In this document: positions 1 through 34,513 of the stretch, one piece after another
Layout of the letters: every line of letters starts with the position of its first letter
Numbering within the stretch: position 1 is the stretch's first letter
Origin: a virus
Reading direction: 5' to 3' (one strand)
DNA: 34,513 bases
IMG/VR virus record: IMGVR_UViG_3300005435_000038
Span: 1-34,513 of that record
The notes under the pieces: model-generated
The model's input: only the letters and a program-made list of their open reading frames with translations
Told to the model about the DNA's origin: nothing
Database searches by the model: none
Position numbers and translations under genes: made by a program

Positions 1-1
1 G

Positions 2-400
2 TTGTGGACACTGCCCATCGAATGGATGCAGTGGGCCCAGGGGGAACGACCGGACTGGACCTCGCTTGAAGTTGAGCGCGTAGCTCTAGTGTTCCGCGAT
101 CACTGGCACGGCAAGGCCGGTAAGGAAGCCCGCAAAACGGATTGGCTCGCGACATGGCGGAATTGGGTGCGCAACGAGCGCCGGCAGTACGCCGCCACAC
201 GCGATCCGACGTTAGCGGAAAGACGTGTAAAAAACATGGACATCCTCACCGGAAAGGTACGCGATGAGCGAACCGTTGAAGGCGTTGCCGAGCGAGTGGG
301 TAAGCCGGCTCTTCTCGCGATTCCAGGCGATCTACGGGAACAAGGCGGCGACGATGTGGGCGGATGCCGACCTCAACGAAGTGCGGTCGGTTTGGGCTGA
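2..400 (+). CDS. Phage replication protein, C-terminal part (5' partial)
   Basis: The frame is open to the left edge, so the N-terminus is missing. The TTG at position 2 should not be read as a proven start. Residues 1-60 match the end of DUF1376/O-like phage replication initiators: a Leu-Pro-x-Glu-Trp patch, a stretch giving FRDHWHGKAGKEARK, then DWLATWRNWVRNE. Such proteins bind the phage origin and recruit the helicase loader, which fits the loader-like gene that follows. The frame continues 137 bases into the next gene, so its last 45 or so residues share DNA with that gene. The family assignment is fairly safe. The exact C-terminus could be affected by a frameshift, which I cannot test. 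Confidence 0.65.
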   Translation: MWTLPIEWMQWAQGERPDWTSLEVERVALVFRDHWHGKAGKEARKTDWLATWRNWVRNERRQYAATRDPTLAERRVKNMDILTGKVRDERTVEGVAERVGKPALLAIPGDLREQGGDDVGGCRPQRSAVGLG

Positions 401-737
401 AAGTCTGGGTCGTTACGAGGCCGTTGACATCAAGCGCGCCTTGGAGACGATGGTCCTTGCCTACACCGATTATCCGCCGACGCTTCCTCAATTCGCGGCC
501 ATGTGCCGCGATGCACGGGCGATCCGCGGGCAGGGATTGCCAAAGATCGTGCATCGCTACGGAGGGCCAAGCCCGGAAGTTCTGGCGGCGATTCACGAAC
601 TCACTGCCGATCCCGTGAACCGCAAGCGCGACCCGAAGGATTGGGCGCGCAAGATCGTCAAGCGCGAGGCGGAGGGGGAGAAGGTCAACCTGTACTCACT
701 TGAATGCGCCCGCGAAGTCCTGGGAATCGGAGCGTGA
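264..737 (+). CDS. Replication protein P-like (helicase-loader candidate)
   Basis: 157 residues from an ATG preceded by GGAAAGG. The N-terminal third (LFSRFQAIYGNKAATMW, then a WAESLGRY segment) and the central PPTLPQFAAMCRD patch are typical of a phage family that follows O/DUF1376-type initiators and is often annotated as lambda P-like. The family role is to bring the host replicative helicase to the origin. No Walker motif is present, so this is not a DnaC-type ATPase. The C-terminal third is charged and rich in Lys/Arg/Glu. It overlaps the upstream gene extensively and ends 1 base before the next ATG. The gene is secure. Its role is inferred from position and partial family resemblance. 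Confidence 0.65.
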   Translation: MSEPLKALPSEWVSRLFSRFQAIYGNKAATMWADADLNEVRSVWAESLGRYEAVDIKRALETMVLAYTDYPPTLPQFAAMCRDARAIRGQGLPKIVHRYGGPSPEVLAAIHELTADPVNRKRDPKDWARKIVKREAEGEKVNLYSLECAREVLGIGA

Positions 738-738
738 C

Positions 739-1176
739 ATGCTCGCCATGCTTAGTCCCGCGATGAACGTCGGCGACGCCTTGGACAACTGGGCGCGCTG
801 GTGCCGTCGGGTATGGGACTGTTATCCAGGTTGCGCCACGAATTGGGACCTGATCCCGCAAGTCGAGTACAAGAATTGTCACCTGACCACACAGGAAAAG
901 CTCGAGGAGGCATTGGAGCATCAGGAGCCCAATGAGTTACAAGCTATGCAGGTCGAGCGCCTGGTGAACGCGCTGGCGAGCCCGCAGCGGGCAGCGTTGC
1001 GAGTGCACTGGGTGCTGATGCCGGAAGCGCAGCGGCATGGCATGAACCTGACGATCGAGCAATGGGATGAGCGGCGGGCACGCTTTGCCACACGCAGGGC
1101 CGGCTGGTATTTCAACCCGCTCACCTACCGCGAGGCGGTTGATGCCGCAATGAACGCGATCGAGGATTGCCTGTGA
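739..1176 (+). CDS. Phage protein of unknown function
   Basis: 145 residues. I chose ATG 739 over an in-frame TTG at 700 because 739 lies directly after the previous stop and has GGAATCGGAG about 7 bases upstream. It is rich in Trp and Arg. A central helix contains SPQRAALRVHWVLMPEAQ, and the C-terminus ends in an Arg-rich turn followed by YFNPLTYREAV. I do not recognise a defined domain. Its place just before the terminator that divides early from late genes is where late regulators are often found in lambdoid maps. That is position only and does not show antiterminator activity. Confidence 0.7.
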   Translation: MLAMLSPAMNVGDALDNWARWCRRVWDCYPGCATNWDLIPQVEYKNCHLTTQEKLEEALEHQEPNELQAMQVERLVNALASPQRAALRVHWVLMPEAQRHGMNLTIEQWDERRARFATRRAGWYFNPLTYREAVDAAMNAIEDCL

Positions 1177-1478
1177 GAGTCCCCAAGGGCGTGTTATGGG
1201 CTCTCGTTGAAGAGGCAAGGGCGTGCGGGATGGGTCCGGTGCACTTGGGCCGATTGCTCGGCTATAGCCGCTCGCACATGTCGAAGATCGCTGTAAGCAT
1301 GGGCATGGGGTCGAACTATCACGAATCTGCCGGTTCGGTGCGTTGGTCGGAAAAGCTGGTTGAACTGTTGCAGGCGGCGATGCAACACTGTCGTCCACTC
1401 GACGTTGTTGCGCACTGTCCTAGCTGTGGCAGAATTGTCGGCGGGATCGTGCGCCCGCAACAAACGCAAAGCCGCTAA
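1173..1478 (+). CDS. Small helix-turn-helix protein with a C-terminal CxxC
   Basis: 101 residues from GTG 1173, which overlaps the preceding stop as GTGA; a TTG at 1167 is also in frame. Residues 20-44 (GPVHLGRLLGYSRSHMSK) read as a compact helix-turn-helix with the Gly-Tyr-Ser turn common in phage regulators. Residues 82-86 give Cys-Pro-Ser-Cys-Gly, half a zinc ribbon with no clear second pair, although Cys73 lies nearby. It is the last gene before the intrinsic terminator at 1468, and its stop codon lies in that terminator's loop. A DNA-binding regulator of the early-to-late switch is plausible but unproven. Confidence 0.65.
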   Translation: MRVPKGVLWALVEEARACGMGPVHLGRLLGYSRSHMSKIAVSMGMGSNYHESAGSVRWSEKLVELLQAAMQHCRPLDVVAHCPSCGRIVGGIVRPQQTQSR

Positions 1479-1492
1479 GCTGCGGCTTTTTT
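1468..1492 (+). terminator. Rho-independent terminator closing the early operon
   Basis: An 8-bp stem AAAGCCGC/GCGGCTTT with a 6-base loop TAAGCT is followed by a continuous T run. The TAA stop of the preceding gene is in the loop, so a ribosome finishing that gene would sit on the hairpin. It separates the replication-side genes from the packaging and head genes and is a natural site for late antitermination. Confidence 0.85.
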
Positions 1493-1507
1493 ATTTGGAA
1501 ATCACCG

Positions 1508-1750
1508 ATGAAACTCACCGCCGCCAAACGCAAGAGCCTGCCGAAGTCAACCTTTGCCGGTCCTGACCGCAGCTACCCCATCCCCGACCGCAGCCATGCG
1601 ATTGCGGCCAAGTCGATGGCTTCGCGTTTCGCCTCGCCGAAGGTGAAAGCTCGTGTAGATGCCAAAGCCGACAAGGTCTTAGGCGAGAAGAAGCCGAAGA
1701 GCAAGAAGTCACTGCACGACAGCATGGGCTTCGGCGATTCCTACGAGTAA
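1508..1750 (+). CDS. Small basic phage protein (DUF6582-like)
   Basis: 80 residues, Lys/Ala/Ser-rich. The N-terminal segment LPKSTFAGPDRSYPIPDRSH followed by AIAAKSMASRF resembles the short DUF6582 motif (Leu-Pro-x-Ser-x-Phe-Ala ... Tyr-Pro-Ile-x-Asp-x-x-His-Ala). That motif recurs in many phage head or portal-associated proteins and its role is unclear. The C-terminal half is strongly basic (KADKVLGEKKPKSKK). It is the first gene after the terminator and stands just before the terminase genes, so it may be the first late gene. ATG 1508 has only a weak GGAA upstream. Confidence 0.7.
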   Translation: MKLTAAKRKSLPKSTFAGPDRSYPIPDRSHAIAAKSMASRFASPKVKARVDAKADKVLGEKKPKSKKSLHDSMGFGDSYE

Positions 1751-1772
1751 GTTGCTAACAAAGTAATAACAA

Positions 1773-2105
1773 ATGTTCCAACCAGGCGTTTCGGGCAACC
1801 CCAGCGGGCGCCCAAAGGAGAATAGTCAGGTCAAGGAGCTGGCGCGCGCCTGGACGGAGCAGGCTATTGCGACCCTCGCTTCGATCATGACGGACAGCGA
1901 GGCGAAGGGCAGCGAGCGCGTATCTGCGGCGACAGCACTCCTCGACCGCGCCTATGGCAAGCCGGCACAGGCCATCGTCGGCGATGCGAGTTTCGACCGC
2001 ATCATGATTGAGCAGATTCAGCGCGTGATCGTCGATCCGCGCAAGGAAACGCCGGTCAGTCTGTTGCCCGCTCCAGGACCGGGTCAAGTCGCGGTCGCAA
2101 GCTGA
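1773..2105 (+). CDS. DUF5681 protein, candidate small terminase subunit
   Basis: 110 residues. The N-terminus (FQPGVSGNPSGRPKE) is the hallmark DUF5681 motif, a short basic Gly/Pro/Arg segment found at the start of many phage DNA-packaging proteins. A helical region follows (residues 20-70, AIATLASIMTDSEAKGSERVSAATALLDRAYGKP). This fits the pattern of small terminase-like proteins that recognise phage DNA and deliver it to the motor. The TTG start of the large terminase follows the stop with no gap. No classical helix-turn-helix is obvious, so the subunit assignment rests on the motif and position. Confidence 0.75.
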   Translation: MFQPGVSGNPSGRPKENSQVKELARAWTEQAIATLASIMTDSEAKGSERVSAATALLDRAYGKPAQAIVGDASFDRIMIEQIQRVIVDPRKETPVSLLPAPGPGQVAVAS

Positions 2106-3311
2106 TTGAACCTTCGCATCGAGACGCCGCGGGTATTCGTCCCGCTGCTCGATCCCGCTCGCTACAAAGGCGCCCACGGCGGTAGAGGCTCTGGCAAGTC
2201 GCATTTCTTCGCCGAGCTCGCCATCGAGGAATCGATCCGGCAGAAGACGGACATTGTCTGTATCCGCGAGGTCCAGCAGTCCTTGGCGCAGTCGGTCAAG
2301 AAGCTGCTCGAGGTCAAGATTGCAGCGCTCAACCTCGGCTCGCGCTTCGACATCCGGCAAACCGAGATTCGCTCCGACCTCGGCGGCCTGATCATCTTTC
2401 AAGGGATGCAAAACCACACCGCGGAGTCGATCAAGAGCCTGGAAGGTTATGACCGCGCGTGGGTGGAAGAAGCGCAGTCCCTAAGTCAGCGCAGCTTGGA
2501 CCTGCTCAGACCGACCATCCGCAAGGAAGGCTCGGAACTGTGGTTCAGCTGGAATCCGAACCAGCCCGGCGACCCTGTCGACGCGTTGCTTCGGACCGAT
2601 CCGCCGCCGGATGCGATCGTCGTGCATGCGAACTATCGGGATAACCCGTGGTTTCCCGATGTGCTCCAGACGGAAATGGAGTACGACCGGCGACGGGACC
2701 CGGAGAAGTACGCCCACGTGTGGCTCGGTGATTACGAGACCCACTCCGAAGCCCGCGTGTTTAAGAACTGGACGGTGGAAGAGTTCGAGCGACCCAAGGG
2801 AACCGTGTTCAGGCTCGGGGCCGACTGGGGCTACGCAATAGACCCGTCCGTCCTGATCCGCTGCTCGATCGACGGCAAGCGCCTGTACGTGGATTACGAG
2901 GCGTACATGGTCGGCTGCGAGATCACCAACCTGCCGGACCTGTTCGATCGCGTTCCCGATGCCCGCAAGTGGTTCATCACCGCCGATTCCGCGAGACCGG
3001 AGACGATCAGCCACATGCAGAAGAACGGCTTCCCCCGGATCAACGCGGCGATCAAGGGGCCCCGCAGCATTGAGGAAGGCGTGGCGTTCCTCCAGTCCTT
3101 TGACATCGTCGTGCATCCCAGGTGTCAGCACGTCCGGGACGAATTGGCCCTGTATCGCTACAAGACCGATCCCTTGACGGGCAAAGTCCTGCCCTTGCTG
3201 GAGGACAAGCACAACCACTGCATCGACTCCCTGCGCTATGCCTGTGAAGGGGTACGCAAGGCCGGCAAACCGCATGAAAAACTCAAATATCCCAAACTGA
3301 CCTGCGCATGA
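2106..3311 (+). CDS. terL: Terminase large subunit (PBSX/XtmB type)
   Basis: 401 residues from TTG 2106, directly after the previous stop. It is the ATPase-nuclease motor that packages DNA into the prohead. The Walker A motif GGRGSGKS is at residues 25-32. A Walker B-like DRAWVEEAQ is at 116-124, with the catalytic Glu pair at the end. The coupling segment WFSWNPN is near 146-152. The C-terminal RNase H-like nuclease shows LGADWGY (Asp240), ITADSA (Asp294) and DKHNHCIDSLRYA (Asp374) as probable metal ligands. Length and order are normal for the PBSX branch. It overlaps the portal gene by 4 bases (ATGA), so translation is probably coupled. Confidence 0.95.
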   Translation: MNLRIETPRVFVPLLDPARYKGAHGGRGSGKSHFFAELAIEESIRQKTDIVCIREVQQSLAQSVKKLLEVKIAALNLGSRFDIRQTEIRSDLGGLIIFQGMQNHTAESIKSLEGYDRAWVEEAQSLSQRSLDLLRPTIRKEGSELWFSWNPNQPGDPVDALLRTDPPPDAIVVHANYRDNPWFPDVLQTEMEYDRRRDPEKYAHVWLGDYETHSEARVFKNWTVEEFERPKGTVFRLGADWGYAIDPSVLIRCSIDGKRLYVDYEAYMVGCEITNLPDLFDRVPDARKWFITADSARPETISHMQKNGFPRINAAIKGPRSIEEGVAFLQSFDIVVHPRCQHVRDELALYRYKTDPLTGKVLPLLEDKHNHCIDSLRYACEGVRKAGKPHEKLKYPKLTCA

Positions 3312-5488
3312 TCACCGAAGACGGCCTCAAGGCGCTTCTCGATTCGGAAATCAGCAACGCGCTCGGCTACATCGGCAAGCTGTCAGCGCAGCGGCAAAAA
3401 GCGCTCTGGTACTACCACGGTGAAGCGAAGCTCGAACTCGCGCCCCCGGAAGTCGATGGCCGATCGTCCGTGGTATCGACGGACGTATCCGATGTCGTCG
3501 AGTGGATCATGCCCGCGCTGTGCAAGATGTTTGCCGGCGGCGATGACGCGGTCAAGTTCGAGGCGCAGAACGAAGAGGATGTGCCCGGGGCAGACCAGGC
3601 GACGGCGTATTGCAATTACGTGTTCTATCGGCAGAATCCGGGCTTTACCATCCTGCACAACTGGTTCAAGGATGCGCTGATCGAGAAGTGCGGCATCCTC
3701 AAGGTGTGGTGGGACGCCCACGAAGACGTAGCCCGCGAGGAATACGCGGGGCTGACTGGGGACGAATTGTCCCTGATGCTCCAGGACAGGACGGTTGAGG
3801 TCATCGAGCAGCGCAGTTACGACGATCCCAACGCGCCGCCCATGCCTCCGGGAATGGCGCCTGGAATTGGCCTTGCGGGGATGCCGCCATTCCCGCAGTT
3901 ATGGGATGTCACGGTCAAGCGGACCAAGCAGGCGCAGCAGGCCCGGGTAGAAAACGTGCCGCCCGAGGAATTCCTGATTTCGCGCATGGCGCGCACGATG
4001 CAGGAGCCATTCTTCGTCGCTCACCGAGTCAGGAAGACGGCCTCTGATTTGAAGGCGATGGGCTATTCGCAAGCGCAGATCGACGCTTGCACCTCCGATG
4101 ATGCCTTGGGCCAGTTGAATCAGGAAGCCATCGAGCGGGCTGAATTCGACGACGATACCGCGACCTTCCGCCAGGACGAGGGCGAAGATCGTTCGAGGCG
4201 CGTCATCTGGCTGCACGAGTGTTACATCAACGTCGATTTCGACAATGATGGCATTGCCGAGTTAAGACGTGTCGTCAAGTGCGGCACAGAAATACTCGAA
4301 AACGAGCCGATCGACGAACACCCGTTCTGCCTGATCACGCCGATCATGATGCCCCACCGGGTCATCGGTCTGTCGCTGGCCGACATCCTGTTCGACATCC
4401 AGCGCATCAAGACGAGCGTCTGGCGCCAGTACCTCGACAGCCTGGCGCTGTCGACGGCTCCGCGGATGTACGTCGACACGACGAAGAACGTCAATCTCGA
4501 CGATCTTCTGCTTTCGCGGCCCGGTGGGGTCGTCCGCGGCGACGGCCCTGACGGTGTCACGCCGCTGGTCGTTCCCAACGTCGGCCGCGATGCCCTGGAA
4601 GGACTTCAAGTCCTCGACGATCTGCGCGAAAACCGCAGCGGCGTGACCAAGTACAACCAAGGTACAGACTCCCAGTCGCTGAACAAGACTGCGACCGGCG
4701 TCAACGCCATCATGCAGGCGTCGAATCAGCGGATCGAGTTGATCGGTCGCGTATTCGCGGAGACCGGCGTTACCGACCTGTTCCGCAAGATCATGAAGCT
4801 GGCGCAGCAGAACGCGCAGCAGTCCGTCATCTTGAGGTTGAACAATAAGTTCGTTCCGGTCGATCCAAGAGAGTGGAAGACCAGCTTCGACGTGACCATC
4901 AACGTCGGACTCGGAACCGGCAACAAGGATCAGATCATGCAGCACATGATGCTGATCATTCAGGCGCAGCAAAACGCGTTGCCCTTGGGTATTGCCACGC
5001 CGAAGGGCATGTATGAGGCCCTGTCGGAACTGACTAGAGCAGCCGGTTTCAAGGACGTTTCCCGTTTCTGGAGCGACCCGAGCCAGCCGAAAGACCCGAA
5101 CGATCCGGGCCAGCACGTACCGCAAAGTCCCCCCCCGGAGATTATGAAGGCGCAGATTCAGGCGCAGTCGGATCAGGCGATTGCCCAGCAGAAGCTACAG
5201 GCAGAAGGCCAGATGGCGCAGGCGAAGGTGCAAGCGGACCAGATGGTGCAGGCTGCGCGCACGCAGGCCGATACGCAGATTCAGCAGCAGAAGATTCAAT
5301 CCGACGCGCAGCTTGAACTTGCCAAGCACGAAATGGCGCTCAAGTTTGATGACTTGAGGCACAGCCGCGAGCAGATGACGCAGATCGAGATTGCCAAGAT
5401 CAAGGCTGCCGCTCAAGTGCAGGCGGCGGATATCACGGCCAGCAAGCAGCAGGCGAATTCGCTCTATCCGCAGGAAATGGCGCAGTGA
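3308..5488 (+). CDS. Portal protein (P22 type)
   Basis: 726 residues. The dodecameric portal forms the DNA entry and exit channel and anchors the short tail. The N-terminal region (GKLSAQRQKALWYYHGE, then SVVSTDVSDVVEWIMPALCKMF) and the central SLADILFDIQRIKTSVWRQYLD segment match large P22-like portals of podoviruses, which usually run 650-750 residues. Residues 600-720 are rich in Gln/Ala/Lys and repeat QAQ/QAD heptad-like patterns, giving a long predicted C-terminal coiled coil like the barrel helix of P22 portal. It begins inside the terminase stop (ATGA) and ends overlapping the next GTG. A Pro/Gly/Met-rich insertion lies near residues 175-198. Confidence 0.92.
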   Translation: MITEDGLKALLDSEISNALGYIGKLSAQRQKALWYYHGEAKLELAPPEVDGRSSVVSTDVSDVVEWIMPALCKMFAGGDDAVKFEAQNEEDVPGADQATAYCNYVFYRQNPGFTILHNWFKDALIEKCGILKVWWDAHEDVAREEYAGLTGDELSLMLQDRTVEVIEQRSYDDPNAPPMPPGMAPGIGLAGMPPFPQLWDVTVKRTKQAQQARVENVPPEEFLISRMARTMQEPFFVAHRVRKTASDLKAMGYSQAQIDACTSDDALGQLNQEAIERAEFDDDTATFRQDEGEDRSRRVIWLHECYINVDFDNDGIAELRRVVKCGTEILENEPIDEHPFCLITPIMMPHRVIGLSLADILFDIQRIKTSVWRQYLDSLALSTAPRMYVDTTKNVNLDDLLLSRPGGVVRGDGPDGVTPLVVPNVGRDALEGLQVLDDLRENRSGVTKYNQGTDSQSLNKTATGVNAIMQASNQRIELIGRVFAETGVTDLFRKIMKLAQQNAQQSVILRLNNKFVPVDPREWKTSFDVTINVGLGTGNKDQIMQHMMLIIQAQQNALPLGIATPKGMYEALSELTRAAGFKDVSRFWSDPSQPKDPNDPGQHVPQSPPPEIMKAQIQAQSDQAIAQQKLQAEGQMAQAKVQADQMVQAARTQADTQIQQQKIQSDAQLELAKHEMALKFDDLRHSREQMTQIEIAKIKAAAQVQAADITASKQQANSLYPQEMAQ

Positions 5489-5802
5489 GCGAGGACCGTC
5501 TGTTCGAGGAACTGGTGCAGGGTCAGCATGCGCGCGAACTGCTCGACAACCCGGTGTTTCAGGAAATATGGACGAATCTCGAGCAACAGATCGTCAAGGA
5601 GCTCAAGCGCTCCAGCCCAAGAGACGCGGACGGCCGCGAAAAAGCCATCCTGATGCTGCAATTGCTGGAGAAGCTGAAAAGCATGATTCAGCAGAGCATC
5701 GACACCGGGAAAATGGCGTCGCTGGAGATCACGCGCAAGCAGACGCTGCTCGACCAGGCGAAGCAATGGATTGGCAGGGATGGCTTGATCAGATCGAACT
5801 GA
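5485..5802 (+). CDS. Small phage protein following portal, unknown function
   Basis: 105 residues from GTG 5485, overlapping the portal stop (GTGA). It is almost entirely predicted helical and charged (FEELVQGQHARELLDN; LEQQIVKELKRSS; AILMLQLLEKLKSMIQQS), with no Cys and no membrane segment. Its place between portal and scaffold suggests a head-assembly helper, but I recognise no family. Its last 37 bases overlap the next gene in another frame. Confidence 0.75.
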   Translation: MSEDRLFEELVQGQHARELLDNPVFQEIWTNLEQQIVKELKRSSPRDADGREKAILMLQLLEKLKSMIQQSIDTGKMASLEITRKQTLLDQAKQWIGRDGLIRSN

Positions 5803-6029
5803 TCGAGAAGGCCCATCCCGACAAACGCATCGTGTCGGTATCGATTCCAGGCGGTCTGCCAGTCCAGGCCCGCAACGTTCCGAATCGGCTGTATCGCGGC
5901 AATATCCCGTTGGACAACGCCACGGTCGCCGATATGCGCGAAGGCGTCTACGGCGCCTTTCGCGTGGCTGCGGGACCGTTTCAAGTTCGCTTCAACACCG
6001 GCGATGTAATTCCCGCGCAACGCGGGTAA
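5766..6029 (+). CDS. Small phage protein, unknown function
   Basis: 87 residues from ATG 5766 (starts MDWQGWLDQIELIEKAHP). The same frame stays open upstream to 5391, but that part is a shadow of the portal and the preceding gene. The product looks beta-rich after residue 20 (RIVSVSIPGGLPVQARNVPN, then RLYRGNIPLDNATVADMREG) and ends in a compact Gly-rich tail. Its last codons form a perfect 6-bp hairpin with a 3-base loop (6012-6026, CCCGCG/CGCGGG) just before the stop, without a T tract. No family recognised; a head-associated role is inferred only from position. Confidence 0.6.
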   Translation: MDWQGWLDQIELIEKAHPDKRIVSVSIPGGLPVQARNVPNRLYRGNIPLDNATVADMREGVYGAFRVAAGPFQVRFNTGDVIPAQRG

Positions 6030-6035
6030 CCGCCA

Positions 6036-6049
6036 ACGTCGTGAGACGT
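6036..6049 (+). promoter_or_regulatory. GTGA-tetraloop hairpin in scaffold-gene leader
   Basis: Perfect 5-bp stem ACGTC/GACGT closed by a GTGA (GNRA-class) loop, in the 68-base leader of the scaffold gene. The same design with changed but still complementary stems recurs at 7024-7037 and 9685-9698. Confidence 0.6.
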
Positions 6050-6078
6050 AGGCAAGCGGCGCGGTCCCTATGACGCGC

Positions 6079-6095
6079 CGTTCCTTTAGGGAACG
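6079..6095 (+). promoter_or_regulatory. Hairpin covering the scaffold-gene ribosome-binding site
   Basis: The stem CGTTCC/GGAACG with loop TTTAG includes the AGGGAA Shine-Dalgarno sequence that lies about 5 bases before ATG 6098. In the folded state the site would be masked, which could lower or regulate scaffold synthesis. Seen in sequence; the effect is inferred. Confidence 0.5.
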
Positions 6096-6097
6096 TC

Positions 6098-7024
6098 ATG
6101 CCCGAAGAACGCGCAAGCGAATCGGTAGAAATCATTGATGAAGTAGAGCCGGGCGACCTGGAGAAACTGACCGGGCTGCTCGACGAAGAAGGCAATCTTC
6201 CGGGCGTCGAAGAGGACGCGGAACCGCAGGCGCAAAAGACCGCAACTGAAACTCCAGCACCGACCGAGCCGGACTCGCCAGAGCAAACCGCCGAAGTCGA
6301 GTACGACGGCAAGAAATACGCCGTCCCCGCGGAGTTGAAGGACGCGTTTTTGCGCCAGTCCGACTACACGCGCAAGACTACCGAAGTCGCGCAAATGCGT
6401 GCCGCTGCAGAGCAGGAACGGCAGGCCGTCGCGAAACTCGCGCAGGAAGCGCAGCAGTACGTCGGCCACTATGCGGCGATTCAGCAGATCGACCAGCAAT
6501 TGCAACAGTTGCAAAAGGTCGACTGGAATCATCTGGCACAAGCGGACCCGCTGCAAAACCTGCAACTGCGTCAGACGTGGACCGAACTCACCAACGCTCG
6601 CCAAGGCATGCTCCAGCAACTGGATCAGGCCCGGCAGAAAGCGCAGGTCGAGCAAGTCCAGTCGGTGCAGCAGCAACTTGCCAAGGGCCATGAAGTGCTG
6701 GCGAAGGACATCCAGAATTGGGGACCGGAACTGCAAACGGCGCTGATGTCTACGGCTGCCAGCTACGGCTATCGCCCGGAAGAATTAGCCTCCGTCACCG
6801 ATCCCAGGGCCATCAAGCTGTTGCACAAGGCGTACTTGTACGACAAGTCGCAGCAGCAGAAGACGGTGGCCGAAAAGCAAGTCAGGCAAGCGCCGCCCAA
6901 GGTTGTGCGGCCCCAGGTCTCGCAAGAGCCGGGAATACCGCGTAACGATGCGTTGTCGCGTCTCCGCAGAAGCGGCAAGGACGACGACGCGGTAGCAGCG
7001 CTTAAAAACTTAGGACTCGACTAA
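6098..7024 (+). CDS. Capsid scaffolding protein
   Basis: 308 residues, placed directly before the major capsid gene as scaffolds are. The first 70 residues are acidic and disordered-looking. A short folded patch follows (VEYDGKKYAVPAELKDAFLR, then QSDYTRKTTEVAQMR), a motif common at this point in scaffold-like phage proteins. Residues 100-210 are a long Gln/Ala-rich coiled coil. The C-terminus carries a basic segment (DALSRLRRSGKDDDAV) that ends in an amphipathic helix, the usual place for capsid contact in scaffolds. No protease motif is visible, so capsid maturation by a phage protease is not supported here. The start is set by AGGGAA upstream of ATG 6098. Confidence 0.85.
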   Translation: MPEERASESVEIIDEVEPGDLEKLTGLLDEEGNLPGVEEDAEPQAQKTATETPAPTEPDSPEQTAEVEYDGKKYAVPAELKDAFLRQSDYTRKTTEVAQMRAAAEQERQAVAKLAQEAQQYVGHYAAIQQIDQQLQQLQKVDWNHLAQADPLQNLQLRQTWTELTNARQGMLQQLDQARQKAQVEQVQSVQQQLAKGHEVLAKDIQNWGPELQTALMSTAASYGYRPEELASVTDPRAIKLLHKAYLYDKSQQQKTVAEKQVRQAPPKVVRPQVSQEPGIPRNDALSRLRRSGKDDDAVAALKNLGLD

Positions 7025-7037
7025 CGCCGTGAGGCGT
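7024..7037 (+). promoter_or_regulatory. GTGA-tetraloop hairpin in capsid-gene leader
   Basis: Perfect stem ACGCC/GGCGT with a GTGA loop. It begins on the last base of the scaffold stop codon and ends 2-3 bases before the AAGGA ribosome-binding site of the capsid gene (ATG 7049). The position suits a stem that protects mRNA 5' ends or tunes translation. Confidence 0.6.
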
Positions 7038-7048
7038 CAAGGACCATC

Positions 7049-7990
7049 ATGACCATCGTTGCCAATACGTTCACGGCCTACAGTGCCATCGGCATCCGTG
7101 AGCAGCTGTCGGACATCATCTACAACATCGCGCCGACACAGACTCCGTTCCTCAACATGTGCAAGAAGGGGAAGGCTGCCAACATCCTGTTCGAGTGGCA
7201 GAAAGACACCCTCGACGCCGCGGCCAACAACGCACAGCTGGAAGGCGATGACATTTCGTCCTTCGCTGCGGTTACCCCGACGGTGCGCGTCAACAACCGC
7301 ACGCAGATTTCGTACAAGACGATCGTCCTGTCGGCGACGGAACAAGCCGTCACCAAGGCCGGCCGCAAGGATGAAATCGCGTACCAGATCATGCTGAAGG
7401 GCAAGGCCCTCAAGCGCGACATGGAAACGGCGCTGACGCAGAACACGACGGCGGTGACGGGTTCCACCACGGTTGCCCGGCAGACGCGCGGACTCGAAGG
7501 CTGGGTGGGGGGCACGAACAGCAATCTCGGCGCCTCGGGTGTTGCTGCGGCACCGTCCACCAACACGGCACCGACGGACGGGACGCAACGCACCTTCACC
7601 GAAGCGCTGCTCAAGGACTGCTGGCAGAAGACGTACACCTCCGGCGGTAACCCCGACACGCTGATGGTGGGTCCGACGCAGAAGCAGACGGTGTCGACCT
7701 TCACCGGCAATGCGACGCGTTTCGACAAGTCGGAGGACGCCAAGCTGTACGCGGCGATTTCCGTCTACGTCGGCGACTTCGGCGAAATCAAGGTGGTTCC
7801 GAACCGCTTCCAGCGCAACCGCACGGCGTTCCTGCTGGAATCGGACAAGTGGGCGTGCAACTACCTGCGCCAGTTCCAGGTCGAGCCGCTGGCGAAAACC
7901 GGCGACGCGGAAAAGCGTTTGCTGGTGGTCGAGTACGGCTTGCAGTCGATGGAAGAAGCCGCATCCGGCGCCATCCGCGACCTTCTGTAG
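7049..7990 (+). CDS. Major capsid protein (DUF5309/SU10 type)
   Basis: 313 residues, a normal length for the SU10-like HK97-fold capsid family. The N-terminal pattern IREQLSDIIYNIAPTQTPFL is characteristic of DUF5309, as are FEWQKDTLDAAANNAQLEGDD and NRTQISYKTIVLSATEQAV. The central Gly/Thr-rich loop (RGLEGWVGGTNSN) and the late patch KVVPNRFQRNRTAFLLE complete the family signature. It forms the icosahedral shell. It has AAGGA upstream and is followed by a strong terminator, as expected for the most abundant protein. Confidence 0.93.
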   Translation: MTIVANTFTAYSAIGIREQLSDIIYNIAPTQTPFLNMCKKGKAANILFEWQKDTLDAAANNAQLEGDDISSFAAVTPTVRVNNRTQISYKTIVLSATEQAVTKAGRKDEIAYQIMLKGKALKRDMETALTQNTTAVTGSTTVARQTRGLEGWVGGTNSNLGASGVAAAPSTNTAPTDGTQRTFTEALLKDCWQKTYTSGGNPDTLMVGPTQKQTVSTFTGNATRFDKSEDAKLYAAISVYVGDFGEIKVVPNRFQRNRTAFLLESDKWACNYLRQFQVEPLAKTGDAEKRLLVVEYGLQSMEEAASGAIRDLL

Positions 7991-8010
7991 CCTTTTCGTA
8001 ACTTCACTCC

Positions 8011-8036
8011 AAGGGCGTCTTCGGGCGCCCTTTTTC
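8011..8036 (+). terminator. UUCG-loop terminator after capsid gene
   Basis: A 9-bp stem AAGGGCGTC/GGCGCCCTT with one U-G pair and an exceptionally stable TTCG loop is followed by TTTTT. It lies 20 bases after the capsid stop and 15 bases before the next ATG. It probably sets a step-down in downstream expression or stabilises the 3' end of capsid mRNA. Confidence 0.85.
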
Positions 8037-8050
8037 TTGCAGGGGCAGAC

Positions 8051-8467
8051 ATGGGTTACGAACTGAAACAGACGGGCTCCGGTGTGCAGATATGGGACGA
8101 CGTATCCGGCGCGCAGGGCGGTCTCGTCATGGCGCTCGCGGGCAAGGTCACGGTCGCGCCGACGAATACCGTCGTGGTCGGAACGCTGCCGGCGAACGCG
8201 CAGATCCTCAATATCTACATCACGGTCCCGGTGGTTTCCAATGCCGGTACCACGGCGACGGTGTCGCTCGGTCTTAGCGGCGGTTCTGGAACGGCCTTTA
8301 CCGCGGCGCAGGACGTGAAATCGGCGGTGGGCAACTTCGCGCCGACCGCAACCGCAGCGTGGGCGATCAGCACCGCGAAGCAGGACATCACCGTGACCTA
8401 CACGGAAACGGGCACCGCATCGACGGCGGGAACGGTCTATTACGCCATCAAGTACGTCGTGAACTGA
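8051..8467 (+). CDS. Head decoration-like protein
   Basis: 138 residues, Ala/Thr/Val/Gly-rich and strongly beta-predicted (VVVGTLPANAQILNIYITVP; TATVSLGLSGGSG; TAWAISTAKQDITVTY-like end). Low in charge, no Cys, no membrane segment. The fold pattern and place right after the capsid terminator suggest a capsid decoration or head-fibre protein. The alternation of small hydrophobic residues resembles immunoglobulin-like or jelly-roll domains. GGGG lies upstream of ATG 8051. The function is inferred. Confidence 0.7.
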   Translation: MGYELKQTGSGVQIWDDVSGAQGGLVMALAGKVTVAPTNTVVVGTLPANAQILNIYITVPVVSNAGTTATVSLGLSGGSGTAFTAAQDVKSAVGNFAPTATAAWAISTAKQDITVTYTETGTASTAGTVYYAIKYVVN

Positions 8468-8468
8468 C

Positions 8469-8777
8469 ATGAGCGGAAAAATCAACGCGCTGCAAGTCAG
8501 TGCAACGGGCGTTTCGATCACCACCAGCGGGACGAGCGCCAACGGCAACGTGCCCAATGATTCCTCGGGCACGAAACCGCGTTATGTCCGCGTCGCGGCA
8601 ACGGCGGCGGCGTATGTGCGCATCGGTTCCGGCGCACAGACCGCAGTGACGACCGACATGCTGGTGCAGCCCGGTGACGCGGTGATCCTGATGTGTCCTG
8701 CGGGCACTCCGAACGTCGGGGCAATTCAGGTCAGCGTTGCCGGCATCGTCAACGTCACGCCGATCGAGAGCTTCTGA
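8469..8777 (+). CDS. Small beta-rich virion protein, decoration-like
   Basis: 102 residues, Ser/Thr/Ala/Gly/Val-rich. It contains a recognisable phage beta-sandwich pattern (KPRYVRVAATAAAYVRIGS, then MLVQPGDAVILMCPAG), seen in small proteins encoded next to capsid genes and sometimes repeated in tail-tip proteins. It starts 1 base after the previous stop and ends in TGATG with the next gene. A decoration or minor head role is likely but not demonstrated. Confidence 0.7.
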   Translation: MSGKINALQVSATGVSITTSGTSANGNVPNDSSGTKPRYVRVAATAAAYVRIGSGAQTAVTTDMLVQPGDAVILMCPAGTPNVGAIQVSVAGIVNVTPIESF

Positions 8778-9073
8778 TGGCGATCATCCCGCAGAACGAC
8801 GGCGGGGTGGTCATTTCCGAGTCGCAGGATGTCGAGCCGATTCTGGAATATGCCAAGGAACGCGCAAGGTCGGGGTCGGGCGTCAGTCCGAGCGGGGAAA
8901 TGCGCGAGCTGGCTCATTTTCCCGACGTGATCGTGCTTGCCTACTGCAAGAGCCGGGGAATCGACTTCGGACAGTTCATGCACGACCCGCAGCACGTCAA
9001 GAACCTGCTTGCGGACCCGGCATTGCGTGACTTTCAGGTGTGGGCCAACAACCCGCATAAAACGTGGCGCTAG
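8777..9073 (+). CDS. Small head-associated protein, unknown
   Basis: 98 residues from ATG 8777, sharing one base with the previous stop (TGATG). The N-terminus holds a beta-like segment (IIPQNDGGVVISESQDVEPI), then a helical middle (ILEYAKERARS). The C-terminus has a conserved-looking block (FMHDPQHVKNLLADPALRDFQVW) that I associate with proteins preceding the head-tail adaptor in podovirus-like genomes. No catalytic motif. The next gene begins inside its last codons. Confidence 0.7.
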   Translation: MAIIPQNDGGVVISESQDVEPILEYAKERARSGSGVSPSGEMRELAHFPDVIVLAYCKSRGIDFGQFMHDPQHVKNLLADPALRDFQVWANNPHKTWR

Positions 9074-9678
9074 ACACCTACACCAACCTGCAAACCGCGT
9101 TGCAGGCGTGGCTCGCGCGGGTCGATGTGGCAGCCGATGTCGTCGACATGATCACCATGTTCGAGGCGTGGGTGAATCGCAACATCCGCGTGCCGCAGAT
9201 GGAGCAGGACAGCATCGCAACTGCTTCTGAATACCTGCCATTCCCGGTGGATTTCCTCGAATTGCGCGCGATCCAGTGGCAGGGCAACGCTGCTAATCCA
9301 CGTCTGCAACTGGAATACCTGTCGCCCGTGATGGCCGACATTGAAGACCCGTTCGGGCAAGCGGATACCCCACGTTTTTACACCATCGTCAGCAATCAGA
9401 TTCGTTTGGTGCCGAAGCCCGACGATCTGACCGTCAACATCCGCATCGATTACTGGAAAAAGCTGCCCGCGTTGACGCTTACCAATCAAACGAATTGGCT
9501 GCTGTCGCTGTACCCGGACGCCTACCTGTACGGGCCACTTGTCCACGGCAACATCCGCGTGCAAGACGTGAGCATGGCCGCAGCCGTGCAGCAGGGTTGG
9601 GCCGGAATCATGGCCGAACTGCAACGCGCCGGCAAGGATGCCAACGTCGGCAGTCTATTGCGCATTCGCACCGCGTAG
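9064..9678 (+). CDS. Head-tail adaptor (SU10 adaptor/gp4-like)
   Basis: 204 residues from GTG 9064, overlapping the previous gene by 10 bases. The order of features matches the phage adaptor family that docks below the portal: a helical N-terminus (YTNLQTALQAWLARVDV), FEAWVNRNIRVPQME, LPFPVDFLELRAIQ, then beta strands with QIRLVPKPDDLTVNIRIDYW, and a C-terminal helix after LLSLYPDAYLYGPL. It bridges portal and nozzle in short-tailed phages, which fits the portal and nozzle genes in this window. Confidence 0.85.
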   Translation: MALDTYTNLQTALQAWLARVDVAADVVDMITMFEAWVNRNIRVPQMEQDSIATASEYLPFPVDFLELRAIQWQGNAANPRLQLEYLSPVMADIEDPFGQADTPRFYTIVSNQIRLVPKPDDLTVNIRIDYWKKLPALTLTNQTNWLLSLYPDAYLYGPLVHGNIRVQDVSMAAAVQQGWAGIMAELQRAGKDANVGSLLRIRTA

Positions 9679-9684
9679 TTCCCA

Positions 9685-9698
9685 GCGCCGTGAGGCGT
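9685..9698 (+). promoter_or_regulatory. GTGA-tetraloop hairpin in structural-gene leader
   Basis: Stem GCGCC/GGCGT (outermost pair G-U) with a GTGA loop, 6 bases after the adaptor stop and 26 bases before ATG 9725. It is the third copy of the leader hairpin seen before the scaffold and capsid genes. Confidence 0.55.
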
Positions 9699-9724
9699 CG
9701 GATTTCCCTTTGACGGAGCTATAA

Positions 9725-10153
9725 ATGGCTGCATTCAACAAGTTCAATCAGTTCGTCGCCGACCTTGGCAACAAGGTTCACAACCTGTCAAGCGACGCTT
9801 GCAAGGTGATGCTGACCAACACGGCGCCCGCGGCAACGAATGCGATCCTGGCCGACATCACGGAAATCGCCGCCGGCAACGGGTATGCCGCGGGCGGCAA
9901 CGCGGCGGCGGTTACTTCATGGTCGCAAAGCGGGGGTGTGGCCAAGTTCGTGCAGTCGAGTCCGGCGACGTGGACGGCTGCAGGCGGTTCGATCGGTCCC
10001 CTTCGCTATGCGGTGCTTTACAACAGCACGCCGACTTCCCCGCTCAAGCCGCTTATCGGGTATTGGGATTACGGCTCCAGCATTACGCTCGCTGCCGGCG
10101 AAACGTTCACGGTGACGCTTGACGCGACCAACGGCACGTTCACGATTACTTAA
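9725..10153 (+). CDS. Virion structural protein (beta-sandwich type)
   Basis: 142 residues. The pattern KFNQFVADLGNKVHNLSSDA, KVMLTNTAPAATN, ITEIAAGNGYAAGG and a C-terminal LAAGETFTVTLDATNG belongs to a small structural-protein family that is very common among tailed-phage tail or head-fibre genes. It is all-beta and low in charge. It follows a 46-base leader that contains the third GTGA hairpin, suggesting regulated or high expression. A tail-associated or decoration function is plausible; the family's exact position in the virion is not known to me. Confidence 0.75.
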   Translation: MAAFNKFNQFVADLGNKVHNLSSDACKVMLTNTAPAATNAILADITEIAAGNGYAAGGNAAAVTSWSQSGGVAKFVQSSPATWTAAGGSIGPLRYAVLYNSTPTSPLKPLIGYWDYGSSITLAAGETFTVTLDATNGTFTIT

Positions 10154-10160
10154 GTGGGCG

Positions 10161-12524
10161 ATGACTCGCAGGCGCAGGGGACGAAGCCTAGCGGCAGGTG
10201 CGAGCGCTTTTGCCCTCGCTGGGAGCGCTGCTGATATGCGCAGGCTGCGCGTTGCCTTCCCTGGCATTCATGTTCTGTCGGCCTCGCCGGGGGCCTTTGT
10301 CGAAACGGGAATCGCTGCGGGGATCGGTCGCGGAAGTAGCGATTTTGCCCTTCGTACGGCGGCGCTGGGAAGCAACTTGGTACGCGCGTTTTCTTTCCCT
10401 GACTTGGGACTGCCCGACGACACGTCGACAGGCGGCCCGAATCACGGCTGGGCGTGGGCGGGTGATCCGACTACGAATCCCCTCTACGCCAACCTGCCGC
10501 AGCAGCCCTCCCTTGATGCTTCCTTTGGCGCTGCCATTTCGGGCAACGCATGCAAGTTCGTGCGCGAGCCGAATGCCGGAAGCGTTCCGTGCGGATTGTT
10601 CCTTCTCAACTTCTCCGCGGACCTCAAGACGAGGTTCGGGGCGAACGACACGTTTTTCATTCAATGGCGGCAGCGGTTTGACCAGGCCATGTGCGACGGC
10701 ATCATCTGGCAGCAGGCCGATTTGACGCCGCCGCAGACCCTTTCCGCCATCAAGCAGGTCATCCTCGCCGGGCAGGACTGGCCCGGGCCTAGTTACAGCG
10801 GTACAGCCACTGTCAACGGCACCTTTCCCCAACTGCGGGCCGATACACACCACGCGGGCGATGTCGTCGCGACGACCTTCAAAATGTACAAGGTCACGCA
10901 CTTGTATCGCTCGTCGGACGCGTCCGCCCCGGCTTTGGATGATTACACCGTACAAGGGCACAACCAGTTCCAAAACCGAGTGCCGGGCGCGCCGTTTTGC
11001 GATTGGCAATCAACTGCCGACGGCGGCGGATCGGTCGTCTATCCGTTCTATCCCCCCGCATGCGTCGGCTGGGTTCCGAATGAATGGATGACATTTCAGC
11101 TGTGCATCAATTTCGGTCCTTACAACCCGAGTTATTTCGATGCCACGGGCTACGGTTTTGCGCTTCCGGTGTGGGAAAACTCCCGGGTGCGCATGTGGAT
11201 CGCGCGGGAGAACCAGCCGTCGTTACTCGTTCACGACATCAATACCCCAATACCTTCCGACAGCTCTCCTTATGAGCAGGGCGCGAAATTCGGCAAGGCG
11301 TGGTTCGGTCCGTACAGCTCGTACGATCTGAATGACCCGTTCGGCATTTATGCGAACACGCAGAATCCCCCGATGACGACGTGGTACGCAGAGGTCATCA
11401 TCAGCAAGGCGCCGATTCTCGATCCTGGCGTGCTTACGCTGCCGCCCGGGAGCGTGGGTGTATCTCCCCTGTCTACGCTTCAGTCTGGACAAGTCCGGGC
11501 GCTCGGGCAATTCACCGATGGCACGGTGCTCACCTATGCGCGCTCGGAATATGGTGGCCTTACCGCTGACCCGAAGCGCAATCGCATTCTGATGCTCGGC
11601 GGAGGCGGTCACACGGCGGGGTTCACAAACGACGCAGGAGCGTATACCGGAAAAGTACCGTTCGATGTCCTCTATCCATCCGATACTTCGGCGCAACTGA
11701 ACGACCAGGTGAACGGCGTCGGATACATTCCGCAATCGCTCGTCTACGCGGCGACCAACCATATTCCAGCGAATCACGTGTTTCTCGCCGGCTGTGTGGT
11801 GGGCGACAAGTTCTACATGATGACCGATGGCGGCTACGCCGTGGCCGGCGGCAGCCACGATATGTCGGTATACGATTGCCTGGCTAACACCTGGGCACCG
11901 ATCCCTGCCACTCGCCTGTGGTATTACACCGCGACGGCGCGCGCCGATCCGGTGTCAGGGCTGATTCTCATCATCGCCCCGACGCCGAGTTTCTTTTCGG
12001 CGTTCTTCGTGTTCGACCCGGTCGCCAACGTCATCACCCAAACGACCGTGCCGATTCCGCAGTTCGCGCTCGGGGAGACGGAAACTCCGGAGATCGTCTA
12101 TCACCCCGGCATGGACAAGTTCATCTGTATCGGGGCCGCGGCAACGAGCGCGAACACGGGAGCGTTCTTTCCTGCCGAAGTGCATGAGCTGACGTTCAAT
12201 CGCGCCAATTACAACGCCAGTACCTATACGACGATTACAACGACGGGAGCCGGTCCCACTGGCGTTCCTGCGGGCACCACGCCAGAGCCTCCCACCTGCA
12301 TGGCCTACGATCCTACTACCGGGCTGATCTCGGGGATGGTCGCGGGCGGCAAGGCGTTCAACTACGATGCACCGAATCGCGTGTGGGCGACCAAGCAACT
12401 GCTGTTCGAGGACGGGACCTCGGCAGGGATGAATCAGGCGTATTCCTATCTGGCTCGTGACCCCGTGTCGGGCTGCATCCTGTTCATGGACCCCCCGAAC
12501 AACGTTTATGCGTACCGAGTCTAG
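10161..12524 (+). CDS. Large tail protein: repeat, lectin-like and kelch-like domains
   Basis: 787 residues from ATG 10161; an in-frame start at 10119 would overlap the upstream gene. Residues 1-50 hold an Arg-rich start and two units of the FALAG/FVETG repeat that is expanded in the protein at 13709. Residues 60-430 are beta-rich with many Trp/Phe/Tyr and resemble a concanavalin-like polysaccharide-lyase fold. After a short linker (near VLTLPPGSVGVSP), residues 440-787 show kelch/galactose-oxidase-like blades: NRILMLGGGGHTAG, KFYMMTDGGYAVAGGSHD, DKFICIGAAATSA, and GLISGMVAGGKAFNYDAP. Together these suggest a tailspike or receptor-binding protein acting on surface glycans. No active site can be named. 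Confidence 0.65.
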   Translation: MTRRRRGRSLAAGASAFALAGSAADMRRLRVAFPGIHVLSASPGAFVETGIAAGIGRGSSDFALRTAALGSNLVRAFSFPDLGLPDDTSTGGPNHGWAWAGDPTTNPLYANLPQQPSLDASFGAAISGNACKFVREPNAGSVPCGLFLLNFSADLKTRFGANDTFFIQWRQRFDQAMCDGIIWQQADLTPPQTLSAIKQVILAGQDWPGPSYSGTATVNGTFPQLRADTHHAGDVVATTFKMYKVTHLYRSSDASAPALDDYTVQGHNQFQNRVPGAPFCDWQSTADGGGSVVYPFYPPACVGWVPNEWMTFQLCINFGPYNPSYFDATGYGFALPVWENSRVRMWIARENQPSLLVHDINTPIPSDSSPYEQGAKFGKAWFGPYSSYDLNDPFGIYANTQNPPMTTWYAEVIISKAPILDPGVLTLPPGSVGVSPLSTLQSGQVRALGQFTDGTVLTYARSEYGGLTADPKRNRILMLGGGGHTAGFTNDAGAYTGKVPFDVLYPSDTSAQLNDQVNGVGYIPQSLVYAATNHIPANHVFLAGCVVGDKFYMMTDGGYAVAGGSHDMSVYDCLANTWAPIPATRLWYYTATARADPVSGLILIIAPTPSFFSAFFVFDPVANVITQTTVPIPQFALGETETPEIVYHPGMDKFICIGAAATSANTGAFFPAEVHELTFNRANYNASTYTTITTTGAGPTGVPAGTTPEPPTCMAYDPTTGLISGMVAGGKAFNYDAPNRVWATKQLLFEDGTSAGMNQAYSYLARDPVSGCILFMDPPNNVYAYRV

Positions 12525-12527
12525 GCC

Positions 12528-13157
12528 ATGACGATATTCGCATCCGATACGTTCACCGGAACGCCTACCACCGAACTCTCCGCGTACAGCGCCTCATGGG
12601 TACAGGACACCCCGAATTATTCGACTGCGAACATTGGTACGGAAGCCGGTACCTACGCGGTGGCGTATCAATCAATAGAGGCGATTTACACCCACAGCGC
12701 AACGCCGCCCTCTGCCGACTATAGCGTTTTCGGCACGATCTCGACGCTGGTCGCATCGGGCGCCGCGTACATCTACGGCGTCATCGGCCGCAAGGTGTCC
12801 GGTGCGGACACTTTCTACCTCGCATATTTCGACTACCTCAACAGTCGCCTCCGTCTTTATCGGTACACGGCGAACGCCCCTACACAACTCGGAAGCGATG
12901 TAGCGGCCACGATCGCGCAAGGCGCATCGAAGAGTCTCGAGTTGCGCATGACAGGGTCCACGATTGGGGTTTACCTCGACGGCGTCGTGCAGATTTCTCT
13001 TTCCGACACCAATATAGCGGCGGCTGGAAATGCCGGCCTCTATCTCAAGAATGGACGCGTTACGAGCGTGAACGACACGGGCGGCATGCTCGACTGGAGC
13101 GCGTCAACGCCAAGTTCTGCTGCGGTAAAACAGCTGCTGACGCTGGGCGCGGGTTAA
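12528..13157 (+). CDS. LamG/concanavalin-like tail-associated protein
   Basis: 209 residues. It opens with FASDTFTGTPTTELSAY and SWVQDTPNYST, a start typical of phage and bacterial lectin-like domains. The sandwich pattern continues (YGVIGRKVSGADTFYLAYFD; SRLRLYRYTANAPTQLGS; SKSLELRMTGSTIGVYLDG; NAGLYLKNGRVTSVNDTGG). The last strand pair before a short Ser/Ala tail is the usual end of such a domain. It probably binds or decorates glycans as part of the tail. It starts 3 bases after the previous gene, so the two may form one receptor-binding unit. Confidence 0.7.
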   Translation: MTIFASDTFTGTPTTELSAYSASWVQDTPNYSTANIGTEAGTYAVAYQSIEAIYTHSATPPSADYSVFGTISTLVASGAAYIYGVIGRKVSGADTFYLAYFDYLNSRLRLYRYTANAPTQLGSDVAATIAQGASKSLELRMTGSTIGVYLDGVVQISLSDTNIAAAGNAGLYLKNGRVTSVNDTGGMLDWSASTPSSAAVKQLLTLGAG

Positions 13158-13186
13158 AGTTTTAACAACTTGAGAGACAGATAATT

Positions 13187-13705
13187 ATGAGCGACAACTT
13201 CGTTGCAAATGCCGGGAGCGGCGGATCAACCTTCGCTGCCGATGATATCGGTCCCGGCGTCCTGCACCCCCGCGTCAAGGTCGAGTGGGGCGTCGATGGG
13301 ACGGTCAATGACGCGTCGGTCACGAACCCGCTGCCGGTCGAGCTGATCGCGCAGGGTAATGGCGGGGCGACGCCGAAGTGCGTCATCTCGGCGGCGACAA
13401 CCAACGCCACGAGCGTCAAGGCGTCGGCCGGCGTGCTCTATTCCATTCATGCGATCAACCTCAACGCCGCTGTCCGCTACCTCAAGTTCTACAACAAGGC
13501 CAGTGCGCCAACCGTCGGCACCGATCCGACGGTGCTGACGTTCCCCATCCCCGCCTCGACGACGGGCGCCGGCTTTGCGATCGCAATGCCGAACGGGATT
13601 GCCTTCGCCACCGGCATCGCGCTCGCGCTGACGACGGGAGTGTCCGATTCGGACACAGGCACGGTGGCGGCGAACGACATCATCGTCAACCTGACGTACA
13701 AGTAA
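13187..13705 (+). CDS. Phage structural protein, beta-rich
   Basis: 172 residues. The opening VANAGSGGSTFAADDIGPGV, then HPRVKVEWGVDGTVNDAS, is a recurrent start in phage virion proteins of unknown position. A jelly-roll-like body follows (SVKASAGVLYSIHAINLNAA; YLKFYNKASAPTVGTDP; FPIPASTTGAGFAIAMPNG; GIALALTTGVSDSD). The family often lies among tail-fibre genes. Its leader (13158-13186) is AT-rich compared with its neighbours and carries a weak GAGAG site about 12 bases from the ATG. Confidence 0.75.
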   Translation: MSDNFVANAGSGGSTFAADDIGPGVLHPRVKVEWGVDGTVNDASVTNPLPVELIAQGNGGATPKCVISAATTNATSVKASAGVLYSIHAINLNAAVRYLKFYNKASAPTVGTDPTVLTFPIPASTTGAGFAIAMPNGIAFATGIALALTTGVSDSDTGTVAANDIIVNLTYK

Positions 13706-13708
13706 GCC

Positions 13709-14524
13709 ATGGCCGGCTATGCGCCGGCACCCCTGCCGTCGATCAGTCTCGTCTCCACCGACACGTTTACCGGGGGCAGCGGGGGCGCCGCCTTCCTGCC
13801 GCATGTGGGGTTGCTGTTTAGCGCGAATACGCCCGTCATCAGCGCCGCCACGGGCGCTTTCGCCGTTGCCGGGAGTGTCGCGCAACTTGCCGCAGGGCAT
13901 CACCTTATCGCGGTCGTCGGAACCTTCGCCGAGACCGGCATTGCGGCCGCGTTCCTCAAGAGCACCATCGGCGTTGGCTCGGGCGCCCCTGCGTCACTGC
14001 CATCGCTCGGGTTGCTGCTGGCGACCGATCCCAATCACCCGTTTCTAATCGCCGGGACCGGGACGTTCGCAGTTGCAGGCGCACCGCCTGCGCTGACGTG
14101 GGGCCACGTCAACCACGCCGCTACGGGCGTCTTCCTGTTTACCGGCGCGCCGAGCCAGAGCGACGATCAGGTGGACGCCAGCGCCGGGAGTTTCGCGCTG
14201 ACAGGGGCTGCCGCGACCTTGGCCCGCGCCAGTCCGGGCGTCACTGCGGTGCCCGGAACGTTTGCGCTCGCTGGTACCGATACGGCGCTCAATTATCAGA
14301 AACCGGGCGTCAAGACGCTCATCGGACAGGCTGGCGCGTTCAGCCTCGTCGGTAATGCTGCGACGTTCCCTCCTCGTAACCACGTCATACAAGCCATTCC
14401 CGGGGCCTTCCTCATGACCGCGCAGACAGCAACCATCATCGGCGTGCACTGGGCCCGGGTAGACCCGGCGAGCGCGGTATGGACGCCGGTTGCGCCTTCT
14501 TCTGCCATCTGGACCCATCCATGA
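13709..14524 (+). CDS. Tail protein made of FALTG repeats
   Basis: 271 residues. Eight degenerate repeats of about 20 residues follow the pattern Gly-x-Phe-x-x-x-Gly/Ala-x-x-Ala with Phe at residues 51, 73, 120, 142, 162, 185, 211 and 234. The clearest is AGSFALTGAAATL. A longer unit is duplicated: residues 29-55 (LPHVGLLFSANTP leading into the first repeat) match residues 97-124 (LPSLGLLLATDPNHP). The C-terminus has a tandem ASAVWTPV/SSAIWTHP motif. Such repeats occur in phage tail and head-fibre proteins and are probably beta-strand units. It overlaps the nozzle gene by 4 bases. Confidence 0.75.
   Translation: MAGYAPAPLPSISLVSTDTFTGGSGGAAFLPHVGLLFSANTPVISAATGAFAVAGSVAQLAAGHHLIAVVGTFAETGIAAAFLKSTIGVGSGAPASLPSLGLLLATDPNHPFLIAGTGTFAVAGAPPALTWGHVNHAATGVFLFTGAPSQSDDQVDASAGSFALTGAAATLARASPGVTAVPGTFALAGTDTALNYQKPGVKTLIGQAGAFSLVGNAATFPPRNHVIQAIPGAFLMTAQTATIIGVHWARVDPASAVWTPVAPSSAIWTHP
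13835..14443 (+). repeat. Degenerate protein-level repeats (about 8 units)
   Basis: In-frame units of roughly 60-70 bases encode Gly-x-Phe-x-x-x-Gly elements. DNA identity between units is modest, so the array is old or codon-diversified. Two related units also begin the gene at 10161. Confidence 0.7.
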
Positions 14525-16044
14525 GCCTGGTTTTCGCGCCCGACGCCGACCCGAGTCAGCCCGGCATCATCACGGGCACCGGATTGAGGCCGACAGCGAC
14601 CGGCTACGCAAACTATCCGCGACTCTCGCGCTACGTCGGCACCTCGGGATGGAACAGTTTTCCCGGCACCGTGACCACGCTGTACGCGCACACCTATCAG
14701 CAGACGGGAAGGCTGTTCGGGGGCACGACAGCGTCTAACCTTTATCAGTTGACGCGCAGCGGTTCGACCTTCGCGCTTGCGATCGTATCAAAAGGGGGCG
14801 ACCCGTACACCGGCATTAGCGGGACGAGTACGAGCGACGAAACCGCCCCGCAGTACTGGACGTTTACGAGTTTCGGTAACGTCGCGCTCGCCTCGCATCG
14901 CTTCCTGACCAACATTCAGGCGCAGACGGCGACGGGGAACCTGTTCGTCGACGTGGCCGGTCCTCCCTGCTCGACTTTGGCGACATTCAAGAATTTCATC
15001 GTCGCCGGTAACTGCGGCAACTACGGAAGCGTCGTCGGGACCAATGACATGGTCGCGTGGAGCGCGTTCGGCGACTACACGAACTGGACGCCGGCATTGA
15101 GCACGCAAGCGGGCAACGCGCAGTTGACCGATGTTCCGGGCCGTATCGTGGCGTTATTGCGACTTGGAGATTCCTTGGCTGTTTACAAGGAAAACGCCAT
15201 CTGGCTGATGCGTTACCTGAACGACGGGCAGGGCAATACGTGGAGCTTCGAACTCGTCAATAACGTCGTCGGCGTCAATGCCGCTTACAACGTGCCCCCG
15301 CCGATCGTCGATATTGGGGGCTCGAGTGCCTTTGGCTCGCACATTTTCGTCGGGCGCGAGGATATTTACCTGTTCAACGGCTTTACCACGCAAGCCCTGA
15401 CGACAGGGACGGTCCGGCAGTACCTGCATGACAACTTCTACGAGCCGACGTTGTCGCGCCTCGCCGGGACGCTGATCTCGCACGACATGCGTGCCGGAGA
15501 AATCGCGTTCTGGAAATACGGCCTCGTTTACAACTACCGACTCAACAAATGGGGCGCTTTGCCGGTTGATCCGCCGGCCGCGGTGATTGCGACCTGTACG
15601 TCGGCGTCGTCCTCGATCGATTTCGGCAGTTCTGGCGTGATCAACGACGCGCCCGCCCTTGTCGTGCGTGCCGACAATGTCTTGTGGAATCGCTACCTGT
15701 ATTCCGGGGACACTTCGACGGTGCTGTATGGGGATATGGTGCTCAACGCCAATCTCGGCGACAACGGAACGGCGACGCGGCTGGATCGCATCGTGCCGAA
15801 GTTCAAGACCATCCCCACCAGCAACGGGCAACTATCGTACTCGCGCCTTCAGACGCTTGGCGGAGCCTCGGTAGCGGATGGGAGCGCGGTATGGGACAGC
15901 GCGAACGCGCGCTTTGACATCGGCAAAACGGCGTATTGGCATCAACTGGCCATCACGTTCCCGAGCGCGGCTCCTTTTGAATTGATGGACCTCCAGTATT
16001 CGGTCACGGCCAACGGCAAACGGGTGGAGTTTCCGCTGCAATGA
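14521..16044 (+). CDS. Tail nozzle/hub protein (P22 gp10-like)
   Basis: 507 residues from ATG 14521, overlapping the previous stop (ATGA). The block DMVAWSAFGDYTNWTPALST, followed by AQLTDVPGRIVALLRLGDSLAVYKEN and IWLMRYL, is the strong signature of the phage stabilisation/nozzle beta-propeller family (P22 gp10, T7 gp12-like). It caps the adaptor, closes the DNA channel and receives the spikes. A second segment (HIFVGREDIYLFNGFTTQAL, then VRQYLHDNFYE) is the usual next blade. Length is normal. The order adaptor, spikes, nozzle supports a podovirus tail. Confidence 0.82.
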   Translation: MSLVFAPDADPSQPGIITGTGLRPTATGYANYPRLSRYVGTSGWNSFPGTVTTLYAHTYQQTGRLFGGTTASNLYQLTRSGSTFALAIVSKGGDPYTGISGTSTSDETAPQYWTFTSFGNVALASHRFLTNIQAQTATGNLFVDVAGPPCSTLATFKNFIVAGNCGNYGSVVGTNDMVAWSAFGDYTNWTPALSTQAGNAQLTDVPGRIVALLRLGDSLAVYKENAIWLMRYLNDGQGNTWSFELVNNVVGVNAAYNVPPPIVDIGGSSAFGSHIFVGREDIYLFNGFTTQALTTGTVRQYLHDNFYEPTLSRLAGTLISHDMRAGEIAFWKYGLVYNYRLNKWGALPVDPPAAVIATCTSASSSIDFGSSGVINDAPALVVRADNVLWNRYLYSGDTSTVLYGDMVLNANLGDNGTATRLDRIVPKFKTIPTSNGQLSYSRLQTLGGASVADGSAVWDSANARFDIGKTAYWHQLAITFPSAAPFELMDLQYSVTANGKRVEFPLQ

Positions 16045-16439
16045 AAGTCCTGTTGCAGCGACAGTTTCCGAATCCTGAAGGTGGCTACGACGCAGAACTG
16101 CTGAAGGTGCTGAAACAGTGGCAATTCGACCACGCCAGAGCGATCAACGCCGCGTCGACCTACTCTTATCAGACGCCGGCCGATGCTTTCTCGATCACCG
16201 TCCCGGACGTGGATTCGCTAATCCTCGATCCAGCGGGAATTCTCAATACCGGAACATTGACGCTGCCGGCGAGCGCGGACGGACATATTCTGCGCATCAC
16301 CAGCGAGCAGCCCATCCACGCGATCACGATCAATCCCAATACGGGCCAGACCGTGAAGAATGCGCCGACCTCACTGTTTGGCGGCGGCATCGGAATAGCG
16401 TTCCAACTCGCTAATTCAGTCTGGTATCGGCTCTACTAA
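16041..16439 (+). CDS. Small tail-fibre-like protein
   Basis: 132 residues, ATGA overlap with the nozzle gene. A helical start (ELLKVLKQWQFDHARAINAA) is followed by beta strands with the phrase NTGTLTLPASADGHILRI and a later THAITINPNTGQTV-like patch. These are common in phage tail-fibre trunks or caps that package short hydrophobic strands. It may form the distal needle or a fibre attached to the nozzle. The role is inferred from neighbour and composition. Confidence 0.7.
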   Translation: MKVLLQRQFPNPEGGYDAELLKVLKQWQFDHARAINAASTYSYQTPADAFSITVPDVDSLILDPAGILNTGTLTLPASADGHILRITSEQPIHAITINPNTGQTVKNAPTSLFGGGIGIAFQLANSVWYRLY

Positions 16440-16448
16440 AGGACATTT

Positions 16449-17348
16449 ATGGGCTCGTTTTTCAGCATCCCGCCGACGACCAATACCTCGACGAGCACGG
16501 CGACCGGCTTTGCCCAGCCGTACTGGAATAGCTACCTGTCGAACATGTCGCAGCTGACAGCGAACCCGATGCCGGTCTATGGCGGTTCGACGGTCGCGCC
16601 GCAGAACGGTATGCAACTGACCGCGAACGACATGGGCTACAACCTCGCCACCAACGGCAGTCCGGCGGGGAACATGGCGAACGCGCAGATCGTTAATCAG
16701 GCCGCGACCGGAGGAGGCCCCAACCCCTACGCGACGATGGCGAATCCGTACATGGGGAACAATCCGTACCTGCAACAGATGATCGGCTCGTCGAATGCCG
16801 ACATCACCAACGCGTACACGAATGCCATAGCGCCGCAGACCGACGCCGCGAATATCCGCTCCGGAGCCTATGGCGGCTCGGGCTATCAGGAGCAGACGGG
16901 ACAGAATCAATTGCAACTTGCGCGAGCCTTGGCGCAGAACACGAGCAACCTCGAAGGCCAGAACTACTACAACTCCGGGCAACTCGCTGAAAACTCGCTC
17001 AACCGGGCCACGGGAGCTTTTCAGAATCAGCAGCAGAACGCGTTGCAAGGCGCTGGACTCGGCTTGCAGAGTCAGGGCATGGACTGGAACGCGATCAACG
17101 GCCTCAATGCCCTGGGAACCCAGCAGCAGGGCAACACGCAGAATGACTTGAACGCGCAGCAGCAGTATTTCGGCAACGTCGTGCAAGCCCCGTTCCTGTC
17201 GCAGAACCTGATGGGCAACGCCATCAGTCAGGCCACCGGAGGCACAGGCACGACGACGCAGCAACTGGGATTGGGCCAGTCGTACAGCCCGTTCGGAATC
17301 GCGGGCGGCTTGGCCTCAATCATCGCGGCGCTGACCGGCGGTCACTGA
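16449..17348 (+). CDS. Candidate internal (ejection) protein 1
   Basis: 299 residues, extremely rich in Asn, Gln, Gly and Ala with almost no Lys. It contains NPYLQQMIGSSNADITNAY and RSGAYGGSGYQEQTGQNQ, a motif related to the (R)xGxYGSG segment of many podovirus internal proteins. A predicted helix (LQLARALAQNTSNLEGQNYY) follows. It ends in a hydrophobic Gly/Ala helix (FGIAGGLASIIAALTGG) that could insert into membrane. These traits fit a protein released with DNA to form a trans-envelope channel. Assignment is from motif, composition and position after the nozzle. Confidence 0.6.
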   Translation: MGSFFSIPPTTNTSTSTATGFAQPYWNSYLSNMSQLTANPMPVYGGSTVAPQNGMQLTANDMGYNLATNGSPAGNMANAQIVNQAATGGGPNPYATMANPYMGNNPYLQQMIGSSNADITNAYTNAIAPQTDAANIRSGAYGGSGYQEQTGQNQLQLARALAQNTSNLEGQNYYNSGQLAENSLNRATGAFQNQQQNALQGAGLGLQSQGMDWNAINGLNALGTQQQGNTQNDLNAQQQYFGNVVQAPFLSQNLMGNAISQATGGTGTTTQQLGLGQSYSPFGIAGGLASIIAALTGGH

Positions 17349-17349
17349 T

Positions 17350-18333
17350 ATGGCAGCGATCCCGTACTGGGGCTTTTACGCCTCCGGGAATCCGCTGACC
17401 TCGGACCCGAATCAATCGGGGACCGGCCAGCAGTTCCTGCGCGCGCTGCAACAGTACGATCCCAGTGCTTCATTCGTACAACACGCGTCGCCATACGAGG
17501 GAGACGGCGCAGGCGGTCCTGCGCAATGGAGCCTTCAATACGACGCCTCGAAATTGCCCGGCGGGGGTTTTCCGAATGCCGTCGACCTCAACCCGGACAC
17601 TTACGCACCACTGTACGGCGATACCAAGGGCCATGGCGCGCAAGGAACGGTCAATAACCCGAGTGGGGTAACGAACAGCCCCGTCTACGGACAGACCACG
17701 CCAACGTCCAATTTCACGTGGGCGAAGACGAACAACCTTGACGACATCCTCGGGCCCCTCGGCGTGCTTGGCTTTGCCTTCGGCGCGCCGTTCCTGGCGA
17801 GCGCCATGTCCGGGGGCGCGATCGGCGGCACCGCGGCGACAGGCCTGCTCGATGCGGGCCAAGCCGCCGCGCCGATCACGGACTTGAGCACGAATGCCGC
17901 GACGGACGCTGCCACGGCAGCGGGCGCCGACGCGCCGCTTGGCAGCGCCGAGTCCTCGCTGTTCGGTCCCGACGCACTGACGAGTCCCGCAAGCGCGCTG
18001 ACGGGTGCTGCGCCGATCACCGACCTCAGTACGCAGGCCGGGATTGGCGACACGCTGCGCAACCTCTTGCCGCCGGGCGTGAGCAACGCCCTAAGCGCAT
18101 TGAGCAAGATTCCAGGGGCCTTGGCTGGCGCGACTGGAGGCGGGGCGCCGAGCGGACCCGGGGGGGGCGGCTTGGGGCTGCTCTCGCCTCCCGGCGGTCC
18201 GAACGATTCGATGGGCCTGCTCAAGAGTTTCTACGCGCCGAAGATCGCCACGCCGCGCGCCCAAGCGATGCCGCAGCAAGGTCTGCTCGATCCGCGCCTG
18301 ATGGCGCTCATGCAAGGAATGCGCTATGGCTGA
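17350..18333 (+). CDS. Candidate internal (ejection) protein 2
   Basis: 327 residues, starting 1 base after the previous stop. The N-terminal third is aromatic and polar. Residues 130-175 form a hydrophobic Gly/Ala segment (GPLGVLGFAFGAPFLASAMS and beyond) that could cross a membrane. A nine-residue phrase AAPITDLST occurs twice (about residues 173 and 221), pointing to an internal duplication. The C-terminus is Pro/Gly-rich with a final Met-rich helix. No enzymatic motif. Overlaps the next gene by 8 bases. Confidence 0.55.
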   Translation: MAAIPYWGFYASGNPLTSDPNQSGTGQQFLRALQQYDPSASFVQHASPYEGDGAGGPAQWSLQYDASKLPGGGFPNAVDLNPDTYAPLYGDTKGHGAQGTVNNPSGVTNSPVYGQTTPTSNFTWAKTNNLDDILGPLGVLGFAFGAPFLASAMSGGAIGGTAATGLLDAGQAAAPITDLSTNAATDAATAAGADAPLGSAESSLFGPDALTSPASALTGAAPITDLSTQAGIGDTLRNLLPPGVSNALSALSKIPGALAGATGGGAPSGPGGGGLGLLSPPGGPNDSMGLLKSFYAPKIATPRAQAMPQQGLLDPRLMALMQGMRYG

Positions 18334-19150
18334 TCCGACGATTGCCAACTACGTCCCCCCGCAGTGGCAGGACTTCCGGTTCCCGCAGTTCAATCAGCCC
18401 GGATTCCCGTATCAGGACCAGCCGCAACAAACCGCTGCCTCGATCGCGCAGGGCAACGGCCCATTCAGCAACGGCAGTCAATACGGGCGCTGGAATGGAC
18501 TCAATAACGGCGGCTTGGGGCTGGGCTCGTCGCAAGCCCCGGCATTGTTCAATGGTCAGCCGCCGCCGATGCAATATCAACCGCCGTGGGGATCGAATCC
18601 CGGCGCAAATGCGGGTTTGCCGCCGATTCCTCCGGGCGCCCCTTCGGGCTCGCAATGGACGCAAGGGCAGCCGGGTAGTCAGCAACCGCCGATCGCGCCG
18701 GGAATGAATCTTCCCGCACTCGCTCCCGGACAATCGCCCTTTGGGGCTGCGCAGGGACCGGCGAAGGTCGCGCCTATTGCGCCTGCACCCCAAACCGCGC
18801 CGTGGAACCAGGCGCAGGGTTCGATGTGGGGCAATTCAACGGGCCCTGTAAACGTGAACAGCCTCACGCCGCAGGATCAACTCTTCGCGCAGAAGATGCT
18901 GCACATCCCCGGCATGTCGGGAATGATCGGCAACATGCTGCAAGGCTCGAATCTCGACGTGCGCAACGCCCTGTCTACCTTGGGCGGACAGGCCGATCCC
19001 TACGACAACGCGAGCCAGGTCAACAATTACGATCCATCGACCTATACCGGCCAGTTGAAGCCCTTATTCCAGCAATATTTCGCCAATAACCCGCAAGCCG
19101 TGCAGCAGGCCGCGGCAGCCGGTTACGGCAATCTGTTCGGGAGCCCGTGA
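18326..19150 (+). CDS. Pro/Gln/Gly-rich virion protein, ejection-cluster member
   Basis: 274 residues. The first 180 are low-complexity Pro, Gln, Gly, Asn and aromatic (FRFPQFNQPGFPYQDQPQQT and similar), so largely disordered. The last 90 look folded (LTPQDQLFAQKMLHIPGMSG, then NMLQGSNLDVRNALSTLGGQ) and end in helices with NPQAVQQAAAAGYGN. No family recognised. Position and composition place it with the internal proteins. It ends in TGATG with the next gene. Confidence 0.6.
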   Translation: MADPTIANYVPPQWQDFRFPQFNQPGFPYQDQPQQTAASIAQGNGPFSNGSQYGRWNGLNNGGLGLGSSQAPALFNGQPPPMQYQPPWGSNPGANAGLPPIPPGAPSGSQWTQGQPGSQQPPIAPGMNLPALAPGQSPFGAAQGPAKVAPIAPAPQTAPWNQAQGSMWGNSTGPVNVNSLTPQDQLFAQKMLHIPGMSGMIGNMLQGSNLDVRNALSTLGGQADPYDNASQVNNYDPSTYTGQLKPLFQQYFANNPQAVQQAAAAGYGNLFGSP

Positions 19151-20952
19151 TGGCAGGTCTTCTCGGCATCGACGACTCGTCCGACATCGGCCAGCAGCTA
19201 CAGGGCCTGCTTTCGGGATTGGGACCGTCGGACGCTGATCGCGCGACGGCCAAGCAGATGGCGCTCCTCAATCTCGGCGCGAGTCTGCTCGGTGCGCGGC
19301 GCGGCTACGAGATGGGGACGATCAGCCAAGCCATTCCGCAGGCGATGGGGACGTACACGAATACGCTCACGCAGCTTCCCAAGCTGCGCGCGGAACAACT
19401 GCAAGGTGTTATTCCGCTGATGCAGCTGATCCAGCAGCAGCAGCAGATGAAGCGCATGAGCGACGCCCTCGGCGCGCCGAACGCGAGTCCAAACATACCC
19501 ACGCAAGACGGCGCGCCGTCGCCATTCCAGCAGCCGGGCGGCGCGGCAGCGTCGTTCGGCGCAGCACTGGGGTCGCCGCAACCAGCGCCAGCTACGCTGC
19601 CGACGCAAGTGCCAATTCCCGGCGCGATCTCGCCGCAGCAGACGCAATACAACGCTTTGGCGAACGCGAACATCATTGGCATGGCGGGCGGTCGCCCGGA
19701 CATGTCGGCGGCGATCAAGGCCAAATTCCCGACGCCGGTCAGCGGCAGACCGGGCGGTTACATGGTGAATCCCGTCACGATGCAAGCGACGCTGATGCCG
19801 AAATTCCCCGAAGGGACGGACGCGACGCAGAATGCCGACGGTACGTGGTCGACGCGGCCTATTTCCGGTGCGCTGCCGGCGATTGCTGCCGCTGCCGGGG
19901 CGCAAGCGGGGGGTGCGGAAGCGGGCAAGTTCCCGTATCAGATCGTCGACGCGCTCGGTCCCAACAACGAGCCGATCAAGGGCTACGCCTCCCAGGTGTT
20001 CGGACAGCCTCCCGGTGCGCAACCGCGCGGCCCGCAAACACAACCGCAGCAACCGCAGCAACCGCAGCGCAGCGTCACCTTCGCGCCGACGCTCTCGCCG
20101 CAACAACGCGCCGCAGCGATGGCGGATGCGCAGCGGTCGGGTTATCCGCAGATGGGCTATCAGATGCCGCCCATGCAAGCGGCGCAAACGCCGCCCGTGC
20201 AAGCGCCGTCGCTTGGAACGCCGACGCTCGGAACGGGCGTCGTAACGGGTGCGGGGCCGCTCGCCGTCAAAGCCGGCGAAGCCAACATCGAGACCGGCGC
20301 GAAGCTGCAACAGGGCTTCAACGCCGAGAATCAGGGACAGGCGAGCAAGCAACTGGAAGAATTGCAGGCGGCGCGGCCGATCGCGTACAAGGTTCTAAGT
20401 TCGCTCGACAACCTGGAGCGCACCGATCAGAAAGGCATCTACACCGGCACGCCGCAAGCCATTTATAAAGACGCGGCAATGTGGACGAACTCTCTATTGC
20501 AGCCGTTCGGGGTGCAGATCGATACCAGCAAGATCACCAACTCCGACACCTACGATGCGGCGCTGCAAACGCTGGTGCGCGGCGGACTAAAGCAATTTCC
20601 CGGCGGCCGCATCTTCCAGTCGGAATTTACCTCGGCCCTGCGTTCCATGCCATCGGCCGCGACGACACCGGAAGGCCGAGCAGCCATTCGCGCGCAGATC
20701 GGCTCCGCCGCCTTGGACACGATCAATCAGCTCAACAGTGCGCAGGCGGCAAATAGTCCGGCTGGCTTGCAGAATTGGATTCCTCCAGCACCGATCACAC
20801 CACAGAACTATTGGCAGATGCGCCCGCAAGTCATGGGGCTGAAACCGCGTTCGGGACTGAACGCGACGCAGACCTATGACGTGAATAATCTGCTCAAGTC
20901 GGGCAATCCGAACGCGATCCGCAAAGTGATATTGGGCGGCTTCACGCAATGA
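19150..20952 (+). CDS. Candidate internal (ejection) protein 3
   Basis: 600 residues. ATG 19150 is chosen because it shares a base with the previous stop; a GTG one codon earlier is possible. The N-terminus is helical (MALLNLGASLLGARRGYEMG, then TLTQLPKLRAEQLQGVIPL) with a glutamine run. The middle is Pro/Gln/Ala-rich and includes three 9-base tandem copies encoding QPQ. The C-terminal 220 residues look folded (QASKQLEELQAARPIAYKVL, SLDNLERTDQKGIYTGTPQA, FPGGRIFQSEFTSALRSMPS). It resembles large internal core proteins of short-tailed phages in size and place. The next gene starts in its stop codon (ATGA). Confidence 0.6.
   Translation: MAGLLGIDDSSDIGQQLQGLLSGLGPSDADRATAKQMALLNLGASLLGARRGYEMGTISQAIPQAMGTYTNTLTQLPKLRAEQLQGVIPLMQLIQQQQQMKRMSDALGAPNASPNIPTQDGAPSPFQQPGGAAASFGAALGSPQPAPATLPTQVPIPGAISPQQTQYNALANANIIGMAGGRPDMSAAIKAKFPTPVSGRPGGYMVNPVTMQATLMPKFPEGTDATQNADGTWSTRPISGALPAIAAAAGAQAGGAEAGKFPYQIVDALGPNNEPIKGYASQVFGQPPGAQPRGPQTQPQQPQQPQRSVTFAPTLSPQQRAAAMADAQRSGYPQMGYQMPPMQAAQTPPVQAPSLGTPTLGTGVVTGAGPLAVKAGEANIETGAKLQQGFNAENQGQASKQLEELQAARPIAYKVLSSLDNLERTDQKGIYTGTPQAIYKDAAMWTNSLLQPFGVQIDTSKITNSDTYDAALQTLVRGGLKQFPGGRIFQSEFTSALRSMPSAATTPEGRAAIRAQIGSAALDTINQLNSAQAANSPAGLQNWIPPAPITPQNYWQMRPQVMGLKPRSGLNATQTYDVNNLLKSGNPNAIRKVILGGFTQ
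20041..20067 (+). repeat. 9-base tandem repeat (CAACCGCAG) x3
   Basis: Three perfect copies, in frame, encoding Gln-Pro-Gln units within the disordered middle of the surrounding gene. Confidence 0.75.
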
Positions 20953-22706
20953 CCGACGACGACGTCGCGGCAGCACTGGCACGTCTACAGGCTGCGCCAT
21001 TGCCTGACGGTGGACCGCAGTCGGTCCCGCAGCCGGACATCGGCGCATCGCTGGCACGCCTGGGATTGCAGCCGAAGGCGGTCCCGCCAGCGCCACGGCA
21101 ACCGCCGCTTGCGCCGGCGATCGCGCAAGAGGTTCCTCTGATTGCGCTGGGTCACTGGTTCGACCGCATGGCGGCAGGCGCGCGGCAGAAGGTGAACGCG
21201 ATCCCCTACATCGGGCCGAGTATCGCCAACGGCATCGATAGGGCAAACGACGCGCTGGGAATGGCGCCGGTCCCGTCGATCGATCCCGCCGTGCAGCAGG
21301 CGAACGAGGACGAATACGCGAAACTCCAGCAACAGCGACCGCTCGGGACCGCCATCGGCGACGCGGCAGGCGTAGGCGCCGCAAAGACGCCGCTGGGCAT
21401 GGGAATGCTGGGCGCTTTGGAATACGGAACGCCGGGGCAAAGCGCGCTTCGCGGCGCGGTTAATCTCGGCGGTGGACTCGCCGGTATGGGACTCGCCGGT
21501 CTGTTCGGCGTCGCGGCGCGCGGGGCGGCTCCGGTCAATCCTACGATTCAGGCGGCGCAGGATTTCGCCAATGCCAACGGCGGCGTTCTTACCCGAGGCC
21601 AGTTGAGCGGGAGCGCGTTCACGCAACGGCTGGAAAAGATGCTCGCCTCACTCCCCGGATCGAGCGGCTTCTACAAGAACGCGGGGCAGGCCAATGCACA
21701 GGCGGCGACGACGGGACTAGAGGCCGTTACCGGGGGCAATGCTGGCAATCTGATCCAGCAGGCGGGTGCTGGACGCACGCTCAACGTCGATCAGCCGCTG
21801 ATTGACGATCTGCGTAACGTAAGTCAGGGATTCACCGGCGTTGCCGATCGCGACGCGCCGAATGGCGCCCTGAAGACCGTCGAACAGTACATCGGATCGC
21901 AGACGCCCAATCCCGCCATTGCCGGCTTTGCGCCCGGAGCTCGATCCCAAGCGATTGCGCAAGGCGTGCCGGAGTTCGTCGGTGGCACAACGCCTAAATA
22001 CGCGGTCGGTGACACGATGCCGATGGTCGGCAACTACGGCGATTTCAACAACTATCAAGGGCTGCGCTCCTTGTATGGCTATCGCGCGCAGTCCGGCGAC
22101 CCAGCGGACAAGGCGGCCTACAACTTAATTCAGGACGCCTTCGACAACGCTGCGCAGCGTTCGCTCGTCGCGCAGGGCGCTGACCCGTCGACGATGCAAA
22201 CCGTTCAGCAAGCCTATGCCGCGCAGAAAATCGCGCAGCCTGCGCGAGCCGTGGATGCGAACGGGAACGTCACTTACGATCCGACGAAGTTGGCGACAGC
22301 GGTCGCCAAGATGGACGCTAAAAAGCCGGGAATGATCGACAACCTCGGCAGCGCAGGCCAGCAGTTGCGGCAACTCGCGGCGTTTGGTCAGGTCGCCACG
22401 CCACTGAAGTCGAGCGGCACGGCGGAGGGCAACATCGCGGGCCATCTGGCAACCGGGGGCCTCGGTTTGCTGGCCGGCGGCATGGGTGACCTTCTGACGG
22501 ACGGTGGCCTGCTGCATCACGCGGGTGCCGCCCTGACCGGAGCTGCGAGCCTGTACGCGATGCCGCGCCTCGTCAATGCCGCGGTGCAGGGCACGCGCAA
22601 CGGCATACCCCTGCTGCGCAATATCGATCCGGAAATCTCCGCGATGCTTACGCGCGGCGTGACCGGACTACTCGGCGCAACCCCCAGCGCAGTGTATGGC
22701 CGATGA
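20949..22706 (+). CDS. Candidate internal (ejection) protein 4, membrane-active C-terminus
   Basis: 585 residues, ATGA overlap with the previous gene. The first 30 residues repeat a short unit (VAAALARLQAAP and IGASLARLGLQP). Gly-rich hydrophobic stretches occur at about residues 145-205 and again near the end (GGLGLLAGGMGDLLTDGG, then AALTGAASLYAMPRLVNAAV), suggesting membrane insertion during DNA ejection. The central part is polar, with NNYQGLRSLYGYRAQSG and PSTMQTVQQAYAAQKIAQPA. This is the last gene of the virion block. A leftward membrane-protein gene overlaps its final 59 bases on the other strand. Confidence 0.6.
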   Translation: MTDDDVAAALARLQAAPLPDGGPQSVPQPDIGASLARLGLQPKAVPPAPRQPPLAPAIAQEVPLIALGHWFDRMAAGARQKVNAIPYIGPSIANGIDRANDALGMAPVPSIDPAVQQANEDEYAKLQQQRPLGTAIGDAAGVGAAKTPLGMGMLGALEYGTPGQSALRGAVNLGGGLAGMGLAGLFGVAARGAAPVNPTIQAAQDFANANGGVLTRGQLSGSAFTQRLEKMLASLPGSSGFYKNAGQANAQAATTGLEAVTGGNAGNLIQQAGAGRTLNVDQPLIDDLRNVSQGFTGVADRDAPNGALKTVEQYIGSQTPNPAIAGFAPGARSQAIAQGVPEFVGGTTPKYAVGDTMPMVGNYGDFNNYQGLRSLYGYRAQSGDPADKAAYNLIQDAFDNAAQRSLVAQGADPSTMQTVQQAYAAQKIAQPARAVDANGNVTYDPTKLATAVAKMDAKKPGMIDNLGSAGQQLRQLAAFGQVATPLKSSGTAEGNIAGHLATGGLGLLAGGMGDLLTDGGLLHHAGAALTGAASLYAMPRLVNAAVQGTRNGIPLLRNIDPEISAMLTRGVTGLLGATPSAVYGR

Positions 22707-22854
22707 GCCAGCCCACGTTGTAGAGCGGTCCAAATAGGTATTTCTCGGCGCGCGGGAAGAATCTCCGCGTCAGCCACAGCGGGACCGCGAACACCAACAC
22801 CCAGAACGTCGGGGCCAGCGCAGCGGCGATAAAGCGTGCGGCGTAATTCTCCAT
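22648..22854 (-). CDS. Small membrane protein on opposite strand
   Basis: 68 residues, reading leftward in the middle of the rightward late operon. The start ATG (22852-22854) is preceded by a strong AAGGAG at normal spacing, much better than chance. Residues 6-29 form a transmembrane helix (RFIAAALAPTFWVLVFAVPL), followed by an Arg-rich cytoplasmic tail with a second weak hydrophobic patch (FGPLYNVGWLIGHTL). Small proteins of this look occur in phages, but I know no function. Its last 59 bases are antisense to the end of the 585-residue gene. Its ribosome-binding site lies in the hairpin 22856-22875. Candidate holin-like or regulatory membrane protein. Confidence 0.65.
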   Translation of the reverse strand: MENYAARFIAAALAPTFWVLVFAVPLWLTRRFFPRAEKYLFGPLYNVGWLIGHTLRWGLRRVVRSRRA

Positions 22855-22855
22855 G

Positions 22856-22875
22856 AACGCTCCTTCGGGGGCGTT
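22856..22875 (+). terminator. UUCG hairpin between virion and lysis genes
   Basis: An 8-bp stem AACGCTCC/GGGGCGTT (one U-G pair) with a TTCG loop is followed by TCTACTTT, so it may end or attenuate rightward transcription. On the other strand the same sequence contains the Shine-Dalgarno AAGGAG of the leftward membrane-protein gene. Confidence 0.6.
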
Positions 22876-22894
22876 TCTACTTTAAGGGCTGCCG

Positions 22895-23143
22895 ATGGAT
22901 TTGCAAACGTTTTTCAACGTTGGCAGCGCGATCCTCATCGTCATCGTCGGCGGCTATATCCGTTTCGTGCAAGGACAACTGCATGACGCGCGTGACGATC
23001 AGAAGGAACTCACTGCCAGCATGACGGCGTTTCGCATCGAGGTCGCCAAAGAATACGTCACTCATGCCGATCTTAGACGCATCGAGGACGCCCTTGTTCG
23101 CATCGAAGCGAAGATCGATGTCAAGGCCGACCGCGTTCCATGA
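22895..23143 (+). CDS. Membrane-anchored coiled-coil protein of lysis region
   Basis: 82 residues. Residues 5-25 form a transmembrane segment (TFFNVGSAILIVIVGGYIRF). Residues 28-80 form a charged helix with YVTHADLRRIEDALVRIEAK, a motif common in small phage proteins encoded beside lysozyme and holin genes, whose precise role is not settled. AAGGG lies 6 bases before the ATG. It begins the coupled operon (ATGA with the next gene). It could tether lysis components or act as an accessory holin. Confidence 0.75.
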   Translation: MDLQTFFNVGSAILIVIVGGYIRFVQGQLHDARDDQKELTASMTAFRIEVAKEYVTHADLRRIEDALVRIEAKIDVKADRVP

Positions 23144-23541
23144 TACCCCGCGGCCTGCGCAACAACAATCCCGGCAATGTCAGGGCAGTAAACGGAGTCA
23201 CGTGGGTCGGACAGATAGGTGTTGACGACGAGGGATTCTGCATCTTCGACACGATGGAAAACGGCATCCGCTGTCTCGCAAAAGTCCTTCTGGCCTATCA
23301 GTCCAGACATGGACTTTTGACCCTCCGAGGTCTCATCAACCGCTGGGCGCCGCACACGGAAAACGATACCGATGCCTATATCGAGGACGTGTGCCACTTC
23401 TGCTGTGCTTCACCGGACAACCCGTACACGCTGACGCCTTCCCGACTGCTGTCATTGGTCAGCGCCATCATCAAGCACGAGAACGGCACGAGTCTCCCCC
23501 CGGACGTAGTCCTCGCGGGTGTGGACGCGGCATTCCTGTGA
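23140..23541 (+). CDS. Lysozyme-like protein (GLRNNNPGN family), endolysin candidate
   Basis: 133 residues. The N-terminal RGLRNNNPGNVRAVNGV, the central FDTMENGIRCLAKVLLAYQS and RWAPHTENDTDAYIEDV define a phage family often annotated as structural lysozyme or transglycosylase-like. The expected target is peptidoglycan. No signal peptide is present, so release would need a holin. This is the only peptidoglycan-degrading candidate in the lysis cluster. The canonical T4-lysozyme and SLT catalytic signatures are not evident, so enzymatic activity is inferred. ATGA overlap upstream, GTGA downstream. Confidence 0.7.
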   Translation: MIPRGLRNNNPGNVRAVNGVTWVGQIGVDDEGFCIFDTMENGIRCLAKVLLAYQSRHGLLTLRGLINRWAPHTENDTDAYIEDVCHFCCASPDNPYTLTPSRLLSLVSAIIKHENGTSLPPDVVLAGVDAAFL

Positions 23542-23807
23542 TTCCGCTTCTTTCGCGGGAGGACGTCGCCGAACTGATCATGACCTGTGACGACGTCAAG
23601 GAACGCATGACGGCGCGCAGGGTTTACAGCCGCAAGGCCGATGGAACGGTTCCCTTGGGAACGATGACATGCGGAGAGCTAATCGCGATGAGCAGAGGGC
23701 TTATGTTGCTCGTATGGCAGCAATACCCGGAACTCGCAGACCCGGCAGAGGTTGAGCAGCTTATTCGCAGCGCGGCCGTGCGCGGAGCGGGAGGGGCGGT
23801 CAATTAA
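23538..23807 (+). CDS. Small phage protein, unknown
   Basis: 89 residues from GTG 23538, overlapping the lysozyme-like stop. The same frame is open further upstream, but that part shadows the previous gene. Predicted helical, with REDVAELIMTCDDVKERMTA, a polar turn, then CGELIAMSRGLMLLVWQQYP. The final part is Ala/Arg/Gly-rich. No membrane segment of full length. No family recognised. Confidence 0.65.
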   Translation: MIPLLSREDVAELIMTCDDVKERMTARRVYSRKADGTVPLGTMTCGELIAMSRGLMLLVWQQYPELADPAEVEQLIRSAAVRGAGGAVN

Positions 23808-23809
23808 TC

Positions 23810-24568
23810 TTGAAACTTCTGCTGCTGGACATAGAGACGGCGCCGAACCTGGTCCATGTGTGGGGACTTTATCAGCAAAACGTAGGCGTCAATCAGATCA
23901 TCGATTCCGGCTATGTCATGTGCTGGGCGGCGAAATGGTACGGCGAAAAGGAACTGGTATTTGATTCGATACACCGCAGCAGGCCGAAGAGCATGCTGGG
24001 CCGCGTTCACAAGCTCATCGGGCAGGCAGATGCGTTGGTTCACTACAACGGCACCAGCTTTGACGTGCCAACGCTCAACAAGGAATTCCTCATCTACGGC
24101 CTCAAGCCGCCGGCCCCTGCAAAGCAAATCGATTTGTACCGGGTTGCCAAGCGTCAATTCCGCTTCCCGTCAAAGAAGCTCGAATACATAGCGAAATCAC
24201 TAGGGCTGGGCGAGAAGACGCGCCATGAGGGGCACGAACTGTGGATCAAGTGCATGGCGAAAGACCCCGAGGCGTGGGAGCGCATGGAGCAGTACAACCG
24301 CAACGACGTTGTGCTGCTCGAGCGCGTCTATCAGCGCATGTTGCCGTGGATCAATCAGCATCCTAACCACGGCGTCTATGACGAGCCCGGCATTCCCGTA
24401 TGTCCCAATTGCGGCTCGGGTCATCTGCAACGCCGCGGCTTCTCGCGCACGCAGGTAAACAAATACGCGAGATACCAATGCCAGGAGTGCGGTTCATGGA
24501 CGAAGGAAGCGGGGTCGGAACTGGCGAAAGAGGACCGTCAATTGATTATGCGTCGGGACATCGGATGA
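23810..24568 (+). CDS. DEDD 3'-5' exonuclease with C-terminal zinc ribbon
   Basis: 252 residues from TTG 23810, 2 bases after the previous stop. Residues 1-185 are an RNase H-like DEDD exonuclease of the YprB/DnaQ type: LLDIET gives Asp7 and Glu9, HYNGTSFDVPTLNKEF gives Asp85, and YNRNDVVLLERVY gives Tyr162 and Asp166. Residues 198-227 add a zinc ribbon with Cys198, Cys201, Cys224 and Cys227, the type seen at the ends of transposases and DNA-binding proteins. The enzyme should degrade single-stranded DNA or RNA 3' ends. It is unusual between lysozyme and holin genes. Host DNA turnover or nucleotide recycling is a reasonable guess. Confidence 0.8.
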   Translation: MKLLLLDIETAPNLVHVWGLYQQNVGVNQIIDSGYVMCWAAKWYGEKELVFDSIHRSRPKSMLGRVHKLIGQADALVHYNGTSFDVPTLNKEFLIYGLKPPAPAKQIDLYRVAKRQFRFPSKKLEYIAKSLGLGEKTRHEGHELWIKCMAKDPEAWERMEQYNRNDVVLLERVYQRMLPWINQHPNHGVYDEPGIPVCPNCGSGHLQRRGFSRTQVNKYARYQCQECGSWTKEAGSELAKEDRQLIMRRDIG

Positions 24569-24930
24569 CTGATTTCGACAGCATCAGCAGAGGCCTTCAG
24601 GAGGCCATCGCCATGCAAGCCGACAGGGGCCAGAAACATGACGACGGCAAGCCGCGCATGGACTTACTTGACAGGCACGCGCTAGAAGAAATCGCTCGCG
24701 TGCTCGGTTTCGGCGCGCAGAAGTACGCCGCGCATAACTGGCGGCGGGGCATCAGCTATTCGCGCCTGACCGCGGCCGCATTGCGCCATCTGCACGCATT
24801 CAACGATGGCGAGGACATCGACACGGAGAGCGGACTGTCACATCTAGCGCACCTGGGTTGCTGCGTCATGTTTCTGCTGAACATGCAGAAGACGCGACCG
24901 GACCTAGATGACCGGCCGAGGGAAGAATGA
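24565..24930 (+). CDS. dATP/dGTP diphosphohydrolase-like protein
   Basis: 121 residues from ATG 24565, inside the exonuclease stop (ATGA). The order KHDDGKPRMDLLDRHALEE, VLGFGAQKYAAHNWRRGISY, TAAALRHLHAFNDGEDIDTE, SGLSHLAHLGCCVMFLL is the family pattern of the N-terminal dATP/dGTP diphosphohydrolase domain (PF18909-like) of many phages, with Glu, Asp and His as probable metal ligands. It hydrolyses purine dNTPs to dNMP or nucleoside forms, adjusting pools. No purZ or other base-Z gene is visible, so no modified-genome claim is made. The adjacent exonuclease makes a nucleotide-processing pair. Confidence 0.8.
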   Translation: MTDFDSISRGLQEAIAMQADRGQKHDDGKPRMDLLDRHALEEIARVLGFGAQKYAAHNWRRGISYSRLTAAALRHLHAFNDGEDIDTESGLSHLAHLGCCVMFLLNMQKTRPDLDDRPREE

Positions 24931-25136
24931 AAGTCTGGTGGAAGTCAAAGACCATCTGGTTCAACGCCGCGGCAGGAGGCGTGGGTTTCATTGCCGCGGG
25001 GTGGGATCAGTACGCCGGCACCCTCCCGCATTGGGCCGCGCCACTGCTTGGCGGCTTGGTCATGGCGGCGAACGTCGGGCTGCGCTTCATCACTACAGAC
25101 CCGGTTTGTCTGAAGCAAATGGACCCTGACCGATGA
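24927..25136 (+). CDS. Holin candidate
   Basis: 69 residues, ATGA overlap on both sides. The start MKVWWKSKTIWFNAAAGGVG and two hydrophobic helices (residues 10-25 and 36-57, separated by DQYAGTLPHW) match a family of small two-helix proteins placed before Rz genes. The role would be to make the inner-membrane lesion that releases the lysozyme or triggers lysis. The family is only loosely characterised. Position directly before the spanins supports the assignment. Confidence 0.7.
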   Translation: MKVWWKSKTIWFNAAAGGVGFIAAGWDQYAGTLPHWAAPLLGGLVMAANVGLRFITTDPVCLKQMDPDR

Positions 25137-25540
25137 TCTACCTCTTCGGCGGCGTGGGTGTCATCGTGCTCTTGCTAACGATCGCGTTGGGCTTCGAGCA
25201 TGAACGCGTGGTGTACGAAACCAATCGCGCCGATGCGGTGCAACTGAAACTCACCGCCGCAGAGGAACGGGCGACGGCTCTCGCGCTACTTTGGTCGGCG
25301 CAAGTCGATAAGACGGAAGCGGCCAAGCGTGGGTTAGACAAGGAAACCAATGTGCAATTCGATGCGCTCATGGACCGGATCAAGCATTTACCGGCCCGGA
25401 CTTGTGCTGCTGGCGCTGATGTTGAGCAGCTGCTCGGCGACATTGCAAGAGCGGCCAACGCTGCCGGCATTGCCACCGTCGATAGTGCGTCCAGCCATGG
25501 CCTTCCCACTCCCCCCGGCCCCCGTCGCAAGAACGACTGA
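25133..25540 (+). CDS. Rz-like inner-membrane spanin
   Basis: 135 residues, ATGA overlap with the holin candidate. Residues 2-20 form an N-terminal signal anchor (IYLFGGVGVIVLLLTIALGF). A long periplasmic helix follows (about 22-85) with conserved-looking charged spacing, ending in a Cys-containing patch and a Pro-rich tail. This is Rz architecture: it spans the periplasm, binds Rz1 and fuses the two membranes. The Rz1 gene starts inside it in the +1 frame, as in lambda, and runs past its end. Confidence 0.75.
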   Translation: MIYLFGGVGVIVLLLTIALGFEHERVVYETNRADAVQLKLTAAEERATALALLWSAQVDKTEAAKRGLDKETNVQFDALMDRIKHLPARTCAAGADVEQLLGDIARAANAAGIATVDSASSHGLPTPPGPRRKND

Positions 25541-25667
25541 AGGCGTCGTGTACGACCTGGACGCCCTGATTACCTGGGCCTCCGGGGGAGCGAAGGCTTA
25601 CGCCGATGCGCATTCACAAGGCTTGGCCTGCATAGGCTTTTACAACAACCTCAAGGACACAAAATGA
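25350..25667 (+). CDS. Rz1-like outer-membrane lipoprotein spanin
   Basis: 105 residues from ATG 25350 (AAGGAA just upstream); ATG 25362 is an alternative. The hydrophobic core LVLLALMLSSC ends in a lipobox with Cys28, so the mature protein is an outer-membrane lipoprotein. A Pro-rich segment follows (TLPALPPSIVRPAMAFPLPP), typical of Rz1, then an extended C-terminal region (VYDLDALITWASGGAKAYAD). It begins within Rz in a different frame and extends 127 bases beyond it. It pairs with Rz to breach the outer membrane at lysis. Confidence 0.75.
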   Translation: MCNSMRSWTGSSIYRPGLVLLALMLSSCSATLQERPTLPALPPSIVRPAMAFPLPPAPVARTTEGVVYDLDALITWASGGAKAYADAHSQGLACIGFYNNLKDTK

Positions 25668-25837
25668 CCATTACCACGTTCTTCATTCTCTCGGCCGTCC
25701 TGACGGGCCTGGGTGTTATCGCCGTCGTCGTCGGCGCCGTCGTCTACCTCAAGCGCCGCGGCGTGTTGAGAGCCGCAGCGGACGCGGCCAAGACCGCGGT
25801 TACGGCTGACGTGCAGGACGCTGCGAACAAGCTGTGA
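25664..25837 (+). CDS. 57-residue membrane protein
   Basis: 57 residues from ATG 25664, overlapping the Rz1 stop (ATGA). Residues 5-29 form one strong transmembrane helix (FFILSAVLTGLGVIAVVVGA). A Lys-Arg-Arg stop-transfer patch follows, then an Ala-rich amphipathic tail (LRAAADAAKTAVTADVQDAA). The arrangement is that of a small holin, pinholin or antiholin. I know no specific family. The next start is in its stop codon (GTGA). Confidence 0.55.
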   Translation: MTITTFFILSAVLTGLGVIAVVVGAVVYLKRRGVLRAAADAAKTAVTADVQDAANKL

Positions 25838-25905
25838 TTTATTTCCTCGCCGGCCTACTCGTTGGCGCCCTGATCGGTTGGATCATCACTGCGGCGCTGA
25901 TGTAA
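25834..25905 (+). CDS. 23-residue transmembrane micropeptide
   Basis: GTG 25834 overlaps the previous stop (GTGA) and the frame ends TAA at 25905. All 23 residues are hydrophobic or small (core FLAGLLVGALIGWIITAALM), a single membrane helix with a GxxxG-like pattern and no charged residue. It is followed after 1 base by a lipoprotein start, so it fits the coupled series exactly. A chance ORF this short is possible; its composition and placement argue for a real micropeptide. Confidence 0.45.
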   Translation: MIYFLAGLLVGALIGWIITAALM

Positions 25906-25906
25906 T

Positions 25907-26710
25907 TTGCGCCTCCTTCTGCTCGTCGCACTGCTACTTTCGGCGTGCGGCGGCGGGGGCTCGTCCAGTCCGCAGACACCCGTTGCGCCGGTTGTTGCTC
26001 CGCATGTCGTCGACTTTGGCTACTTCGGCACGGGCGACGGACAGATAGCGGCAACCGCCGGGCACGTCTCATTTGTTCATGCTGTCGATTGGGGCGATTG
26101 GGCCAAGGACCGGGAGGCGATCAAGGCGCGGATCATCGCGCAGATGCAGGAAGCAAGGGCCCGGGGTATTAACCGCATCATCCTTTCGACCGGCTTCCTC
26201 ACCTTCGACAGTCAATGCAATTGGCTCGGCACGAAAGACCTGTTGCTGTTCAAGATTCAACTCGACGCGCTCGACCTGTCGCGGATGGTCGTGATGCTCT
26301 ACCCGATGGACGAGCCCGAGAATCACGGCTGTTCCGGGGCTACGATGGCGCAAGCGTTCATGCAGACCCGCGCGGCATGGACACTCCCGATCGGCGTCAT
26401 TTACGGACCCAACGGACCGACGCCGGGCATCGATCAGGCGACGGATGTTGGCAGGGACAACTACGGGCACGGCCCGCAGGCTCTTAACCTGCGCCCGGAC
26501 CAACACCTGATGCTCATTGCCGGCGGTGCTAACCCTTATCGCGAAGGCCCGCAAGCCTTCGTCGACTACGCCAAGGCGAACAACGTCAGCGTGCTATGGG
26601 CGTTCCTGTTCGTGCCTTATACCGACCCACAGGGCAAGCCGCAGCTCGGGATCGGGGCGAATGGGATGCTACCCGCCTACAATGCCGCGGGAGACGCCCT
26701 TGGCGCCTGA
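25907..26710 (+). CDS. Phage-encoded lipoprotein with TIM-barrel-like domain
   Basis: 267 residues from TTG 25907. The signal peptide (MRLLLLVALLLSAC) ends in a lipobox with Cys14. Gly follows at +2, so outer-membrane sorting is expected. After a Gly/Ser/Pro linker, residues 35-260 alternate helix and strand like a TIM barrel: NRIILSTGFLTFDSQ, MVVMLYPMDEPENHG, LPIGVIYGPNGP, HLMLIAGGANPYREGP, VSVLWAFLFVPYTD. The MDEPE phrase holds acidic residues where many glycosidases carry the catalytic acid. No GH family is assignable. It may alter the host surface, exclude other phages or aid wall digestion. Confidence 0.7.
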   Translation: MRLLLLVALLLSACGGGGSSSPQTPVAPVVAPHVVDFGYFGTGDGQIAATAGHVSFVHAVDWGDWAKDREAIKARIIAQMQEARARGINRIILSTGFLTFDSQCNWLGTKDLLLFKIQLDALDLSRMVVMLYPMDEPENHGCSGATMAQAFMQTRAAWTLPIGVIYGPNGPTPGIDQATDVGRDNYGHGPQALNLRPDQHLMLIAGGANPYREGPQAFVDYAKANNVSVLWAFLFVPYTDPQGKPQLGIGANGMLPAYNAAGDALGA

Positions 26711-26834
26711 ATACGACGCGCTGGTCATGCAGGTCGCGTCCTGGCTCATGCGGCAGTCGCAGGCGAACGAGTACATCCCGCTCGCGCAACTCATCAAGCA
26801 GTTTGTCGAAGACGTACAGAGGATCATGGAGTGA
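26700..26834 (+). CDS. Small phage protein, unknown
   Basis: 44 residues from TTG 26700, chosen because GGGAG lies 6 bases upstream. ATG 26682 is in frame and would add 6 residues. Helical, with YDALVMQVASWLMRQS and a C-terminal PLAQLIKQFVEDVQRI, conserved-looking at the end of such operons. It overlaps the lipoprotein gene by 11 bases and the next gene by 4. No function known. Confidence 0.6.
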   Translation: MAPEYDALVMQVASWLMRQSQANEYIPLAQLIKQFVEDVQRIME

Positions 26835-27016
26835 CCGAGCGTTATTGGGACTACGCGCCAATGGACGAGCCCGCTGCGCGCAACGCGCAGAAGTTTCTCC
26901 CGCCCGAGGTAAGATTGACGGACGAGGATGTGCAGAGAATAGCGGTATGCAAGGGCGTCAACAGCATTACCCGTGCATACATGATGGGGTTGTTAGCCGG
27001 GCTTAGGCGGAAGTAG
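26831..27016 (+). CDS. Small phage protein, last gene of late operon
   Basis: 61 residues from GTG 26831 (GTGA overlap). Polar N-terminus (TERYWDYAPMDEPAARNA), then two helices (LTDEDVQRIAVCKGVNS and TRAYMMGLLAGLRRK). No recognisable domain. It is the last rightward gene, 46 bases before the tRNA-like attachment sequence. I see no T-tract terminator after it. Confidence 0.6.
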   Translation: MTERYWDYAPMDEPAARNAQKFLPPEVRLTDEDVQRIAVCKGVNSITRAYMMGLLAGLRRK

Positions 27017-27042
27017 GCCATCAGCGCCCCATCCAAAGCCCA

Positions 27043-27058
27043 TGTTTCACGGGGAACG
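27043..27058 (+). other. parS-like near-palindrome
   Basis: TGTTTCACGGGGAACG differs from the ParB-binding consensus form TGTTTCACGTGGAACA at two of sixteen positions. It lies between the late operon and the att sequence. One copy and no parA/parB gene in view, so this is only a lookalike at present. Confidence 0.3.
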
Positions 27059-27062
27059 CAAC

Positions 27063-27106
27063 GGCGATTATGAGTCGCCTGCTCTAACCGACTGAGCTAC
27101 GGGCCC
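27063..27106 (-). other. attP: Attachment site: 5' half of tRNA-Met(CAT)
   Basis: On the minus strand the segment reads as an exact tRNA 5' half: acceptor GGGCCCG, TA, D-arm GCTC/GAGC with loop AGTCGGTTA, and anticodon arm GGCGA-CTCATAA-TCGCC with anticodon CAT. After the anticodon arm there is no variable loop, T-arm or 3' acceptor strand. The adjacent leftward tyrosine integrase makes this the likely core shared with a host tRNA-Met (or tRNA-Ile2 with the same anticodon). Phage genes flank it on both sides, so this is attP of a circular or assembled phage map rather than a chromosome junction. Confidence 0.7.
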
Positions 27107-27112
27107 GTCTAT

Positions 27113-27128
27113 GACAGTGGCCGACAGT
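27113..27128. repeat. Direct repeat GACAGT, spacing 10
   Basis: GACAGT occurs at 27113-27118 and 27123-27128, one helical turn apart, beside the att core. This is the size and phasing expected for integrase arm-type or excisionase sites, but two six-base copies can arise by chance. Confidence 0.35.
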
Positions 27129-27172
27129 TGACGCCTGCGAACGACCGGCTCCCCCCATCGCCAGTCCCGCCA

Positions 27173-27373
27173 CTAGGCGACTAATGTGACGCGCGGGCCT
27201 ATCGGACCGTTCTTTATCCATTCGTCCTGCGTCCTGCCGCAACGTCCGCAAACGCGCTTCTGCCGGGTCTCGCAATAAGGCGACTGTCGTTCAGGATGCC
27301 GCGGGCTCACAAGGACGCCATTTTCCTGATACTCCGTCCAAGGACCCCACGCGTGGCGCCAGGAGCAAGTCAT
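27173..27373 (-). CDS. Small Cys-rich phage protein
   Basis: 66 residues from ATG 27373, overlapping the integrase stop (ATGA), so translation follows integrase. It has CSWRHAWGPWTEYQ, an aromatic start common to a family of small phage proteins. Then Cys residues within YCETRQKRVCGRCGRTQ form a probable zinc knuckle. Function unknown. It ends in a short hairpin (CGCC/GGCG) without a T tract. Confidence 0.7.
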   Translation of the reverse strand: MTCSWRHAWGPWTEYQENGVLVSPRHPERQSPYCETRQKRVCGRCGRTQDEWIKNGPIGPRVTLVA

Positions 27374-28380
27374 TTCAGCTTCCCCACGGCGTCGCGCAGC
27401 CGGCCCTTGACGAGATGCGTATACCGCTGCGCGCTTTGCAACTGATCGCCGAGCAACGTCGCGATGGTATACAGGTCCTCGCCCTCCGCGGCAAGCCACG
27501 ACGCGAACGTGTGTCGCAAATCGTGGAAATGCAGGCCTGGCATCCCGATAGCCTTCCTAGCCCGCGAAAAGTCTTTGTGCAATTGCCAATAGGAATGCTC
27601 CAAAGGCAACGCCGACAAGTAGCGACGCGCCGGCCCAGCGACAGGCACGATTCGCGGTTTGCCGCTCTTGCTCTTGTAGACATGCAGCGTAGCCGAGTGC
27701 GGCGGCATCTTTGGCAGGGCAAGCAATTCCGAAGCTCTTAGCCCAGTGTAGGCCGCGAGCCAGATAGTCGCTGGATACGATGATGCTGCCGCCAGTTGCG
27801 AGACCTGGCGCTTCGTCAAGTACACTTCCCGCTTGTTGTCCTCGCGCAGCACCGTGATCCGGCCGCTCAGATTCTCCGCGATCCGCCCCTGCTTGTAGGC
27901 GTGGCGGCAGACTGATTTCAGCATTGCCAGCCTGCGGTTGATCGTCGCGGCTTTGGTCCGCGTGCTGACTGCCGTACTGATCGATCCAGACGTGCCCCGT
28001 GCTGCCGTCCTGCCTGATTGTTGACCACTGCTGGACTGGGTATGGCTCCACTCGCTCATGGCTTCCTGTACCACTTGCGGTACTTCCCGCAGCAGCCTTC
28101 CTTTTGCGAACGGCTCCCACTGCCGGGCCTCGCTTTGCATCTTCCGTCGGTCTTTTCTTCGGTGATCCTCTAGCAGCCATTGCTCGATTGCCTTTTCCAG
28201 TGACAGCGCCGGGATTTTCTCCAGCGTCTCGCGGTCGAATATCTCGCGTCTCAGCTTCGTCTCTAGGCTTTGCGCCTGCGTCTGGGTGGACCCTTTTGGT
28301 AGACGCCGGAAAATGCGGATGTGGGCCTGCTCGAACTCGACGAGCCATCTTTTCCGTTGCTCGTCGTATCGGACTGCCAT
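27370..28380 (-). CDS. int: Tyrosine-recombinase integrase
   Basis: 336 residues. Catalytic residues of the tyrosine recombinases are visible: Arg215 in YTGLRASELL, a beta-hairpin Lys (236 or 238) in YKSKSGKPR, His286 and Arg289 in HDLRHTFASWL, and Tyr320 in SAQRYTHL. The sixth position (usually His or Trp in LGH) reads LGD. The N-terminal part (MAVRYDEQRKRWLVEF) is a short arm-binding-like domain. Residues 111-143 are an unusual Ser/Thr/Gly/Arg-rich insert in the core-binding domain. It inserts the phage at the adjacent tRNA-derived site. Its start is overlapped by the excisionase-like gene. Confidence 0.93.
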   Translation of the reverse strand: MAVRYDEQRKRWLVEFEQAHIRIFRRLPKGSTQTQAQSLETKLRREIFDRETLEKIPALSLEKAIEQWLLEDHRRKDRRKMQSEARQWEPFAKGRLLREVPQVVQEAMSEWSHTQSSSGQQSGRTAARGTSGSISTAVSTRTKAATINRRLAMLKSVCRHAYKQGRIAENLSGRITVLREDNKREVYLTKRQVSQLAAASSYPATIWLAAYTGLRASELLALPKMPPHSATLHVYKSKSGKPRIVPVAGPARRYLSALPLEHSYWQLHKDFSRARKAIGMPGLHFHDLRHTFASWLAAEGEDLYTIATLLGDQLQSAQRYTHLVKGRLRDAVGKLK

Positions 28381-28538
28381 CCGCCTCTTTCCAGATAGTC
28401 GGTTAGCGCTTGCTCCGGTATGCCTACCCGGTGCGGCGAAACCCGGACTGTAGGCAGTCTGCGGTCGGCGGTCAAACGCTCTACCGTCCGTCTGGATACG
28501 GACAGTCTTAGAGCAACCTGGTTTAGCGTTAGGATCAC
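28263..28538 (-). CDS. AlpA/excisionase-like helix-turn-helix protein
   Basis: 91 residues from GTG 28538 with GGAG upstream. Residues 3-52 are a winged helix-turn-helix of the AlpA/MerR-like excisionase type: LNQVALRLSVSRRTVERLTA, a short wing, then IPEQALTDYL. The tail is Ser-rich then basic (KGPPRRRRKA). It overlaps the integrase start by 118 bases, the usual Xis-Int arrangement. It probably bends attachment-site DNA and directs excision, and could also regulate int. Confidence 0.8.
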   Translation of the reverse strand: MILTLNQVALRLSVSRRTVERLTADRRLPTVRVSPHRVGIPEQALTDYLERGGWQSDTTSNGKDGSSSSSRPTSAFSGVYQKGPPRRRRKA

Positions 28539-28569
28539 GGTTTCTCCGCAGTGAGCAGGCGGTCGGTCA

Positions 28570-29052
28570 CTACTCGCCCCGAATGCCGACGACTTTGGGC
28601 GCGTCGGGCGCGGGCAGAAGCATCTCGCTTTGCACGCGGTCGATGACGCGCTCGCCGCTCGGCAACAACATATGCGGCATGAACGCCGCCTCGAAGCTCA
28701 TCACGCCGCACTCCACTGCGGTCAATTGGCCCTTGACCCAATCGCGCAGGACGGATTGGACGGACTTGCGGCCCTGATCGAGCGCCCGCTGCTCGTGATC
28801 CTGCTTCGTAAACCGGGAGTTCCACTTGTATGGGTGTGTGCGAAGCCACGCGGCGGCATAACCCTTCCATGACGCCTCGAGCGATACGTTCCGGTTGCGC
28901 CAACGGAACTGCACCATCGTCACCCCTCGCTCGGCGTCGATCATGGTCCCGAAGCTCTGGCAGCCGAACTTTTCAAGCGCGGCCTGCAATTCGGCGAGCG
29001 CCGTCTTGCCCGTCGCGTCTTCGTACGGCAGCGAACTGCGTTTAGTCGTCAT
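28570..29052 (-). CDS. Conserved phage protein, unknown
   Basis: 160 residues from ATG 29052; the same frame is open further upstream, but that part covers the next gene. It contains LPYEDATGKTALAELQAALE, KFGCQSFGTMIDAERGVTMV and VSLEASWKGYAAAWLRTHP. These form a pattern common to hypothetical proteins in the early region of Betaproteobacteria phages. A beta-alpha fold is likely, with VMSFEAAFMPHMLLPSGERV near the end. No catalytic motif is clear and the function is unknown. Confidence 0.75.
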   Translation of the reverse strand: MTTKRSSLPYEDATGKTALAELQAALEKFGCQSFGTMIDAERGVTMVQFRWRNRNVSLEASWKGYAAAWLRTHPYKWNSRFTKQDHEQRALDQGRKSVQSVLRDWVKGQLTAVECGVMSFEAAFMPHMLLPSGERVIDRVQSEMLLPAPDAPKVVGIRGE

Positions 29053-29071
29053 CGGTCGCGCACGCGCGTGC

Positions 29072-29275
29072 TCATCTATCGCTCCCCTGTTTCCATTCTG
29101 GCTCGCTATGGTGACGCTGGCCGAGAACGCGAACACAGGGCTTGAGCGATTCGCGCATGTCATCGATCCACTTGCCGCCGCCGCAGATGACGAGTTCCAG
29201 CTTTTGCAGGAAGTCAGGCTCGCGCAACATGCGCAGATGATCGTGATTGATCTCAACGATCGTTCGTGTGCTCAT
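29072..29275 (-). CDS. Small phage protein, unknown
   Basis: 67 residues. The start MSTRTIVEINHDHLRMLREP is a common opening of small phage proteins and is followed by a helix (DFLQKLELVICGGG). The second half is charged. Its ATG lies immediately next to the stop of the following (upstream) gene, so translation is likely coupled. Function unknown. Confidence 0.65.
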   Translation of the reverse strand: MSTRTIVEINHDHLRMLREPDFLQKLELVICGGGKWIDDMRESLKPCVRVLGQRHHSEPEWKQGSDR

Positions 29276-29578
29276 CTATCGCCCCCCCTCCGATTGCAGC
29301 GCGGCGAGACAATCGTCGCGATGGCGCTCCGGCGCGCTCTCGGCCCACTCTTCCTTGCACACGAGGCACTGTCCGCCGCCATCCATAGCCTCGGTTTCAT
29401 CCGATGTCCACGTGAAAACCGTGTGCTCCCGCAGCGCCGCGACCAGCTTTGCATTGCGCTTCGCGAGGGCGTCGCGTTCGGCGAGCAGGGCGCCGACCTG
29501 TTCGGCGAGCGCGTCATCCATGCCCATGCCGTCGCCAAGCGCTATTTCTTCGCGTAATTGCCCGTACCTATCGCTCAT
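29276..29578 (-). CDS. Coiled-coil plus zinc-motif protein (paralogue A)
   Basis: 100 residues. Residues 1-50 form a coiled coil (QVGALLAERDALAKRNAKLV and beyond). Residues 70-92 hold CLVCKEEWAESAPERHRDDC, a Cys-x-x-Cys/His/Cys zinc motif followed by LAAL. It matches the neighbouring gene in design, so the pair is probably a duplication. This is the ea/ead-type class of phage accessory proteins with unknown targets. Confidence 0.7.
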   Translation of the reverse strand: MSDRYGQLREEIALGDGMGMDDALAEQVGALLAERDALAKRNAKLVAALREHTVFTWTSDETEAMDGGGQCLVCKEEWAESAPERHRDDCLAALQSEGGR

Positions 29579-29838
29579 TCCCGCTCTCCCGATCGTTCCC
29601 CTAGCGCGGCGAGACAGCCGGCAGCGTGGTGTTCATCACACACGTCTGGACCGGGCCACTCTGCATCGCACTGCCAGCAATACCACTTGGGATCGTCCGG
29701 CGTCGCACAGTGCCCGATGCAATTCTTCCGCAACGCCGCTCGCAGCCTATCCCGCTCTTCCCGTAGGGCGGATATTTCGCGCTGAAACGTCGCATGAGCC
29801 AGCTTCCATTCGGCCTTCTGCCAGTCGGTTTCATCCAT
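29575..29838 (-). CDS. Coiled-coil plus zinc-motif protein (paralogue B)
   Basis: 87 residues, ATGA overlap with paralogue A. A coiled coil (residues 14-45, FQREISALREERDRLRAALR) is followed by CYS-containing YCWQCDAEWPGPDVCDEHH and AGCLAAL, the same terminal block as in the previous gene (CxxC ... H ... C-Leu-Ala-Ala-Leu). An extra Cys pair (NCIGHC) precedes it. Function unknown; a small zinc-binding adaptor or inhibitor is plausible. Confidence 0.7.
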   Translation of the reverse strand: MDETDWQKAEWKLAHATFQREISALREERDRLRAALRKNCIGHCATPDDPKWYCWQCDAEWPGPDVCDEHHAAGCLAALGERSGERE

Positions 29839-29858
29839 TGCCGTGTCTTATCAGTGCA

Positions 29859-30020
29859 TCACTCATGCGTATCTTTCGGTTGCTGCATCTTTTTTAGCGC
29901 GACGACAATCTCCGCATCCGTCATGCCGACGAGTCGCATCGCGGCGATGATCGCTTCCGGCTTTTGCGCCTTGCGCCGGAACGTCGCTACGTTGCCGCTG
30001 AAATTGACGCTACGTTTCAT
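29859..30020 (-). CDS. Small basic phage protein
   Basis: 53 residues from ATG 30020, overlapping the next gene's stop (ATGA). The N-terminus is basic (MKRSVNFSGNVATFRRKAQK). A helical C-terminus (PEAIIAAMRLVGMTDAEIVV) has a helix-turn-helix-like Gly-Met-Thr-Asp turn but is too short to call a DNA-binding domain. The frame is open upstream but only as a shadow. Function unknown. Confidence 0.6.
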   Translation of the reverse strand: MKRSVNFSGNVATFRRKAQKPEAIIAAMRLVGMTDAEIVVALKKMQQPKDTHE

Positions 30021-30286
30021 GCCTTCGGCTCCGGTGCGTTCATTGCAGCGTCGATCGCAGCATCTAGTGCCGTTGTTCGCAACGGTCGCGAACCTGCGGC
30101 AAGCCATACCGATGGCCAATCTCCGCGATCGCGTTCCCGCAGCCACCGATACCGCGCCGCATCTCGTCCCTCTGCTTGTAGGGATGCTCGTAGGGATTCG
30201 CATTCGGCGGCTAGGCAAATCGGGCACACGCCATCAGCACACGCCGTTTCGCGCTCGGTTAAATCGTGCTCGCAGAGATCATCCAT
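30017..30286 (-). CDS. Small phage accessory protein with CxxC
   Basis: 89 residues. The first part has CEHDLTERETACADGVCPIC, giving a Cys-rich knuckle. The second has the widely repeated phage phrase DAARYRWLRERD and an end with DAAIDAAMNAPEP. The latter pattern is frequent in ea-type proteins of Burkholderia-like phages. The ATG overlaps the stop of the 379-residue gene (TAATG). Function unknown. Confidence 0.7.
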   Translation of the reverse strand: MDDLCEHDLTERETACADGVCPICLAAECESLRASLQAEGRDAARYRWLRERDRGDWPSVWLAAGSRPLRTTALDAAIDAAMNAPEPKA

Positions 30287-31425
30287 TAGCGGTCCCGCGC
30301 ATCGTCGTCACGTTGGGCGCTCTGTTCCTGTGGGGCGGCGTCGTACATTGCGCGCCATAGATTCGCCAGCGCTAAGCCGCTCACATTGCAGTCGTGAGCA
30401 TCAGCCCACACCCGCGCGACCTCGCGCATGGCATCTGTCGGCTCCCACGGCGGCATCGATGCAAGCGTTTTCTCGGTCAGGTATCCCGTTAGCGTCGAAA
30501 CTTCGCCAGCCGTAAACGTCGGCTCTCGCGGTACGTCACGTTGGGCGAGGGCGGCGGCAGCTTCGACGATCCTCGCCCACAGTTCGTCTGACATACCGCC
30601 GTAATCGGCTAAAGCGCGCAATCGGGCGGCAATCCAGCGCCTCACTTCAGGAGCGAGCGCTGCATCTATTTGCTCACGTGTCAGGTCTGGATAGTCCTTC
30701 ATGATCCTGTCGTGTGAATAGCCGGCGGCGTGATAGTTATGGATTGCTGACACCGGGATGCGCGTTCCTGCGATGCAGAGTCGGCCATGCATGATCTCGG
30801 GATCGACAGAAAGGCCAGCCGGTGCGGCGGGAGACTCGTCGTCGTCGTCGTCGTCATCCACTAGCGCATCCCGAGCAGGCGCGGCGGTGGATGGGCGCTC
30901 TGCTGGAGCAGCGGCGCGCGCTTGCGCTGTGTCGTATCCGGCCATGATCGCGTTAGCGAACCAGCCAATCATGCAGCCTTCGTCGCGCGGGATAAACGGG
31001 TGCGCGGCTATTTGCTTCATCCATTCCCTCGCCCATATCACGGCGTCAATCGTGTGCGGCCAACGCTGCTCTGCTACGCCCTGCGCGAGAGCGAGCATTC
31101 CTGGCAGCCCGTCGTCTTTAGCTTCGGGGTCTGCGGGAGCATTGGATGGGTCGTCGGTGACGTTGCTCATATGAACCTTGTCGTTTTGCTGTTCAGCGGC
31201 ACCAGCGGGTAGGGGAGCCGGTGCATCTGCTTGGACGCGGTCGTTCCATGCGGTGATAGCCGCGTCACGCCATTCATCGACCGGCCTGTATCCGGTGCGA
31301 ACCTCGGGGCCGATGCAACAGCAGACGAGCGCGCCCCACTTCGGTCCTTCCGTCTCGCGGAACGTTCGCGTGTCGTTCAGGTCCGGCACCTTCCCGCACC
31401 ACGGACACGGCAGCACGTCACTCAT
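30286..31425 (-). CDS. Four-part fusion: Lar-like, phage domain, DUF433, EPT domain
   Basis: 379 residues from ATG 31425 (GGGGAAG upstream). Residues 1-63 are Lar-like: LPCPWCGKVPDLNDTR, a Cys triplet at 35-37, then WRDAAITAWNDR; Lar proteins relieve host restriction in known members. Residues 120-170 are a Trp-rich phage segment. A run of seven Asp follows at about 190-196. Residues 203-257 are DUF433: LSVDPEIMHGRLCIAGTRIPV with DLTREQIDAALA, an antitoxin-related DNA-binding family. Residues 326-364 match the domain of the next gene (PPWEPTDAMREV to LWRAMYDAA). No PIN-like toxin partner is visible. Met86, preceded by AAGG, may be an internal start. Confidence 0.7.
   Translation of the reverse strand: MSDVLPCPWCGKVPDLNDTRTFRETEGPKWGALVCCCIGPEVRTGYRPVDEWRDAAITAWNDRVQADAPAPLPAGAAEQQNDKVHMSNVTDDPSNAPADPEAKDDGLPGMLALAQGVAEQRWPHTIDAVIWAREWMKQIAAHPFIPRDEGCMIGWFANAIMAGYDTAQARAAAPAERPSTAAPARDALVDDDDDDDESPAAPAGLSVDPEIMHGRLCIAGTRIPVSAIHNYHAAGYSHDRIMKDYPDLTREQIDAALAPEVRRWIAARLRALADYGGMSDELWARIVEAAAALAQRDVPREPTFTAGEVSTLTGYLTEKTLASMPPWEPTDAMREVARVWADAHDCNVSGLALANLWRAMYDAAPQEQSAQRDDDARDR
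30838..30858. repeat. (GTC)6 trinucleotide run encoding poly-Asp
   Basis: Six GTC units then ATC (GAC/GAT codons on the minus strand) encode the seven-Asp linker in the Lar-DUF433 fusion. Slippage-prone, but changes stay in frame. Confidence 0.8.
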
Positions 31426-31696
31426 GGCGCTTCCCCTCGGCAATAGCGGCGTCAAACATAACCGCCCAGCACTTTGCCGGATCAATCGTCCACGTCCCGG
31501 TATAGCTATGGATACCTGCCTGATCCGCCGCTTCAAGCATCGCGCGCGTCGGCTCGCGTGGTGGCACTATTGCCTGCTCTGCGGCGAGATAGGCGCGTGT
31601 GCGCTGGATAAGCCCCTCTTTCAACCATGCGGTCGCAGGAGCTGCCCTAACGCGGAGTAGCCACTCACGCAGCAGTTTCGTTGCTTCGTCGCTCAT
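31418..31696 (-). CDS. Small phage protein with EPT domain
   Basis: 92 residues from ATG 31696, within the stop of the upstream gene (ATGA). The first half is helical (ATKLLREWLLRVRAAPATAW). The second contains PPREPTRAMLEAADQAGI and ends CWAVMFDAAIAEG. The last part is the same domain as the C-terminus of the fusion gene, which it overlaps by 8 bases, so a shared origin is likely. Function unknown. Confidence 0.7.
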   Translation of the reverse strand: MSDEATKLLREWLLRVRAAPATAWLKEGLIQRTRAYLAAEQAIVPPREPTRAMLEAADQAGIHSYTGTWTIDPAKCWAVMFDAAIAEGKRHE

Positions 31697-31917
31697 GCGG
31701 AATCCTTTGGTGTGCGCGAGCGAATCATCTGCGCGAGTTCGTGTAATCCGATAGCGTCGATGCTCCGGCGATCGTCGCAAATCTTCGCAGCATCTTCGTA
31801 GGCGTAGCGCATGCCGGTGGTGAAGATGGTCTCGCCTGACGCGACTTCATCGCCCAAGCTGTACCAATGCTCAAGCGCGGCTTGCAACGCTTCACGCTGT
31901 TCTGGTGTGAGAGTCAT
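31693..31917 (-). CDS. Small phage protein, unknown
   Basis: 74 residues. Starts MTLTPEQREALQAALEHWYS, a helical pair, then DEVASGETIFTTGMRYAY and DAAKICDDRRS. No family recognised. It is part of the overlapping ea-type chain and is followed by ATGA. Confidence 0.65.
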   Translation of the reverse strand: MTLTPEQREALQAALEHWYSLGDEVASGETIFTTGMRYAYEDAAKICDDRRSIDAIGLHELAQMIRSRTPKDSA

Positions 31918-31921
31918 AAAG

Positions 31922-32122
31922 CTATTCGCCGATCCAGGCCGATTTCACGACAGCCAATCGTTCGCGCAAGGGCGTTTCGATGGCACCGCTGATGGCTCCC
32001 GCGCTTAAACCTGCCTCCGTGACCGCAACGAGCGCGGTAACCGCATCCATGTATCGTTTTAGCGACGACTCGAAAGCGGACCTGGTCTTGACTAGCGGTA
32101 GAACAGGATCTGACGTTTTCAT
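31922..32122 (-). CDS. Small phage protein, unknown
   Basis: 66 residues, with GAGAGG upstream of ATG 32122. Predicted to be all-helical (TRSAFESSLKRYMDAVTALV, then AGLSAGAISGAIETPLRERL). Low in aromatic residues, no Cys. It may begin the chain of small genes below it, since an 87-base gap separates it from the Ref-like gene. That gap holds an open frame that looks like a shadow and no clear promoter. Confidence 0.6.
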   Translation of the reverse strand: MKTSDPVLPLVKTRSAFESSLKRYMDAVTALVAVTEAGLSAGAISGAIETPLRERLAVVKSAWIGE

Positions 32123-32209
32123 TGCAAAGCACCTCTCGATTCATTTTTACAGCGTCCATGTGGCAACTCGCTACGCCTTCTCGACTCCGACACGAAAGGC
32201 TTTGTGTCA

Positions 32210-32497
32210 TCACGCCTCTAGCGCTTCCAGCGTCATCGCGAGCAAGTCCAATTCGTCTAGCTTGTACTGTCGATAGAAGCCCTTGACGCCGAGCCCATGC
32301 AACCCGAGCGCGCCTTGATGGTGATCGGGACAGAGCGCCACGGTAAGCATGTCATCGGCTCGCTGTGCGGCACCTTGGCCTTCGCGGATATGATGGACAT
32401 GAACGCCGTACTTGACGCCGAGCCCGATATACACGCAGAGGACGCAGGGTAGGGCGGCAACGCGCTCCATGTGCCGCGAGCCCTTGGCGCTACTCAT
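32210..32497 (-). CDS. ref: Ref-family HNH nuclease (RecA-dependent nuclease)
   Basis: 95 residues from ATG 32497; a longer frame to 32533 overlaps the next gene. Residues 18-21 give Cys-x-x-Cys. GVHVHHIREGQGAAQRADD, LTVALCPDHHQG and LGLHGLGVKGF form the HNH core and the Ref signature of phage P1 and relatives (His35/His36, Cys56, His59/His60, His67). Ref cuts DNA at RecA-filament displacement loops. It stands in the recombination block with ERF and fits targeted double-strand-break repair or recombination. Confidence 0.8.
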   Translation of the reverse strand: MSSAKGSRHMERVAALPCVLCVYIGLGVKYGVHVHHIREGQGAAQRADDMLTVALCPDHHQGALGLHGLGVKGFYRQYKLDELDLLAMTLEALEA

Positions 32498-32828
32498 CGA
32501 GATAAACCCCGTGCTCCGCTGCCATCGTTTCAACCGCCTGCATGAATTCGTTGAATTCGTCGGTGTCTAAATCGGCACTGCTGTTCGGAATCGTCAGCAC
32601 CTTGCCGCCAGGAAGATCGAAGTCCCTGCACCCGAGCAACCGCTGCTTGAAATACAGGTGAAACTGCTCCGGTGAATACGTCTTTCCATCCGGCCTAAGT
32701 TTGTCCGACATCGCTCCGTAGATCGCCCACAGTCGCCGGTTAGCCTCACTGCTGCGCTTGAACCGCCGCCGGCAGGTCGGGCATCTACCAGGAATCGAGG
32801 GAGCGTTCTTCGGCTTTGGGCTTGGCAA
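32490..32828 (-). CDS. NinB-like recombination protein with zinc start
   Basis: 112 residues. It opens with Pro/Lys then CPTCRRRFKRSSEANRRLWA, a Cys-x-x-Cys basic patch. The rest follows the NinB/Orf-type order: FHLYFKQRLLGCRDFDLPGG, LTIPNSSADLDTDEFNEFMQ, VETMAAEHGVYL. Such proteins bind single-stranded DNA and load recombinases. The N-terminal zinc motif is not typical. It overlaps the Ref-like gene and the next gene by short stretches, so all are likely one transcript. Confidence 0.6.
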   Translation of the reverse strand: MPSPKPKNAPSIPGRCPTCRRRFKRSSEANRRLWAIYGAMSDKLRPDGKTYSPEQFHLYFKQRLLGCRDFDLPGGKVLTIPNSSADLDTDEFNEFMQAVETMAAEHGVYLDE

Positions 32829-33015
32829 TCTCTTCCTTCGGCTCGACCTTCAGCGACATCCACTTGCCTTTCGGCCCTTCCTTGATCCAGCCCGCTATCT
32901 TGTACAGCGTCCCATTCAGCATGAACTCGCCGCGATAACTCGGCCGATTGTCGTTTTCCTGCTTGTCGTCGTTCTTGAAGAAACTGCCTTGTCCATCTTT
33001 CAGCACGAATGCCAT
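32785..33015 (-). CDS. Small phage protein of recombination block
   Basis: 76 residues. The start MAFVLKDGQGSFFKNDDKQ, RPSYRGEFMLNGTLYKIAGW and GKWMSLKVEPKEE follow a pattern I have seen in small OB-like proteins near phage recombination genes (similar to DUF736-type). The C-terminus is Lys/Glu-rich. A single-stranded-DNA-binding role is a guess from neighbours. It overlaps the next gene by 44 bases. Confidence 0.65.
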   Translation of the reverse strand: MAFVLKDGQGSFFKNDDKQENDNRPSYRGEFMLNGTLYKIAGWIKEGPKGKWMSLKVEPKEEIAKPKAEERSLDSW

Positions 33016-33023
33016 AGTGTCTC

Positions 33024-33680
33024 CTAAGGTTGACTAGCAAGCCCGTTCGGAGCCCGTGCCCGCTTGATCGCCGACCTTACGTTGCTCGGCAAGAGACTCC
33101 ACAGAGCAAGTTTCTGCTCGGTATCGAAGTGCTGCGTTTCCACGAAAGCGAAGACATCGCCCTTACTCTCATGGACGGCGATAATCTCGATGGCCTTCTC
33201 GCGGAGGAACGCCTGCTCCTCTGGCGTCTGCGCTTCCAGTTCATCGACCGCGACCTGACGGGCCGTGTGCTTACTGTAGTCCGGTTTCGCAGCAGCGGCG
33301 GCGTTTCCGTCGTCGTCTTCAGGAGCGATTCCTACGGCCGCAGACAGGCCGTAGCGACGGGCGTAGGTCAGGGCTGATCCATACCCCTGCGCATCCGCCT
33401 TGGACACCGGCAAGGTCAGTCTGCCCTCGATCCATTCCCCGGACGTGTGCATGAGTCGGGTATCGACGATGATTTCGTCCTTGTCGGATGGCTCCGTCAT
33501 CTGGATCACCGATATTCCGTTGGTCGCGAGCGGGGAACGGCAGGCTTCCCACACCGAAGCGAGGTCGGCGTACCTCGAGCGGAAGTGCGGATTCGTCGCG
33601 TCCTTTTTGGCCCCGGCCATCACCGCCTGCGCCTTCGCCAACGCGGTTGCGATTTCCTTGATGCTGTCGCTTGTTTTCAT
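33024..33680 (-). CDS. erf: ERF-family single-strand annealing protein
   Basis: 218 residues with GGAG upstream of ATG 33680. The ERF family order is clear: IATALAKAQAVMAGAKKDAT, FRSRYADLASVWEACRSPLA, GISVIQM, TRLMHTSGEWIEGRLTLPVS, and DAQGYGSALTYARRYGLSAA with VGIAPEDDDGNA. It anneals homologous single strands and may circularise or recombine the phage genome. The C-terminus (about 130-218) is variable and helical. With Ref and the NinB-like gene it forms the phage's recombination unit. Confidence 0.92.
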   Translation of the reverse strand: MKTSDSIKEIATALAKAQAVMAGAKKDATNPHFRSRYADLASVWEACRSPLATNGISVIQMTEPSDKDEIIVDTRLMHTSGEWIEGRLTLPVSKADAQGYGSALTYARRYGLSAAVGIAPEDDDGNAAAAAKPDYSKHTARQVAVDELEAQTPEEQAFLREKAIEIIAVHESKGDVFAFVETQHFDTEQKLALWSLLPSNVRSAIKRARAPNGLASQP

Positions 33681-33718
33681 CTTCGCTCCGGTGCGTCAGT
33701 TGGGTATTCGTCGTTCAT
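33677..33718 (-). CDS. 13-residue ORF before erf, possible leader
   Basis: ATG 33718 to TGA, 13 residues (MNDEYPTDAPERR), starting 2 bases after the preceding stop and overlapping the erf start as ATGA. It could couple erf to the upstream gene. No strong ribosome site precedes it, so it may be chance. Confidence 0.25.
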   Translation of the reverse strand: MNDEYPTDAPERR

Positions 33719-33720
33719 GG

Positions 33721-34212
33721 CTAGATCGCGTCCACGATCATCTTTACGCGCTCGACGAGTTGCCGTGCGAGCGATTCACATTCAGCCTCGACGTATGCCT
33801 GTGAACGTAGGACGGCGTTAGGGTCGCGTGCGCGATACTTCTCCGGGCCGCTAATGTCGCCGCTGTGCGCGCAATCGAATCCGAACCACCACAGGTCCGC
33901 TCCTTCCGCTGGATAGCCGTTTGCTCCGTTGCCAGAAAAGGTGATGCCGCCATGCACGTCAAAGACGATTTCGGGCGAGCGCATCCGCTCCTGATCGCCG
34001 GCAGCGCAAAACAGCGGGATGATTCCGCGCTTGCCCATTGTTTCGTTTATCGGCGGCGACAGGTGGCGTGAAGGTTCGCTGTAGCCGACGCCGTAGAGCA
34101 CATGACCCTTCGGCACGGCGACGTAGCCGCAACGGTGCGAGTTGTTGACGAATCGGCAGATCGCGCGCAGGCCAGCCGCGGTGATCCAATCGCGCTCAAT
34201 GGCTAGGCTCAT
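33721..34212 (-). CDS. Conserved phage protein, unknown
   Basis: 163 residues with CGGAGCG upstream of ATG 34212. It contains AICRFVNNSHRCGYVAVPKG, VHGGITFSGNGANGYP, LWWFGFDCAHSGDISG and YVEAECESLARQLVE. This distinctive order is found in many phage hypothetical proteins of early operons. The His/Cys/Asp-rich centre could bind metal. The function is unknown and no catalytic family is recognised. Confidence 0.75.
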   Translation of the reverse strand: MSLAIERDWITAAGLRAICRFVNNSHRCGYVAVPKGHVLYGVGYSEPSRHLSPPINETMGKRGIIPLFCAAGDQERMRSPEIVFDVHGGITFSGNGANGYPAEGADLWWFGFDCAHSGDISGPEKYRARDPNAVLRSQAYVEAECESLARQLVERVKMIVDAI

Positions 34213-34259
34213 GCCGTTCGCTCCGAAGTCTGTAGGCTGTTGCGTTTGATTGCGTTCAC
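34209..34259 (-). CDS. 16-residue ORF, possible coupling peptide
   Basis: GTG 34259 to TGA, 16 residues ending in SERTA, overlapping the next start as ATGA. Its last codons carry the CGGAGCG ribosome site of the 163-residue gene. It has no strong ribosome site of its own and may be chance. Confidence 0.2.
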   Translation of the reverse strand: MNAIKRNSLQTSERTA

Positions 34260-34281
34260 GTCAGTCCAAATGGATCGAATT

Positions 34282-34470
34282 TCAGTAAATAATCCCCAGC
34301 CCCACCAAAGACAGCACCATCACTGCTATAGCTGTCCACCGCCATATCCGTTTCGTGTACCAAGGCTCACGCCAGTAACCGATGTTCAATCCGCTCTGTC
34401 GCGAATGAAACTGATTACGATGCACGGCGTAGGTGGGCTCGTCATGCTGTTCGACCAGACGGAGACTCAC
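34282..34470 (-). CDS. Small membrane protein
   Basis: 62 residues from GTG 34470 (AGGTG upstream, weak). The first 40 residues are polar and aromatic (FHSRQSGLNIGYWREPW). The last 20 are one transmembrane helix (WTAIAVMVLSLVGLGIIY), so it is a C-terminally anchored protein. No family recognised. It is the most upstream leftward gene visible, and the promoter of the operon probably lies beyond the right edge. Confidence 0.5.
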   Translation of the reverse strand: MSLRLVEQHDEPTYAVHRNQFHSRQSGLNIGYWREPWYTKRIWRWTAIAVMVLSLVGLGIIY

Positions 34471-34513
34471 GGCAACACCTGTTCCATTTGGGCTGCGTCA
34501 ACGCAATCACTCG

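Follow-up and report, generated by a model that had tools for sequence, protein, structure and literature searches.

Late genes and leader hairpins of the window

The window was the whole stretch of viral DNA analysed (34,513 nucleotides). By comparison with PHROGs, it contained genes for terminase, portal, scaffold, major capsid, a phrog_2941 virion protein and a phrog_644 protein. That the phage is temperate was suggested by an integrase and an Erf-like annealing protein. Hairpins with a GHGA loop (H, A, C or U) lay in three leaders of the late module. The features were as follows, R2 being a covariance model built with the window left out, the E-values of which are rough.

6032..6053, + strand: GHGA hairpin of the scaffold leader (pairing probability ~1.0; R2 match E 0.025)
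6058..6079, + strand: second hairpin of the scaffold leader, GGCGCG/CGCGCC (leader folding z-score -3.3)
6080..6094, + strand: third hairpin of the scaffold leader, GTTCC/GGAAC, enclosing the Shine-Dalgarno (SD) sequence AGGGAA at 6088-6093 (from folding)
6098..7024, + strand: scaffold gene (phrog_3927, E 6.3e-47)
7024..7037, + strand: GHGA hairpin of the major capsid leader, core 7025-7036 (R2 match E 0.01)
7049..7990, + strand: major capsid gene (phrog_1328, DUF5309 type, E 9.7e-94)
9680..9702, + strand: GHGA hairpin of the phrog_644 leader (R2 match E 2.7e-5, the best in the window)
9715..9718, + strand: likely SD sequence GGAG of the phrog_644 gene (from sequence)
9725..10153, + strand: phrog_644 family gene (E 2.6e-19)

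The initial annotation had described three hairpins, ACGTC-GTGA-GACGT (6036-6049), ACGCC-GTGA-GGCGT (7024-7037) and GCGCC-GTGA-GGCGT (9685-9698), and all were found with these sequences at these positions. Each had the form CGNN-GTGA-NNCG on the coding strand. The 5-bp stem given for every copy was present at 6036 and 7024; at 9685 the outermost pair was G-T, so that this stem consisted of four Watson-Crick pairs and one wobble. The leaders measured 68 (scaffold), 24 (capsid) and 46 bases (phrog_644), as in the reported range of 24-68. A scan of both strands for CGNN-G[ACT]GA-NNCG with complementary stems gave three forward and no reverse matches in the 34.5 kb, and the remark that there was no other copy thus held.

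The scaffold copy had a lower stem GCC/GGC (6032-6034/6051-6053), an A.A mismatch, the upper stem ACGTC/GACGT and a GTGA loop at 6041-6044. The phrog_644 copy had a lower stem UCC/GGA (9680-9682/9700-9702, pairing probabilities ~0.3-0.6), an internal loop of C-A over C, a G.U wobble, and an upper stem CGCC/GGCG with the GTGA loop at 9690-9693. Such a lower stem of ~3 bp was lacking in the capsid copy, which began on the final base of the scaffold stop codon TAA (7022-7024) and was followed by the capsid SD sequence AAGGA (7039-7043). The bases 5' of the three stems were CCAA, CTAA and CCAG, i.e. AA or AG in every case. RNAfold supported the hairpin in the scaffold and phrog_644 leaders and preferred an alternative fold for the capsid leader. 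No T run followed any of the three hairpins, so none had the form of an intrinsic terminator; a terminator-like hairpin was seen elsewhere in the window (8013-8035). By inspection, the second hairpin of the scaffold leader in relatives (e.g. L009 and L015) differed from that of the window and lay at the same place.

Placement of the hairpins in the late module

Three GTGA hairpins per window is a mildly rare count. Dinucleotide shuffles of the window (n=400) contained 0.5 hairpins on average and at least three in 5 of 400, and an equivalent pattern test gave 7 of 100, so the number of hairpins was by itself only mildly unusual. In the late module (2106-22706, ~20,600 bases), intergenic gaps of at least 12 bases numbered five and totalled 227 bases; the three hairpins occupied three of them. 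This placement, together with the conservation in relatives described below, rules out chance. Position, strand, conservation and covariation all speak against hairpins arisen by accident, a reading refuted by the conservation and left with practically no probability.

Conservation and covariation in relatives

IMG/VR was the source of capsid homologues, which were taken irrespective of whether a hairpin was present. In relatives with 53-58% identical capsid proteins, the hairpin stood before portal, scaffold, capsid and one post-capsid gene, and its stems covaried. Many of the capsid leaders inspected had it immediately 5' of the capsid SD sequence, the loop being GAGA, GTGA or GCGA and the stem variable. 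Relatives had a core of 4 bp, CGNN/NNCG, in common; the fifth pair was not kept.

A covariance model (R1) made from 41 sites, including the three of the window, gave >100 matches in 976 kb of relatives, and all matches with E <0.1 were on the coding strand. Alignment A3 contained 128 non-redundant sites without the window, and R2 was built from it. Searched against the window with filters off, R2 placed the three sites first, with the next match at E 0.23. The upper stem in A3 was 100% paired by selection. The lower stem, not selected for pairing, was 81% paired, and all three of its pairs changed on both sides; overall, 134 cells of A3 were altered on both sides vs 29 after shuffling, and pairing dropped to 32-57% in slid controls. 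On folding of leaders, the upper stem formed in most, and the lower stem was weak in the absence of a partner. Position 9-22 had been considered a conserved wobble pair (A.C/G.U, from A1); weaker members had C.U, U.C, U-A or C-G there, and the position was therefore treated as internal loop.

An inverted repeat this short, placed where transcription-unit-like leaders begin, might also be a site in DNA, such as a promoter, an operator or a hairpin-type promoter. This reading is disfavoured and very improbable: the element occupied a single strand with its asymmetric GHGA loop on the coding strand, every variable pair was compensated, and spacing to the SD sequence and the start codon was tight. 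The three window copies shared no common upstream sequence, and the window ORFs that were scanned did not include one for RNA polymerase.

Scans with a relaxed motif

Regular expressions had been used to pick R1 and the first lists, and for this reason IMG/VR was scanned with parts of the motif free; the counts are samples. In the scan with a free inner stem, complementarity was seen in 90 of 122 distinct matches listed (7.6 expected), and these comprised at least nine different stem-pair combinations. A start codon followed GGAG by 4-15 nt in 81 of 88 sites listed, in 63 of these by 5-6 nt.

When the loop was free, 45 of 101 distinct matches listed were complementary, and 38 of the 45 had GNGA (GAGA 13, GCGA 13, GTGA 11, GGGA 1), compared with 2 of the 56 non-complementary matches listed (Fisher p 3e-18). 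The other seven complementary matches listed had mixed loops at the chance rate, and GAAA, GCAA and UUCG were not seen beyond a chance few among the 45.

With the flank free, 52 of 102 matches listed were complementary. These 52 had AA before the stem in 43, C after it in 50 and G as second loop base in none; position -5 was C in 43 and position -4 a pyrimidine in 51, the two bases that pair with two G of the SD sequence. The non-complementary matches listed showed none of these flank or loop preferences. Freeing the CG pair gave 4 complementary sites of 85 and none with CG, in a count of new loci only, loci already collected being left out; this count is no measure of CG conservation and carries no weight as evidence. 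One and the same family consensus emerged from the scans with stem, loop or flank free: Y-C-Y-U-A-A-[CGNN]-GHGA-[NNCG]-C-U-GGAG-N5-6-AUG.

The three window sites are thus members of a conserved family of RNA hairpins that tailed phages carry in the 5' leaders of their late virion genes. From its base upwards, the hairpin has a lower stem, an internal loop that is typically UAA over CU, a 4-bp CGNN/NNCG upper stem and a G-[ACU]-G-A tetraloop; it lies directly 5' of the SD sequence and often pairs with it. The initial annotation had proposed covarying stems acting as RNA in leaders of head genes, and both the relatives and the scans with stem, loop or flank free strongly support this: the stems are conserved in related phages, the systematic scan did not turn up many equal hairpins at random coding positions, and in the covariance-model search of the window the window-free R2 ranked the three sites at the top.

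The exact 14-mer of the window was tried as a definition of the family. Its IMG/VR matches were a mix of hammerheads, leaders and coding sites, so the exact sequence defines the family poorly. Leaders with this 14-mer preceded HK97-type, P22-type and N4-gp56-like capsid proteins and tail tube proteins (types assigned by eye); their membership is less certain because most of them score weakly with R2. In many phage hammerheads, stem III is identical to the capsid-leader 14-mer, and 43 of 115 distinct IMG/VR sites with this 14-mer were hammerhead-like, as Rfam confirmed at L087. A remnant or part of such a ribozyme is nonetheless a disfavoured reading to which we attach minimal weight: in the window there was no Rfam hammerhead match, GAA 5' of the stem and a nearby CUGANGA strand were missing, the compact leaders had no room for the ribozyme, and where hammerheads have A-U as the basal pair of stem III, the GHGA family usually has A.C.

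Genes, phages and hosts carrying the element

Among the proteins encoded 3' of 78 sites were matches to four major head PHROGs (1328, 16 sites; 283, five; 267, two; 371, one), two portal families, a DNA ejection protein, and major tail and tail-fibre families. In whole records, most hairpin phages had 2-6 copies on one strand, and tandem copies occurred in some (L294, L215 and L370). All 13 of 13 capsid relatives chosen as lacking the capsid-leader hairpin had none anywhere in the record.

All three Undibacterium prophages found carried the element, in three copies each; it was present in none of seven prophages of Pseudomonas, Dyella and Bradyrhizobium. Genomes with any match numbered 8 of 295 in the family of Undibacterium (not all in prophages), 6 of 250 in the order and 2 of 398 in the phylum. 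Prophage matches were mainly in the family of Undibacterium and were rare in the order and phylum. In 399 Burkholderiales genomes the pattern with free inner stem gave 10 matches, two of them complementary, which is about chance. The element is phage-specific, at chance level in Burkholderiales chromosomes outside prophages. A dispersed host repeat, GCAACGC[ACT]GCGATGCGCCC, was matched by R1 (15-17 copies in G046 and G1065) and was judged unrelated because most copies lacked a complementary stem. Inspection of GNRA hairpins revealed no member in Rhodoferax P26218, PBR31, EBPR podovirus 1, PAE2, Venkman or HTVC106P, nor in five Manatee Spring phages, and BLASTN of one leader against the phage collection returned chance matches alone.

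Possible functions

The initial annotation had suggested processing sites, ribosome-protection stems or a common binding site for a phage or host protein. A role as RNA processing sites is possible. A common binding site fits better than a plain ribosome-protection or stability stem, which leaves the loop and the internal loop unexplained. Stem stability alone would accept GAAA or UUCG, and the strict GHGA loop with its internal loop thus points to recognition by something.

If that reader were a phage protein, the hairpin would be the operator of a phage-encoded translational repressor (the capsid, the scaffold or a small RNA-binding protein), as with the MS2 coat protein or T4 gp43. An internal-loop hairpin with a fixed tetraloop at the SD sequence, several copies per phage, in tandem in some, and all-or-none presence would all suit an operator. 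The element, however, stands before capsid and tail genes of unrelated families, and gene content gave no family common to hairpin phages and missing from hairpin-free ones (best 6/20 vs 0/11, a test weakened by incomplete contigs and remote homology). We consider such a repressor unlikely.

No phage gene tracks the element and the known hosts are closely related, which would make a host protein or the host ribosome the likeliest reader. Translation initiation would be the likeliest step, given that the element abuts or includes the SD sequence at a fixed spacing from the start codon. The loop and internal loop would be read by a host-supplied factor, either an RNA-binding protein or some feature of the 30S subunit, and the hairpin, engaged or released beside the SD sequence, would set translation initiation for the virion genes one by one. 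A common late transcript would in this way yield portal, scaffold, capsid and further late products at controlled levels. On the present sequence comparisons, we give this proposal, a host-read hairpin that sets initiation of each virion gene, about an even chance. Several observations count against it. Contact with the SD sequence is not universal: in some scaffold leaders, including that of the window, 40-56 nt separate the hairpin and the start codon. There is no copy at all in L004, the nearest relative (80% capsid identity), the short capsid leader of a Burkholderiales prophage (G053) has none, and the capsid copy of the window, with no lower stem, is the one for which RNAfold favoured another fold.

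The main rival is a passive stabiliser or insulator of mRNA 5' ends. The late polycistronic transcript would be cut between genes, and the hairpin would shield the new 5' end from 5'-dependent decay. Consistent with this, hairpins lay directly past the upstream stop codon or past a GC-rich hairpin or terminator; a strong hairpin occurred within ~45 nt upstream at 34 of 110 sites, compared with 27 of 330 control stretches. There is also a precedent in T4 gene 32, where a 5' CUUCGG hairpin is reported to be protective (PMC8948821). Stability by itself, however, needs no GHGA loop, and the conserved internal loop and tight start-codon spacing are left unexplained; we regard a passive stabiliser as rather unlikely.

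A wider form of the host-read proposal is put forward tentatively. The element may be a late-gene signal shared by unrelated phages of one host group (largely Burkholderiales), gained independently or by exchange. A host RNA-binding protein may read it, or it may dock directly on the 30S subunit of the host, via the GHGA loop; it would then couple SD opening to a host factor.

Discussion

Rfam 15 gave no match at the hairpins of the window or of member-rich relatives, either at gathering score or at a credible weaker one. A limited search of open-access papers, with subscription papers and preprints outside it, found no description of the GHGA leader hairpin, and the family is apparently undescribed. 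Its kind is already known, from phage intercistronic tetraloop hairpins and SD-proximal operators; the loop, the internal loop, the spacing and the breadth of genes set this family apart.

In the MS2 coat operator, a hairpin with a fixed loop lies beside the SD sequence and its loop bases are read by a protein. The T4/RB69 gene 43 operator is built in the same way (PMC3014915). The GHGA hairpin resembles both as a fixed-loop hairpin adjoining the SD sequence of a phage gene. These operators serve one gene in one phage group and bind a phage protein, whereas the GHGA hairpin precedes many unrelated virion genes and has no phage protein tracking it.

The CUUCGG hairpins of T4 and other phages (Tuerk et al. 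1988, as described in PMC8948821) are short, stable, many per genome and mostly intergenic, and one of them stabilises T4 gene 32 mRNA. GHGA hairpins are likewise short stable tetraloop hairpins, mostly intergenic in phage transcripts. They differ in having a GHGA loop instead of UUCG and in adding an internal loop, a lower stem and a tight placement at late virion SD sequences. Phage hammerheads (Rfam RF02276 and others; PMC3088659) can have an identical GTGA-loop stem III and share the intergenic location in phages, whereas the window hairpins lack the catalytic core. As in GNRA tetraloops, the loop is G-N-R-A with a closing pair that is mostly C-G; in the GHGA family the third base is always G, the second is A, C or U in nearly all, and GNAA is unused.

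To our knowledge, the control of portal, scaffold, capsid and tail protein ratios from one late transcript is little understood beyond a few model phages. A recognisable RNA module before unrelated virion genes offers a testable handle on these ratios. The hairpin is also an aid to annotation, marking the starts of late genes, and may be a clue to the host group of uncultured phages.

Tandem and hammerhead-like sites

In the loci L294, L215 and L370, one gene was preceded by tandem GHGA hairpins (4-bp CGNN/NNCG stem with a G-[ACU]-G-A loop) at a spacing of ~40 nt, as at the following positions.

L294 449–510, reverse strand: tandem GHGA hairpins
L215 1470–1522: tandem GHGA hairpins

CTGGAG was retained at the upstream copy in L294, though no start codon adjoins that copy.

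The exact 14-mer of the window capsid leader, ACGCCGTGAGGCGT, lay in a hammerhead-like site in 43 of 115 distinct IMG/VR sites containing it (including L084, L087, L093, L096, L111, L140, L148, L160, L164 and others). Several of these hammerhead-like sites had a start codon directly 3′, and one was spanned by an Rfam match.

L087 7719–7780: Rfam Hammerhead_II match

Other repeats and RNA-like features

A dispersed chromosomal repeat with the core GCAACGC[ACT]GCGATGCGCCC was seen in bacterial genomes G046, G1065, G987 and G1036 (loci L216, L218, L221, L223, L372–L374 and L378). Two genomes each held 15–17 copies, and one copy lay in the leader of an atpA-like gene.

In phage PaP3 (L626), positions 16322–16436 matched the ribosomal S15 leader below threshold (25 bits, E 0.04), and a virion structural gene follows 3′ of this match.

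Further features lay in the window.

6080–6094: small separate hairpin GTTCC-TTTAG-GGAAC, within which the scaffold gene has its Shine-Dalgarno sequence
8013–8035: hairpin resembling an intrinsic terminator (TTCG loop, T run), shortly 3′ of the capsid gene
27035–27106, minus strand: weak tRNA match (Rfam, 29.7 bits), adjoining the integrase gene

ARAGORN predicted no tRNA at 27035–27106, and the weak match there is possibly an attachment-site remnant.
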